Made by a program: the position numbers and the translations under genes
Assembly: GCA_025463515.1 (NCBI GenBank)
Contig: JAODAQ010000013.1
Location: forward strand, 1-64,000
Reading direction: 5' to 3'
Length of the DNA stretch: 64,000 nt
Origin: Rhodoglobus sp.
GTDB taxonomy: Bacteria > Actinomycetota > Actinomycetes > Actinomycetales > Microbacteriaceae
Shown: one piece after another, positions 1 to 64,000 of the stretch
How positions within the stretch are numbered: position 1 is the stretch's first letter
Layout of the letters: every line of letters begins with the position of its first letter
The notes under the pieces: model-generated
What the model was told of the DNA's origin: nothing
The model's input: only the letters and a program-made list of their open reading frames with translations
The model's database searches: none

Positions 1-569
1 TCGGGGTCCGTGGCGGTGTAGTCCAGAACCAGGTTGCCCGCTTCCGGCAGCCAGTCGAAGAGCGGCGCGTTGTTGAACACGGGGGCAACGTTGTAGACGC
101 CCGCCGTCTTGGTGAAACGCACCCACTGCGAGAAGTTACCGTCGCCGTTCTCCGGGCCCACCCGGCAGCAGGTCTCGGCGTACACCTCGTAGATACCGTC
201 CTCGAGCGACGAAACGTCGCCCTCAATCGTCTCCGTGGCGACGCCGAACAACGGGTTGCTGAAGTCGTCCACGTAGCTGCTCAGTTCGAGATCCACGCCG
301 GTGTAGACGCCGCTGTCCGGTGCGTCCGACGCCGAGCTGAGCTCATAAACGCCGATCGTGTCGCCCACGGTCTCCCCGACCAGGGAGCCGGAGTCAAACG
401 ACCGCCAGACCGTGTCCACAGTCCACGTGGCATAGCCGCCGGTGATTGAGAAGTCCCCCGTGCTCGCGCGATTGTGACTCGCGGTGGCTGCGGCGGCGGG
501 GAGGAGGACCAAGGGAATCGTGACCAGACCCACCAGGAGGCGGAGTCGGGAGGCGCGCGTAGTGCTCAA
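1..569 (-). CDS. Exported protein of unknown function (partial, C-terminus runs off the window)
   Basis: Open minus-strand frame from TTG at 569 to the window edge; translates as MSTTRASRLRLLVGLVTIPLVLLPAAAATASHNRAS..., a signal peptide-like N-terminus. Confidence 0.6.
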   Translation of the reverse strand, partial: MSTTRASRLRLLVGLVTIPLVLLPAAAATASHNRASTGDFSITGGYATWTVDTVWRSFDSGSLVGETVGDTIGVYELSSASDAPDSGVYTGVDLELSSYVDDFSNPLFGVATETIEGDVSSLEDGIYEVYAETCCRVGPENGDGNFSQWVRFTKTAGVYNVAPVFNNAPLFDWLPEAGNLVLDYTATDP

Positions 570-667
570 GGGATCGTCTTTCTCTAACGGCGAACCCCGA
601 TATACCGCTGGGGTGGTCCGAAATTAGCAGAAAACGATCAGGTTACGCAAAGAGGCGCGCGCCCCAG

Positions 668-1528
668 TTAATTGCCGAGCCAGATCATCTCGTTGTCAAT
701 GAGTCGCGTACCGCCCAGCTGCGCCGCGATGATCGCGATCGCCGGCCCGCGGTAGTCGTCGTCGACCGGAAGGAAGGTGCGCGGATGCACGACCTTGAGG
801 TAGTCCAGCTTGACCAGCGATTCGCCCATGAGTGCGCCCTGGGCTGCGGCGAGCGCGGCGTCCAGCCCCGAGTCGGCGGATGACGCGGCCGCCTCGAGCG
901 CGACCGACAGGGTGCGGGCGGCCCTGCGCTCCTTCGGGTCGAGGAATCGGTTGCGGCTGGAGAGCGCGAGCCCGTCGTCCTCCCGCACCGTGTCAATGGC
1001 CTCGATGCGCACGGGGATGTCGAGGTCGACGACCATGCGGCGCACGAGGAACAGCTGCTGGGCATCCTTCTGGCCGAACGTGGCCACGTCGGGCGTCACG
1101 ATGCCGAGGAGCTTGGCGACGACCGTGAGCACCCCGTCGAAGTGGCCGGGGCGGGCAGTTCCCTCGAAGAGCGTGCCGACCTTGCCTGCCGCGACCACGG
1201 TGTCGGTGGGCCCGGTCGGGTACATCTCTGCGACGCTCGGCGCGAAGACGTAGTCGACCCCGGCAGCGGCGAGCTTCGCGAGGTCGGCGTCGAGGGTACG
1301 CGGATACCGGTCAAGATCCTCGCTCGCGCCGAATTGGGTGGGATTGACGAAGATCGATACGACGCGTACGTCCGCGAGTTCGGTCGCCCGCGCGACGTGC
1401 GCGAGGTGCCCGTCGTGAAGGGCGCCGAGCGTGGGGGTGAGGGCGATGGTGCGGCCTGCCGCACGCTCAGTGGCAACGGCCTCGCGCATCCCGGCGATCG
1501 TGTCGATCACAATGGGAACAGTGCTCAC
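668..1528 (-). CDS. panC: Pantothenate synthetase
   Basis: TPTLGALHDGHLAHVARA, FVNPTQF, FGQKDAQQLFLVRRMV and LSSRNRFL motifs. Confidence 0.95.
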   Translation of the reverse strand: MSTVPIVIDTIAGMREAVATERAAGRTIALTPTLGALHDGHLAHVARATELADVRVVSIFVNPTQFGASEDLDRYPRTLDADLAKLAAAGVDYVFAPSVAEMYPTGPTDTVVAAGKVGTLFEGTARPGHFDGVLTVVAKLLGIVTPDVATFGQKDAQQLFLVRRMVVDLDIPVRIEAIDTVREDDGLALSSRNRFLDPKERRAARTLSVALEAAASSADSGLDAALAAAQGALMGESLVKLDYLKVVHPRTFLPVDDDYRGPAIAIIAAQLGGTRLIDNEMIWLGN

Positions 1529-2256
1529 GGAAGGTCCTCCTGGTCGTCCAACGAGGACAGGTCGATCGTACTGGGACTCGCGGAGGCGAGCGCCGTCTCG
1601 ACCGACGAGCGCACGAGTGGAGCGATCACGGCACCGGGGTACTCGACGCCGAGCCTGGCGAGCAGTTCGACGGCCTGGCCAACGATGGAGGCGGAGAAGC
1701 TCGTCGCGGTCGCGATGGCCTCGGCATACGCGGCCCGGTCGGCCTCGGCGATCACGACCGGTTCGGCGCCCATCTCCACGACGAGCGCCTGCCCGATGGG
1801 CAGCACGGGAGTCGGCGCGGTCACGGCGCAGTAGCTCTCCCGCAGTCGCACCAGATCCAGCGAGGTTCCCGTGAATACCATCGCCGGATGCACGGCCAGC
1901 GGTATCGCGCCCGCCGCCGTCGCCGGGGCGAGCACTGAGTAGCCGAGCCCAGGAGCTGTATGGAGCAGCAGCTGCCCCGGCTGCCAGGCACCGGTTGCCG
2001 CAAGGCCGGCGACGAGGGACTCGATCTCGCCCTCCGGGATGGCGAGGATGACGAGTTCACTGCGCTCGATGACCGCCGGGATGTCGAGGATCGGCACGTC
2101 GGGCAGCATCGCCCGCGCTCGCTCGCGGTTGCGCTCACTCACCGCCGCGATGCCCACGAGCGCGTGCCCGGCGCCTGCGAGGGCGGCACCGAGCACAGGC
2201 CCGACGCGTCCCGCGCCGATGATCCCGATGCCAAGCCGACCGGACTGGCTAGTCAC
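1525..2256 (-). CDS. Rossmann-fold / DUF2520-type oxidoreductase-like protein next to panC
   Basis: N-terminal GIIGAGRVGPVLGAALAGAGH Rossmann motif; AVHPAMVFTGT typical of this family; overlaps the panC start. Confidence 0.8.
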   Translation of the reverse strand: MTSQSGRLGIGIIGAGRVGPVLGAALAGAGHALVGIAAVSERNRERARAMLPDVPILDIPAVIERSELVILAIPEGEIESLVAGLAATGAWQPGQLLLHTAPGLGYSVLAPATAAGAIPLAVHPAMVFTGTSLDLVRLRESYCAVTAPTPVLPIGQALVVEMGAEPVVIAEADRAAYAEAIATATSFSASIVGQAVELLARLGVEYPGAVIAPLVRSSVETALASASPSTIDLSSLDDQEDLP

Positions 2257-3868
2257 TGGGCATCAGGCGGGCGGTGGGTGTGCTGCGCCAGCGGTGACTA
2301 GTGTCTGCGCCGGCCGAGCGGACCGCGGCATCCGCCACATCACGGAAGAATCGCGCGGCCTCGTCGGCGTCGACGGCACCGAGGCGCGGGATGACCGGCC
2401 CGGCAACGGTGTGCAGCCGCAGCGATGCCAGGCGCAGCCAGCGCAGGAGCGGCCCCTGGTGCATGGCGACGCTCTGCATCCGCGCCTGCGGGACAACGAC
2501 CAGTTCGCGCCAGATCGCACCGCGGCGCAGCAGAACCGCCCCGGGGACGATGGCGAACCCGTTGCGTCGCACCGAGAACCAGCGGAGCACCCGCGCCCGC
2601 GGCGGGGAGTTCACGAAACCGTCGTCCCCACCCCGCGACGTGAGCCCGCGCTCGAGCAGCCCGATCCCTTCGGCGTCGATCAGGCCGGGCAACACAAGCT
2701 CGAGCACCTTCTTGACGTCGGCGAGGTTGCCGACCGGAAGGATCGTGGTGTTCGCCTGGCCGGCGGCGCCTTTCGCCGACGACGTCGACGCACGGCTGAT
2801 CTTGATCTCCCACCAACCGGCCGGGCGCCACAGCAGCGGCTGGCCGACCTGCACGGCGTGGATGCGACCGGGCGGCAGGGTCTCGTTGCTCGTCGAGAGC
2901 AACCCGAACCCGACACGGACGCCGTCGGGCGTCGACGCGATGCTGTACCGCAGCGACCGCGTGAACTTGGAGACGTAGTAGCTGCCCATGCCGATGATCG
3001 CCGGCAGGAAGCCGAACAGGAAGAAGTACTCCCGCGTGACGGTGATGGTCACGATCGACAGGATGACGCCCACGACCAGGAAGACGGTGAAGCCGCTCAG
3101 CACCAGTGACCCGACGAGGCGGCCGAGGTGCATCTGCACAACCGAATCGGGCTGCGCGGCATCCGGTGCCAGCTCGGGAGCGAGCAGCTCGGTGACTCGC
3201 TGCTCGATGATGCCGCCGACCTTCGCGGTCTCGGATGCGGCCTCGGCTGGGCCCCCGCTGCCGGTTACGGACGATGCGTCAGCATCGGCCGTCCGTGCAG
3301 TAGGGGAGGTGCCAGACGCGAGCAGCAGGATCTCCCGCCGCAACTCGTCCGCCGCGCCCGATGCGAGGTAGGCGAGCTGCACGTTGGCATCCTGTCCGGC
3401 CACGTTGATCTCGAGCTTGGCGGCGCCGAACAGCCGCGCGAGGAACGGCCGCACGATGTTGATGCCCTGGATGCGGTCGAGCCGCCCGCGACGGTTGGTG
3501 CGGAACAGGATGCCGCTGCGCACCTCCACCTGTTCCTCTGTGATGCGGAAGGTGTGCATGCGCCACGAGACGTAGAACCCCGCGATGAACAGCAGCAGCC
3601 CGCCGATGATCGCCAGGATGATGAGGCCGGCGTAGTCATGCTCGATAATCCACACGAAGGGGTCGTACTCGTCGCCGGGGCTCCCACCGATGACGATGTT
3701 GATCACGACGTCGCGGAGGTTAACGATGATGATGCCGAGGATGGCGACGAAGGCGATGCCGCCCTTGAGCAGCGGGGTCGCGGGGTGAAGCCGATGCCAC
3801 TCACTGTCAGCGAGGCGGGCGCCGGTGCTGATGTTCTCAGCTGGGGCTTTCGGCTTCTGCTCGCTCAC
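2249..3868 (-). CDS. PH domain-containing membrane protein (YdbT-like)
   Basis: Repeated bPH2-type units with TM segments; likely GTG start at 3868 (VSEQKPKAP...), not the longer ORF start. Confidence 0.8.
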   Translation of the reverse strand: MSEQKPKAPAENISTGARLADSEWHRLHPATPLLKGGIAFVAILGIIIVNLRDVVINIVIGGSPGDEYDPFVWIIEHDYAGLIILAIIGGLLLFIAGFYVSWRMHTFRITEEQVEVRSGILFRTNRRGRLDRIQGINIVRPFLARLFGAAKLEINVAGQDANVQLAYLASGAADELRREILLLASGTSPTARTADADASSVTGSGGPAEAASETAKVGGIIEQRVTELLAPELAPDAAQPDSVVQMHLGRLVGSLVLSGFTVFLVVGVILSIVTITVTREYFFLFGFLPAIIGMGSYYVSKFTRSLRYSIASTPDGVRVGFGLLSTSNETLPPGRIHAVQVGQPLLWRPAGWWEIKISRASTSSAKGAAGQANTTILPVGNLADVKKVLELVLPGLIDAEGIGLLERGLTSRGGDDGFVNSPPRARVLRWFSVRRNGFAIVPGAVLLRRGAIWRELVVVPQARMQSVAMHQGPLLRWLRLASLRLHTVAGPVIPRLGAVDADEAARFFRDVADAAVRSAGADTSHRWRSTPTARLMPSD

Positions 3869-4350
3869 AAGCCGGCCCTGCGGGTCTCCGCAAGCGCAAC
3901 GAGCTTGTCTCTCAACTCCTCGGCGACCGTTTCGGGCAGGCCGGGGATGACCACACCGGACGCCGCCGCGGCCGTCACGAACTTGAGTTCGCTGAGCCCG
4001 ACCGCCCGATCGAGCGGACCGCGGTTGATGTCGACGAGCTGCATGCGGCCGTATGGCACCGCGACGAAGCGCTGGAACATGAGTCCCTTGCGAAAGAGGA
4101 GGTCGTCTGCGCGCAGCTGGTAGCCGAGGGCACGCACCCGCCGGGGCGTGAGCGCGAGAGTGATGATGAAGATGACCGCGAGAGAGGCGGGAATCGCCCA
4201 GAGTAACGCGTTCTTCGTGAGGAAGGCCGGCACCGAGGTCGCGGCCACGACGATGACGGCGAAGATCAGGGTGCCGAAGAAGTCGACGACGACATACTTC
4301 GGGGACACGCGGCGCCACTCGATGTCAGGCAGTTCGAGACGGGTGCTCAC
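3865..4350 (-). CDS. PH domain-containing protein (YdbS-like)
   Basis: LRADDLLFRKGLMFQRFVAVPYGRMQLVDINRGPLDRAVGLSELKF bPH2 signature; coupled to the downstream PH protein. Confidence 0.8.
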   Translation of the reverse strand: MSTRLELPDIEWRRVSPKYVVVDFFGTLIFAVIVVAATSVPAFLTKNALLWAIPASLAVIFIITLALTPRRVRALGYQLRADDLLFRKGLMFQRFVAVPYGRMQLVDINRGPLDRAVGLSELKFVTAAAASGVVIPGLPETVAEELRDKLVALAETRRAGL

Positions 4351-4829
4351 GCTGTTCCTCGATGCTCGGGGCGGTTGTCTTGCTTCTCGTCGTCATCCGG
4401 GGGAATCATGCACATGTGTTCGGCGATCAGGCCCGCGGCGAGGAGCGAGATCGCCCCGACGGCCGCCGCAAACGCCATCGTGACCGAGCCTACCGCTGGC
4501 AGCACCGAGCGGCTCAGCAGGTAGCCGCCGATGCCAAGGCCACCTCCGGCAAGCAGCGCGCCGCCCAGGCTCGAGGCCTTCGCGAGCATCACGACTCGCG
4601 TCGCATAGAACGGGTCGATGCGCGCATTCGGCACCCCGCGCGAGACACGGCGCACCGGCAGGGCCATCACGACGATGATGACCCCGATGAGCACGAGGGC
4701 GACCGCGAGAGTGAAGGGCGGGATGAGCACGGCCCGCCCTGATGCCGCGAGCGCGTTCTCCAGTAACCAGGTCAGGCCGCCGCCGAGCACCGCGAGCAGC
4801 ACGAGATGGAGCGGCTTCGTGCGGGTCAC
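4347..4829 (-). CDS. DUF3180-type membrane protein
   Basis: Four predicted TM segments; position immediately downstream of folK, typical of actinobacteria. Confidence 0.7.
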   Translation of the reverse strand: MTRTKPLHLVLLAVLGGGLTWLLENALAASGRAVLIPPFTLAVALVLIGVIIVVMALPVRRVSRGVPNARIDPFYATRVVMLAKASSLGGALLAGGGLGIGGYLLSRSVLPAVGSVTMAFAAAVGAISLLAAGLIAEHMCMIPPDDDEKQDNRPEHRGTA

Positions 4830-5356
4830 AGTAGTGGCTCCGCTGGGTACGGGGTCGCGTGCTCCCCCATGACGGCGAGCAGGTCATCCACCCGGCCGAA
4901 GCCGGGGAGGATGGCATTCGGCTCGATCTCCAGCCAGGGCTCGAGCACGAAGACGCGCTCCGCTGCGCGAGGGTGCGGGAGGGTGAGCTCGGGCGAGTCG
5001 ATACGTAGTGAGGCGAAGCTCACGATGTCGATATCGAGGGTGCGGTCGCCCCAGTGGATGTCGCGCACGCGACCGTGGGCGCGCTCGATTCCATTGAGTG
5101 CCGCGAGCAGCGCACGCGGGTCGAGCGCCGAGCGGACCTCGACCACCGCGTTGAGGTAGGCCGGGGCATCCGCGTCGACGCCCTCGGGCTTGAGCGCGGG
5201 AGTTTCGACGAGGCCGGAGGTCTTCATCACCACGACACCCGGCAGCGCGGAAATGTCCCGGACCGCGGCACGGATGGTCGCTTCCCGGTCGCCCAGGTTG
5301 CTGCCGAGCGAGAGCACTGCGGGCAGCTCGACGCGCATGCGGGAATCGCGGATCAC
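4826..5356 (-). CDS. folK: 2-amino-4-hydroxy-6-hydroxymethyldihydropteridine pyrophosphokinase
   Basis: LSLGSNLGDRE, GIERAHGRVRDIHWGDRTLDIDIV, LPHPRAAERVFVLEPW. Confidence 0.95.
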   Translation of the reverse strand: MIRDSRMRVELPAVLSLGSNLGDREATIRAAVRDISALPGVVVMKTSGLVETPALKPEGVDADAPAYLNAVVEVRSALDPRALLAALNGIERAHGRVRDIHWGDRTLDIDIVSFASLRIDSPELTLPHPRAAERVFVLEPWLEIEPNAILPGFGRVDDLLAVMGEHATPYPAEPLL

Positions 5357-5769
5357 GGGCGGCCCTCCGGGTCGATCATGAACCCGGCCGCCTGGAGGCG
5401 TTCGGGCCGCCCGCGCGTGATCGTGACCGAAACGTCGTCGAACGGCACGGCGATCGGGGCATGGGGCTTGTGCACCGTCACGCTGACGACAACGGCCGCC
5501 CGGTGAGCGAGCACGACCTGTGCAACGCGCTCGGCGACGGTCTCGATGAGGTCGACCGGGTCGCTCTCCACGGCGGCGACGACCTCTTCGGCCAGCTCCC
5601 CATAGTGGATGGTCAGCGCGAGGTCGTCGGCCGCGGCCGCTTCGTTGAGCTTGAGGTGCACCGTGACATCGACGATGAACTCCTGGCCATCGCGGCGCTC
5701 ATGCTCGAGCACGCCGTGGAATGCCGATGCGCGCAGCCCGGTAAGGGTGATGGTGTCGAGCGGGTTCAT
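5353..5769 (-). CDS. folB: Dihydroneopterin aldolase
   Basis: LRASAFHGVLEHERRDGQEFIVDV; start MNPLDTITL at 5769; ATGA overlap with folK. Confidence 0.93.
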   Translation of the reverse strand: MNPLDTITLTGLRASAFHGVLEHERRDGQEFIVDVTVHLKLNEAAAADDLALTIHYGELAEEVVAAVESDPVDLIETVAERVAQVVLAHRAAVVVSVTVHKPHAPIAVPFDDVSVTITRGRPERLQAAGFMIDPEGRP

Positions 5770-6638
5770 GATCGTCCTCCGTTCTGCCAGGCGGTCCACA
5801 CTCCGAGCGCCCCGAGGGTCGATGGCACGTCATGCACGCGCACCGCCCAGACGCCGGCTTCGGCGGCGAGCGCGCTCACCACGGCGGTCGCCTCGTCACG
5901 CTGCGCCGCGCCTTCCGGGGCGAATGGCGCGAGGAACTTCTTGCGGGACGCCCCGATCAGCAGGGGATGCCCGAGCGTAGCCAGCTCGGAGAGATGGCCC
6001 AACAACTGCCAGTTGTGCTCCGGGGTCTTCGCGAAGCCGAGGCCGGGGTCGAGTATCACTTTCGCGGGTGAGATGCCCCAGACGATCATCTCGGCCAGGC
6101 GGGCCTTGAGCTCGTTTCGCACGTCGGCGACCACGTCGTCGTAGGTCGCGAGCTCGCTCGCGTCAACGGCATGGGCCCATGCCGCCGGGTCCGGGCGACC
6201 GGCCGGGTTCGACTGGCCGCGCGGTGGGGAGCCGCGCCAGTGCATCGCGACATAGTGCAGGCCGGTCTCGGCGACGACGCGGTACATGCCGGCGTCGGCA
6301 AGACCCCCGGAGACGTCATTGATGACGGATGCCCCCGCCGCCGCCGCCGCGAACGCCGTTTCCGCGTTCATTGTGTCCACGCTCACGGCCACGCCGGCGG
6401 CCACGAGCTCGCGGATCACGGGCATGACCCGAGCCTGCTCCTCCTCGACCGGCACGCGCTCGGCACCGGGCCGGGTGGACTCGCCACCCACGTCGACGAG
6501 GTCAGCGCCCTGCTCCCGAAGCTGGATGCCTCGGGCGATTGCCGCCTCCAGGCTGGCGAACTGCCCTCCGTCGCTGAATGAGTCGGGCGTGACATTGAGG
6601 ATCCCCATGACCTGAGGAACCCGTAGGGGGTCAGTCAT
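5766..6638 (-). CDS. folP: Dihydropteroate synthase
   Basis: MGILNVTPDSFSDGG, GGESTRPGAERV, DPGLGFAKTPEHN. Confidence 0.96.
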   Translation of the reverse strand: MTDPLRVPQVMGILNVTPDSFSDGGQFASLEAAIARGIQLREQGADLVDVGGESTRPGAERVPVEEEQARVMPVIRELVAAGVAVSVDTMNAETAFAAAAAGASVINDVSGGLADAGMYRVVAETGLHYVAMHWRGSPPRGQSNPAGRPDPAAWAHAVDASELATYDDVVADVRNELKARLAEMIVWGISPAKVILDPGLGFAKTPEHNWQLLGHLSELATLGHPLLIGASRKKFLAPFAPEGAAQRDEATAVVSALAAEAGVWAVRVHDVPSTLGALGVWTAWQNGGRS

Positions 6639-7212
6639 GCCCCGCGCCGATCAGCGCCATGATCTCCGCGCGGACGACCGGGTTGCTGAGCGTGCCACGG
6701 GTGGCCATGGTCACGGTCGAGCTCCTGGCCTGCCGCACTCCCCGCGCGGAGACGCAGTCGTGCACCGCATCGAGCACCACGACCACGCCCTGCGGCGTGA
6801 GACCGGCGGTGAGGGCATCCGCTATCTCTTCGGTGAGGCGCTCCTGCAGCTGTGGACGGGAGGCGAGAGTCTCGACGACGCGGGGTAGTTTGCCGAGGCC
6901 CACGATGCGGCGGCCCGGCACATACGCGATGTGCGCCACACCCCGGAACGGGAGCAGATGGTGCTCGCACATGGATCGGAAGTCGATGTCGCGCAGGAGC
7001 ACGAGTTCGCTCAGCTCGTCCGCTCCGGCATGGAACTCGACCGTGTCGGCGAGATGGTCGAGCGGGTCGACATCGACCCCGGAGAAGAATTCACCGTAGG
7101 CCTTGGCCACCCGCTGCGGCGTCGTCGCGAGACCCGGCCGCGCCGTGTCCTCGCCGATCGCGGCGAGAATCTCGGCCACGGCCGCCTCGATGCGTCCGAA
7201 GTCGATGGCCAT
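6631..7212 (-). CDS. folE: GTP cyclohydrolase I
   Basis: DIDFRSMCEHHLLPFRGVAHIAYVPG, GLGKLPRVVE, GVVVVLDAVHDCVSARGV. Confidence 0.96.
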   Translation of the reverse strand: MAIDFGRIEAAVAEILAAIGEDTARPGLATTPQRVAKAYGEFFSGVDVDPLDHLADTVEFHAGADELSELVLLRDIDFRSMCEHHLLPFRGVAHIAYVPGRRIVGLGKLPRVVETLASRPQLQERLTEEIADALTAGLTPQGVVVVLDAVHDCVSARGVRQARSSTVTMATRGTLSNPVVRAEIMALIGAGHD

Positions 7213-7224
7213 GGGTCCGTCGCG

Positions 7225-9231
<2,007 letters not shown>

Positions 9232-9354
9232 GATGTTTCGGGGCTGTCAGGCCCCCGACCTTCCTGCTGGAGAAACGTCCTGTAAGGCTACCGGTACCGC
9301 GCTGCGAGCCATCTGGATGTTCGCCGCAGGCGCACCCCCAGTAGCGGTGTGGCG

Positions 9355-10041
9355 CTAGCCGTCCACCAGGGCCTCGAGCCCCGCGATGATCCGGGCCAGC
9401 CCGAAGTCGATGGTCTGCTCGGTCTCGTCCTCGAGCTCGCCGCTCACGAGCACGCGCGAGAGCTGCGGGAACTGCTCCGGGTCGAGCAGCGGCACGAGCC
9501 AGGCGGTCGAGGGGGCCGCACCGGAGCGGCCGAGCTCCCGCACCAGGTACGCCGTGTTGCGCGCGTGCCCGTCGACGAGGAGGGCGGCGTCGAGCATCCG
9601 CTGCGTATCGAGGCCCGTCGCAGCGAGCACCTGCAGCACGTACTCGAGCCACAGCGCCTTGTTCGGGGTGGCGGGGAATCCGGTGATGGCCGCGTCGATG
9701 AGCCACGGGTGGGTGCCGTAGCGAAGAGACATCCCGGATGCCCAGCGCTCGAGCCCCTCCTGCCAGGAGGCCGCGCGGCGGATGTCGGCGGGCGGCGGGC
9801 CGAGCGCGACGTCGACCATGAGGATGACCAGGTCCTCCCGTGACTGGACATGCCGGTAGGCGGCCATCGTGCCGGCGCCGAGGTGCTGGCCGAGCTTGCG
9901 GATCGAGAGGCCGGCGAGCCCCTCGCGGTCAGCGAGCTCGATCGCGGCCGCGACGATGCGCTCGGTGCTGAGCCCCTCGGTGCGCTGGCCGGAGCGCTGG
10001 CCCCAGGCGGCCGCCGCCCAGCTCGGAGTTTCGTCGTTCAT
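9355..10041 (-). CDS. TetR/AcrR family transcriptional regulator
   Basis: TERIVAAAIELADREGLAGLSIRKLGQHLGAGTMAAYRHVQSREDL HTH; divergent from an MFS exporter. Confidence 0.88.
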   Translation of the reverse strand: MNDETPSWAAAAWGQRSGQRTEGLSTERIVAAAIELADREGLAGLSIRKLGQHLGAGTMAAYRHVQSREDLVILMVDVALGPPPADIRRAASWQEGLERWASGMSLRYGTHPWLIDAAITGFPATPNKALWLEYVLQVLAATGLDTQRMLDAALLVDGHARNTAYLVRELGRSGAAPSTAWLVPLLDPEQFPQLSRVLVSGELEDETEQTIDFGLARIIAGLEALVDG

Positions 10042-10060
10042 GTTGACACGAGCCTAACGG

Positions 10061-10104
10061 GGTGCGTACGGTGTACGCAACAGGGTGCGTACACCGTACG
10101 CACC
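10061..10104. promoter_or_regulatory. Predicted TetR operator: perfect 19-bp inverted repeat, 6-bp spacer
   Basis: GGTGCGTACGGTGTACGCA (10061-10079) and TGCGTACACCGTACGCACC (10086-10104) are exact reverse complements, located between the divergent tetR and MFS genes. Confidence 0.85.
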
Positions 10105-10124
10105 TGTAACGAGAGGAAGAGATC

Positions 10125-11528
10125 ATGAAGCACCGGCTCGCCGCGACGATCATCCTGATGGTCGCCATGTTCATGGACCTGGTGGACTCCACCATCACCA
10201 ACGTCGCCTTGCCCGCCATCGGCGCCGACCTGGGCGCGAACCCCGCGCAGCTCGAGTGGACCCTGGCGGGCTACGTCGTCGCGTTCGCCACCCTGCTCAT
10301 CACCGGCGGCCGCCTCGGCGACATCTTCGGCCGGCGCCGCGTCTTCGTGATCGGCGCGGCGGGCTTCACCCTCGCGTCGCTCGTCGCGTCGTGGGCGGTG
10401 ACCGGGGACATGCTCGTCGCCACCCGCGTGCTGCAGGGCGCATTCGCGGGGATCATGGTGCCGCAGGTGCTCTCGAGCGTGCAGGTCATGTTCGCGCCGC
10501 ACGAGCGCGGCCCGGTGTTCGGCATCATCGGGGCGCTCAGTGCCCTCGGCGCCGTCTCGGGCCTGCTCATCGGCGGCTCGCTCGTGACCGCCGATGTCGC
10601 CGGTCTCGGGTGGCGCAGCATCTTCCTCGTGAACGTGCCGGTGGGCATCCTGCTGATCATCGCCGCAGTTCTGGTCGTGCCGAACAGCAAGTCGGAGCAC
10701 CCGCTGAAGCTCGACCCGCTGGGTGTGCTGCTGGGAGCGGCAACCGTCTTCCTCGTCGTGTTCCCGCTCACCGACGGGCGGCAGGCAGGCTGGCCCTGGT
10801 GGATCTGGGCGATGCTCGCCGCCGCCCCGTTCGTCCTCGCGCTGTTCGTGCGCCAGCAGCGGCGCAAGCTCGCCGCGGACGGGTCGGCCCTGCTGCCGCT
10901 CGCGCTCTTCCACGACCGCGGGTTCAGCAGCGGCCTCGCCGTGCAGGTCGTCTCGTCGGTCGGCAACGGCAGCTACGCGCTCATCCTGATCTTCTACGTT
11001 CAGCAGGCGCTCGGCTTCACCCCGCTCGCCGCCGGGCTCACCATCCTGCCGATCGCGGTCGGCTCGATGCTCGCGACGCCGCTCGCGATGTTCACGTCCA
11101 AGAAGCTTGGCCGCACAGCGGTGCTGGTCGGCGGGATCGTCCAGGCCGCCGCCTTCGCGTGGACCATGCTGCTCGTCCGGTCACTCGGCGAGGGGCTGTC
11201 GGGCTGGCACCTGGTCGCGCCGCTCACGCTCGCGGGCGTCGGGATGATGATCCTGATCATGCCCCAGATGGAGAGCACGCTCGCCACCGTGCCGACCGAG
11301 TCGGCCGGCGCGGCATCCGGCACGCTCACGACGCTCGGCCAGGTCGGCATGGTGCTCGGGGTCGCGCTCGCGGGGGCGGTGTACTTCGGCATCCTCGCGG
11401 ACGGCGGGGCGCCGATCGGCGGTGTCACCGCTGGGCTATGGGTGACGGTGGGCGCCTACGTTCTTGCGGGCGGACTCGCGCTCACCATGCCGAAGGTGCG
11501 GGCGCGGGACGTCGTCCTGGCCGCCTAG
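10125..11528 (+). CDS. MFS transporter, DHA2-like drug exporter
   Basis: MFMDLVDSTITNVALPAIGADLG, GGRLGDIFGRRRVF; many TM segments. Confidence 0.9.
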   Translation: MKHRLAATIILMVAMFMDLVDSTITNVALPAIGADLGANPAQLEWTLAGYVVAFATLLITGGRLGDIFGRRRVFVIGAAGFTLASLVASWAVTGDMLVATRVLQGAFAGIMVPQVLSSVQVMFAPHERGPVFGIIGALSALGAVSGLLIGGSLVTADVAGLGWRSIFLVNVPVGILLIIAAVLVVPNSKSEHPLKLDPLGVLLGAATVFLVVFPLTDGRQAGWPWWIWAMLAAAPFVLALFVRQQRRKLAADGSALLPLALFHDRGFSSGLAVQVVSSVGNGSYALILIFYVQQALGFTPLAAGLTILPIAVGSMLATPLAMFTSKKLGRTAVLVGGIVQAAAFAWTMLLVRSLGEGLSGWHLVAPLTLAGVGMMILIMPQMESTLATVPTESAGAASGTLTTLGQVGMVLGVALAGAVYFGILADGGAPIGGVTAGLWVTVGAYVLAGGLALTMPKVRARDVVLAA

Positions 11529-11534
11529 GCGGCG

Positions 11535-12086
11535 CTACTGGTACACGTGCGGAGCGAGTACCGCGACCCCTCGGAGGTTGCGGTACTTCTCCGCGTAGTC
11601 CAGCCCGTAGCCGACGACGAACGCGTTCGGGATGTCGAAGCCGAAGTACTTCACGTCGACCTCCACCTTCGCGGCATCCGGCTTGCGCAGCAGCGCGAGG
11701 ATCTCGAGGCTCGCGGGACTGCGGCTCTCCAGGTTCGCCCGCAGCCACGCGAGGGTGAGGCCCGAGTCGATGATGTCCTCGACGATGATCACGTGCCGGC
11801 CGGCGAGGTCGGCGTCGAGGTCCTTCAGGATGCGCACGACGCCGCTCGACTCGGTGCTCGCGCCGTACGACGAGACCGCCATGAAGTCGAGGTCCACGTG
11901 CATCTTGAGCTCGCGTGCCACGTCGGCCATGACCATGACCGCGCCCTTGAGCACGGCCACGAGCAGCACCCGCTCCCCCGCGTAGTCGGCCTCGATGCGC
12001 CGGGCGAGCTCCGCGATCTTCTCCTGGATCTGCTGCTCGGTGATCAGCAGCTCCGTGATGTCGTCCTGCACGTCGCTCAGTTCCAT
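11535..12086 (-). CDS. hpt: Hypoxanthine phosphoribosyltransferase
   Basis: VLLVAVLKGAVMVMADVAR, HVIIVEDIIDSGLTLAWL, FVVGYGLDYAEKYRNL. Confidence 0.94.
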   Translation of the reverse strand: MELSDVQDDITELLITEQQIQEKIAELARRIEADYAGERVLLVAVLKGAVMVMADVARELKMHVDLDFMAVSSYGASTESSGVVRILKDLDADLAGRHVIIVEDIIDSGLTLAWLRANLESRSPASLEILALLRKPDAAKVEVDVKYFGFDIPNAFVVGYGLDYAEKYRNLRGVAVLAPHVYQ

Positions 12087-12100
12087 GCGTCCACCCTAAG

Positions 12101-12188
12101 GCGGGTTGAGTAGTGCGCTCTGGCGCGCGTATCGAAACCGGGTGCCCACTTGGTTTCGATACGGCCATGGACGGCCTACTCGACCACC
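12101..12188. repeat. Dispersed palindromic repeat, family 1, copy a
   Basis: gcgggttgagtag...tatcgaaaccgg...ggtttcgata...ctactcgacc; same architecture as 13752-13826 and 41217-41294. Confidence 0.85.
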
Positions 12189-13201
12189 AGTTCGGCGGAG
12201 GCCGCATCCGTACCCGCGGCCGCGAGACGGATCCAGCTGCCCGCGCGCGCCGCCGTGAACCCCGGCAGGTCGATCGGCCCCTGGCCGTGCCAGTCGGTGA
12301 CGAGCCGAGCGACCTCGAGGGTCTGCGCGCGGCTGAGGGACACGTGGAACTCGCTCGCGACGACGAGCCGGATCAGCCGCTGCCGCAGAGCCGCGGGCTG
12401 CACCTCGAGCGAGCGCACCGGCAGCGAGATGCCGGCCTCCGAGTGCTCGGCGAGGTCCTCCGCGATCTCTTCCGCGAAGTGGTCGAGAGCCTCCGCGTCC
12501 TCGCGCAGCTGCTCCGCAGTGCGGGCAAGGGCTTCCGGGATACCCGGGCCGAGCTCCTGCTCGAGCACGGGCAGCGCGGTCCGCCGCACGCGCACGCGCG
12601 AGTACGCCCCGTCGTCGTTCTGCGGATCCAGCCACGGCTCGAGCCCCGCGTCGGCACAAGCCTGCACGGTGGTCGCGCGCCGGATGCCCAGCAGCGGCCG
12701 CACGTAGAGGCCGCTGACCGCCGCCATGCCCTGCAGGCTGGCCGCGCCGCTGCCGCGGGCGAGGCCGAGCAGCACCGTCTCGGCCTGGTCGTCGAGGGTG
12801 TGGCCGAGTAGCACGGCGACCGCGCCGAGCTCCGCGGCCACGGCGGCGAGCGCGGAGTAGCGGGCCGTGCGGGCGGCGGCCTCCGGGCCCCCCTCCGCGC
12901 CGACGGTGACGGCCTTCACCACGACCGGGTCGAGGCCGAGGTCGGCGGCCTGGCGGGCGGCTCGAGCTGCGGCATCCGCGGAGCCCGCCTGCAGCCCGTG
13001 GTCGACGATGACCGCACCCGCGCGGAGGCCGGCCCGGGGAGCCTCGAACGCTGCCGCCGCGGCGAGGGCGAGGGAGTCGGGGCCGCCGCTGAGGGCGACG
13101 AGGACGAGGCCCTTGGTTTCGACAAGCTCAACCAGCGATGACCGCACCGCGCGGCGCAGGTCGGCGACTGCCGGGGTGAGCCGTGGGCGATCGGAGGGCA
13201 T
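12176..13201 (-). CDS. tilS: tRNA(Ile)-lysidine synthetase
   Basis: [23 protein letters not shown]-loop; [19 protein letters not shown]. Confidence 0.93.
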
Positions 13202-13249
13202 CCGCTAACGTTATCCGGAGTAACCCCGCAGACTTATAGGAGCAACATC

Positions 13250-13744
13250 ATGGCCGCCTACGACGTCATCGTCGAGATCCCCCAGGGGAGCCGCAACAAG
13301 TACGAGGTCGACCACGAGACCGGCCGGGTGTTCCTCGACCGCTACCTCTTCACGACCTTCGTCTACCCGACCGACTACGGCTTCTTCGAGAAGACCCTCG
13401 GCCTCGACGGCGACCCGGTCGACGCGCTCATCCTCCTGGACGCCCCCACCTTCCCGGGCGTCGGCATCTCGGTGCGCCCGGTCGCCGTGTTCAACATGAC
13501 GGACGACGGCGGCGGCGACGCCAAGGTGATCTGCGTGCAGGCGAAAGACCCGCGCTGGGCGCACATCCAGGACATCGGCGACATCCCTGAGTTCACGAAG
13601 AAGGAGATCGAGCACTTCTTCGAGCACTACAAAGACCTCGAGCCCGGCAAGTGGGTCAAGATCGACGGCTGGGGCGACGCGGCCGAGGCCGAGGCCGTCA
13701 TCCAGGCCGGTCTCGCGGCGTACGTGCCGCCGGCCGGGCACTGA
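13250..13744 (+). CDS. ppa: Inorganic pyrophosphatase
   Basis: [46 protein letters not shown]. Confidence 0.96.
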
Positions 13745-13751
13745 TCTCGGC

Positions 13752-13826
13752 CGGTTGAGTAGGCCGCCCGCGGCCTTATCGAAACCCGGTTTCGATACGC
13801 GCGCCAGAGCGCACTACTCAACCCGC
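13752..13826. repeat. Dispersed palindromic repeat, family 1, copy b (near-complete palindrome, possible bidirectional terminator)
   Basis: GGTTGAGTAG...TATCGAAACC / GGTTTCGATA...CTACTCAACC arms pair exactly; sits between convergent ppa and the NlpC/P60 gene. Confidence 0.88.
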
Positions 13827-13827
13827 A

Positions 13828-15045
13828 CTAGCCCGTCGGGCGCGCGCCGTAGTACATGAGGTCGGTGTACCGCAGGCTCGACACCTTCACGGGGACGCCC
13901 TCGTACTGCGCCTCGATCATCTGCCCACCGCCGATGTAGAGGGCGGTGTGGTACGTCGACGCTCCGCCGTCGTCGGAGTAGAACACGAGGTCGCCGCGCT
14001 GCAGCTGGCTCACCGGCACTAGCCTGCCGAGCCCTGCGAGGTAGTTGTACTGGCTCGTCGAGCCGTGCGCGCCGATGTAGACGCCGGCCGCTGCGTAGGC
14101 GGCCTTGGTGAGGCCCGAGCAGTCCCAGCTGTCGGGGCCGGAGCCGCCGTACTCGTAGGCGTCGCCGAGCTGGGCGCGCGCGTAGGAGATCGCGGTCTCG
14201 ACCGCGGACGAACTGGGCGGCGGCGGGTTCGTGGGCGGGTCGGGCGGCGAGCTCGGGCCGCCCGGGTCGCTCGGTCCGGTCGGCGGTGCCGTGGGCGGGT
14301 CCGGCGGGTCGGTGATCCCGATCAGGTACTCGCGCTCGACCTCGGCGGTGGTGCCCTTGAGCGCCGCGAGCTGGTCGTAGAGCTGGTCGGCCGCCGCCTG
14401 CTGCGCCGCGACCTGCGCGAGCATGTCGGTTGAGGCCTTGTTCGCCGCATCCAGGGCCTGCTGCGCGGATGCCGCGAGCTCCTTCCGCGCGGACTCCGCC
14501 TTGCCCGCCTGGTCGGAGAGCGCCGCGGCCACGTTCTTGTCGTGCTGCGCCCGCTCGTAGATCAGCGTGGACTGCTCGGTGAGCTTGGTCATCGTCCCGA
14601 GGGTGTCGAGCAGGTTGTCGGAGTCGTCGCTGAGCATCAGGCTGATGCCGAGATCCGATCCGCCGGCCCGCGCGAACTGCGCGACCAGCTGGCCCGCGCG
14701 ACGGGTCGATTCGCGGGCCTGCGCCGCGGCATCCCGAGCTTGGTCCTGAAGCCTGTCGGCCTTGCTGGATGCCGCGTCGAGAAGCTCGCGGGCGACGTTG
14801 TAGGCCTCGCCCTTGACCTGCGCTGCGCGGCCGAGCTCGGCGGCCTTGGACTCGAGGGTGACCAGGTAGCCCTGGATCTTGTCGACCTCCGCGGCCGTGG
14901 CGGCCTCGTTGGCGCGCGCGTTCTGCACGTCGTCCCAGGACGGGTAGTCGTCGGCGAACGCAGGGCTGGTGACGCCCAGCGCGAGCAGGAGGGTCGCGAA
15001 GACGACGACGGTGAGTGCCCTCGAGGGGCGGACGTGCGCGCGCAC
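13828..15045 (-). CDS. NlpC/P60 family cell-wall peptidase with coiled-coil N-terminus
   Basis: Signal peptide, long coiled coil, Pro-rich linker, then YGGSGPDSWDCSGLTKAAY...LQRGDLVFYSDD...HTALYIGGGQMIEA. Confidence 0.92.
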   Translation of the reverse strand: MRAHVRPSRALTVVVFATLLLALGVTSPAFADDYPSWDDVQNARANEAATAAEVDKIQGYLVTLESKAAELGRAAQVKGEAYNVARELLDAASSKADRLQDQARDAAAQARESTRRAGQLVAQFARAGGSDLGISLMLSDDSDNLLDTLGTMTKLTEQSTLIYERAQHDKNVAAALSDQAGKAESARKELAASAQQALDAANKASTDMLAQVAAQQAAADQLYDQLAALKGTTAEVEREYLIGITDPPDPPTAPPTGPSDPGGPSSPPDPPTNPPPPSSSAVETAISYARAQLGDAYEYGGSGPDSWDCSGLTKAAYAAAGVYIGAHGSTSQYNYLAGLGRLVPVSQLQRGDLVFYSDDGGASTYHTALYIGGGQMIEAQYEGVPVKVSSLRYTDLMYYGARPTG

Positions 15046-15069
15046 TACCGCCTCGAGCCCTCACCGCGG

Positions 15070-16314
15070 TCAGCCAAGCGTGATGCCCTGCCCTGACATG
15101 AAGGGGACGGGGTCGACGTTCGTGCCGTCAAGGATGACCTCGTAGTGGAGGTGGCAGCCGGTCGAGTCGCCGGTGCTGCCGACGTACGCGATGTTCGTGC
15201 CGACCCCGACGGACTGGCCGCTCGAGACCAGGATGCCGCCGTCGACGATGTGGCCGTAGCGGGTCACGACGCCGTCGCCGTGGTCGATCATGATCTCGTT
15301 GCCGTAGCCGCCGTTCCAGCCGTAGAGGGCGAAGATGACGGTGCCCGCGTGCGCGGCGTAGATGTTCGCGCCGCAGCCAGCGCCGAGGTCGGTGCCCTTG
15401 TGGAACTTGCTGCCGTAGTCGGCGCTCCACCCGAACACGGAGGTGATGTAGCCGCCGGCGGGCTTGGCCCACCCGGAGTCGCTGATCTGGCCGCCGTAGT
15501 TCACGTCGGCGTTGAACTTCTCCTGGATGCCGGCCTTGTAGTCGGCCTCGGTAGCGGCGCGCTTCTCCGTGAGGACACTGAGCTGCGCCTGCAGCTGCGC
15601 CTCGTGCTCCTGCTGGGCGGCGAGGGCTGCGCCCGCGGCATCCGCGGCAGTCTTCGCCTCATTGAAAGCCTTCTCGGAAGCGGCCTTCAGCACCTGCAGC
15701 TCGGCCTTGGCGACGTTGGCCTGGTCTGTGAGCGCCTGCGCCGTGTTCTTCGCGGTCAGTGCGCGATCGGTGATGGCCTTGGCCTGCTCGGAGATCTTGC
15801 TCGACATGCCGAGCCCGTAGAGGAGGTCGTCCGCATCACCGGAGTTGAGCAGCAGGTTGGTGGCCATGTCGCCCCCGCCGGCGCCGCCGCGCAGCATCTG
15901 GGCGGCCATCTGGCCGAAGCGCTGGTCGGAGACCGCGGCCTTCGCGCTGGCCTCATCTGCCTGCTGCTGCAGGGTGTCGGCCTTGGCGTTCGCGGCCTGG
16001 AACTTGTTGTCCGCCTCCTGCCAGATGGTCGCCTTCGCCTCGGCGTCCTTCTGGGTGCGGGCGGCCTCGGCCTGAAGACTGGAGATGAGGGCCTGGATCT
16101 GCTCTACCGCCGCGGCGGTCGCTGCCTCGTCGTTGCGGGCGGCGGCAACGTCGTCCCACGAGGGGTAGTCGGCAGCCGACGCGGAAGCGGACGCGAGAGT
16201 CGTGCCCGCCACGCCCATGCCGATGGCGACGACGAGCGCCACCGCGCGCATGCGCAGCTTCGAAACCGCCGCCCCCCGGCGGCCGGCGTTTCCGCCAGCG
16301 TGAATCGTACCCAT
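15070..16314 (-). CDS. M23 family metallopeptidase (murein hydrolase, coiled-coil N-terminus)
   Basis: FHKGTDLGAGCGANIYAAHAGTVIFA...GNEIMIDHGDGVVTRYGH...GDSTGCHLHYEV LytM/M23 motifs. Confidence 0.93.
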   Translation of the reverse strand: MGTIHAGGNAGRRGAAVSKLRMRAVALVVAIGMGVAGTTLASASASAADYPSWDDVAAARNDEAATAAAVEQIQALISSLQAEAARTQKDAEAKATIWQEADNKFQAANAKADTLQQQADEASAKAAVSDQRFGQMAAQMLRGGAGGGDMATNLLLNSGDADDLLYGLGMSSKISEQAKAITDRALTAKNTAQALTDQANVAKAELQVLKAASEKAFNEAKTAADAAGAALAAQQEHEAQLQAQLSVLTEKRAATEADYKAGIQEKFNADVNYGGQISDSGWAKPAGGYITSVFGWSADYGSKFHKGTDLGAGCGANIYAAHAGTVIFALYGWNGGYGNEIMIDHGDGVVTRYGHIVDGGILVSSGQSVGVGTNIAYVGSTGDSTGCHLHYEVILDGTNVDPVPFMSGQGITLG

Positions 16315-16351
16315 TGCTCCCCGAATCGTGTCCGCCCGCGTGAAATCACGT

Positions 16352-16378
16352 TGGTAACACTGTTAACATTGCTAACAG
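16352..16378. promoter_or_regulatory. Three tandem 9-bp direct repeats (TGnTAACAn) upstream of the M23 peptidase gene
   Basis: TGGTAACAC-TGTTAACAT-TGCTAACAG, contiguous, about 40-65 bp upstream of the start codon at 16314. Confidence 0.6.
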
Positions 16379-16553
16379 TAGCAACGCGCTGCGGGATTGC
16401 CCAGCAAAACCCTCAATTGCAGCTTGAAACTACCTCCGGGTGGGCCGGATGCCTCGGACATCCGCGCACTTTCGCGGATTGCCCGCGCGTTTGGCATTTG
16501 CCGCCGCCCCCCTTATGCTTGACCCTCGGTAGCCAAGAAGTCCTGGACCTCGA

Positions 16554-16626
16554 GGCCCCATCGTTTAGTGGCCTAGGACACCGCCCTTTCACGGCGGCAG
16601 CACGGGTTCGAATCCCGTTGGGGTCA
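16554..16626 (+). tRNA. tRNA-Glu (anticodon TTC)
   Basis: gccccatcgtttagtggcctaggacaccgccctTTCacggcggcagcacgggttcgaatcccgttggggtca; cloverleaf consistent. Confidence 0.95.
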
Positions 16627-16661
16627 CGCAGAACTACCAAGTAGCACAATTGAAATAGCTA

Positions 16662-16735
16662 GGCCCTGTAGCGCAGTTGGTTAGCGCGCCGCCCTGTCAC
16701 GGCGGAGGTCGCCGGTTCAAGTCCGGTCAGGGTCG
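16662..16735 (+). tRNA. tRNA-Asp (anticodon GTC)
   Basis: ggccctgtagcgcagttggttagcgcgccgccctGTCacggcggaggtcgccggttcaagtccggtcagggtcg. Confidence 0.95.
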
Positions 16736-16773
16736 CAAAAGTTCGACTTCTCTCGAGCGGTCGCGCTTGGAAC

Positions 16774-16849
16774 GGCTCTGTAGCTCAGTTGGTAGAGCGC
16801 ACGACTGAAAATCGTGAGGTCACGGGATCGACGCCCGTCGGAGCCACCA
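16774..16849 (+). tRNA. tRNA-Phe (anticodon GAA), CCA encoded; integration target
   Basis: ggctctgtagctcagttggtagagcgcacgactGAAaatcgtgaggtcacgggatcgacgcccgtcggagccacca. Confidence 0.95.
16804..16849. repeat. att repeat copy 1 (left end, inside tRNA-Phe)
   Basis: actgaaaatcgtgaggtcacgggatcgacgcccgtcggagccacca, repeated at 21951-21993 (43/43 over the shared core) and 25441-25486 (45/46). Confidence 0.92.
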
Positions 16850-17830
16850 CTAAATATCCAGGTCAGAGCCCGTTTTTGCGGCTTCCTCACCCCCTCCCGA
16901 TTGACCTCTCGATTTCGGGCGATAGAAGTCACTCAGGGCGACCGCGCCGCGCTTGGCGGCATCGTTGCGAGTATTGGCGTAGAGCTGCGTGACGGCGAGT
17001 GACGATTGCCCCAGGATCGCCTGCACGTCGGGAGCCGAGAGCCCGGCGCGGAAGAGCATGACCGCCGCTGTGTGCCGCAGGTCGTGCCAGTGCAGCTGTT
17101 CTTCGTCGGGTGGGAATCGCTTGATCGATTCGCGAATGGTGAACCAATCGAGCGCGCGGCTGAGGTTCTTCGAGTTGATCGTGCCGCCACGAGGGCCGGG
17201 AAATAGCCAGCTAAAGGGCTCCTTGCCGTCCTCTGCCTCGCGGACGATGGGCGCGAACGGAGCGGCCAGCGGGACGGCGCGAACGCGGCGACCCTTCGTC
17301 GGCCCGATCAGAAGTTGCCCGGTCAAGCCCGGCGAGGCTGTGCGGCTGATGTTGATCGTGTTCGTCGCCCAGTCGATGTCGGCGGGACGGAGTGCGGCTA
17401 TCTCGCCTAGGCGGCAGCCTGTGTAGAGCATGGCGAGCACGAAACGGCGATAGGGGCCGCTCTGCGGCAGCGCCTCGAGCAGCACGTCGATCTGCTCGAG
17501 GTTCAGCGCCCGCGACGTGGGGTCGCTGTCTTGTGTGCGGGGACGCTCGACACCCACGCATGGATTCGTCGGGATGATCCCGCCCTTGATCGCCGTGCGG
17601 CAGATCCGCGACAGCAGACTGAGCGCATCGACGCGCGTGGAGTACGCGCCCGACCAGGACGCGACCGCCAGCTCGACCTCGAGCGTGCTGATCTGCTCAA
17701 TCTCGCGTGCGCCGAACGTCGGCCCCACCCGCTTGCCCCAGGCATAGGTGTAGGCGCGGCCCGTGCCCGGTGAGATGTTGCTGAGGATGAGGGGACGGTA
17801 GCGGTCGTACAGCTCCCCCACCGTCGTCAC
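16850..17830 (-). CDS. Tyrosine recombinase/integrase
   Basis: TGCRLGEIAAL (Arg box), HWHDLRHTAAVMLFRAG (HxxR box), LGQSSLAVTQLYAN (Tyr); stop codon abuts the tRNA-Phe att repeat. Confidence 0.95.
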   Translation of the reverse strand: MTTVGELYDRYRPLILSNISPGTGRAYTYAWGKRVGPTFGAREIEQISTLEVELAVASWSGAYSTRVDALSLLSRICRTAIKGGIIPTNPCVGVERPRTQDSDPTSRALNLEQIDVLLEALPQSGPYRRFVLAMLYTGCRLGEIAALRPADIDWATNTINISRTASPGLTGQLLIGPTKGRRVRAVPLAAPFAPIVREAEDGKEPFSWLFPGPRGGTINSKNLSRALDWFTIRESIKRFPPDEEQLHWHDLRHTAAVMLFRAGLSAPDVQAILGQSSLAVTQLYANTRNDAAKRGAVALSDFYRPKSRGQSGGGEEAAKTGSDLDI

Positions 17831-17849
17831 TCGTCCTCATTTCTGTTCA

Positions 17850-17899
17850 CGTTCGCGAACATGTACAAAATGTAGCACGCTTGTTCGCGTTCGCGAACG
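17850..17899. promoter_or_regulatory. Duplicated palindromic operator between int and the HTH gene
   Basis: GTTCGCGAAC at 17851-17860 and 17889-17898 in the divergent int/HTH promoter region, centres 38 bp apart. Confidence 0.65.
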
Positions 17900-17936
17900 T
17901 GTCGCGTGAGTCGTTAGTCGCGGCTACTCTTGCGGC

Positions 17937-18344
17937 ATGGCGGACAAAGTGGAACCCGAGGACGACGCCCTTGAGTTGGCGGTCGACGGATTGCAGTGGC
18001 GCGACGTTGGGATTCGTCTTCGAGAGCTCTCCGAACAGCTCCGAGCTGTGGCCGATTACATCGACGACAAGAAGCTCGAAGAAGTGGGCCGACAGGCCTA
18101 CGAGCACGGACACGATGAAGTGATCGCGGAATACGACGCTGAAGCCGACCGCAGGTTTCGGCGGACCTTGAGCGGACTTGGTACCTATCGTCGCAACTAC
18201 CACCGCTGGGAGCGCGTGATCGCAGAGTTCGCCCTCACGAGGATGAACTACACACAGCGCGACACGGCACAACTTCTTGGCGTAGGTCTCAGCACCATTA
18301 ACCGTTGGGCCCAGAACCCGTTGCCGCTCGAGGACGAGCACTAG
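17937..18344 (+). CDS. HTH-containing putative regulator of the element
   Basis: C-terminal NYTQRDTAQLLGVGLSTINRWAQNP helix-turn-helix; divergent from int. Confidence 0.65.
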   Translation: MADKVEPEDDALELAVDGLQWRDVGIRLRELSEQLRAVADYIDDKKLEEVGRQAYEHGHDEVIAEYDAEADRRFRRTLSGLGTYRRNYHRWERVIAEFALTRMNYTQRDTAQLLGVGLSTINRWAQNPLPLEDEH

Positions 18345-18354
18345 GAATTCCAGC

Positions 18355-18765
18355 ATGAGCATCCTTCTCGAGATCATCGGCGGCTTCTTGATGTTCTTGA
18401 TGCCCGACCTCGCTCCCAAAGGCAGACGCACCGATCGGCGGCTCATCGCCGAGGACAAGGTGAGGTGCGGCATCCGCGCTTTCGATAGTCGCGTGCAGAA
18501 CATCGGGACCGAGTGGAGCACCGGCGTGTGCAAGATCAGCCCTGGTCATCTGAGGTTCGTCCCCAGCATGGGAATCGTGGGCGACCGAGAGATCGACGTG
18601 CTCGGCCTGAGACTTATGGAGGGCGGCCCGTACGAGCGGGTCGTCGTGCCGTGGGGCGAGTCGACTGACCTCGTGATCACTACCGGAACTGGCGAACTCT
18701 ATTGGGTGGTTCCCGAGCACATCGCCGACGAGGTCATCGCGCGTCTTGCACCACTAACGGTCTGA
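18355..18765 (+). CDS. Hypothetical protein with N-terminal hydrophobic segment
   Basis: MSILLEIIGGFLMFLMPDL...; directly downstream of the HTH gene. Confidence 0.6.
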   Translation: MSILLEIIGGFLMFLMPDLAPKGRRTDRRLIAEDKVRCGIRAFDSRVQNIGTEWSTGVCKISPGHLRFVPSMGIVGDREIDVLGLRLMEGGPYERVVVPWGESTDLVITTGTGELYWVVPEHIADEVIARLAPLTV

Positions 18766-18799
18766 TGAGGCGGGGGCTCCCGAAATTTCCCCTACTAGA

Positions 18800-19279
18800 T
18801 CAAGGGCGCGGCTGCGCCGCTTCTAATTCGGCCCAATGCTGGCTAAGACGGAATAGCGCATCACGCACGAGGGTCTGGGCTTCGTGGGGAGACAGCCGCG
18901 GGAAGCGGAGCACGGCTTCCAGGCTGGTCATTGCTTCATCGAGGTGCGTGTGCACACCCAGCGGCAACTCCGTGTGGTTCAACCATCGGTGGAAATGAAC
19001 GATCTCGTGAGCGAGCGCAGTTTGCATCGATAGCGCACTGTTCGGGTCTGCCATGCCTAACCCCGGATAGACGTCACTTCCGATGACCACGATTCCATAG
19101 TCGTGCCCGGTGCCGTCGTCCTCAATAACGAACCGAGTATGTCCGTCCGGTTCCGGACGATACGGCACCTGGTCATCCAAGCCGACAAGCGTGCCGACCG
19201 CTCGCCGAATGTCTCCTTCGTCGAGGGGTGCGCTGGACCTCCCCGCAAGCAGGGACCGCGTGTCCCGTGTGGAGGTCAT
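18800..19279 (-). CDS. Putative HExxH zinc metallopeptidase-like protein
   Basis: ALAHEIVHFHRWLNH with downstream acidic helix HLDEAMTSLEAVLRF (possible third ligand); ATGA overlap with the upstream gene. Confidence 0.65.
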   Translation of the reverse strand: MTSTRDTRSLLAGRSSAPLDEGDIRRAVGTLVGLDDQVPYRPEPDGHTRFVIEDDGTGHDYGIVVIGSDVYPGLGMADPNSALSMQTALAHEIVHFHRWLNHTELPLGVHTHLDEAMTSLEAVLRFPRLSPHEAQTLVRDALFRLSQHWAELEAAQPRP

Positions 19280-20511
19280 TGCTCTACACGCGCGCGCAGC
19301 GCACGGGTGGCTTGGGAGCGACTACCGCCGGTATTGACGATGGTTAGCTTCCCGGTATCAGGATTGGGCTTCGTGATGCCGAGGTCCACCCACAGCGGGT
19401 TGTCCCGGTCCATGTAGTCGCCGGACCAGGTTCCTTGCTTGTAAACATTCACCGGCGCGAGTTTGGCGAGGCGCTCTTTCCATAGTCGCTTTCCCGCAAC
19501 CGAACCCGTTTTGGTGAGATCATTCGAATAATCTCGCAGAAGACCGGCGTACGCCAGCATCATCACACCCGACGAAGCAAGTGAACTGTCCCTCTGCGAA
19601 TGAGGAGTGCTCGTACGAAGTTCGGGCCGAACATCGGTCAGCAGCCCAAGAAAATCTGCTGCGATCGAAGCGAGACCGTCGAGCTCAGTTTCTTCGACTT
19701 CGTCAGTCCCGGCGAAAATCCTCATCATTTCGCGGAGGGTTGAGAGTGTCATGAAATGGGGGGCGCTCTTCGAGACGCGATCAGTAACCCGATTGACCCC
19801 AGAGTCCAAGTTTGGAGATCGATCCAGAACTCGTTTTGCGAGGGTGGACAGATCATCTTGGGTGGTCAGGTCGTACGCCTTAGACAGTGCTGTCGGCTTA
19901 GGACGCTGATTCTTGTCGAAGAAATAGTTTCCCTCGTCTTCTCTGTCTAGAAAATAGAGCTCGACCTTGAACTGCCGATCGAGTGAGAATTTAGGGAAGC
20001 TGCTCGGATGCTCCCGGTAGGACCGCACTGCCTTAACTATCGCTTGGTGGCGGTGGTGGGAATCGGGGAGATGAACCTTGCCGCTAAACAGAGAGATCTC
20101 GGCGCTGTCATCGTCCCAGTAGGCCTCGAATTCCCTCGGACGGAGGTTCCAGACGAGCGGATTAAGAAACAGCCGCTCTCCGTAAAGCAGCTTCTCTACT
20201 ATCCGATCCGCATTCGCCGCATCGAAGACGTAGCGCGAATCTGGGTACCCGTCGCCTACTGAGAGTTCACGAGGCGTCGCCGCGTCAGCCGACGGGACTA
20301 TGCCGCGCTGGACCGACTGGTCCGTCCAAATCAAGTTGGATTCAGCAGCATCAGCGATTTCTTCGATCGTGAGAGTGATAGTGGCGAACGCCTCATCCGC
20401 AACTCCTGTCCACTGGACGTCGGGTAGCGTCAGCCGACCTTTGCGAGGCGAGCCTCCCGCTGTACGCTTCGGCTCGGTCAGAAAGCCTTCGATCTCAGGT
20501 TGCATGACCAC
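19276..20511 (-). CDS. DndB/DGQHR-like domain protein
   Basis: KVHLPDSHHRHQAIVKAV resembles a degenerate DGQHR/ParB-like motif; YFFDKNQRPKPTALSKAYDL resembles the DndB 'N..aKp.s' motif; family call from memory of motifs. Confidence 0.55.
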   Translation of the reverse strand: MVMQPEIEGFLTEPKRTAGGSPRKGRLTLPDVQWTGVADEAFATITLTIEEIADAAESNLIWTDQSVQRGIVPSADAATPRELSVGDGYPDSRYVFDAANADRIVEKLLYGERLFLNPLVWNLRPREFEAYWDDDSAEISLFSGKVHLPDSHHRHQAIVKAVRSYREHPSSFPKFSLDRQFKVELYFLDREDEGNYFFDKNQRPKPTALSKAYDLTTQDDLSTLAKRVLDRSPNLDSGVNRVTDRVSKSAPHFMTLSTLREMMRIFAGTDEVEETELDGLASIAADFLGLLTDVRPELRTSTPHSQRDSSLASSGVMMLAYAGLLRDYSNDLTKTGSVAGKRLWKERLAKLAPVNVYKQGTWSGDYMDRDNPLWVDLGITKPNPDTGKLTIVNTGGSRSQATRALRARVEQ

Positions 20512-20601
20512 ACGTTACGGCCTTCCAGTCGACTCCGCCGTTCGCCTCAACAAGACCAGCCCGGGCATCGCACCGCCGCCGCCAGCATCACCCCTCCGCT
20601 A

Positions 20602-20649
20602 CGGGCGTCAACCCTGCTACGCATCCACGGACTACGGGGTTGACGCCCG
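20602..20649. repeat. 13-bp inverted repeat with 22-nt loop between rep/microprotein and the DndB-like gene
   Basis: cGGGCGTCAACCC (20602-20614) and GGGTTGACGCCCg (20637-20649) are exact reverse complements. Confidence 0.7.
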
Positions 20650-20693
20650 CCTCTCCCGGGGCGGTGCCTCTGGCTATCGGTGCGATGCCCTCC

Positions 20694-20840
20694 CTATCGA
20701 TTCAGGTCAGGTATGCAGTACCCACAGAGCTCACGCCCCGCAGGACTATCGCGAAGGTTCTGCGGGAACACCGGATTCCCGCACACGTCGCACGAGCGGT
20801 AGCCCAACGCCTCACACATTCCACAGTCAGCAGCAGCCAT
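20694..20840 (-). CDS. 48-aa cysteine-rich (three CxxC) small protein, zinc-ribbon-like
   Basis: Manual translation: MAAADCGMCEALGYRSCDVCGNPVFPQNLRDSPAGRELCGYCIPDLNR*; strong SD-like GAGGGGGTGATCGAT directly upstream; lies 21 nt downstream of rep. Not in the ORF track (too short). Confidence 0.7.
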   Translation of the reverse strand: MAAADCGMCEALGYRSCDVCGNPVFPQNLRDSPAGRELCGYCIPDLNR

Positions 20841-20861
20841 ATCGATCACCCCCTCTCGACA

Positions 20862-21923
20862 TCACGGCAGCACCGCAGAACGGGCCACATCGATCCGGTG
20901 ATTCAGGGACGACCTAGCCGAGTCAGCGCCGTCCTGATCGCCTGCCGCCGGCGACGGCTCGGCCGCTGGCGCGTCCTGCGCCCTCGCCGCCGCCCAGGCT
21001 GCCCGAAGGGTCCGCTGAATCTTGCGTGTCAGACCAGTGAATGACCATCCCGCGCGGTGCCGAGTCTGACGGGACGCACTCAATACATGAGAGCGGGAAC
21101 CGTAACGGTCGTGCACGCGACTGCCGCACTCCGAGGGCACGCAGTCCGGGGAACAGCGCATCGCCCGCGCGGCCCGGCCCAGCTCGGTCAGATGCACCCA
21201 CGCGAGGTTGCTCCCGGCGCCTCCCATCGCCGCCAGAGCGGTGTCCTTCATGACGTAGTTCAGCGCCTTCGAGAGGTACCAAATCGTCTTTGCACCGTCG
21301 CCGTCCGCGCGAAATGCTTTGGCGTCAGCCTGGTCACCCCACCCGACGACCGTCCCGTCCACCTTCGACGCCGCCTCCGCTGTGCGCGCGGCCTCCCGCA
21401 GCGCGACCGGCTCCGGTGACTCGAGCCGATCGATGCGCACGATGACGTGCAGATGCAGAACCCCTCGCTCTTGCCACTCGCGCACCAGGAAGAACTCGAC
21501 GGAATCCCAGCGATCACGGACCCGTCTGCGGGTGCGATCCCACAGCACCCCGGCATCACGATTCCAGGCCACCTGCCCCGCGTAGTCATAGGACACCGGA
21601 TCGAGCGGAACTCCTTTCAGACCCGCGTCGCGCACCGTGTGCGTGGCCCCGCACCCACACCGCTTCAACCGCGACGACTCCGAACGCGGCACACGATGCA
21701 CCCGCCCGAACGACGGGGCCGTGAGAGTCAGTAGGTAGAAGCGGAACCGCGTGACGTCCGAATCGAACACCCCAGAGCGCGCTATCGCCGCCCAGTCACC
21801 CCGGTACAACTCCGCGCACGAAGGGCACGCCGACCGAACGCGAGACTGGCAGCGGACGAACTGGCCCGACTTCGTCTTGTACGGGCGAACGCATCCGGTT
21901 GGACGCGAATCGGCAGATTCCAT
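20862..21923 (-). CDS. Replication initiator protein, RepSA-like (HUH/rolling-circle type)
   Basis: Cys-rich N-terminus (CPSC, CGCG); GVLHLHVIVRID HUH motif; downstream Tyr residues IWYLSKALNYVMKD. Confidence 0.8.
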   Translation of the reverse strand: MESADSRPTGCVRPYKTKSGQFVRCQSRVRSACPSCAELYRGDWAAIARSGVFDSDVTRFRFYLLTLTAPSFGRVHRVPRSESSRLKRCGCGATHTVRDAGLKGVPLDPVSYDYAGQVAWNRDAGVLWDRTRRRVRDRWDSVEFFLVREWQERGVLHLHVIVRIDRLESPEPVALREAARTAEAASKVDGTVVGWGDQADAKAFRADGDGAKTIWYLSKALNYVMKDTALAAMGGAGSNLAWVHLTELGRAARAMRCSPDCVPSECGSRVHDRYGSRSHVLSASRQTRHRAGWSFTGLTRKIQRTLRAAWAAARAQDAPAAEPSPAAGDQDGADSARSSLNHRIDVARSAVLP

Positions 21924-21950
21924 ACGCGCGCCGCAGCGTCAACGGCACGC

Positions 21951-21993
21951 CTGAAAATCGTGAGGTCACGGGATCGACGCCCGTCGGAGCCAC
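21951..21993. repeat. att repeat copy 2 (internal junction)
   Basis: ctgaaaatcgtgaggtcacgggatcgacgcccgtcggagccac, identical over 43 bp to 16805-16847. Confidence 0.93.
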
Positions 21994-22041
21994 TGTCGTC
22001 AGCAGAATCGCGAGGACTAGTCACTTCGATAGTATGTCGGC

Positions 22042-23103
22042 GTGACTCCCGTCTGGTTGGACAGAACCGTGACGGTTGGCGTCGCCGTACTGACCGCCGC
22101 GGGAATTGCGGTGTGCGGCTTCACCGGCTGGCAGACGCTGGTGCCGCAGACTTCCCCGAATATCACAGACGGCAACCTCATTGCCCTGGTGCTCGAGCAG
22201 AAGGACGGCGCTGGCTGGGGTTGGGTGCAGTCGGACCGGGTTATCGACCCTGCCGTGGATGACACTGTCGTGCTGCGCTTTTGGGCCAGCACCACCGATC
22301 CCGATGGCGCCTCTTTCGTCCTCGCGGGACCGATGATCAAGGCTTTGCGCACGTGCTACGGCAACGGTACGCATTGGGACGAATCACCCGTGGCCTTCGA
22401 TGCGCTGAGCTCCGATGAGCAGACCGCGGTCGTGAGGTTCCAGCTCTACGCACCCTCACATGGCCTGCTCAAGGCCGATGTTGGAAATCAAGTGATGTCG
22501 GAGGAGGAAGCGAACCTCGCGGCCTCGGAGCAGACCTACGTGCGGGTGACCTCTGCCTCGTCCGCACCAGACTCGCGCACTCACTCAACGACATCTGGAG
22601 CCAAAACAACTGTGGAGGTGGACGCCCGTCAATTCAGCTTCGCGTGCAGTTTCGAACCGGAGGCCTTCTGGCGGATGCAGCAGGGTCAGAGGACTTTCAC
22701 ATTCCCGACAGTCTCGGAGACTTTCTCCTTTGCATCCGATACGAACTACGCCTACATCGATCGGACTGTCACATTCGTGCGGCGCCCCGGGCTGTCCGTC
22801 GTCTCTCTCGGCGACCCGCCCGACTACTCAAATTCCGCGTCCACCGAGTTCAGAGATAACTGGTCCGCTTGGAACTACCGCGAGAAATCGACCCTCGTCC
22901 TGAACAAGGAGGTCGCGGTCTTCACAGCGACATCGGACGATACCGAGCATCAATCGCAGATGCTCGTTCTCGGGACGGGACTGGCATTCCTCGGAACCCT
23001 GGTGCTCTCGCTCGGAAGGCGTGTCACCGACGCTCTCAGCCGTAGGCTCGCGTTCCGTCGTATGGCCGGAGAAGAACCGGCGGACCCATGCACTTCTGGA
23101 TAA
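22042..23103 (+). CDS. Extracytoplasmic membrane protein of unknown function, paralogue 1
   Basis: N-terminal TM (VTVGVAVLTAAGIAVCGFTGW) and C-terminal TM (LVLGTGLAFLGTLVLSLG); FSFACSFEPEAFWRMQQGQRTFTFPTVSE motif shared with the next gene. Confidence 0.7.
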   Translation: MTPVWLDRTVTVGVAVLTAAGIAVCGFTGWQTLVPQTSPNITDGNLIALVLEQKDGAGWGWVQSDRVIDPAVDDTVVLRFWASTTDPDGASFVLAGPMIKALRTCYGNGTHWDESPVAFDALSSDEQTAVVRFQLYAPSHGLLKADVGNQVMSEEEANLAASEQTYVRVTSASSAPDSRTHSTTSGAKTTVEVDARQFSFACSFEPEAFWRMQQGQRTFTFPTVSETFSFASDTNYAYIDRTVTFVRRPGLSVVSLGDPPDYSNSASTEFRDNWSAWNYREKSTLVLNKEVAVFTATSDDTEHQSQMLVLGTGLAFLGTLVLSLGRRVTDALSRRLAFRRMAGEEPADPCTSG

Positions 23104-24257
23104 AAACTCTCGGCGCCGCAGTGCTCGGGGTGCTGAGCTGGATCTTCCTCATCGCGCCTGCGCTCGATGCGCTGACAACGAGCGATCCGGCCAACGCATC
23201 GCAGCCGTCCCTCCTCGCGATAGTCGACAACGACGCCATGGTCGCTGCCGACGTCGTGACCAAGATTGTGGACGTCGATCCATCCTCTACGGACCTGGAG
23301 CGCGTCTACTTCGAACTCACCTTCGGTGTTGCGCAGGAAGGTGCGGAACAAGGAGACAGGAAGACGGTCAACTTCGAGACGACCGCAATCGATCGAGCAG
23401 CGGCAGAAACCGCCGAGCGTCGGGCAGACGAGAACTCCAGGTACGGTCAAACGGTTGTGCTGCTCGGCCCGCTCGCAGAGGGCCTGGAGTCTTGCGATGA
23501 GCCGTCGATCTCCATCGATCGCAACCTCGACTACTCGGCACTCACCGATGCCGAGAAGGCCGCCGTCTTGAACTACCTCACAGGGAGCGTCAGCGAGGCC
23601 AACGCGGACAGGGTGAGCCCGTCAAGCGGAGATCAGTACGCGACTCCGGGAGACGTGGCCTATGGGTTGCGGTACACAACCCTCCAGCCCCGAGTCTTCT
23701 ACCCGCTGGCCCCAGGGTCCGAGTCAATAAAAAGTGACGACGGCGAGACGCGGACATACGACGCCTTCTGGAACTCGTTCACGTGCGACTTCGACGGATC
23801 TGCTTTTTGGTCCGAAGGCGACGATCGGAGAACGTTCACTTTCCCCGATATGAGCATCATCTCGACGAGCGCGAACGCCGAGACTGTGGTTCGGGTGCGG
23901 AGAACGATTCAGGACGTCAGCACGGTGAACTCCGAACGGCTGTCGACTGAGGGGAGCACGTCGAAGCTCCCGGGCGGGATAGATCAGGTAGAGGATTCGA
24001 GGGTGCTGTGGAACTCACCCAGCGCTCAGACGTCCTTGCCGTCGGTCGCCGTCCAATACGGCGACATGAGTGCCAGCCAGCATCGAGAGCTCCTCATCTT
24101 CTTGGGTGGAGTCGGCCTGTCGGTCGCGGCCGCTTCGGTGGTGTCGTTGGGGAGATCGTTCCTGCTGCTCGGCTTGCCGGGACTACTGCTCCATCTGGCC
24201 CGATGGAGGTCCAGGAGACTTGTTGAACCCGATACGGACGGAAATGAGGCTCGGTGA
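23088..24257 (+). CDS. Extracytoplasmic membrane protein of unknown function, paralogue 2
   Basis: N-terminal TM (LGAAVLGVLSWIFLIAPAL), C-terminal TM; NSFTCDFDGSAFWSEGDDRRTFTFPDMS matches paralogue 1; 16-bp overlap with the upstream gene. Confidence 0.7.
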   Translation: MHFWIKTLGAAVLGVLSWIFLIAPALDALTTSDPANASQPSLLAIVDNDAMVAADVVTKIVDVDPSSTDLERVYFELTFGVAQEGAEQGDRKTVNFETTAIDRAAAETAERRADENSRYGQTVVLLGPLAEGLESCDEPSISIDRNLDYSALTDAEKAAVLNYLTGSVSEANADRVSPSSGDQYATPGDVAYGLRYTTLQPRVFYPLAPGSESIKSDDGETRTYDAFWNSFTCDFDGSAFWSEGDDRRTFTFPDMSIISTSANAETVVRVRRTIQDVSTVNSERLSTEGSTSKLPGGIDQVEDSRVLWNSPSAQTSLPSVAVQYGDMSASQHRELLIFLGGVGLSVAAASVVSLGRSFLLLGLPGLLLHLARWRSRRLVEPDTDGNEAR

Positions 24258-25321
24258 GAACAGTTCTGCGAATTTCCGCGCGCGCAGCGGTTCTTGCGAG
24301 TCTGATTGCGTCTCTGTCCGCCTGCACGCAACCGCTCGTGTTTTCGAGCAGCGTCACCTGCGCCGAGTTTTTGGACTTATCTGCGACAGACCAACAAGAA
24401 GCCACCGGCAGCCACGCCGAGAATCAATTGATCCTCGACCTGACTCCATCGGGAGCGAAGCGGGTTGCTCCCGTCGACTACCTCAGGACCAGGTGCAGTG
24501 CAGGCCAGCTCTCTGAGATCGGTGTCGGCTACATTCTCTCCGCAGCGAGTCGGCCAACCTGCGATGGGTTTCTCTCATCACCCCCAAATGTCAGGCTCGA
24601 GTGGCTTTCGGCCATGATCCCCGACGACGAGGACGTCGACCGCGGATTCTCACTAGATGTGGCCACCGCCTGCCTCGGCGGCGGCGAACTCAAGGAGGCT
24701 GTGGGCCGCGTTCGCACCGGGACGGAATCGCCGGATCTCATCCTGCCGATTGCCGACTTTCCCCACTCACTCACTTGGACGACCACCAGCAAGTCGGGAA
24801 ATCTGGTCGGAGGAGTTCTCGAAGTGGGCGATGTGATCGAGACAGGGGAGAATCCGCCGTGGAGCACTGCGGGTAGTTCGATCACGGCCGGCGATGGATG
24901 CGGCTACGACCCCGCAAAGGACGCTGTAGTTCCCGCACGCTTGGTGGCGATGAATAGATCGAGCGTACCCGTTCGAGTGTCCGTGGCCATAAGCATCACG
25001 CGGTCCGAGCAACGAGGGATCATGCTGGCGATCGATTCGGGAACGTACTGCGATCTGGAGGACGAAGCCGGAAACCTCGGCCTCACCATCCGGTCGAACA
25101 GCACGACCGTTCAGCCCGGCCAGACTTACCCGATCGCGTTTTTTATCATGCTCAAGAACTACGTCGGATCAGACGACGCCGCGAACGCTCTGGCCGGCTA
25201 CACGGTGGAGCCCTTCCCTGCCTGGATCGATGGTGACAATCCTGTCGTGGATGGGCCGCAGGATGTGGCCCTGGATCTTTCCGTGGTGGGGAGCGGGTCA
25301 CGAACAAGTCCAACTGGCTAG
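24254..25321 (+). CDS. Putative lipoprotein of unknown function
   Basis: VRTVLRISARAAVLASLIASLSAC|TQPL: signal peptide with lipobox; GTGA overlap with the upstream stop. Confidence 0.7.
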   Translation: MRTVLRISARAAVLASLIASLSACTQPLVFSSSVTCAEFLDLSATDQQEATGSHAENQLILDLTPSGAKRVAPVDYLRTRCSAGQLSEIGVGYILSAASRPTCDGFLSSPPNVRLEWLSAMIPDDEDVDRGFSLDVATACLGGGELKEAVGRVRTGTESPDLILPIADFPHSLTWTTTSKSGNLVGGVLEVGDVIETGENPPWSTAGSSITAGDGCGYDPAKDAVVPARLVAMNRSSVPVRVSVAISITRSEQRGIMLAIDSGTYCDLEDEAGNLGLTIRSNSTTVQPGQTYPIAFFIMLKNYVGSDDAANALAGYTVEPFPAWIDGDNPVVDGPQDVALDLSVVGSGSRTSPTG

Positions 25322-25440
25322 AAGGCTCCTTGAGGTCGAGGTCGAGGTGCCCCTCGATCGTGCTCGGCAATTCGGACGAGGACGCCGACCGGGAGGCCTA
25401 GTAGCTAAAGACTCTGCGGACTCTGTCCCAGCCCGATGTC

Positions 25441-25486
25441 ACTGAAAGTCGTGAGGTCACGGGATCGACGCCCGTCGGAGCCACCA
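25441..25486. repeat. att repeat copy 3 (right end)
   Basis: actgaaagtcgtgaggtcacgggatcgacgcccgtcggagccacca, 45/46 identical to 16804-16849. Confidence 0.92.
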
Positions 25487-25515
25487 TGTTTGCGCAGCTC
25501 ACCGATAATTGACCG

Positions 25516-25911
25516 GTGGAGCCCTGGGAGATGCGCGAGTGGTTCGCCGACTACCTCGAGGCCTGCAATCGACACGACCTCGATGCGCTGAGGTCCCTGA
25601 TCGATCCCTCTGTTCGTCGTGCGCACCTGCCCGGTGGTGTCGACGCCTGGCTCTCGGATCTCGCCGACCTGTACGCAGCGTTCCCCGACTGGCGGGTGCG
25701 CCGCATTCTGCTTGTGGTCGAAGAAGACCGCATCGCCGCCCACCTGCGCTCGAGCGGCACCCACACCGGCGCCTTCCGCGGCATCGCGCCGACCGGCCGG
25801 CACGTCAACGTCGCCGAGTTCGCCTTCTACCGTGTGGCAGACGGCCGGATCATCGAGTTCACGGGCAGCGCCGACGCCGAACTGCTCGCGCAGATCTCGG
25901 CCTCGGTCTGA
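25516..25911 (+). CDS. NTF2-like/SnoaL family protein
   Basis: FPDWRVRRILLVVEEDRIAAHLRSSGTHTGAFRGIAPTGRHVNVAEFAFYRVADGRIIEF. Confidence 0.75.
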   Translation: MEPWEMREWFADYLEACNRHDLDALRSLIDPSVRRAHLPGGVDAWLSDLADLYAAFPDWRVRRILLVVEEDRIAAHLRSSGTHTGAFRGIAPTGRHVNVAEFAFYRVADGRIIEFTGSADAELLAQISASV

Positions 25912-26033
25912 GCCGGGTCGTGCAAGGGCCAGAGGCAATCTCCACCGCAGGTCGAAGCCGAGCGCTTCTCGGTCCTGTCTAGTACGGTGAGCGCGTCGAG
26001 CCGCTCCCGCGGCCGCAGTCAAAGGAGACGCGC

Positions 26034-26417
26034 ATGGCGAAGGTAGCAGCGGGCTGGTACGACGACGGATCCGGCCGGCAGCGGTGGTGGGACGGCCAGA
26101 ACTGGACCGACCAGTACCAAGAGGCAACAGCCGTGAACAGCCCCGCCGCTCTCGTCGAGCACATCAGAGCAGAAGCAGTCTCGGGCAGCCTGCCGAGGCC
26201 TGCGGCCAAGGGCATGAGCTACGTGGTCCTCCAGGTGATCCTCAAGGAGAAGCTCTGGGGCACGGGCTCGGGCAACCTCACGGAGCTAGAGAAGGCGATC
26301 AACGGCCAGGCCGCGCTGGGCTACCGGCTCCACACCATCACGACGGCGTCCTCAGGCAGCAAGGGCCTCGGCGGCGGCGACCGCATCCAGGCGACGCTGG
26401 TCTTCGAGGCGCTGTAG
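26034..26417 (+). CDS. DUF2510 plus DUF4177-like protein
   Basis: AAGWYDDGSGRQRWWDGQNWTDQY (DUF2510); C-terminal ELEKAINGQAALGYRLHTITTA (DUF4177-like). Confidence 0.8.
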   Translation: MAKVAAGWYDDGSGRQRWWDGQNWTDQYQEATAVNSPAALVEHIRAEAVSGSLPRPAAKGMSYVVLQVILKEKLWGTGSGNLTELEKAINGQAALGYRLHTITTASSGSKGLGGGDRIQATLVFEAL

Positions 26418-26472
26418 CGAAGCGGGTAGCGCCCTTGCCCCGACCTCGACCAATCGGCGTAGCGTCAGGCGT

Positions 26473-27366
26473 ATGAGCATTCCGACTTTCACCCTCAACA
26501 ACGGCGTAACGATCCCGGTACTCGGGCTCGGCGTCTTCCAGAGCAAGCCGGAGGAGACGTCGGCCGCCGTCGAATCCGCGCTGAAGACCGGGTACCGGCA
26601 CATCGACACCGCGGCCGCGTACGGCAACGAGCGCCAGGTGGGCGAGGGCATCCGGGCGTCCGGCGTCCCGCGCGAGGAGATCTTCATCGAGACGAAGGTC
26701 TGGGTGAGCGACTACGGCTACGACAAGACGCTGCACGCCTTCGAGAAGGCGGCCGGCAAGCTCGGCGTCGACCAGCTCGACCTGCTCATCCTCCACCAGC
26801 CCGCTCCGCACGCTTTCGACCGCACGCTCGAGGCCTACAAGGCTCTCGAGCGGCTGCTCGCAGACGGCCGCGTGCGCGCCATCGGAGTGAGCAACTTCAT
26901 GCCCGACCACCTCGCGCGGCTCCTCGCCGAAGCCGAGGTCGTGCCCGCGCTCAACCAGGTCGAGCTGCACCCGTACTTCACCCAGCCCGAAGTGCAGTCG
27001 GCGGATGCCGCGGCCGGGGTGCTCACGCAGGCGTGGTCGCCCATCGGCGGCATCACCTTCTACCCCGGCTGGGGCGGCGACGAGCGCAAGAGCGTGATGG
27101 ATGACCCGACCATCGCCGCGATTGCCACGGCGCACGGAAAGAGCCCGGCGCAGGTGATGCTCCGCTGGGGGATCCAGGAGGGCCGGTCGGTCATCCCGAA
27201 GTCCATCAACCCGCAGCGCATCGCCGAGAACTTCGACGTCTTCGACTTCGAGCTCAGCGGCGACGAACTCGTCCAGATCGACTCGCTCAACACGGGGGCG
27301 CGCAGCGGCCCCGACCCCGACGCGAAGCGCGACGACTTCTTCGACCGGGTGATCCCTGAGGCGTAG
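26473..27366 (+). CDS. Aldo/keto reductase
   Basis: GYRHIDTAAAYGNERQVGEGI, VSNFMPDHL, LNQVELHPYF, VIPKSINPQRI. Confidence 0.94.
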   Translation: MSIPTFTLNNGVTIPVLGLGVFQSKPEETSAAVESALKTGYRHIDTAAAYGNERQVGEGIRASGVPREEIFIETKVWVSDYGYDKTLHAFEKAAGKLGVDQLDLLILHQPAPHAFDRTLEAYKALERLLADGRVRAIGVSNFMPDHLARLLAEAEVVPALNQVELHPYFTQPEVQSADAAAGVLTQAWSPIGGITFYPGWGGDERKSVMDDPTIAAIATAHGKSPAQVMLRWGIQEGRSVIPKSINPQRIAENFDVFDFELSGDELVQIDSLNTGARSGPDPDAKRDDFFDRVIPEA

Positions 27367-27393
27367 CGCGCCTCAGCGTCCGGGCTCGCCGCC

Positions 27394-28536
27394 CTACGCC
27401 CTCAGCGCCTGCTCGAGGTCTGCGATCAGGTCGTCCACGTTCTCGATCCCCACGGAGAGCCGCAGCAGATCCGGCGGCACCGGAGAGCCGACGCCCTCGA
27501 TGCTCGCGCGGTGCTCGATGAGGCTCTCGACGCCGCCGAGCGAGGTGGCGCGCTTCCACAGCTTCGTGTTCGCGGCGACGGCGATCGCGGCCTGCTCGCC
27601 CCCGGCAACGCGGAGCGAGAGCATCCCGCCGAATCCACCCGACATCTGCCTCTTCGCCGCCTCGTGCCCCGCGCTGCTGGGGAGCCCGGGGTAGAGCACC
27701 TCGGCGATCAGCTCGTGGCCGTGGAAGTGCTCGGCGACCCGCTGGGCCGAGGCGCTCGCGGCTCGGACGCGGAGGTAGAGCGTGCGCATCCCGCGCAGCA
27801 GCAGCCATGACTCCATCGAGCCGAGCGTGCCGCCGCCCTGCGCGCGCACTGCGCGAACCCGCTGCCAGTGCTCGTTGTCGGCGCGCGTGGTGACGCTGCC
27901 GGCCGTGAGATCCGAATGGCCGTTCAGGTACTTGGTGGCGGAGTGCATGACCAGGTCGGCGCCGAGGTCGAGCGGCTGGGTCAGCACGGGAGTCGCGGCC
28001 GTCGAGTCCACGGCCAGCAGCGCTCCGGCCGTATGAGCGATCTCCGCGGTCGCGGCGATATCGGTGATCGTCCACAGCGGGTTGGCCGGCGTCTCGATCC
28101 AGACGAGCTTCGTCGAGCCGGTACGGATGGCCGCCTGGACGGCTGACGGGTCAGTCATGTCGATCAGCTCGACATCGAGCCCCCACGAGGTCGCGAAGCC
28201 CATCAGCCAGTTGCGCAAGCTCCAGTACATGACCTTCGGCGCGAGCACATGGTCGCCGGGGCGCAGCCCCTGGAACACGGCCGTGGCCGCTCCCATGCCG
28301 CTGGCGAACAGGAGCGTCTCGTGGCCGTGCTCGAGCTCGGTGATGAGGGCCTCGGGCTGGTCGAATGCCGGGTTCTGGTCGCGCATGTACACGCGCCCGG
28401 AGCTGTACCCGTTGTCCGCGTCGCGCAGGTACGTGCTCGACATGTGGACCGGAGGACTGATCGCGCGGGTCGACTGGTCTATCCAGCCGAGGCCTTGAGC
28501 GGCACGGCTTTCGGGATGCAACGGTTCGCTGGCCAT
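27394..28536 (-). CDS. Cystathionine gamma-synthase/lyase-type PLP enzyme
   Basis: LLFASGMGAATAVFQ, WIETPANPLWTITDI, DLVMHSATKYLNGHSDLTAG (PLP Lys). Confidence 0.92.
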   Translation of the reverse strand: MASEPLHPESRAAQGLGWIDQSTRAISPPVHMSSTYLRDADNGYSSGRVYMRDQNPAFDQPEALITELEHGHETLLFASGMGAATAVFQGLRPGDHVLAPKVMYWSLRNWLMGFATSWGLDVELIDMTDPSAVQAAIRTGSTKLVWIETPANPLWTITDIAATAEIAHTAGALLAVDSTAATPVLTQPLDLGADLVMHSATKYLNGHSDLTAGSVTTRADNEHWQRVRAVRAQGGGTLGSMESWLLLRGMRTLYLRVRAASASAQRVAEHFHGHELIAEVLYPGLPSSAGHEAAKRQMSGGFGGMLSLRVAGGEQAAIAVAANTKLWKRATSLGGVESLIEHRASIEGVGSPVPPDLLRLSVGIENVDDLIADLEQALRA

Positions 28537-28576
28537 CCGCCCATGCTAGTTAACCCCGACCCCGTATCCTGCCCTC

Positions 28577-29821
28577 ATGTCGACCTCCCCCGCCCTGCAG
28601 CGCCGCCTCGGGACGGCCGACGCCGTCTTCATCGGCCTCGGCTCGATGATCGGGGCTGGCGTGTTCGCGGCGTTCACGCCCGCAGCGCAGGCGGCGGGCA
28701 GCGGGCTGTTGATCGGCCTCGTCGTGGCCGCCATCGTCGCGGCGTGCAACGCCCTCGCCTCGGCCCAGCTCGCGGCCGCGTACCCGACCTCGGGCGGCAC
28801 CTACGTCTACGGCCGCGAGCAGCTCGGCCCGTGGTGGGGCTTCCTCGCCGGCTGGAGCTTCGTCATCGGCAAGACGGCGAGCTGCGCGGCGATGGCCCTG
28901 ACCTTCGCGAGCTACGCCGCCCCCGCGGGCTGGGAGCGCCCGGTGGCCGCGGTCGCCGTCATCGCCCTCGCGGCGGTCAACTACCGCGGCGTCACCCGCA
29001 CGGCCCAGCTGGCGCGGGTCATCGTCGTCCTCGTGCTCGTCGCCCTCGCCGTGGCGGTGGCCGCGACGACGAGCACGGGGCTGCCCCGCCTCGCCGAGCT
29101 GGACACCTCGAGCATCATCGCGCACGGGCCGTACGGCATCCTCCAGTCCGCGGGCCTGCTGTTCTTCGCGTTCGCCGGCTACGCGCGCATCGCCACGATG
29201 GGTGAGGAGGTGCGCGACCCGTCGCGGACCATTCCCCGCGCGATCGTCATCGCCCTGTCGATCACGATCGTCGTCTACGCGGTAGTGGCGGTGAGCCTGC
29301 TCGGCGCGCTCGGCTCCGACGCCCTGGCGGAGTCGACCGCTCCCCTTCGCGACGCGGCAGCGGCCTGGCCGTGGACCTCCCCGGTCGTCACCGTGGGCGC
29401 CGCCCTCGCGTCACTCGGCGCCCTGCTCGCCCTCATCGCGGGCATCGGCCGCACGTCCCTGGCCATGGCGCGGGAGGGGGATCTGCCGCGATGGCTGGCG
29501 GCCGTGCATCCCCGGTTCCACGTCCCCCACCGCGCTGAGGCTGTGCTCGCCGCCGTCGTCGTCGCCCTCGTGCTCACGGTCGACCTGCGCGGTGCGATCG
29601 GCTTCTCGTCGTTCGGGGTCCTCCTCTACTACTTCGTCGCGAACGTGTCGGCCTTCAGCCAGAAGAACGAGGCCCGGATGTTCCCGCGCGCGCTCTTCGT
29701 CGTGGGCGGCGGCGCCTGCCTGCTGCTGGTGGCGACCCTGCCGCTCGCCGCGATCGTCGGCGGCCTCGTCGTCCTCGCGGCCGGGATCGGGTACCGCCTC
29801 ATCATCCGCGCGAGGGCGTGA
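28577..29821 (+). CDS. APC family amino-acid permease
   Basis: IGLGSMIGAGVFAAF...; about 12 TM segments. Confidence 0.88.
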   Translation: MSTSPALQRRLGTADAVFIGLGSMIGAGVFAAFTPAAQAAGSGLLIGLVVAAIVAACNALASAQLAAAYPTSGGTYVYGREQLGPWWGFLAGWSFVIGKTASCAAMALTFASYAAPAGWERPVAAVAVIALAAVNYRGVTRTAQLARVIVVLVLVALAVAVAATTSTGLPRLAELDTSSIIAHGPYGILQSAGLLFFAFAGYARIATMGEEVRDPSRTIPRAIVIALSITIVVYAVVAVSLLGALGSDALAESTAPLRDAAAAWPWTSPVVTVGAALASLGALLALIAGIGRTSLAMAREGDLPRWLAAVHPRFHVPHRAEAVLAAVVVALVLTVDLRGAIGFSSFGVLLYYFVANVSAFSQKNEARMFPRALFVVGGGACLLLVATLPLAAIVGGLVVLAAGIGYRLIIRARA

Positions 29822-29836
29822 CGGTACCCTCCCTGT

Positions 29837-31777
29837 ATGGGTAGCACTCAACTCGTCACGCTCGTGGTCGTCGGTGTCGTGCTCGTCATCGGCCTCGTCT
29901 CGTTCTTCGCGGGGCGCATCGGCGTCGCCGCGCCCCTGGCCCTCACGCTCGTGGGCGTCGGGGTCGGGGCGATCCCGGCCGTGCCCCACTTCGAGGTCGA
30001 GCCAGAGCTGGTTCTGACGGTCATCCTGCCGCCGCTGCTCTACGCCGCCGCGCGGCAGGTGCCGTTCGTCGACTTCCGCCGCAACCTCCGAGTGATCGGC
30101 TTCCTCGCGATCGTGCTCGTCGTGGTGTCCGCCGTGCTGGTCGGAATCGCCGTCCACCTGCTCTGGGCCACGGTGCCCATCGCCCTCGCCATCGCGCTCG
30201 GCGCCGTGGTCGCGCCGCCCGACGCGGTGGCCGCGACGAGCCTCGGCAAGCGGCTGGGGCTGCCTCCTCGCATCGTCACGATCCTCGAGGGCGAGGGGCT
30301 GGTCAACGACGCGACCGCCCTGGTCCTGCTCGCCACGGTGCTCGGGATCGTGACCACGTCGACCCAGGGGCTCAATGGGTGGATGATCGGCCTCACCTTC
30401 CTCTGGGCGGTGGTCGGTGCCGTCATCATCGGCGGGATCCTGGGTGCGGCATCCGTCGCCCTCCGCCGCCGCCTCACCGACCCCGTGCTGGATGCGGCCC
30501 TATCCCTAGCCGTGCCCTTCGTCGCGTACCTCGTCGGCGAGGCAGTGCACGCCTCGGGAGTCGTGGCAGTGGTCGTCGCCGGGATCCTCGTCGGCAACCA
30601 GGGCGCGTACCGCATCCGCGCGACCTTCCGCCTCGCCGAGGCCGGCACCTGGCGGATCGTGACGCTGCTGGTCGAGAACGCCGTGTTCCTGCTCATGGGC
30701 TTCCAGCTGTGGCCGATCGTCGGGGAGGTCGCGGCAGGCGGTGAGCTGCTCGGGACGCTCGGGGTCGCGGGTCTCGTGATCGTGCTGCTCGTCGGCATCC
30801 GGTTCGCCTCGATGCCGCCCCTGCTGTGGTCGATCCGCCATCGCTATCGCAAGCAGGCCGCCCGCGCCGATCAGAGCAACGGGCGCTTCGACAACGTCAC
30901 GGAAGAGGACTTCCAGAAGCGCGCCGCGAGCTTCCAGCAGCTCGGCATCAAGCAGTCGCCGATCAGGAGCATCACCCGCGGGATCAGGGCCGGCCTCGGA
31001 GTGGCCACCAAGCGCGACAAGGCCGCACGAGACCGCATCGGTGCGCAGCTGGCCGAACTCGAGAAGAGCCCGCTGCCCGTGGCCGAGGTCGACGAGACCA
31101 CGCGGGCGCGGTTCTCGCAGGCGTTCCAGAACTTCCGCAAGCGGCTCGACCAGCAGAACAACGACCTGAGTGCGGAGCGCGACCAGGCGCTCAGTTGGCG
31201 CGACGGCGTGATCCTCGGTCTCTCGGGGATGCGCGGCGTGGTCACGGTCGCCGCGGTGCAGACCATCCCGGAGGGGCAGCCGATGCGCGAGTCGCTCGTG
31301 CTCGTCGCGTTCGCGGTCGCGATCGTCACACTCGTCGCGCAGGGGCTGCTGCTCCCGCCCGTGGTGCGACGGCTGCGGCCCGCCGCCGATACCCCCGGCG
31401 ATGAGCGGGTCGAGGTCTACGAGCTCCGCAAGCTGATGAAGGAGGCCGGAGATGCGGCGGTGCTGGCCGCTGTCAGTAGCTCCGAAGCATCCGGAACGCC
31501 TGTGCAGCCGCACGTGCTGGAGGAGGTGAGGGCTCAGGGCGAGACCTGGCTCGGCCGCCTGCAGATCTGGGCGACCGCAGACCTCACCGACCCGGCCAAC
31601 GAGGTGGCGCAGTTCCAGCGCCTCCGCCGCGTGCAGGTCGTCGCGGAGCGCGATGCCCTTCGCGACGCGTACGAGCGCGGCGCCTACTCCTCCGAGGCGA
31701 TCGACGTGCTGCGCGGCGCCCTCGACTCCGAGGAGATCTCGCTCGACGCCGGCGACAGCCGCACCGGGAACGCATGA
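29837..31777 (+). CDS. Na+/H+ antiporter (CPA1 family)
   Basis: GAVVAPPDAVAATSLGKRLGLPPRIVTILEGEGLVNDATALVL; SGMRGVVTVAAVQTIP. Confidence 0.92.
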   Translation: MGSTQLVTLVVVGVVLVIGLVSFFAGRIGVAAPLALTLVGVGVGAIPAVPHFEVEPELVLTVILPPLLYAAARQVPFVDFRRNLRVIGFLAIVLVVVSAVLVGIAVHLLWATVPIALAIALGAVVAPPDAVAATSLGKRLGLPPRIVTILEGEGLVNDATALVLLATVLGIVTTSTQGLNGWMIGLTFLWAVVGAVIIGGILGAASVALRRRLTDPVLDAALSLAVPFVAYLVGEAVHASGVVAVVVAGILVGNQGAYRIRATFRLAEAGTWRIVTLLVENAVFLLMGFQLWPIVGEVAAGGELLGTLGVAGLVIVLLVGIRFASMPPLLWSIRHRYRKQAARADQSNGRFDNVTEEDFQKRAASFQQLGIKQSPIRSITRGIRAGLGVATKRDKAARDRIGAQLAELEKSPLPVAEVDETTRARFSQAFQNFRKRLDQQNNDLSAERDQALSWRDGVILGLSGMRGVVTVAAVQTIPEGQPMRESLVLVAFAVAIVTLVAQGLLLPPVVRRLRPAADTPGDERVEVYELRKLMKEAGDAAVLAAVSSSEASGTPVQPHVLEEVRAQGETWLGRLQIWATADLTDPANEVAQFQRLRRVQVVAERDALRDAYERGAYSSEAIDVLRGALDSEEISLDAGDSRTGNA

Positions 31778-31826
31778 GCTGACGCGTCGAAAGGCACGCG
31801 CGGAGAGGCACTAGAGCGGGCAGGCG

Positions 31827-33050
31827 CTAGAAGGGTGGTGGGTCTGCGGTGTGGGTGTGGCCGGTGGGGCTGGTCCAGTGGGAGGGTTGGCCGGGTGGTT
31901 TGTGGACGTGCCATCGGGTGTTGTGCTTGATGGTGTGGTGTTTGCGGCAGAGGTGGGCGAGGTTGTCGGCGGTGGTGGGGCCGCCGTGGGCCCAGTCGGT
32001 GACGTGGTCGAGGTCGCAGGTGGCGGCGCGGCGGCCGCAGCCGGGGAACGTGCAGGTCACATCCCGCAGGGCGAGCCACCGCTTGAGGGCCTTCGAGGGG
32101 CGGTACTGCTTCTGGTCCATGGCCAGCACGGCCCCGGTGACCGGGTCGGTGAGCAGGCGGGTCAGCGACGGGGCGCCCGCGCACAGGGCGCGGGCGGTGC
32201 CGATGTCGATCGGGCCGACGCCCTCCAGGATCGCGGGCTCCGCTGAGGCGCCCAGCAGCGACATCACCGGCACGGTGAGCGCCACGGTGACACCAGCTGC
32301 TGGAACGCCAGCCGCGGTGGCGGGGGTGTTGCGGCCGGTGAGCAGGTCGGCGAGGACGTCCGCGCGCAGCTGCGCCATGGTGCGGGTCTCGTGATCGGCG
32401 GTCAGCAGCTCGAAGGCGAGGCCGTCGATCCGGGCCTGGGCCAGGGCGATGTCGGTCGAGGACAGGTGCGCGGTCAGCCACCCCATCCCGTCGCGGCCGT
32501 GCTCCGCCCACACCGCCCGCGCCGCCATCGCCCGCTCGTGGCGCTCGGCCGCGTCCTGCGCGAACAGCCGCTCCCGCAGCGCCCGCGCCCGAGCTTTGAA
32601 CCGGGCGGGCGCCAGGGTCTTCGCCGGGCCCAGCAGCCGAGAATCGAACTCGGCCCAGAACTGCTGCGGCAGGTCCAGGACCAGGGCGGCGGCCTCGACC
32701 GCGTTCGGCGTCGACACCTCCCCCTGGCAGAACCACGCCCACAGCCCCGGCAGCCGCTCCCGAAGAGTCCGGGCAGTCTGCGCGTTGTTGCGCACCGCAG
32801 CCTCCGACAGGCTCAACCGCACCGCCAGATCCGCCACCGCCGCCCGCACCGCGAACTCGACCGCGTCCCGCTCGGACAGCCCGCCCGGCACGAACACGGC
32901 CGGGTGCTCTACCGCCTCCCGCAGCGCCTCGTCGATCGACCGGAACACCACCGCCGACGCCCGCCACTGCGCCTGCTGGGCGACCTCCGCCTGCGCCATC
33001 GCGAACTCCGCGCGCACCCCCGCGCGCGCCGGGTCAAGCAACGTGTCCAT
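31827..33050 (-). CDS. DUF222 domain-containing HNH endonuclease (13E12-type)
   Basis: CTFPGCGRRAATCDLDHVTDWAHGGPTTADNLAHLCRKHHTIKH HNH motif after a DUF222-like N-terminus. Confidence 0.92.
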   Translation of the reverse strand: MDTLLDPARAGVRAEFAMAQAEVAQQAQWRASAVVFRSIDEALREAVEHPAVFVPGGLSERDAVEFAVRAAVADLAVRLSLSEAAVRNNAQTARTLRERLPGLWAWFCQGEVSTPNAVEAAALVLDLPQQFWAEFDSRLLGPAKTLAPARFKARARALRERLFAQDAAERHERAMAARAVWAEHGRDGMGWLTAHLSSTDIALAQARIDGLAFELLTADHETRTMAQLRADVLADLLTGRNTPATAAGVPAAGVTVALTVPVMSLLGASAEPAILEGVGPIDIGTARALCAGAPSLTRLLTDPVTGAVLAMDQKQYRPSKALKRWLALRDVTCTFPGCGRRAATCDLDHVTDWAHGGPTTADNLAHLCRKHHTIKHNTRWHVHKPPGQPSHWTSPTGHTHTADPPPF

Positions 33051-33248
33051 ACCTGTATTAGACCAACAGCCACCGACATTCGAACGCCCTGAGGTCGGTG
33101 CTGGGCATCACCCCGACGGACCGGGACTGGGGAGGACCAGTCATGGCGTTCGCGACCGGCCCGGGACGGGGCTCGGAGGACGCGCGATCGTCACAACCGG
33201 CTGGGCTCCGCCAACCAGCCCGAACGAGACTCCAGCCCCACAGCACGC

Positions 33249-33812
33249 CTACGCCCGAAACGCCTCGATCGCCAGTGCCGCGAATCGGCGCGCCCGCGCC
33301 ACCCGGATGTCGGCAGTCGCGCCCGACAGCCCGCGGCCCGCCATCAGCACCAGAACCAGGTCGTCGATGCCCACTCCGGCCCGGAGACTGCCCGCCCGCT
33401 GAGCCCGCCCGCAGAGGGCCGCCAACTCTCGCAGCATGTCGGCGCGGTGCGAGCCCAGCGATTCAGGACGACTCGACAGCACCGCGTCGGTGAAGCCCTG
33501 GTTGCGCGCGTTGAGCTCGCCCACACGCACGAGCACGTCGCAGAGGCCGCGCCAGGGATCCGGTTCGGCGCATCCCTCGCTCACGATCGAACGGCAAGCG
33601 TGCAGCTCGTCGGCGAACGCCTCGTCGATGAGGTCCTGCTTCGTCGGGAATCGCCGGTAGAGGGTCGCGGGCCCAACTCCGGCCGCGCGTGCCACGTCGC
33701 GCATCGTGACGGTGAGACCGTGCTCGGCGAAGAGTCGGCGGGCCGCGTCGAGCAGACGCTCCTTGTTGTCTTCGGCGTCCGCGCGCAGCATCTGAGGCAG
33801 TTGATCGGCCAT
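33249..33812 (-). CDS. TetR family transcriptional regulator
   Basis: NKERLLDAARRLFAEHGLTVTMRDVARAAGVGPATLYRRFPTKQDLIDEAF; start MADQLPQ at 33812. Confidence 0.9.
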   Translation of the reverse strand: MADQLPQMLRADAEDNKERLLDAARRLFAEHGLTVTMRDVARAAGVGPATLYRRFPTKQDLIDEAFADELHACRSIVSEGCAEPDPWRGLCDVLVRVGELNARNQGFTDAVLSSRPESLGSHRADMLRELAALCGRAQRAGSLRAGVGIDDLVLVLMAGRGLSGATADIRVARARRFAALAIEAFRA

Positions 33813-33832
33813 GGCTCTCACTTTAGTCAAGT

Positions 33833-33846
33833 GGACGCCTGCGTCC
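33833..33846. promoter_or_regulatory. Predicted TetR operator in the divergent promoter
   Basis: GGACGC-ct-GCGTCC between tetR and the oxidoreductase gene. Confidence 0.55.
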
Positions 33847-33861
33847 GTTACCGTGGGGCGT

Positions 33862-34839
33862 ATGCGAGCAGTGACAATCCAGACCTTCGGCAACCCTGAC
33901 GGCATCACGGTGGTCGAGGTGCCCGACATCGCCGCCGCTCCTGGGCAGCTCCTCATCCAGACCGAGGCGATCGGAGTCGGCGGCGTTGACGCCGTCATCC
34001 GCCGCGGCACGCTCGGCTCGAGCTTTCCCGCGGGGATGATCCCCGGGAGCGAGATCGCCGGCCGGGTGGTCGGCGTGGGCGACGGGGTCGACGGAACCTG
34101 GCTGGGACGACGGGCGTGGGCGTTCACCGGCACGAGCGGTGGCTACGCCGAGCTTGCCGTAGCCGCCCTGGACGACGTGACCGCCCTGCCCGACGACCTC
34201 TCTGCGACCGACGCCGTCACCCTCGGCAGCGCCGGGCCCGTGGCGCAGTTCGCCCTCGAGCACGCGCGCTTCACTGCCGGTGAATCAGTGCTCGTCCGCG
34301 GTGCGTCGGGGAGCATCGGCATCCTCGCCGTGCAGCTCGCGGCGCTCGGGGGCGCGGGCGAGATCGGCGTCACCACGTCGTCGCCGGAGCGGGGTGAGCG
34401 ACTTCGCGAGCTCGGCGCCACTGTCATCCTCGACCGCTCCGGCGACACCGACCGCGATAGGGACACCCATACCGACACCGAGCGCGACTTCGACATCGTG
34501 ATCGACGTCGTGGGCGGCGACGAGGTGCCCCGCTTCGTCGACCGGCTTGCGCCGAACGGCCGCTACGTGTCGGTGGGCGTCGTCGGCGGCTACCCGCCGG
34601 CAGACTTCGGGATGTCGCTGATGCGGTCGTTCCAGCGGTCGCTGTCGTTCGCCACCTTCAGCCTGAACACCGTGCCCGTCCCCGAACGGAACCGCGTGCG
34701 TGCCCAGCAGTTCGCGGCAGCAGCCCGCGGCGAGCTCACGCCCGTCGTGCACGGCGTGCTGCCTCTCGCCGATGCCGCGGACGCCCACCGGCGCATGGAC
34801 GCCGGCGAGGTGTTCGGACGATTCGTGCTCTTGCCGTAG
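33862..34839 (+). CDS. Zinc-type alcohol dehydrogenase-like / quinone oxidoreductase
   Basis: MRAVTIQTFGNPDGITVVEVPD; GESVLVRGASGSIGILAVQLA. Confidence 0.9.
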   Translation: MRAVTIQTFGNPDGITVVEVPDIAAAPGQLLIQTEAIGVGGVDAVIRRGTLGSSFPAGMIPGSEIAGRVVGVGDGVDGTWLGRRAWAFTGTSGGYAELAVAALDDVTALPDDLSATDAVTLGSAGPVAQFALEHARFTAGESVLVRGASGSIGILAVQLAALGGAGEIGVTTSSPERGERLRELGATVILDRSGDTDRDRDTHTDTERDFDIVIDVVGGDEVPRFVDRLAPNGRYVSVGVVGGYPPADFGMSLMRSFQRSLSFATFSLNTVPVPERNRVRAQQFAAAARGELTPVVHGVLPLADAADAHRRMDAGEVFGRFVLLP

Positions 34840-34843
34840 GGGG

Positions 34844-35320
34844 TCAGCCCCGCCGCCACCCCTCGTCGTCGCGGATCGCCCGCGCGATCCGCCGGCTGAT
34901 CTCGCGCAGCTGCTTCGCCTGCGCCGCGGTCAGGGCATCGAGCACGAGCCGGTGCACGGTCTCGACATGGCCGGGGGTCGCGAGGCGGTATCGCTCAGCG
35001 CCTTCGTCGGTCAGGCTCGCGAGGGTGTACCGCCCGTCGAGGGGATCCGTCGCCCGGCGCACCCAGCCTCTCCCCTCGAGCCTCGTCACGGCGCGCGAGA
35101 GGCGCGTGAGAGTGCTGTTCGCGTAGCCCGCGAGCACGCTCATCCGCAGCGTGCGATCCGGCGCATCGGCCAGGGCGAACAGGATGCCGTACTCGAAGTG
35201 GGTGAGCTCGGCGTCCCGCAGCAGCTGCGCATCGAGGGCCGGCGGCAGCCACTCGAGCACGGTGGCGAGGGCCGACCAGGTGTCGAGGTCGTCGCCGCTC
35301 AGGTCAGTGGAGTCGCGCAT
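34844..35320 (-). CDS. MarR family regulator
   Basis: AGYANSTLTRLSRAVTRLEGRGWVRRATDPLDGRYTLASLTDEG wHTH; start MRDSTDLS at 35320. Confidence 0.88.
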   Translation of the reverse strand: MRDSTDLSGDDLDTWSALATVLEWLPPALDAQLLRDAELTHFEYGILFALADAPDRTLRMSVLAGYANSTLTRLSRAVTRLEGRGWVRRATDPLDGRYTLASLTDEGAERYRLATPGHVETVHRLVLDALTAAQAKQLREISRRIARAIRDDEGWRRG

Positions 35321-35336
35321 CCCTGCAGCGTACTTG

Positions 35337-35385
35337 ACTTGCTCGGGAAAGTCATTCGTGACACAGTTCACTTGACTGAGCAAGT
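35337..35385. promoter_or_regulatory. Predicted MarR operator(s) in the divergent promoter
   Basis: ACTTGCTC (35337-35344) and GAGCAAGT (35378-35385) inverted repeat, plus repeated ACTTGACT. Confidence 0.5.
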
Positions 35386-35398
35386 GATGGAGAGGGCA

Positions 35399-36175
35399 AT
35401 GGAACTGCAACTGGCAGGCAAGACCGCGTTCGTGAGCGGGTCGACGCAGGGTATCGGTTTCGCGATCGCGAAAGCCCTGGCCGACGAGGGCGTCTCGGTG
35501 ACGGTCAACGGCCGCGACGAAGGCAGGGTGCGCGCGGCCGTCAAGCGGCTGGGCGCGGGCGCGAAGGGCCTCGTCGCGGACTTCGGCAATCTCGAGCAGG
35601 TCAAGCGGCTCCTCGCCGAGCTCGGGGATGTTGACATCCTCGTCAACAATGTCGGCCTGTTCGAGGTCGCACCCTTCGATGCCGTGACCGACGACGCGTG
35701 GCAGCGCTACTTCGACGTCAACGTGATGAGCGGCGTGCGCCTCTCGCGGCACCTGCTGCCGGGCATGCTCGAGCGCGGCTGGGGCCGCGTGATCTTCATC
35801 AGCAGCGAGTCCGGCGTGAACGTCCCAGCAGACATGGTGCACTACGGAACAACGAAGGCCGGGATGCTCGCGCTCGGCAACGGCCTCGCCAAGCTCACCC
35901 GCGGCACCGGGGTGACCGTGAACTCGATCCTCGGCGGGCCGACCTTCTCCGACGGGGTGGCCGGCACCGTGGGCCAGATCGCGGAGGCCCAGGGCATGGA
36001 TGCCGACGCGCTCAAGGCCGCGATCATCCGTGGCAACACCACCTCCCTGTTGCAGCGGTTCATCGAGCCGACGGAGATCGCGAGCCTCGCGGTCTACCTG
36101 GCGAGCCCGGTGTCGTCCGCGACGAACGGCGCCGCCCTCCGCGCGGACGGCGGCGTGCTCACGGGGATTCTCTGA
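35399..36175 (+). CDS. Short-chain dehydrogenase/reductase
   Basis: KTAFVSGSTQGIGFAIAKALADEG; VNNVG; YGTTKAGMLALGNGLAK. Confidence 0.92.
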   Translation: MELQLAGKTAFVSGSTQGIGFAIAKALADEGVSVTVNGRDEGRVRAAVKRLGAGAKGLVADFGNLEQVKRLLAELGDVDILVNNVGLFEVAPFDAVTDDAWQRYFDVNVMSGVRLSRHLLPGMLERGWGRVIFISSESGVNVPADMVHYGTTKAGMLALGNGLAKLTRGTGVTVNSILGGPTFSDGVAGTVGQIAEAQGMDADALKAAIIRGNTTSLLQRFIEPTEIASLAVYLASPVSSATNGAALRADGGVLTGIL

Positions 36176-36213
36176 GGCAGTCGCCCTTGCGCAATCTCGC
36201 AACGCGGGGTAAC

Positions 36214-36233
36214 GTACAACCAAATGGTTGTAC
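36214..36233. promoter_or_regulatory. Predicted ArsR-family operator overlapping the regulator start codon
   Basis: GTACAACCA-aa-TGGTTGTAC perfect 9-bp inverted repeat. Confidence 0.65.
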
Positions 36234-36568
36234 TTGAGCTTTCCGACGACGACGTGAACCGCATGTTCCGCGCCCTCGCCGACGCGACACGACGCGACAT
36301 CGTGCGACGCACCCTGGTCGCGGATGTCTCGGTATCGCAACTGGCGGAGGCATACGACATGTCGTTCGCGGCAGTTCAGAAGCACGTCGCGGTACTGGAG
36401 GAGGCGAGGCTCGTGACGAAAGAACCACGCGGTCGCGAGCGGATGGTGCGGGGAAACCCCGACCGGATCCGCCAGGCGCAGCGTCTGCTCGACCGATTCG
36501 AAGAGCTCTGGCGGTCGCGTATCGACCGCCTCGACGCACTGCTCGCAGAAGATCCATCCGAGAACTGA
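36224..36568 (+). CDS. ArsR family transcriptional regulator
   Basis: MFRALADATRRDIVRRTLVADVSVSQLAEAYDMSFAAVQKHVAVLEEARLV. Confidence 0.92.
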   Translation: MVVLELSDDDVNRMFRALADATRRDIVRRTLVADVSVSQLAEAYDMSFAAVQKHVAVLEEARLVTKEPRGRERMVRGNPDRIRQAQRLLDRFEELWRSRIDRLDALLAEDPSEN

Positions 36569-36582
36569 CAGAAAGGCACATC

Positions 36583-37563
36583 ATGCCCATCACCTCCGTC
36601 GAGAAGGATCTCGACCAGCTCACCATCACGATCGTCGCCGACTTCGCGGCGCCGCTGCGCCGCCTGTGGGACGCCTATGCCGACCCGCGCCAGATCGAGC
36701 GGTTCTGGGGTCCGCCGAGCTACCCGGCGACCTTCCTCCGCCACGATGCCGCAGTCGGCGGGCGCAGCATCTACAAGATGACCGGCCCCGAGGGCGACGA
36801 GCACTACGGATGCTGGGACTGGACGGCCGCGGAGGCCCCGAGCTCGTTCGAGGTCATCGACAGATTCGCCGACGAGACCGGCGCCCCGAACACCGAGCTG
36901 CCTGCCACGCGCATGGACTTCGCCTTCACCGCCACCGCCGACGGCTCCCGGCTCACCACCACCTCGCGCTTCGACTCCCTCGAGCAGATGGAGCAGCTGC
37001 TCGAGATGCAGATGCTAGAGGGCACCAAGGAGGCGATGTCGCAGATCGACGGCGTGCTCGCCGACCTCGCGGCCTTCGCCACCGAGCGCGCCGCTGAGGC
37101 GGAGCTGCTCAGCGACACGCAGGTGCGGGTTGCCCGTGTCATCCGGGGCTCTGTCGACCAGGTCTGGCGCGCCCACAACGAGGCCGATCTGCTCAAGCAG
37201 TGGCTGCTGGGGCCGGACGGCTGGACCATGCCGGTCTGCGACGTCCCCGCGAAGGTGGGCGACACCTACCGCTACGAGTGGGAGCGCGAGGGCGGCGGAG
37301 ACCGCTTCGGATTCACGGGCGAGCTGCTCGAGGCCGAAGCGCCGTACCGCTCGGTGACCACCGAGTCGATGATCGGCATGGAGGGCTCCACTCTCAACGA
37401 GCTAACCCTGACCGCCGTCGAGGGCGGCACCCTGCTCTCGCTCGTGATCACCTACGCGAACGCCGAGATGCGCGACATGATCCTCGCCACCGGGATGACC
37501 ACCGGCATGGAGACGAGCTACGCCCGACTGGAGGGCGTGCTGGAGTCCACGTTCGCGCGCTGA
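36583..37563 (+). CDS. SRPBCC/AHSA1-family protein with two tandem domains
   Basis: Two repeated units: APLRRLWDAYADPRQIERFWGPPSYPA and GSVDQVWRAHNEADLLKQWLLGPDGW. Confidence 0.9.
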   Translation: MPITSVEKDLDQLTITIVADFAAPLRRLWDAYADPRQIERFWGPPSYPATFLRHDAAVGGRSIYKMTGPEGDEHYGCWDWTAAEAPSSFEVIDRFADETGAPNTELPATRMDFAFTATADGSRLTTTSRFDSLEQMEQLLEMQMLEGTKEAMSQIDGVLADLAAFATERAAEAELLSDTQVRVARVIRGSVDQVWRAHNEADLLKQWLLGPDGWTMPVCDVPAKVGDTYRYEWEREGGGDRFGFTGELLEAEAPYRSVTTESMIGMEGSTLNELTLTAVEGGTLLSLVITYANAEMRDMILATGMTTGMETSYARLEGVLESTFAR

Positions 37564-37606
37564 GCCACTCCGGGGGTCGAGGAGATCGACCCCCGGATCC
37601 CGCGCC

Positions 37607-37879
37607 CTAGTCGAAGAGCTCGCTGAGCCAGCTCTCCTTCTTCCGGCGCTGCCCGTACTGGTTGGTGCCGCCGTACTGGTCGTTCCGGCCGACCAGCGGC
37701 ACTCCCCGCGGCTGCGGCTGCTGGCCGGCGGCCGGCGCGGGCGCGCCGAGCGAGCGCTCGACGATCTTGTCCAGCTCGCCGCGATCGAGCCACACTCCCC
37801 GGCACTGCGGGCAGTAGTCGATCTCGATGCCGGATCGCTCCGACATCACCAGTGGGGTTGCGTCAATGGGGCAGTTCAT
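37607..37879 (-). CDS. zf-TFIIB domain-containing protein
   Basis: MNCPIDATPLVMSERSGIEIDYCPQCRGVWLDRGELDKIVE. Confidence 0.9.
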   Translation of the reverse strand: MNCPIDATPLVMSERSGIEIDYCPQCRGVWLDRGELDKIVERSLGAPAPAAGQQPQPRGVPLVGRNDQYGGTNQYGQRRKKESWLSELFD

Positions 37880-37958
37880 CTCTCTCCTTGGTCCTGTGGG
37901 GTGTCGATGGCGCGAGCGCGCCAGTAGGTCCGCCGAGGCGGATCCAGCCGTCGACGGA

Positions 37959-38372
37959 TCAGGTTCGACTGATGGAGAGGAGCTCGAGCGACACCCCGGG
38001 CCACGGAAGCCCACTGCGCGCCAGCGGCAGAGTCGGCCGCGCGCCGCGCGCGAGCTGTCCGAGGCGGGAGCCGAGTGCCGGCAGGACGAAGAACAGGCCG
38101 ACCGCCAGCGCGAACACGCACGCGAGCGTAGCCACGTCGTGAAGGGTCTCCCCGGATGCCACGGCCGCCCCCTCGGGCGCCGCCAGGGTCTGCACGACCG
38201 CCGGCGACTCAGCGGCCACTGCCGACTCGGAGCTCAGGGCGTGCATCGCCATGAACCCGAGGAGCAGGGCGGGGATCCCGACGAGAGCCAAAAGCACTCG
38301 CCTCCACAGGGAGCGGCGAACCGACGAACTCACCCGGGACAACGACACGGGTCGAGGGTAACAGCCGGGCAT
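37959..38372 (-). CDS. Small membrane protein of unknown function
   Basis: Two hydrophobic segments (VLLALVGIPALLLGFMAMHAL; VATLACVFALAVGLFFVLPAL). Confidence 0.6.
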   Translation of the reverse strand: MPGCYPRPVSLSRVSSSVRRSLWRRVLLALVGIPALLLGFMAMHALSSESAVAAESPAVVQTLAAPEGAAVASGETLHDVATLACVFALAVGLFFVLPALGSRLGQLARGARPTLPLARSGLPWPGVSLELLSISRT

Positions 38373-38398
38373 TGGGGCATTCTGGGAAGCGTCGGTGC

Positions 38399-38872
38399 TC
38401 AGCCGGCGCTGATCAGCTCGAGCATCCCCGCGAAGTCACGCACCTCGTTCGCCGGGCGACTGCGGAGCAGGTCGCGCAGCCGATCCTGCTGACGGGCCTG
38501 CGCGGCCCGCACGAGGGCGACGGCCGACGGGGTGGGCGACAGCACCCGCGCCCGGCCGTCCTTGTCGTCGGCGCGGCTGACCACGAGCCGGGCATCCTCG
38601 AGCATTCGCACCTGGCGGCTGACAACGCTCTTGTCCGTCTCGAGGACGTCCGCGAGCACGTAGGCGTTGGTCTCCTCGAGGCGCACGATGGTGCTGAGGA
38701 TCTTGTAGCCGACGGGCTTCAGCTCCGGATGCACCTGCGCCGCCGCATCCTTCCAGAGCAGCCGCGCCCGGCCGAACAGCACAGCGAGCTGCTGTTCGAC
38801 CTCGGCGATGGCCTCGTCGACCCCGCCCTGGGCTGCGGCATCCGGCACGCTACCGCTCGCCGTCCCCGGCAC
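38399..38872 (-). CDS. MarR family regulator
   Basis: TNAYVLADVLETDKSVVSRQVRMLEDARLVVSRADDKDGRARVLSPT. Confidence 0.9.
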   Translation of the reverse strand: MPGTASGSVPDAAAQGGVDEAIAEVEQQLAVLFGRARLLWKDAAAQVHPELKPVGYKILSTIVRLEETNAYVLADVLETDKSVVSRQVRMLEDARLVVSRADDKDGRARVLSPTPSAVALVRAAQARQQDRLRDLLRSRPANEVRDFAGMLELISAG

Positions 38873-40517
38873 GCCCGCCGCCGACGGTGACGACCGCGAT
38901 CGAGCCGGTGGGCGTGGCGCCGATCTCCGCCTCGGCGATGTCGATCACCGACTCCTCGGCCTGCTGGGCCAGGGTCTCGGCAGCCGTCTTAGTGGACAGG
39001 GACTTGTTCGGCAGGAAGATGATCGCGAGCAGGCTCAGGAAGGCGAGCGGGATCGCGACGATGAACGCGTCGGCAATGCCGTTGCCGTAGGCCGACTCGA
39101 CGATCACGCGGATCGCGTGGGGCAGCGAGCTCACGTCGGGCAGGTTGCCCGTGCCGAGCGCCTTGAGCGCGTCGACCTCGTCAGCGGAGCTCGGCACGAA
39201 GCCGTCCAGAGAGCTCTTGATGTGGCTCGTGACCTGGCTCGCGAGGATCGACCCCATGATCGTGACCCCGATGGCACCAGCGACCGAGCGGAAGAACGCG
39301 ACGTTCGAGGTCGCCGCGCCCAACTGGGCGGCAGGAGTGTCGTTCTGCACGACGAGGCTGAGGTTCTGCATCACCATGCCGAGGCCCGCGCCGAGGATGA
39401 CCATGTAGACCGAGACCCACAGGAAGTCGGTGTCGTAGCGGAGAGTGGACATGAGGGTCACGCCGACCAGCACCAGCACGGAACCGCCGACCATCCACCG
39501 CTTCCACTTTCCGAAGCGGCTGATGAACTGCCCGATGATGATCGACGCGAGCATCTGGCCCAGCACGAGGGGGATCGTCATGAGGCCCGACTGGGTCGGG
39601 TTGGCGCCGCGCGCGAGCTGGAAGTACTGGGCGAGGAACACGCTCGTCGAGAACATGGCGACGCCGACGGCGATGCTCGCCACCACCGAGAGTGTGAACG
39701 TGCGGTTCTTGAACAGGGCCATCGGCACGATCGGCTCGCTCACGCGGAACTCCGTCACGACGAAGCCGATGAGCGAGAGCACGGATACCCCGACGAGCGC
39801 GTAGCTCATCATCGAGTTCCACTCGAACTGGTTGCCGCCCATCGACACCCAGATGAGCAGGAGCGAGACGCCGAGGGCGAGCAGCGCGGCGCCGACGAAG
39901 TCGATGCGCACCTTGCGGTTCGCGCGCGGCAGGTGCAGCGTGCGCTGGATGATGATGATCGCCGCGACCGCGATCGGCACGCCGATGAAGAAGTTGGCGC
40001 GCCAGCCGAAGGCGTCGGTGATGATGCCGCCGAGCAGCGGGCCGCCGATGGTCGCGACGGCCATGACGCCGCCGACGATGCCCATGTACTTCCCGCGCTC
40101 GCGCGGGCTGATGATGAGGGCCACGGCCACGAACACGAGCGATGTGAGGCCGCCGGCGCCGATGCCCTGCACGACGCGAAGTGCGATGAGCATCGCGGTG
40201 CTGGTCGAGAAGCCGGCGATGACCGTGCCGAGCACGAAGAGGCCGAGCGAGAGCTGCAGCAGCAGCTTCCGGTCGAGCAGGTCGCTCAGCTTGCCCCAGA
40301 TCGGGGTCGAGACCGCGGTCGCGAGGAGGCTGGCCGTGATGACCCACGTGTAGGAGGCCTGGTCGCCGCCGAGGTCGGCGATGATGCGGGGCAGCGAGGT
40401 CGACACGACGGTCCCCGAGAGGATCGCGACGAACATGCCCATGATGAGCCCGGAGAGGGCGATGAGGATCTCGCGCTGCGAGCGCTTCTGATCCGGCAGA
40501 GGAAGTGAAGTAGACAA
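38850..40517 (-). CDS. MFS transporter, DHA2-like multidrug exporter
   Basis: SGTVVSTSLPRIIADLGGDQASYTWVITASLLATAVSTPIWGKLSD. Confidence 0.92.
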   Translation of the reverse strand: MSTSLPLPDQKRSQREILIALSGLIMGMFVAILSGTVVSTSLPRIIADLGGDQASYTWVITASLLATAVSTPIWGKLSDLLDRKLLLQLSLGLFVLGTVIAGFSTSTAMLIALRVVQGIGAGGLTSLVFVAVALIISPRERGKYMGIVGGVMAVATIGGPLLGGIITDAFGWRANFFIGVPIAVAAIIIIQRTLHLPRANRKVRIDFVGAALLALGVSLLLIWVSMGGNQFEWNSMMSYALVGVSVLSLIGFVVTEFRVSEPIVPMALFKNRTFTLSVVASIAVGVAMFSTSVFLAQYFQLARGANPTQSGLMTIPLVLGQMLASIIIGQFISRFGKWKRWMVGGSVLVLVGVTLMSTLRYDTDFLWVSVYMVILGAGLGMVMQNLSLVVQNDTPAAQLGAATSNVAFFRSVAGAIGVTIMGSILASQVTSHIKSSLDGFVPSSADEVDALKALGTGNLPDVSSLPHAIRVIVESAYGNGIADAFIVAIPLAFLSLLAIIFLPNKSLSTKTAAETLAQQAEESVIDIAEAEIGATPTGSIAVVTVGGGRAGDGER

Positions 40518-40535
40518 AAGAAAATCCCTAACAAA

Positions 40536-40585
40536 AGTTGATGTAAGTCAACTATATACAGATAGATGACCTTAGTCAACTATCT
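40536..40585. promoter_or_regulatory. Predicted MarR operators (two adjacent inverted repeats)
   Basis: AGTTGA-tgtaag-TCAACT (40536-40553) and AGATAGatGAC-ctta-GTCaaCTATCT (40560-40585) upstream of the MFS gene. Confidence 0.65.
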
Positions 40586-40605
40586 GGGCGTGGAAGGATC
40601 GGACC

Positions 40606-41229
40606 ATGACGGAGACGCAGAGCGCAGCCGAGTACTGGGAGAACCGCTACCGCGAGAACGGCAAGTCGTGGAGCGGCAGCGCGAACGCCGCACTCGTGCG
40701 CGAGATCAACGGCGTCGCGCCCGGCTCGGCGCTAGACCTCGGCTGCGGCGAGGGCGGCGACGCGCTCTGGCTCGCGCACCTGGGCTGGTCGGTGACGGCG
40801 GTGGATATCGCGCCCTCCGCCCTCGCGATCGGCGCCGCCGAGCAGCAGCCCGGCGATGACATCACCTGGATCGCCGCGGACCTCTCCGACTGGTTGCCGC
40901 CGCGCAGCTACGACCTGGTCTCCTCCTGCTTCCTGCACTCCACGGTCGACCTGCCGCGCGAGCGGATCCTCCGCCGGGCCGCGACCGCAGTGGCGCCGGG
41001 CGGGCAGTTGCTCGTCGTCGGGCACTCCGGCGCGCCGCACTGGGACGCGCCCGAAGGCCACCATCACCACGCGCCGGAGGAGCTCCCGACGCCGGACGAG
41101 GTGCTCGCGAGCCTCCAGCTGGAGGACGGCGACTGGGACGTGCTGACGAACGAGCTCGTCGAGCGCCCGGACGCGAGGCTGGGCACGACCATCGACGGCA
41201 TTCTCAGGCTGCGCCGGCGGGTTGAGTAG
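40606..41229 (+). CDS. Class I SAM-dependent methyltransferase
   Basis: ALDLGCGEGGDALWLAHLGWSVTAVDIAPSAL. Confidence 0.9.
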   Translation: MTETQSAAEYWENRYRENGKSWSGSANAALVREINGVAPGSALDLGCGEGGDALWLAHLGWSVTAVDIAPSALAIGAAEQQPGDDITWIAADLSDWLPPRSYDLVSSCFLHSTVDLPRERILRRAATAVAPGGQLLVVGHSGAPHWDAPEGHHHHAPEELPTPDEVLASLQLEDGDWDVLTNELVERPDARLGTTIDGILRLRRRVE

Positions 41230-41294
41230 GGCGCTCTCGCGCTCGTGTCGAAACCTGGTTTGATACGGCCCCGGCGGGCCTACTTAACTCGCTA
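41217..41294. repeat. Dispersed palindromic repeat, family 1, copy c
   Basis: gcgggttgagtag...tcgaaacctggtttgata...cctacttaactcgc; degenerate relative to copy b. Confidence 0.8.
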
Positions 41295-41299
41295 CGCCG

Positions 41300-41815
41300 C
41301 TAGTTGGCGAGCTGCTCCTCGCGGTGCGGGAGCTTCCAGCCGGGCCGCACGTAGTGGCACGTGTAGCCGTTGGGGAGCTTCTCGAGGTAGTCCTGGTGCT
41401 CCTCCTCGGCCTCCCAGAACTCGCCGGCGGGCTCGACCTCGGTGACGACCTTGCCGGGCCAGAGGCCGGAGGCGTCGACATCCGCGATCGTGTCGATGGC
41501 GACCTTGTGCTGCTCCTCGTTCGTGTACGAGATGAGCGACCGGTAGGCGCGGCCTACGTCGTTGCCCTGGCGGTCACGGGTCGACGGGTCGTGGATCTGG
41601 AAGAAGAACTCCAGCAGGTCGCGGTACGAGATCAGCGAGGGGTCGAAGACGATCTCGACGGCCTCGGCGTGGTCGCCGTGGTTGCGGTAGGTGGCGTTGG
41701 GGGTGTCTCCACCCTCGTAGCCGACTCGGGTCGAGATGACTCCGGGGCGGCGGCGCAGCAGCTGCTGGGCTCCCCAGAAACATCCGCCAGCGAGAATCGC
41801 GGTCTCAGTTGCCAT
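41300..41815 (-). CDS. msrA: Peptide-methionine (S)-S-oxide reductase
   Basis: [32 protein letters not shown]. Confidence 0.96.
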
Positions 41816-41817
41816 GA

Positions 41818-42276
41818 TCAGGCCTCCTTCGTGGTGAACAGGCTCCGGTAATCACCGTAGCCCTGGCTCTCGAGATCATCCACCGGGATGAACCGCAGGG
41901 CCGCAGAATTGATGCAGTAGCGCATGCCGCCGTCGGCAACGGGGCCGTCGTCGAACAGGTGCCCGAGGTGGCTGTCGCCGTTGGCGGAGCGGACCTCGGT
42001 GCGCTTCATCCAGAGCGTGCGGTCAGACTTCTCGACCACGTGCGCCTTCTCGATGGGCCGGGTGAAGCTAGGCCAGCCCGACCCGCTGTCGAACTTGTCG
42101 GTGGAGGAGAACAGGGGCTCGCCCGAGACGATGTCGACGTAGATCCCGTCATCGTGGTTGTTCCAGAACTCGTTGCGGAACGGCGGCTCTGTGGCGCTCT
42201 CCTGGGTGACCGCGAACTGCTCTGGCGTGAGCTGGTCGATCGCGGTAGAAGACTTGCGGTACTCGGTGGTGCTCAT
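41818..42276 (-). CDS. msrB: Peptide-methionine (R)-S-oxide reductase
   Basis: [44 protein letters not shown]; start [10 protein letters not shown] at 42276. Confidence 0.96.
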
Positions 42277-43202
42277 GGGATCGGCTCCTCTGTGGGCAGC
42301 TGGCTGCGGCCCTCGGTGGGTACAACAGGGAGGTCGTCCGGAACGTTCCCGCGGCGCGTGACCAGCCAGGAACCTGCCAGGACCAGGGCGAAGCCGAGCA
42401 CCGTCCAGACCGTCACGCGCTCGCCCAGCACGATCACGCCGGCGAGGATCGCGACCGCCGGGTTCACGTAGGTGATGGTCGTGGCCTTGACCGGGCCGAT
42501 CTCCGCGACGAGGCCGATCATGAGGAGGAAGGCGAGCCCGCTGCACACGACCGCCAGCACGATGATCGCGATCGTGACCGGCGCGGACGGCCAGACCGCC
42601 GGCCAGCTCCCGGTGAGCACGACGAGGGGGATGTAGGCGATAGCCGCCCCGGCAAGGGAGACGGCGACCACCCCGACGCCGGGGAGATCGGGCATCCAGC
42701 GGGAGAGGATCGCGGGCCCGAGCGCGTAGCCCACGACCACGACCGCCATCTCGGCGACGCTGAACAGGTCGGAGCCGCCCACGTCGAGGCCGACGAGGGC
42801 GGCGACCCCGAGCATCCCGATCGCGATGCCCAGCCAGTTCACCCCCGACAGCCGGGCGGGCCGACCGAGGAGGAATGCGACCCCCACGCCCGCGAGCGGC
42901 ACCGCGGCCAGCAGCAGGCCCGCCGTGGAGCTGGGCAGGTGCTGCTCGGCGGAACTCAGGAAGTACCACGGGATGACGATCTCCACGATCGTGTACGCGA
43001 GCATCGGCTTCCAGCGGCGCAGCACGGGCCCGACCTCCTTGCGGAAGAAGGCCAGCGGCAGGAGCAGGACCGCCGCGAGCCCCGACCTGGCGAGCACCAC
43101 CATCCCTGGCTCGAGCTCGCCGACGGCGATCTTGATGAAGAGGTAGGGGATGCCCCACGCCAGGCCAAGGGCAGCGAAGAGCAGGATTCCGCGTCGAGTC
43201 AC
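42273..43202 (-). CDS. EamA/DMT family transporter
   Basis: Ten hydrophobic segments in two EamA-like halves. Confidence 0.88.
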
Positions 43203-43290
43203 CTACACATTGTGGCCGCCGGAGCCGACCCCCGTCGCGGCGGCGCCGAAAGCGGCGGGTGTTCGACGGTCGCTGGCGGGAATGGGCCTG

Positions 43291-43373
43291 GCGTGTCCCC
43301 TTTGGCGCGTTCCCCTTGGCGCGTTCCCCTTGGCGCGTCCCCTTGCGCCCTCCCTTTGCGCCGTCCCTTTGGC
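43291..43373. repeat. Short tandem repeat, about six 13-14-bp units (gcgcgttccccttg)
   Basis: gcgtgtcccctttg|gcgcgttccccttg|gcgcgttccccttg|gcgcgtccccttg|cgccctccctttg|cgccgtccctttg. Confidence 0.8.
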
Positions 43374-43374
43374 A

Positions 43375-43676
43375 CTCACCGAATTCAGGACATCGCCGGC
43401 CAGATCGCGACCCGTGAAACGTTCCAAAGGGGAGTTGTTGCGGCCGCCCGAGTGTCTTTCGTAAGAACTGGCCTTTGGATCGTTTCAGCGGCACGGGCTC
43501 GCGCGGCAGCGGCAGCGGCACGGGCTCGCGGGATGGCGGCGCCGCGAGAAGGGCACCGCGGTAGGCCGCGCGGGGCAGGTCGCGGCCTGTATGAGGGACC
43601 GCTCGCGTTGGCAACCCGCACTTTGGGAGCGGGACCCTCGCGGGGTGGGCGACACTCATGTCCTGAGTTCGGTGAG
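43375..43676. repeat. Dispersed nested-palindrome element, family 2, copy A
   Basis: Terminal inverted repeats CTCACCGAATTCAGGAC / GTCCTGAGTTCGGTGAG (16/17); inner inverted repeat 43416-43436 / 43466-43486 (18/21). Confidence 0.8.
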
Positions 43677-43715
43677 CGGCGAGAGGGTCCGCCCCCGGGC
43701 GCCCGAGCTCGACCC

Positions 43716-44516
43716 CTAGCCGAGGCGCTCCCGCAGGAACGCCACGACCCGTTCACGCGCGGCGAGGGCCGGGTGATCCGGCACGTCCCGCACCTCGCTC
43801 GTGAGCACGGAATGCGCAGTGGAGGCAAAGCCGCCCGCGTTGCCCGGTGAGGAGTCGAGCTCGATGACCTCGAAGGCGTCGCCGAGCCGCGCTGTGAGGG
43901 TGTTGAACCTGGCGCGCGGGGAGTTGGAGTCCTCGCTGAAGCGCAGTCCGATCGCGCACAGCTCGCCGGCGGAGGCGCGCGCCGCGACCCGGTCGAGCTC
44001 GGCGGACGACAGGCCCGGGTCCAGGCGGCGGGCGCCGCCGACCGGGAACGGCACCGAGGGCTGGCTCGCCACCGCCGCCAGAACCGACTCCTCCACAGCG
44101 ACGGCGAGCGCGAACCCTCCCGTGAAGCACATGCCGATGACCCCGACACCGCTGCCGGGGGTACGGGCTGCGAGGTCCGCCGCCACGGCGCGGAGGTAGT
44201 CCGCGATCGGGCGGTGCGCGTCGGTGGCGAACGCCCGGAACTCCGCCGAGACGCAGATCCGCGCGAGCGTGCGGACCGTGTATCCGGCCGTCATGGACCG
44301 GCCCGGCTCGCCGAACGGCGACGGGACGACCACGGTGAAGCCCTCGTCGACGAGATGGTCGGCGAGCCCGAGCACCTCCGGAGTGATGCCCGGGAGCTCC
44401 GGGATCAGCACCACGCCCGGGCCGCTCCCCTTCTCGAAGCAGTCGTAGGTGAGACCGGCACCGGTGAAGGGCGCGCGGGTCCATCCGGTCAACGTTGAGA
44501 CGGGGGCGTCGGACAT
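43716..44516 (-). CDS. Dienelactone hydrolase family protein
   Basis: [54 protein letters not shown] nucleophile elbow with Cys. Confidence 0.9.
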
Positions 44517-44552
44517 GCACCCATTGTCGCCCCTGCGCGGTACCGTCGGAAC

Positions 44553-47445
<2,893 letters not shown>

Positions 47446-47534
47446 TTCGGGCGCTCCCCTGGTCCGTTCACCTGCGCGGAATAGGATCGCCCCCACCGGG
47501 GCCGCGGCGCCCCGAGACGAACAGGATCAGGACC

Positions 47535-47891
47535 ATGGCATCCAAGAAGTCGAAGAAGAACGACAAGGGCTCGGGCAAGGCGGGCAAGGCGGAGGACAAG
47601 GCCGTGAAGAAGGCCGCCGAGAAGGCCGCGAAGCTCGCCAAGAAGGCCAAGGAGGCCGCCAAGGCAGAGGCCGAGAAGGCCCGCAAGAAGGCGAAGAAGG
47701 AAGCCAAGAAGGTCCGAGAGGCGACCGAGAAGGCGGCCCGCAAGGCCAAGGAGCACGCCAAGGATGCCGCCGCCGACGCCCCTTCCGACGACTGGTCGGT
47801 CGTCGCCCTCCGAGCCCGCGCCCGCGAGGTCGGCCTCACCGGCTATTCGAAGCTCACCAAGGCCGAACTACTGGCCGCCCTGCGAGGTTAA
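47535..47891 (+). CDS. Lys/Ala-rich histone H1-like protein with C-terminal SAP/Rho-N-like motif
   Basis: MASKKSKKNDKG...KKAAEKAAKLAKKAKEAAKAEAEKARKKAKK... then VVALRARAREVGLTGYSKLTKAELLAALR. Confidence 0.85.
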   Translation: MASKKSKKNDKGSGKAGKAEDKAVKKAAEKAAKLAKKAKEAAKAEAEKARKKAKKEAKKVREATEKAARKAKEHAKDAAADAPSDDWSVVALRARAREVGLTGYSKLTKAELLAALRG

Positions 47892-47952
47892 CCCTTCCTG
47901 TGAATCGCGTCGGGCCATTGCGGTTCGGCGATCGCGGGAGGACGCTCAACCC

Positions 47953-48162
47953 ATGACGACTGACATGAGCGACGACGAGGTCATGGCGCAGGTCGCCCAG
48001 AAGCTGAGCGAGAAGAACGCCGACATCCCGCGGGACGTCATCGACGGCGTGGTCCGCGAAGAGTACTTCGCGATCGCGGGCCGGCCCGTGCGCGACTACC
48101 TCTCGGTCCTCACCGAGCGTGCCGCGAAGAGACGGCTCAAGAAGCTCGCGAAGGCCTCCTGA
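47953..48162 (+). CDS. Small hypothetical protein
   Basis: MTTDMSDDEVMAQVAQKLSEKNADIPRDVIDGVVREEYFAIAGRPVRDYLSVLTERAAKRRLKKLAKAS. Confidence 0.65.
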   Translation: MTTDMSDDEVMAQVAQKLSEKNADIPRDVIDGVVREEYFAIAGRPVRDYLSVLTERAAKRRLKKLAKAS

Positions 48163-48208
48163 CGGATCTGTTCATCTCGCGTTTCACCGCAGGGGACAGG
48201 ATGACCGG

Positions 48209-51200
48209 ATGCAGCCCGCCGGAGTCCTGAGCGCCGGTGACCGGGCGCCCGCGCCCCGGACGCTGCTCGACATCCTCCGCGAGACGACGGCGCGGCATCC
48301 CGAGGCCTCCGCCCTCGACGACGGGTTCGGCGCGCTCAGCTACCGCGAGCTCACGGCACGTGTCATCCGGACCGCCGCCCGGCTCAACGCGGCCGGGGTG
48401 CGCCGCGGCGACCGCGTCGGCATCCGGATGCCGTCGGGCTCGCGCGAGCTCTACATCTCGATCCTCGGCATCATGGCGGCGGGCGCCGCGTACGTGCCGG
48501 TCGATGCGGACGATCCGGATGAGCGCGCGGACCTGGTCTTCGGCGAGGCCGGCGTCCGCGGGGTGATCGGTGCTGACGGCGTGCTCAGCCTGTCGGCACC
48601 GGACCTGAGCGTGGTCTTCAGCGATGCCCTGTTCGACGGCGCGCCGCCGCATCCCAGCACCGCCTCCCGCTCGATCGTGCAGCCTCCCACCCCCGCCGAC
48701 GACGCCTGGGTGATCTTCACCTCGGGCTCGACGGGCACGCCCAAGGGCGTTGCGGTGAGCCATCGCTCAGCGGCGGCGTTCGTCGATGCCGAGGCCCGCC
48801 TGTTCCTTGCGAGCGAGCCGCTCGGCCCTGAGGACCGGGTGCTCGCCGGCCTCTCGGTGGCATTCGACGCGTCGTGCGAGGAGATGTGGCTCGCGTGGCG
48901 CAACGGCGCCTGCCTCGTGCCCGCGCCGCGCTCGCTCGTGCGCAGCGGGATGGACCTCGGCCCCTGGCTCACGGCGCGCGGCATCACGGTCGTCTCGACA
49001 GTCCCCACGCTCGCCTCGCTCTGGCCCGCAGAGTCGCTCGAGAACGTGCGGCTGCTCATCTTCGGCGGCGAGGCCTGCCCGCCCGAGCTCGCCGAGCGGC
49101 TCGCGGTCGACGGCCGCGAGGTGTGGAACACCTACGGCCCCACCGAGGCGACGGTGGTCGCGTGCGCCGCGCTGCTCGACGGCTCCGACCCTGTGCGCAT
49201 CGGGCTGCCGCTCGACGGCTGGGACCTCGCCGTGGTCGACGCGAACGGCCAGCCGGTCGCCGAGGGCGAAGTGGGCGAGCTCATCATCGGCGGCGTCGGG
49301 CTCGCGCGCTACCTCGACCCCGCCAAGGACGCCGAGAAGTACGCCCCGCACGAGCAGCTCGGGTGGGCCCGCGCCTACCGCAGCGGCGACCTCGTGCGGT
49401 TCGAGGCCGCGGGGCTCGTCTTCCAGGGGCGCGCGGACGACCAGGTGAAGGTCGGCGGCCGGCGCATCGAGCTGGGCGAGATCGAGTCCGCGCTGCAGGA
49501 GCTGCCGGGCGTCTCCGGCGCCGCCGCGGCCGTGCGGCAGACGGAAGCCGGCAACCAGGTGCTCGTCGGCTACCTCGCCGTCGTCTCTCCGGAGAGTTTC
49601 GACCGCGCCGCGGCGATCGCCGAGCTTCGGGAGCAGCTTCCCGCCGCGCTGGTGCCACTGCTGGCCCTTGTCGACCAGCTGCCGGTGAGAACCTCCGGAA
49701 AGGTGGACAGGGCTGCGCTGCCATGGCCGCTGCCGGGACTGCTCGACAGCTCCTCGGGCCTGGACCCGGCGGCGGAGCGACTGGCGCAGCAGTGGCAGGC
49801 TGTGCTGGGCATCCCGGTCGCCGACCTCTCTGCCAATTTCTTCGACCTGGGCGGCGGCTCGCTCGCGGCCGCCCAGCTCGTCGCGCGGATCCGGGAGGAC
49901 GACCCGGAGTTCACCGTCGCCGAGATCTACACCCACCCGCGGCTGGGCGCGATGGCGGATGCCCTCGCCGCCCGCGTGCCGGAGACCCCCGTCGAGCCCC
50001 GCGAGTTCCACCGCGTGAAGCCCACCCCGGCCCGCATGCAGTGGCTGCAGACGCTGCTCGGCATCCCGCTGTACGTGCTGAGCGGAGTGCGCTGGCTCGT
50101 GTACCTGCTCGTCGCGGGAGCGATCCTCGTGCCGCTGGGCGGGTTCGGCTTCATCCCCGTGGTGGTGCCGGCACTGCTCATCCCCGCGATCGTGCTGTTC
50201 GCGACCCCGCTGGGCCGGATGGCGGTCGCCGTCGTGTGCGCGCGGCTCCTGCTCCTCGGCCTCAGGGCCGGGGACTACCCGCGCGGCGGCAGCGTGCACC
50301 TGCGCCTGTGGCTCGCGGAGCAGGCGGCGCACCTCATCGGGGCCGTGAGCCTCGCCGGGGCGCCGTGGATCACCTACTACGCGCGGGCGCTCGGCGCGAA
50401 GATCGACCACGAGGTCGACCTGCACACCCTCCCGCCCATCACCGGGATGCTGACCGTGGGGTTCGGGGCCTCCATCGAGCCCGAGGTCGATCTGTCGGGG
50501 TACTGGATCGACGGCGACATCCTGCGGATCGGGGCCATCCGCATCGGAGCGCACAGCTCGATCGGCGCCCGCAGCACGCTCCTGCCCGGCACCCGCGTGG
50601 GCAAGCACGCCGAGATCGCCGCGGGCTCTGCGGTGTTCGGGCGCGTGCCGGCCGGGCAGCTGTGGGCGGGGTCGCCCGCGCAGCGGGTCGGGCGCAGCAC
50701 TGCCTGGTGGCCCGATCAGCGCCCGCCGCGCGCGCGGCGCTGGCTCGCGGCGTTCGGGGCATCCTCGATCGCGCTCTCACTGCTGCCCCTCATCGCCCTC
50801 GCGAGCGGCGGCGTGGTCGTCGCACTCGCTGTCCGTGGCTCCGCGACCGCGTGGGATGTCGCCTGGCGCGCGCTCGGCGCGCTCACTCCCGCGACGCTCG
50901 TGGCCGGGGTCGTGCTGGCCGGCCTCGTGGTGATCACGGTCAGGCTCCTGGGGCTCGGGCTGCGCGAGGGCACCTTCCCCGTCCGCAGCCGCATCGGCTG
51001 GCAGGTGTGGAGCACCGAGCGAGTGCTCGACCTCTCCCGTACCGTCCTGTTCCCGCTCTACGCGAGCCTCTTCACCCCGGTCTGGCTGCGGATGCTCGGG
51101 GCAAAGGTCGGGCGCGACGTCGAGGCCTCGACGGTGCTGCTCGTGCCGTCGATGACCACGATCCGCGACGGGGCCTTCCTCGCCGATGACACGATGATCG

Positions 51201-52153
51201 GCTCGTACGAGCTGGGCGGCGGCTGGCTCCGGCTCGGCAGGTCCGACATCGGCAAGCGCGCCTTCCTGGGCAACTCGGGCATGGCCGCGGCAGGGCACAC
51301 CGTTCCGAAAGACGGCCTCGTGGCCGTGCTCTCGGCGGCGCCCGCCAAGTCGAAGGCGGGGTCGTCGTGGCTCGGCTCCCCCGCGGTCCGGCTGCGGCGC
51401 ACGGTCGCGGCGGCCGACGAGGGCCGCACCTTCCGCCCCCACCCGGGGCTGCGCGCGGCCCGCATCCTGTGGGAGCTCGGGCGGATCATCCCGGTCATCG
51501 TCACCTGCGGCATCGGCCTCGGCGTGCTGTTCGCGCTCGCGGTGCTCACCACCGAGTTCGGCGTCGTGGTCGCGGTGGCGCTGAGCGGCGTTGTCATGCT
51601 CGCGGCCGGCGCGGTCGCCGCCGCGATCAGCGCTGCCGCGAAGTGGGTGATCTCGGGCCGCATCCGCGTCGGCGACCACCCGCTGTGGTCGTCGTTCGTG
51701 TGGCGGACGGAGGTCGCAGACACCTTCGTCGAGATGGTTGCCGCGCCGTGGTTCGCCCAGGCGGCAGCCGGGACGCCCGCGCTCGTGATCTGGCTGCGGA
51801 GCCTGGGCGCCTCGATCGGCAAGGGCGTGTGGTGCGAGACCTACTGGCTGCCCGAGGCCGACCTCGCCCGCCTCGGTGACGGTTCGACGGTCAATCGCGG
51901 CTGCGTTGTGCAAACCCACCTGTTCCATGATCGAATCATGAGCATGGACACGGTGACGCTCGACGCGGGGGCGACGCTCGGCCCGCACAGCGTCATCCTG
52001 CCCGCCGCCCGCATCGGCGAGCACGGCACCGTCGGCCCCGCCTCGCTCGTGATGCGCGGCGAGCTCGTGCCCGTCGGCAGCCGCTGGAGCGGCAACCCGA
52101 TCGGCCCGTGGCGAGAGGTCACCTTCGCGGACTACCACGCGAAGAACTCCTGA
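48209..52153 (+). CDS. Pls/PosA-type NRPS-like synthetase (A-PCP-membrane domain with left-handed beta-helix repeats)
   Basis: FTSGSTGTPKGVAVSHRSA (A domain), NTYGPTEATV, FFDLGGGSLAAAQLVARI (PCP Ser), then multiple TM segments and hexapeptide-repeat regions. Confidence 0.88.
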   Translation: MQPAGVLSAGDRAPAPRTLLDILRETTARHPEASALDDGFGALSYRELTARVIRTAARLNAAGVRRGDRVGIRMPSGSRELYISILGIMAAGAAYVPVDADDPDERADLVFGEAGVRGVIGADGVLSLSAPDLSVVFSDALFDGAPPHPSTASRSIVQPPTPADDAWVIFTSGSTGTPKGVAVSHRSAAAFVDAEARLFLASEPLGPEDRVLAGLSVAFDASCEEMWLAWRNGACLVPAPRSLVRSGMDLGPWLTARGITVVSTVPTLASLWPAESLENVRLLIFGGEACPPELAERLAVDGREVWNTYGPTEATVVACAALLDGSDPVRIGLPLDGWDLAVVDANGQPVAEGEVGELIIGGVGLARYLDPAKDAEKYAPHEQLGWARAYRSGDLVRFEAAGLVFQGRADDQVKVGGRRIELGEIESALQELPGVSGAAAAVRQTEAGNQVLVGYLAVVSPESFDRAAAIAELREQLPAALVPLLALVDQLPVRTSGKVDRAALPWPLPGLLDSSSGLDPAAERLAQQWQAVLGIPVADLSANFFDLGGGSLAAAQLVARIREDDPEFTVAEIYTHPRLGAMADALAARVPETPVEPREFHRVKPTPARMQWLQTLLGIPLYVLSGVRWLVYLLVAGAILVPLGGFGFIPVVVPALLIPAIVLFATPLGRMAVAVVCARLLLLGLRAGDYPRGGSVHLRLWLAEQAAHLIGAVSLAGAPWITYYARALGAKIDHEVDLHTLPPITGMLTVGFGASIEPEVDLSGYWIDGDILRIGAIRIGAHSSIGARSTLLPGTRVGKHAEIAAGSAVFGRVPAGQLWAGSPAQRVGRSTAWWPDQRPPRARRWLAAFGASSIALSLLPLIALASGGVVVALAVRGSATAWDVAWRALGALTPATLVAGVVLAGLVVITVRLLGLGLREGTFPVRSRIGWQVWSTERVLDLSRTVLFPLYASLFTPVWLRMLGAKVGRDVEASTVLLVPSMTTIRDGAFLADDTMIGSYELGGGWLRLGRSDIGKRAFLGNSGMAAAGHTVPKDGLVAVLSAAPAKSKAGSSWLGSPAVRLRRTVAAADEGRTFRPHPGLRAARILWELGRIIPVIVTCGIGLGVLFALAVLTTEFGVVVAVALSGVVMLAAGAVAAAISAAAKWVISGRIRVGDHPLWSSFVWRTEVADTFVEMVAAPWFAQAAAGTPALVIWLRSLGASIGKGVWCETYWLPEADLARLGDGSTVNRGCVVQTHLFHDRIMSMDTVTLDAGATLGPHSVILPAARIGEHGTVGPASLVMRGELVPVGSRWSGNPIGPWREVTFADYHAKNS

Positions 52154-53442
52154 TGCCGGCGAAGTACGTCTCCGGAAGCGGCAATGCCGGCTACGGGGTC
52201 GACTCGTACGACCTCGACCTGCGCTACCGGGTGGCGACGAACCGGCTGGATGGCACGGCAGTCGTCACCGCGACGAGCACCCGCGCCCTGCCGAAGCTCA
52301 CGCTCGACCTCTCCCGCCTGCAGGTCGGCAAGGTGAAGCTGCAGGGAGCCCGGGCGGTGCGCTTCAGCCAGACGGCGAACAAGCTCACGATCATCCCCGC
52401 CGCCCCGATCGCCGCCGGCACCACCTTCGTGCTGACGATCGAGTACTCGGGCGCGCCCGTGCCCCGGCCGAGCCCGTGGGGGCCTGTCGGGTGGGAGGAG
52501 CTCGAGGACGGCGTGCTCGTCGCGGCGCAGCCCACCGGCGCCCCGTCCTGGTTCCCGTGCAACGACGACGTCGCGGACAAGGCGAGCTACAGCATCCGGG
52601 TCGCCGCCGAGCAGGCGTACACGGTGGTCTGCAACGGGATGCTCGTCGAGCACCGGGTGCTCGCCGGCCGCAGCCATTGGCACTACGAGCAGAAGGAGCC
52701 GACGGCGACGTACCTGGCGACGCTGCAGATCGGGCGCTACCAGCTGAGGGCGACGACCTTCGGCACCGTGCCCGGCGTGCTGGCCTTCCCGCCGGCCATC
52801 GACGCCCGCGTCACCGCCGACTTCGCCGCGGTCGGCCCGATGATGACAGCGTTCGAGGGGATGTTCGGGCCCTACCCGTTCGGCAGCTACACGGTCGTCG
52901 TGACCCACGACGACCTCGAGATTCCGCTGGAGTCGCAGGCCCTCGCGACGTTCGGCGCCAACCACGCGGACGGCCACGGCGGCTCCGAGCGGCTCGTCGC
53001 CCACGAGCTGGCGCACCAGTGGTTCGGCAACAGCGTCGGCCTCGCGTCGTGGAAGGACATCTGGCTCAACGAGGGCTTCGCGTGCTACGCCGAGTGGCTC
53101 TGGTCGGAGAGCAAGGGCGGGCCATCGGCGGATACGTCCGCGCGGCAGTTCCGCCGCAGCCTGGTCTCCCAGCCGACCGACCTCGTGCTCGGCGACCCCG
53201 GCCCCGCGCTCATGTTCGACGACCGCGTGTACAAGCGCGGCGCCCTGACCCTGCACGCGCTGCGGCTCGTGCTCGGCGACGGGCAGTTCTTCGACCTGCT
53301 GCGCGCGTGGACGTCGCTGCACAGGTTCGGCACTGCCACCACCGACGACTTCCGCGCGCTGGCGGCGACGTTCGCCGACCGCCCGCTCGACGCCCTGTTC
53401 GAGTCGTGGCTGTTCGGCGCCGCGGTCCCGCGCCTCAGCTAG
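52153..53442 (+). CDS. M1 family metallopeptidase
   Basis: LVAHELAHQWFGNSVGLASWKDIWLNEGFACYAEWLW; start overlaps the NRPS-like stop (TGATG). Confidence 0.93.
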   Translation: MPAKYVSGSGNAGYGVDSYDLDLRYRVATNRLDGTAVVTATSTRALPKLTLDLSRLQVGKVKLQGARAVRFSQTANKLTIIPAAPIAAGTTFVLTIEYSGAPVPRPSPWGPVGWEELEDGVLVAAQPTGAPSWFPCNDDVADKASYSIRVAAEQAYTVVCNGMLVEHRVLAGRSHWHYEQKEPTATYLATLQIGRYQLRATTFGTVPGVLAFPPAIDARVTADFAAVGPMMTAFEGMFGPYPFGSYTVVVTHDDLEIPLESQALATFGANHADGHGGSERLVAHELAHQWFGNSVGLASWKDIWLNEGFACYAEWLWSESKGGPSADTSARQFRRSLVSQPTDLVLGDPGPALMFDDRVYKRGALTLHALRLVLGDGQFFDLLRAWTSLHRFGTATTDDFRALAATFADRPLDALFESWLFGAAVPRLS

Positions 53443-53470
53443 GCCCGGCCCGTTCTCGGTCCCGCTGGCT

Positions 53471-54031
53471 TCAGATGCCCACTGCGACGCTGACGCGCAC
53501 GTCGGGCGCGAGCTGCACATCTGCGACGCGGTATCGGGCAGGCGAGTCGGCGATCGAGGCCTCGTCGCCCGTGAACGAGACGAGCGCCGGATCCACCCGC
53601 AGCCCCCTCCCGTCGGCCTTCAGTACCGCCTCCACCCGCGTCCAGCGCACGAGCGACGCCTCGCCCGCGACCGACCCGACCGCGGCCAGCGCGGCGGCGG
53701 ACTGTTCGAGCGGCTCGACGTCGACCCCCACCGGGCCGTCCCAGGAGGCGGCCGCGACCACGGCCACCGCGCTGTGCGACAGGCTCACGTGCAGCGCCGA
53801 GCCGGCGACCACGGGCCTGCCGTGCGGCCCGCCGCAGTCCGGGCAGACGGCGGCGAGCGGGACGTCCTCGGGCGCAATACCGGTCAGCTCGCCCACCAGC
53901 CGCCGGAGCACGAGCCTGCCGAGGAGGAACGAGTCGCTCGGCGACGCGTCGTACCGGGCGCGCTCGAGAGGGGAGAGCACCCCCAGGGCCGCCGCCCTGT
54001 CGTCCAGATTCCGTGCCCAGCGCAGGATCAT
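53471..54031 (-). CDS. 4'-phosphopantetheinyl transferase superfamily protein
   Basis: LHVSLSHSAVAVVAAASWDGPVGVDVEPLEQ...LVRWTRVEAVLKADGRGL. Confidence 0.88.
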   Translation of the reverse strand: MILRWARNLDDRAAALGVLSPLERARYDASPSDSFLLGRLVLRRLVGELTGIAPEDVPLAAVCPDCGGPHGRPVVAGSALHVSLSHSAVAVVAAASWDGPVGVDVEPLEQSAAALAAVGSVAGEASLVRWTRVEAVLKADGRGLRVDPALVSFTGDEASIADSPARYRVADVQLAPDVRVSVAVGI

Positions 54032-55283
54032 CAGCGCAGCGCGCGCTCGAGCATCCCGACCTGATGGCGGTGCCCGACCGTCTCGTAGCCGACCACGATC
54101 ACCGCGGGCGCGAGCGTCACGACGATGAGGCACCAGCCGAGCGGCACGCCCTGGCCCGCGAGGAAGACCGCGAGGGCGAGCACGGCGACGGTTCCCGCGA
54201 AGAGCGCGACGTGGAGGTTGTCGAACTCGCGCAACAGGTACCAGTGCACTGCGAACAGGGCGACCGAGAAGATGAAGACCGGCACCGCCACCGCGAGCAC
54301 GGCCCGACCATCCCGATGGCCGCGTGGCCCTCGATCACGTAGGCGGCGACGTGCAGCCCAGCGCCGGTCGCGGCTATCGCGCCGTAGATGAAGACGTGGC
54401 CGTAGCCCCAGATGAACGCACGACCGCGGAACCGCGCGAGCACGTCGCCCGAGGGGATGATGAAGTAGTTCCACCACAGCCCGAAGGTCAGGCCGATGCC
54501 GGCCACGACGATGAGCACCGCCTCCGTGCTCCAGCCCTGCTCCTGCACGAGCGCCGACACCGCGGTGACCGTGCCGAACACACCCTCGCCGAGCGCGATG
54601 ATCGCGAGCAGCCCGTAGCGCTCCGCGATGTGGTGCGGGTGCCACGGGGTCCCCGAGCTCTTCCGCTCCGAGAGCACCGGCCCGACGCACTCGTACACGA
54701 AGAGCACCACGGTCACGAGGAAGAACACCACGAAGGGCAGGTCGAGGAGGGTGACGATCACCCAGCCCACCTGGGCGGTGCCCACGAAGAACGCGTAGCT
54801 GAGCGCTGTTCGGCGGCGGGCCGGATCCTGCTTCGCCGCCCGCAGCCACTGCGCGACCATCGCGACCCGCATGATGATGTAGCCCGCCAGCAGCACGCTG
54901 TTGTCGATGTGCCCGCCGTGCTCGAGGGAGGCGAAGAACACCGGCATGCCGAGCGCGTAGACGACGACGCCGATCATCTGCACCATCGTGGTGAGCCGGT
55001 AGAACCAGTCGTCGGTGTCGTAGGCCGAGGCGAACCAGGAGAAGTTGATCCAGGCCCAGCACGCGCCGAACACCGCGAAGAAGAAGCCGGTGATGCCCGG
55101 GGCGAAGTGCCCGGTCGACACGAGGTGCGCGAACTGGTCGCCGGCCTGCGCGAACGCGACCACGAACGCGAGGTCGAAGAGCAGCTCGAGCGGAGTCGCG
55201 GAGCGGTGCTGCTCGGCCGGGTTGCGGCCGGTCATCCGGGCGAGGCGGTGCCCGCGGTCGGTGGTCGGCGCGGTCTCAGACAC
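54031..55283 (-). pseudogene. Low temperature requirement protein A-like membrane protein, frameshifted near the 3' end
   Basis: Frame 1 (54117-55283) runs MSETAPTTDRGHRLARMTGRNPAEQHRSATPLELLFDLAFVVAFAQ...GHAAIGMVG then turns low-complexity; the 54031 frame continues the membrane protein (RAVLAVAVPVFIFSVALFAVHWYLLREF...ERALR*). Confidence 0.75.
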
Positions 55284-55292
55284 GCGCTCATC

Positions 55293-55529
55293 ATTCCACG
55301 GCGGGCGCCTTGCGCACAGGCAGCAGGAGGGGCAGTGCGAGCACGATCGTGCTCGACAGGCTCACGATCGCGAACGGATGCCGCGTACGTCGACCGCCAC
55401 CCAGGGGCCGAGGCCGAGCCCCGGGAAGGACTCGTAGAACTCGGTGGGCAGGAAGGCCGCCCAGATCCCCACGACGGTGCCGATGAGGGAGGTGATGACG
55501 AGGAAGATGCGCCGCAGTGGCAGGTTCAT
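55293..55529 (-). pseudogene. Small membrane protein remnant, probably internally deleted or frameshifted
   Basis: MNLPLRRIFLVITSLIGTVVGIWAAFLPTEFYESFPGLGLGPWVAVDVRGIRSRS* in one frame; FAIVSLSSTIVLALPLLLPVRKAPAVE* TM-like C-terminus in another frame. Confidence 0.45.
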
Positions 55530-55566
55530 GCCAGCGAAGACGGCACAGGGCTCCCGAACGTGACAG

Positions 55567-55875
55567 CTAGGGAGCGACATCCTCGGGCTCAGGAATCAGC
55601 TGGAGGCCGCCGGGGGAGTTCGCCGACTTGCTGAGCGCGTTGACCCAGTTCTTGTTGATCAGCGGGGTCTTGCCGCCGAAGTACTCGAACGCGAGCGAGA
55701 TGTTCGGGCTGATCCAGATCGACGTGCGGCCGTAGCCGTTGCGCGAGGGCTCGGTCCAGGTGAACGAGAAGGGCTCGCCGCGGCGGATCTTCGCCCAGAT
55801 CACGATCTGCAAGTGCGCTAGCACGCGGTCGTCGAAGGTCGCAGTGAGCTTCGAGTCGTAGGTCAGCGTTCCCAC
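55567..55875 (-). CDS. Small conserved protein, paralogue of 59364-59660
   Basis: Shares R.LAH...V..AK.RR.E.F...........IWI..N..L.F......IN..W...L..SAN.PGGL...PEP with 59364-59660. Confidence 0.75.
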   Translation of the reverse strand: MGTLTYDSKLTATFDDRVLAHLQIVIWAKIRRGEPFSFTWTEPSRNGYGRTSIWISPNISLAFEYFGGKTPLINKNWVNALSKSANSPGGLQLIPEPEDVAP

Positions 55876-55917
55876 CGTGTGGTCCCTTCGTAATGGTGCG
55901 AGTCGAGCATAAGACGG

Positions 55918-57309
55918 CTAGCGGGCCAAGAAGGACACCCGGTCCTTGCCCGCGCTCTTCGCGAGGTACATCGCGCTGTCCGCGAGGCTCAGCAGCTCGT
56001 CGTTGGAGGGCTGCGGGCCCTCGGTCGGCGAGTACACCGCTACCCCCACGCTCGCGGTCACCGAGTAGCCGGGCGGGATGCCGTCGAGCGGCGCCGCGAC
56101 CAGCTCGCGAATACGGTCTGCGATGGATGCCGCGGCCTCCCGGTCCGCGTCCTCGCACACGGCCACGAACTCGTCGCCGCCATAGCGCCCCACCGCGTCC
56201 TCCCCGCGGACGCCGTTGCGGATACGCGCGGCGACCTGCTCGAGCACCGCGTCCCCCACGGCGTGGCCGAGCTGGTCGTTGATGCCCTTGAAGCCGTCGA
56301 GGTCGAGGAAGACCACCGAGAGCGGCCGGCCCGTCAGCACCGAGCGCTCGATCGCGACCTCCACCGTCTCGAGCAGCAGCTTGCGGTTCGCGAGGCCGGT
56401 GAGCTGGTCGTGCAGCGCCAGCCGCTCGAGCTCGCGCTGCAGTCGCACGCGCACGATCGCCTGGGCGGCCTGGCGCGAGAGCGCGGCCTGGAGGTCGGCG
56501 AACTGCGAGTCGAAGTCCTGGGCGCGCGCGAAGAAGCACGCGAGCACCCCGATCGGCTGGCCGGCGCGCAACAGCGGGATGACGCTCACCGAGTCGAGCC
56601 GGCGCTGGCGCAGTCCGTTGACGAGGGCCGTGTACGGGCCGTCGCCGTCGCGCACCGACACCGTGATGGTCTTCTCCTCGATCAGCGCGGCGTCCGATGC
56701 GCGCGGCGCGCTGCGCGGCAGGAGGCCGTCGAGCGGGTGCGCTCCCGCCATGAGGATGTACTCGCCCTCCTCGTCGAGCAGGAAGACGCCCGTTGCGGTC
56801 GCGGAGAAGGCCTCGGTCGCGCTCGCGAGGAGCGCGCCGCAGATCTGCTCCTCGGTGGTGCTGCTCACGAACGCGCTGGACGAGGCCTGCAGCACGCGCA
56901 CCCTGATCTCGGACGCCTCGGCGATGCGCCGGGCGCCCAGCAGCTCCCGCTCGTACTCGGCCCGCTCGCTCGCGTCGAAGATCGCCGTGTGCACGTCGCC
57001 CGCGTCGCCGCGGACCGTGGAGTTCAGAAGCACGGCGAGCGAGCTGCCGTCCGCGCGCACCATCGTGAGCGAGACCTCGCGCACCTCGCCCTGCAGCGCG
57101 AGCACGGGCGCGTGGCGGGTCTCGTAGAACAGCCGGCTGCCGGGGTCGAGGCGGTCGGCGAGCTTCGAGCCGACGAAGCTCTCGCGGTCGGTGCCGAGCC
57201 AGGCGATGATCGTGTCGTTGGCCTCGGCGATGACGCCGTCCGCCGTGCTGACGATGAGGCCGCACGGCGCCAGGCGGTAGAGGTCTTCGAAGGGCGCGAC
57301 GAGCGTCAT
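55918..57309 (-). CDS. PAS-GAF-GGDEF diguanylate cyclase
   Basis: N-terminal PAS (LAPCGLIVSTADGVIAEANDTIIAWLG), GAF-like middle, DLDGFKGINDQLGHAVGD and GRYGGDEFVAV. Confidence 0.92.
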   Translation of the reverse strand: MTLVAPFEDLYRLAPCGLIVSTADGVIAEANDTIIAWLGTDRESFVGSKLADRLDPGSRLFYETRHAPVLALQGEVREVSLTMVRADGSSLAVLLNSTVRGDAGDVHTAIFDASERAEYERELLGARRIAEASEIRVRVLQASSSAFVSSTTEEQICGALLASATEAFSATATGVFLLDEEGEYILMAGAHPLDGLLPRSAPRASDAALIEEKTITVSVRDGDGPYTALVNGLRQRRLDSVSVIPLLRAGQPIGVLACFFARAQDFDSQFADLQAALSRQAAQAIVRVRLQRELERLALHDQLTGLANRKLLLETVEVAIERSVLTGRPLSVVFLDLDGFKGINDQLGHAVGDAVLEQVAARIRNGVRGEDAVGRYGGDEFVAVCEDADREAAASIADRIRELVAAPLDGIPPGYSVTASVGVAVYSPTEGPQPSNDELLSLADSAMYLAKSAGKDRVSFLAR

Positions 57310-58121
57310 GGCAGATTCGCCAGGATGACCGCGGCGAGTTCATCCGGAGACGACAGGTTAGGCAGGTGCCCGGTCGCCGCGAGGTGCACCAGCGTGCTGC
57401 CCGGGATGCTCGCGCGCACGTACTCGCCCACCGCCGTCGGCGCGATCACGTCGTCGCTGCACTGCAGCACGACCGTGGGCACCGTCACGAGCGGGAGGTC
57501 TGCGCGGTTGTCGGAGAGGAACGTCACTCGCGCGAAGTGCCTGCCGATCGCCGGATCGGTCGCGCAGAACAGGCCGGTGAGCTCCTCGCCGACTTCGGGC
57601 CGATCGGGGTTGCCCGCGATGATCGGCGCCATCGTCGCCGACCAGCCGAGGTAGTTCGCGTCGAGCGAGTCGAGGAGGGCGTCGATGTCGGCCTGGCTGA
57701 AGCCGCCGAAGTAGTCCCCGTCGTCGACGTAGCGCGGTGAGGGGCCGACGAGCACGAGCCTGCCGAATCGGGAGGGGTCGGTCACGGAGGCCAGCACGCC
57801 CATCATGGTGCTCACGGAGTGCCCGACGAACACCGCGTCGTGCAGGTCGAGCGACTCGAGGATGTCGAGGATGTCGTCCGCGTAGCCGTGCAGGGAGTCG
57901 TACTTGCCGCGGTCGTAGGCCGACAGGTCGGAGCCGCCGGCGCCCACGTGGTCGAACAGGATGACGCGGTAGTCGTCCGCGAAGTGGGGCACGACGGTGC
58001 GCCAGACCTCCTGGCTGCAGCCGAACCCGTGGGCGAACACCACGGGGCGTCCAGCCGGGTTGCCGAGCTCGCGCACGTTGTTGCGGGCCAGCACGTCTGT
58101 CACGGCAGGGGTCGTCGGCAC
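57306..58121 (-). CDS. RsbQ-like alpha/beta hydrolase
   Basis: VVFAHGFGCSQEVWRTVVPHFADDYRVILFDHVGAGGSDLSAYDRGKYDSLHGYADDILDILE; FVGHSVSTMMG; SDDVIAPTAVGEY; likely GTG start (VPTTPAVTDVL). Confidence 0.88.
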   Translation of the reverse strand: MPTTPAVTDVLARNNVRELGNPAGRPVVFAHGFGCSQEVWRTVVPHFADDYRVILFDHVGAGGSDLSAYDRGKYDSLHGYADDILDILESLDLHDAVFVGHSVSTMMGVLASVTDPSRFGRLVLVGPSPRYVDDGDYFGGFSQADIDALLDSLDANYLGWSATMAPIIAGNPDRPEVGEELTGLFCATDPAIGRHFARVTFLSDNRADLPLVTVPTVVLQCSDDVIAPTAVGEYVRASIPGSTLVHLAATGHLPNLSSPDELAAVILANLP

Positions 58122-58296
58122 GAGCGTCTCCTGGGTCTGGGGAAAGTGTCCTGCATAGGGGAGCGTCGAGGGGGCCCGCGAACTCCTAGCCGGAGTATAA
58201 GTGTCTCGACCCGAAAATTGTTGCGGTAGATTTCGGGGTTGCCAAGCGGGTGAGATTGGTACATGCGTTTGCACGAGACAGGGCGGGTGAGCACCG

Positions 58297-59055
58297 GTGG
58301 TCGGTGAAGAGCGCCTGGCAAGTGATCTGCACGGAGCGGTTGCCCGCGGCGAGATAGTTGCCCACTACCAACCCCAGATCGATCTCGCGACCGACCGCGT
58401 CGTCGCGGCCGAAGCTCTCGCCCGCTGGCGGCACCCGGAGCTCGGGCTCATCTCGCCCGCGGTCTTCATCCCGATCGCGGAGGAGACCGCCGTCATCCAC
58501 TCGCTCGGGCGCTTCATGATCGACAAGGTGCTCGAGACCCTGGCTGGCTGGCGGGCCGACGACATCGACCTCGAGGTCTCGGTCAACGTCTCTGCGACCC
58601 AGCTCACCGCGCTGCAGTTCTTCGACCGGCTGGACGCGGACCTCGAGCGGTTCGACCTGGCCCCGAACGCGCTCACGATCGAGATCACCGAGAGCCATCC
58701 GGTGCTCGACACCCCCTCGATCGCGCGGCGTCTCGAGGACTTGCGGCGGCGCGGCCTCGGGATCTCGATCGACGACTACGGCGTCGGGCACTCCTCGCTC
58801 AAGCAGCTCGAGCGCATGCCCGCCACCGAGTTGAAGATCGACCAGAGCCTCGTGCAGGACGACTCGGTGGAATCCCTCGCCCTGATGACCGCCGTCGTGG
58901 AGCTTGCGCACTGGCGCGGGCTGCGCGTCGTCGCCGAGGGCGTCGAGACTCCCGAGCAGCTGGAGCTCATGCGCGAGCTCGAGTGCGACCGCGCCCAGGG
59001 GTTCCTGCTCGGCCGTCCGATGGCGGCCGAGGAGTTGGCGGCGCTGGTCCGCTAG
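58297..59055 (+). CDS. EAL domain c-di-GMP phosphodiesterase
   Basis: VAHYQPQIDLATDRVVAAEALARWRHPELGLISPAVFIPIAEE; SIDDYGVGHSSLKQL. Confidence 0.93.
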   Translation: MVGEERLASDLHGAVARGEIVAHYQPQIDLATDRVVAAEALARWRHPELGLISPAVFIPIAEETAVIHSLGRFMIDKVLETLAGWRADDIDLEVSVNVSATQLTALQFFDRLDADLERFDLAPNALTIEITESHPVLDTPSIARRLEDLRRRGLGISIDDYGVGHSSLKQLERMPATELKIDQSLVQDDSVESLALMTAVVELAHWRGLRVVAEGVETPEQLELMRELECDRAQGFLLGRPMAAEELAALVR

Positions 59056-59058
59056 GCC

Positions 59059-59331
59059 TTACAGGCCGTCGAAGTCGTCGGTGCCGGCCGAGCGCGGCTC
59101 GTCGGCGGAGGAGTCGGTGTCGCCGCCGACATCGATCTGCGTCCACACCACCGGCATGCCCGGCGAGAACAGGATGTCGATGCCGGGCCCCGTGCGCAGC
59201 GGGGGAATGTTGACGTACCCGCCGCCCGCCTTGATCGCCTCGAGGATCTTGTTCTTGAGCTCGGTGACCGGGTCGGGGAGGAAGTAGTCGCGGCCATCGA
59301 CGGTAAGCCTGTTTACAATCGCCATGGACAC
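59059..59331 (-). CDS. Hypothetical protein
   Basis: MSMAIVNRLTVDGRDYFLPDPVTELKNKILEAIKAGGGYVNIPPL...; compact ORF convergent with the EAL gene. Confidence 0.65.
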   Translation of the reverse strand: MSMAIVNRLTVDGRDYFLPDPVTELKNKILEAIKAGGGYVNIPPLRTGPGIDILFSPGMPVVWTQIDVGGDTDSSADEPRSAGTDDFDGL

Positions 59332-59363
59332 ATCTTGACACCCGCCACCGGAAAGACGATCAC

Positions 59364-59660
59364 ATGGGCCAGCTGCTGTACGGAACTCCCCCGGAGTCCT
59401 TCGAGCTCGACGACCGCACCCTCGCCCACGTCGAGGTCGTGACTCTCGCCAAGCTGCGGCGCAACGAGAGCTTCGCGATCTCGCTGGATCGGCCGGAGGG
59501 CGGCCGCTGCACGATCTGGATCGGCACGAACGCGACCCTGCAGTTCCGCTTCGACCAGGGCCGCCAGGAGATCAACCGCGCGTGGCTCGACCAGCTCATC
59601 GACTCCGCGAACACCCCCGGTGGGCTGCGCATCGAGCCGGAGCCGACCGCGGGCGACTAG
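59364..59660 (+). CDS. Small conserved protein, paralogue of 55567-55875
   Basis: See 55567-55875. Confidence 0.75.
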   Translation: MGQLLYGTPPESFELDDRTLAHVEVVTLAKLRRNESFAISLDRPEGGRCTIWIGTNATLQFRFDQGRQEINRAWLDQLIDSANTPGGLRIEPEPTAGD

Positions 59661-60085
59661 CGCGCCGGCAGCACGTAGTTGTAGATGCCCGGATGCAGCG
59701 GCTCGAGCACCTCTGAGCCGTCCGAGTCATCCGGCTCCCGGCCCTCGACGGGCCCGCTGCGCATCCCGTGGTTCGTGAACGAGCCGTAATTCGTGACCGG
59801 ACCGGCGAGGCGCCCGCCCGCCTCCACCGCCAGAGTGCCGGCAATGCGGATCTCAACCTTGCCCACGAGGTCGCCACTCACTGTCGCTGTCGCGAGGCTC
59901 CCGACCTCCACCGCCCCGCGCAGTGCGCCCTGCACGAGCAGCGTTCCGCCGCCCTCGACGACGACCGAGCCGTCATGCGTGCCGCCGACGATGAGCGTCC
60001 CGCCGTCGAGCACGGTTACCGAGCCCGTGGTCGTGCCCGCGAGGGTCGTGTATCCGGTGACGGTGCTGGGCGCTGTGGTGTCCAT
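59657..60085 (-). CDS. Bactofilin-like/polymer-forming beta-helical protein
   Basis: Repeats G.V.V..GGTL.V.G...G.V.V..GG.L.V.G.L.G.V.VG.... Confidence 0.55.
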   Translation of the reverse strand: MDTTAPSTVTGYTTLAGTTTGSVTVLDGGTLIVGGTHDGSVVVEGGGTLLVQGALRGAVEVGSLATATVSGDLVGKVEIRIAGTLAVEAGGRLAGPVTNYGSFTNHGMRSGPVEGREPDDSDGSEVLEPLHPGIYNYVLPAR

Positions 60086-60182
60086 GGTTCGAGCTTAGGG
60101 ACGGGCCTCCGGGCCCCCTACCCCTTGCGCCGCGGCGCTCGGGTGCTCTCGCGGGGCGGCGGGCTCCGGATGACCCCTCGAA

Positions 60183-60714
60183 CGTTCACCGTATTCAGGA
60201 CGTTGCCGGCCAGCCGCCGTGCGCACCGCGCGCCGCGCCACCAGCCCGCGCGACCCCCTGCACGACCCGTCGCGCGCCGCCTGCCGAGCCCCAGAGGCGC
60301 CACCTCGCACCACCATCCCCGCGCCCCGCCACCCCGCACCACCAGCCCCACGCGCCACCCGACCCGCCCGGCCCTCTGCCCGGCGCCCCGCCAACCACCA
60401 CGTCCCACGCTGCGCCGCGCCATCTTCCCCCGCACGGCGCCGTTGAATCGGTCCAAAGGGCAGTTTCTACGGCATGCTGCCCGGGATCCGTAACAACTGG
60501 CCTTTGGATCGTTCCAGCGGCGCCGTGGGATCTGGACGACAGCTCGAGACCGGTGGCCGGTCGGCCTCGACCGATCGGCGGACCGATTGGGGACGCGGGC
60601 GGTGTCGACGGCAGACACGAGACCGAGCACTGTGGGGCGCGCCTACCGGACGCAGCACTACCGGACGCAGCAGCGGAGGCAGTCGAGCGGCGGATGTCCT
60701 GAATACGGTGAACG
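60183..60714. repeat. Dispersed nested-palindrome element, family 2, copy B
   Basis: Perfect 19-bp terminal inverted repeats CGTTCACCGTATTCAGGAC / GTCCTGAATACGGTGAACG; inner inverted repeat 60445-60465 / 60495-60515 (17/21). Confidence 0.85.
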
Positions 60715-60839
60715 ACTCGGGGCCATAGTCGCGGGCCCGATCATCCCGCCTGCTCGGGGCGGGCTCGCGAGCAGGGGCGCGCGGGCAGGGCGGCAGGCGG
60801 CGCGGGCGCGCCGTCGGGGGCGCGACGTACCCTGTCCGC

Positions 60840-61379
60840 ATGACGAGGGCGTGCGACATCCGGGGCTGTCGTGGTGCTGCCGACCCGGGCTCGCCGCTCG
60901 CGCTGTGCCCCGCGCACCTGATCGAGGCGCACGACTGGGTCGCGGGCGAGGTCGGGGTCACCGACCTGCTGCCCTCGCCGTGCCTCGCGTGCGGCAACCG
61001 GGTGGGAGTGCGGTACCCGTCGGGCTGGATCTGCGCGCGCTGCGAATGGCGCGTCGGCGACATCATCGAGGAGACGGCGCTCGTCGACGTCGTGTACTAC
61101 ATCCGGCAGCGGGAGCGGATCAAGATCGGCACCTCGGCGAACCCGCGCGGCCGGCTCGCGGCTCTGCACTACGACGAGGTGCTCGCGTTCGAGCGCGGCG
61201 ACCGGCGCGTCGAGCACCTGCGGCACGAGCAGTTCGCGGCGCACCGGTTCCCGCGAACCGAGTGGTTCGCGATCCACGACGAGCTGCTGGAGCACATCGC
61301 CGAGATTGCCGCGGGCGTCGACGACCCCTGGCAGCGGCACGCGCTGTGGGTGAGTCAGGAGCTAGCGCGCCGAGGGTGA
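60840..61379 (+). CDS. GIY-YIG nuclease family protein (T5orf172/MUG113-like)
   Basis: VYYIRQRERIKIGTSANPRGRLAALHYDEVLAFERGDRRVEHLRHEQFAAHRFPRTEWF; N-terminal Cys pairs. Confidence 0.8.
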   Translation: MTRACDIRGCRGAADPGSPLALCPAHLIEAHDWVAGEVGVTDLLPSPCLACGNRVGVRYPSGWICARCEWRVGDIIEETALVDVVYYIRQRERIKIGTSANPRGRLAALHYDEVLAFERGDRRVEHLRHEQFAAHRFPRTEWFAIHDELLEHIAEIAAGVDDPWQRHALWVSQELARRG

Positions 61380-61443
61380 CCGCGCAACCCCGGGCGGCAG
61401 TTTCAGGGCTGTGCCTACAATCGGGCACGACGGAGGTTCTTCC

Positions 61444-61671
61444 ATGCACACCACCACGCCCGCTCCGCGCGCCAGCGACATTCGCCTCGACCTCATCTCG
61501 ATGAACGAATGGCGCGTCTGCGACCGCCGGTTCTCCGAGCGCGACTCCCGCAGCGTTCTCGGCTTCATCGAGCGCCGCGAGTTCGAGTACGAGGTCATCT
61601 CCGTGCTCACCCCCGGCCCGGTGCGCAGCTTCGGCTCGCTCGCCTCCGCCACCCTGTCGTTCTCCGAATGA
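61444..61671 (+). CDS. Small hypothetical protein
   Basis: [52 protein letters not shown]...; overlaps the glgX start (ATGA). Confidence 0.7.
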
Positions 61672-63779
61672 CCGACGTCGACTTCTGGCCGGGGTCGGCC
61701 TACCCGCTCGGCGCGACCTACGACGGCAACGGGACCAACTTCGCCCTGTTCAGCGAAATCGCCGACCAGGTCGAGCTGTGCCTGTTCGACGACGCGGGCA
61801 CCGAGAGCCGCGTGACGTTCGCGGAGTCCGACGCGTACGTGTGGCACGCCTACCTGCCGGGCATCCAGCCCGGGCAGCGCTACGGCTACCGCGTGACGGG
61901 GCCGTACGATCCGTCGAAGGGGCAGCGGGCGAATCCCAGCAAGCTGCTGCTCGACCCGTACGCGAAGGCGACCTGCGGCGATATCGACTGGGACCAGTCG
62001 CTGTTCTCCTACGACTTCAACGATCCGGATGCCCGCAACGACGACGATTCCGCCGGGCACATGATGTACGGGGTGGTCGTCGACCAGGACTTCGACTGGA
62101 CAGGGGACGCCCGTCCGCGCATCCCCTACAACCGGACCGTCATCTACGAGGCCCACGTGAAGGGCCTCACCGAGCTGCACCCCGACGTGCCCGAGGCGGA
62201 GCGCGGGACCTACAGCGGCGTCGCGCATCCGGCCATCATCGAGCACCTCCAGAGGCTCGGCGTCACCGCCCTCGAGCTCATGCCCGTCCACCAGTTCGTC
62301 AACGACTCGACGCTGCAGGAGAAGGGCCTCTCGAACTACTGGGGCTACAACACGATCGGGTTCTTCGCGCCGCACTCCGGCTACGCGGCGCACGGCGATC
62401 GCGGCCAGCAGGTCGACGAGTTCAAGTCGATGGTGCGAGCGCTGCACGAGGCCGGTATCGAGGTGATCCTCGACGTCGTGTACAACCACACCGCGGAGGG
62501 CAACCACCTGGGCCCGACCCTCTCGTTCCGCGGCATCGACAACGCGGCCTACTACCGGCTCGTCGAGGACGACCCGCAGTTCTACATGGACTACACCGGC
62601 ACCGGCAACTCGTTCAACGTGCGCCACCCGCACTCGCTGCAGCTCATCATGGACTCGCTGCGGTACTGGGTCACCGAGATGCACGTCGACGGCTTCCGCT
62701 TCGACCTCGCGGCGACGCTCGCGCGCGAGTTCTTCGACGTCGACAAGCTCTCGACCTTCTTCGAGCTCGTGCAGCAGGACCCGATCGTCTCGCAGGTGAA
62801 GCTCATCGCCGAGCCGTGGGACGTCGGCCCCGGCGGCTACCAGGTGGGCAACTTCCCGCCCCAGTGGACGGAGTGGAACGGGAAGTTCCGCGACACGGTC
62901 CGCGACTTCTGGCGGGGGGAGCCGGCCACAGTCGGCGAGTTCGCCGAGCGCCTGGGCGGCTCGGCCGACCTGTACGAGGGCGAGGGGCGGCGGCCCGTGG
63001 CATCCATCAATTTCGTCACAGCGCACGACGGCTTCACGCTGAACGACCTCGTCTCGTACAACGAGAAGCACAACGAGGCCAACGGCGAGGACGGCAACGA
63101 CGGCGAATCGAGCAACCGCTCGTGGAACATGGGCGCCGAGGGCCCCACCGACGACGCCGCGATCAACGAGCTGCGCGCGCGGCAGAAGCGCAACTTCCTC
63201 GCGACGCTGCTGCTCTCGCAGGGCGTCCCGATGATCGCGCACGGCGACGAGCTGGGGCGTACCCAGCAGGGCAACAACAACACCTACGCGCAGGACTCCG
63301 AGCTCAGCTGGATCCACTGGGAGGAGGCCGACCACGACCTCGTCGAGTTCACGGCCGGGCTCACGCGGCTGCGGGCGAAGCACCCCACGTTCCGGCGCGT
63401 GCGGTTCTTCAACGGACGCCCGGTCACCCGAGGAGCTGGCGAGCCGCTGCCCGACATCGAGTGGCTGAACACCGAGGCCGCGCCCATGACCGACGAGGAC
63501 TGGGACACCGACTTCGTCAAGGCCGCGGGCGTGTTCCTCAACGGCCAGGGCATCAGGGGCCGGGATGCCCGGGGCAACCGCATCACGGACGACAACGTAC
63601 TGCTCTACTTCAACGCCTCCGAGAACGAGGTCGACTTCCAGCTGCCCCCGGAGGAGTACGGCGCGAAGTGGGAGGTCGTGGTGGACACCGCCGCCGGCGC
63701 GAGCGACGAGCACGTGCCCGCCGGCTCGCCGCTGCACGTGGTGGGCCGCTCGATGGTCGTGCTCGTGGCGCGGACGTGA
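61668..63779 (+). CDS. glgX: Glycogen debranching enzyme
   Basis: [92 protein letters not shown]. Confidence 0.96.
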
Positions 63780-64000
63780 GCGTCCCGGTCTCGACCTACC
63801 GCGTGCAGGTGCGCGCGTCCTTCGACCTGTTCGCGACCGCGGCGATCGTGGACTACCTGCACGACCTCGGCGTGGACTGGATCTACCTCTCGCCGCTGCT
63901 GCAGGCCGAGAAGGGCTCCGACCACGGCTACGACGTGACCGACCACTCGCGCATCGACGAGTCGCGCGGCGGTGCTGAGGGTCTCGCCGCACTGTCGGCC
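63776..64000 (+). CDS. treY: Malto-oligosyltrehalose synthase (partial, N-terminus)
   Basis: [70 protein letters not shown] overlap with glgX. Confidence 0.9.

Follow-up and report, generated by a model that had tools for sequence, protein, structure and literature searches.

Organization of the locus

The DNA analysed here, referred to as the window, is a 64,000-nucleotide stretch from Rhodoglobus sp. Two overlapping genes on its minus strand are the only recognisable cargo of a 5.1-kb element (Table 1). The first gene encodes a 411-aa protein of the DndB family and starts with GTG, with another in-frame ATG two codons later. The second gene starts with ATG and encodes a 159-aa HExxH protein. 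Both ORFs, their strand and their ATGA overlap had been placed correctly in the initial annotation, and all the motifs that it quoted were found (LPDSHHRHQAI and FFDKNQRPKP in the first protein; ALAHEIVHFHRWLNH and LDEAMTSLEAV in the second).

In addition to this pair, the element contains genes for an integrase, an HTH regulator and a RepSA-type replication initiator (rep), and a 136-aa ORF. Because the 3' end of tRNA-Phe is repeated as att copies 1 and 2, the pair lies within a 5.1-kb integrative element. Carriage on such an element had been suggested earlier, and the integrase, the tRNA and the 43-bp repeats that bound the 5.1 kb bear this out. In two genomes of the same genus (L058 and L059), att occurs just once at this tRNA, and the stretch read there contained no recognisable element. 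The GC content of the DndB-like gene is 57%, vs 70% for the host.

Table 1 Features of the DndB-family/HExxH gene pair and its carrier element.
Feature	Position	Strand	Basis
Tyrosine integrase abutting tRNA-Phe	16850..17830	-	PF00589, 1e-21
HTH regulator, 42-52% identical in some sister elements	17937..18344	+	Comparison with sister elements
136-aa ORF with no assigned function, absent from the seven other pair loci	18355..18765	+	ORF
Orphan HExxH protein, 159 aa, predicted mini-gluzincin peptidase (SLLAGR N-terminus, DPNSxLS, AHExxHxxRW, T, DEAxT)	18800..19279	-	Invariant HExxH-19-E; structure model
Start/stop overlap (ATGA, 4 bp) of both genes, suggesting translational coupling	19276..19279	-	Overlap recurs at the Agromyces locus and within a sister element's DUF262/HEPN cargo
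DndB-family (PF14072) gene, 411 aa, predicted ParB/Srx-type NTP switch or sensor	19276..20511	-	Pfam match and motifs invariant in eight homologues
RepSA-type (pSAM2) replication initiator	20862..21923	-	PF20199, 9e-33
att repeat copy 1, inside tRNA-Phe (16774-16849)	16805..16847	+	Direct repeat of the tRNA 3' end
att repeat copy 2, distal boundary of the carrier	21951..21993	+	43/43 identical
att repeat copy 3, far end of the second tandem att-bounded segment	25449..25486	+	38/38 identical

Between rep and the cargo, positions 20563-20690 form a strong nested hairpin (DNA fold z -6.1; no shuffle was equally stable). The hairpin is partly kept in a sister element (L070 3274-3549, 71% over 284 bp) and is a candidate for the replication origin of the element. 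A 48-aa zinc-ribbon-like ORF (MAAADCGMCEALGYRSCDVCGNPVF...) lies just downstream of rep (20694-20840, minus strand), and its start region is kept after rep in four sister elements. A second att-bounded segment (21994-25486), which lacks an integrase, adjoins the carrier element in tandem. Its three ORFs (22042-25321) overlap, and two of these are paralogues (25%). None of the three had a family match, and a search of 249 other host-family genomes did not recover the middle ORF.

The DndB-family protein

The 411-aa protein matches PF14072 (DndB) over residues 95-379 (4.8e-14, 52.6 bits vs a gathering threshold of 29.1), and the PADLOC model of DndB gives a weak match (1.4e-4). Its scores are below the NCBIfam cut-offs of TIGR03233, the equivalog model of DndB proper (21.7 vs 328 bits), and of TIGR03187, the DGQHR domain (28.7 vs 58.85 bits). 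The hallmarks of DGQHR and DUF262 proteins are the motifs QR, DGQ[HQ]R and FxxxN (PMC4619093). All three positions lie within conserved blocks of the 411-aa family, with the pentapeptide altered to DSHHR. In the window protein, QR is found at residues 68-69, DSHHR at 150-154 and FxxxN at 197-201, and the blocks TDQxVQRG, LFL, WNLRP, LPDSHHR, EDEGNYFxDKN and STLRE are invariant or nearly so among eight DndB-like proteins. The DndB/DGQHR relation proposed earlier is upheld by the PF14072 match above cut-off, but the signature that gave it its name is not DGQHR in any of the eight aligned proteins, all of which have DSHHR between the flanking QR and FxxxN motifs.

The AlphaFold2 model of the protein is of moderate quality (pLDDT 74, pTM 0.49). 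When this model was compared with the PDB using Foldseek, nucleotide-bound ParB ranked first (E 0.03), SspE ranked 5, 6 and 11, and BrxU ranked 13 and 15, all with E > 0.001 and none significant alone. The recurrence of the ParB/Srx fold class among these sub-threshold matches to a predicted model agrees with the DndB family assignment, and the protein was not placed outside the DGQHR/ParB-Srx fold to which the initial annotation had related it. Searches of solved structures by sequence, with both single sequences and profiles, returned nothing meaningful for either protein of the pair. The PF14072 gene of the window is the only DndB-family gene in the assembly, and its subfamily is absent from the 249 other genomes of the host family.

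The HExxH protein

No family match to the 159-aa protein was found in Pfam, NCBIfam, PHROGs or PADLOC, and its homologues also lack a convincing match to a Pfam family. An HExxH string arises in 3.3% of shuffles of this protein; therefore, the motif is weak evidence when seen in one protein alone. Among seven homologues (the window protein and six others that are 40-54% identical to it), both His residues and the Glu of HExxH as well as the DEA motif are invariant, as are SLLAGR, DPNSxLS, AHExxHxxRW and DEAxT. In every member, the Glu of DEA follows the second His by exactly 20 residues (HExxH-19-E). HExxH-19-E is the gluzincin spacing, which is the same in thermolysin. The structural pattern of gluzincins is also present, with HExxH in a helix (85-100) and the downstream Glu in the next helix (111-125), in all seven members by sequence and in the predicted model.

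The predicted structure (pLDDT 80, pTM 0.79) consists of helix 21-34, strands 40-42, 49-54 and 60-66, helices 85-100 and 111-125, and one C-terminal helix. The order of a helix, three strands, the HExxH helix and the Glu helix is that of the zincin core as described in PMC5512222, although no Foldseek match was significant. There was no zincin among the matches of the model in the PDB. Against viral models, an SprT-like protein and a polyvalent protein were among the best matches and a phage peptidase ranked sixth, all with E > 0.01. From its conserved sequence pattern and model, the 159-aa protein is predicted to be a mini-gluzincin peptidase. The initial annotation had likened it to the ImmA/IrrE (M78) peptidases. 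This assignment did not hold beyond the motif level: PF06114 has no match in the seven members (E up to 10), and in profile-profile comparison the family resembles M78 over no more than 14-18 columns, all in the HExxH helix, with a probability of about 20-22%.

Pairing and distribution of the two genes

A search of plasmid proteins yielded one close relative of each protein, and the two are adjacent on S. meliloti pSymA (54% and 45% identity). When an alignment of two sequences was used to scan 85,488 species genomes, six further loci with a homologue of the 411-aa protein (54-64% identical over nearly its full length) emerged: Agromyces kandeliae, three Bradyrhizobium, a Dehalococcoidia MAG and a Silanimonas MAG. 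An HExxH gene is immediately downstream in all seven other loci, and the pair is thus kept at all eight loci including the window. Its hosts span three phyla (Actinomycetota, Alpha- and Gammaproteobacteria, and Chloroflexota), and the distribution is cross-phylum and sparse, not actinobacterial. At one locus (L007), an IS insertion has broken the HExxH gene, which is cut after about 40 codons; the first gene is intact, and a transposase, presumably of the IS3 type judging from its sequence, is just downstream.

The pairwise divergences of the two proteins correlate (Mantel r 0.82; exact, 7/5040 permutations). No third gene common to the eight loci was found. No solo peptidase was present in plasmids, and a peptidase profile run against 399 sampled genomes of the phylum returned the window itself and one marginal partial match with internal stops. 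Beside the other actinobacterial PF14072 genes that we inspected, no convincing HExxH partner was found; two HExxH strings were in frames that look non-coding. Phage records and viral contigs contained no relatives of the pair, and only one plasmid record carries it. Its identities are near 55% across phyla, and it adjoins recombinase trios both on S. meliloti pSymA and in Bradyrhizobium. On present evidence, the two genes are an obligate unit, rare and horizontally spread; the obligate character follows from the pairing at all eight loci, the co-divergence, the lack of anything else in common and the near absence of solo peptidases. The idea of a stand-alone two-gene module, for which conservation of the pair in other genomes had been named as the check, was thereby strengthened. 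The 136-aa ORF of the window was considered as a third component and rejected, as it is absent from the seven other pair loci.

The earlier statement that no dndACDE genes are nearby can be extended, since a PAPS-reductase/DndC-family gene is absent from the whole 3.3-Mb assembly (controls positive). A search of the assembly for DndE was also empty, in this case without a positive control match.

Genomic neighbourhoods and the cargo slot of sister elements

Defence genes adjoin the pair at three of the seven other loci. In S. meliloti, recombinase genes, FRG, HerA (3e-291) and SIR2 (4e-201) are within 10 kb of the pair. In Agromyces, the next downstream gene is DUF4062/PDC-S60-like (1e-21) and is followed by an NB-ARC NTPase. 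In Silanimonas, the next gene is convergent and encodes an RT-DUF3800 protein (4e-58). At the other four loci (all Bradyrhizobium and the Dehalococcoidia contig), no recognised defence gene was found beside the pair in the stretch read. In Bradyrhizobium BR13661, the pair comes shortly after a recombinase trio, small ORFs and a RecD-like helicase.

The cargo slot of the sister elements provides the most telling evidence, and it strongly suggests defence. An element in the same tRNA of a same-genus genome (L056) has an integrase, regulator and rep that are 49%, 52% and 70% identical to those of the window element, respectively. Its slot between rep and regulator (6971-8586) holds a gene for a DUF262 protein with YLVLDGQQRLRT, which overlaps a RiboL-PSP HEPN gene by 4 bp. 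The DUF262 protein matches GmrSD_N (1e-28) and, in PADLOC, NsnA (2e-53) and PD-T4-2_A (6e-44). Protection against T4 by PD-T4-2 has been validated experimentally (PMC9519451). In the other sister elements, the RepSA protein is 63-70% identical to the rep of the window. One of their slots contains a pair of AAA genes, HEC-01A (6e-91) and HEC-01B (4e-28), with a 4-bp overlap; further slots contain TIR-TM (3e-49), AIPR/AbiU (6e-30 / 5e-19) and a PemK toxin module. One sister element has no obvious cargo, and a type I restriction gene adjoins its rep. Defence or toxin genes are thus found in five of the six occupied slots (raw count).

Proposed function and alternative explanations

Because the pair always travels together across distant bacteria and occupies a slot that holds anti-phage genes in the sister elements, an anti-phage role is probable, and the pair is probably a two-gene anti-phage system of a new kind. 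A role in defence is strongly suggested by genomic context alone. Defence, anti-defence and element maintenance had been left side by side in the initial annotation; the cargo of the sister slots and the defence neighbours at three of the seven other loci favour the first. We propose that the pair is a stand-alone anti-phage module, carried as cargo of a small integrative element, in which a DndB-family switch unleashes a small gluzincin, and we give this reading a probability of about 0.5.

In the proposed mechanism, the DndB-family protein would be a nucleotide switch of the ParB/Srx fold that senses an infection cue through its QR / DSHHR / FxxxN pocket. Candidate cues are altered or incoming DNA and a changed nucleotide pool. 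In the resting cell, it would bind or restrain the co-translated gluzincin. Upon infection, NTP binding or hydrolysis would change its shape, and the peptidase would be freed or activated. The freed peptidase would then cut a phage or host protein and stop the infection, probably by abortive infection. The NTP switching, the mutual control and the proteolysis are suggested by analogy only. SspE, BrxU and GmrSD share the ParB/Srx fold; in SspE, phosphorothioate sensing is coupled through the NTPase to a nickase; and NTP control of the effector has been proposed for the DUF262 proteins in PD-T4-2, Menshen and Dazbog (PMC10952713). The R87A mutation in the DGQQR motif of DndI abolishes ATPase activity and strongly reduces defence (PMC11662687), and a bacterial DndB-like protein binds ATP and GTP (PMC12704722). 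By the same analogy, R154 may be the pocket arginine of the 411-aa protein, and the peptidase may take the effector place held elsewhere by HEPN or HNH domains. Protease effectors have precedents in Lit, which cuts EF-Tu in abortive infection (PMC12926258), and in the peptidase effectors of MoxR-vWA systems (PMC12839542). Counting against the proposal, DndB has been described as a transcriptional regulator, not as an effector-gating sensor (PMC4507180), the known loci of the pair number only eight, and four of the seven beyond the window have no recognised defence gene beside it in the stretch read.

The alternative that survives best, which we nevertheless consider unlikely, is a regulatory pair similar to ImmA/ImmR. 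The DndB-family protein would repress its own operon or the excision or replication of the element, and the peptidase would destroy it on a signal and switch the element on. HExxH proteases cut repressors in some mobile elements, and the pair does share its element with an integrase and rep. DndB is also a DNA-binding negative regulator (PMC4507180). However, the pair is found in unrelated carriers (the RepSA element, pSymA near recombinases, the Bradyrhizobium recombinase-trio element and chromosomal sites) with no common target operon. Elements of the same backbone that lack the pair hold other cargo in its place, so that it appears dispensable for element control. The element already has its own HTH regulator, and the peptidase resembles M78 at the motif level only.

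A toxic peptidase neutralised by the DndB-like protein, with loss of the element killing the cell, is rather improbable. The first gene encodes a nucleotide-pocket protein far bigger than a usual antitoxin, and its pocket motifs, which pure neutralisation would not need, are invariant. These points weigh against such a maintenance function despite the arrangement of two overlapping genes on a mobile element and the PemK toxin module in the same slot of a sister element. Toxin-antitoxin modules often double as abortive-infection systems, which counts in favour of this explanation. The broken peptidase gene beside an intact first gene in L007 is compatible with defence and with toxin-antitoxin function alike.

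It is distinctly doubtful that the pair serves anti-defence or establishment in the manner of the ParB-type DNase and zincin peptidase of phage P1 DdrB and of conjugative polyvalent proteins, with the peptidase processing the ParB-type protein or cutting host defence proteins on entry. Invasive elements do encode polyvalent proteins that combine ParB/Srx domains with zincin peptidases (PMC5512222), and a polyvalent phage protein is among the best, sub-threshold, predicted-structure matches of the 159-aa protein. Nevertheless, relatives of the pair are absent from phage records and viral contigs and are limited to one plasmid record, and the other cargo recognised in the slot is of the defence or toxin type, not anti-defence. 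A Dnd or Dpd accessory serving modification genes elsewhere in the genome, to which the family name and the nearest outside plasmid relative (a Scytonema DGQHR protein near tgt, a DpdA-like queuine tRNA-ribosyltransferase) would point, is very improbable given the lack of a PAPS-reductase/DndC-family gene in the whole assembly, a score far under the DndB equivalog cut-off (21.7 vs 328 bits) and modification genes recognised at none of the eight loci.

Relation to known systems and significance

The anti-phage module proposed here resembles the PD-T4-2 and NsnAB-type DUF262 (GmrSD_N) modules, which also consist of two overlapping genes with a putative DGQxR/ParB-Srx-type NTPase-like protein first and a small domain second, and one of which (in L056) occupies the same rep-regulator slot in the same element family. 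It differs from them in having a DndB-family (DSHHR) protein instead of DUF262 and a predicted zincin-type peptidase instead of an HEPN RNase; the PADLOC models of PD-T4-2 and Nsn match neither window protein, only the cargo of the sister element. SspE, DndI, GmrSD and BrxU share with the 411-aa protein a proposed NTP switch with a D-x-x-[QH]-R pocket that would control a separate effector activity, but theirs is an HNH nuclease in the same chain, whereas here it would be a separate HExxH protein, with no linked modification genes. DndB of Dnd and DpdB of Dpd are linked to the 411-aa protein through PF14072, the Pfam family of DndB; unlike them, the pair is without dnd or dpd genes, has DSHHR in place of DGQHR, is below the equivalog thresholds and has an obligate HExxH partner.

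ImmA/IrrE (M78) proteins are likewise short HExxH proteins on mobile elements, but the 159-aa protein has no profile match and its partner is not an HTH repressor. Lit, the protease of prophage e14, is an HExxH-type peptidase. It cuts EF-Tu in abortive infection (PMC12926258) but is a single larger protein that is triggered by a phage capsid peptide and has no DndB-like partner. P1 DdrB and its relatives combine a ParB/Srx domain with a zincin-like metallopeptidase (PMC5512222); they differ in being single large polypeptides of invasive elements with a ParB domain of another clade, and the phage records searched contain no relatives of the pair.

The DndB family, the zincin-type superfamilies and sensor-effector logic in general are already known. 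For the gene combination, the DSHHR subfamily and the peptidase family, the libraries searched gave no specific match, and no description was found in the open-access literature searched. With somewhat less than even odds, the pair may represent a new class of immune system, in which a nucleotide switch of the DndB family, free-standing and lacking DNA-modification genes, would gate a mini-gluzincin dedicated to it and belonging to an uncatalogued family. If true, it would be the protease counterpart of the DUF262-HEPN modules, and ParB/Srx sensors would be plug-in receptors for unrelated effector chemistries.

DndB has so far been studied almost only as a regulator inside phosphorothioation systems; here, its family occurs where no such system is present and is tied to a partner of the protease type. 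Should the module be defensive, proteolysis would join the outputs of ParB/Srx-type sensors, which have so far been nucleases and RNases, and the cues detected by these sensors could be studied with a minimum of two genes. The 159-aa protein would define a peptidase family that has no entry in the profile libraries searched. That DUF262-HEPN and DndB-peptidase replace each other at the same slot within an element family amounts to a natural experiment on modular immunity.

The cargo slot of RepSA elements may be a productive source of further small defence systems. The elements in L069-L074 are small RepSA/tyrosine-integrase elements in tRNA-Phe or tRNA-Met of the host family, and their slots mostly hold defence or toxin modules. 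In L072, the same slot contains a 190-aa ORF (3534-4106) of no known family, probably membrane-anchored, which is a candidate defence gene by position. In L056, an 840-aa ORF overlaps a 278-aa ORF with MAHELTHIWQ (HExxH) beyond the third att copy (101-3456), and these are perhaps further peptidase-bearing cargo.
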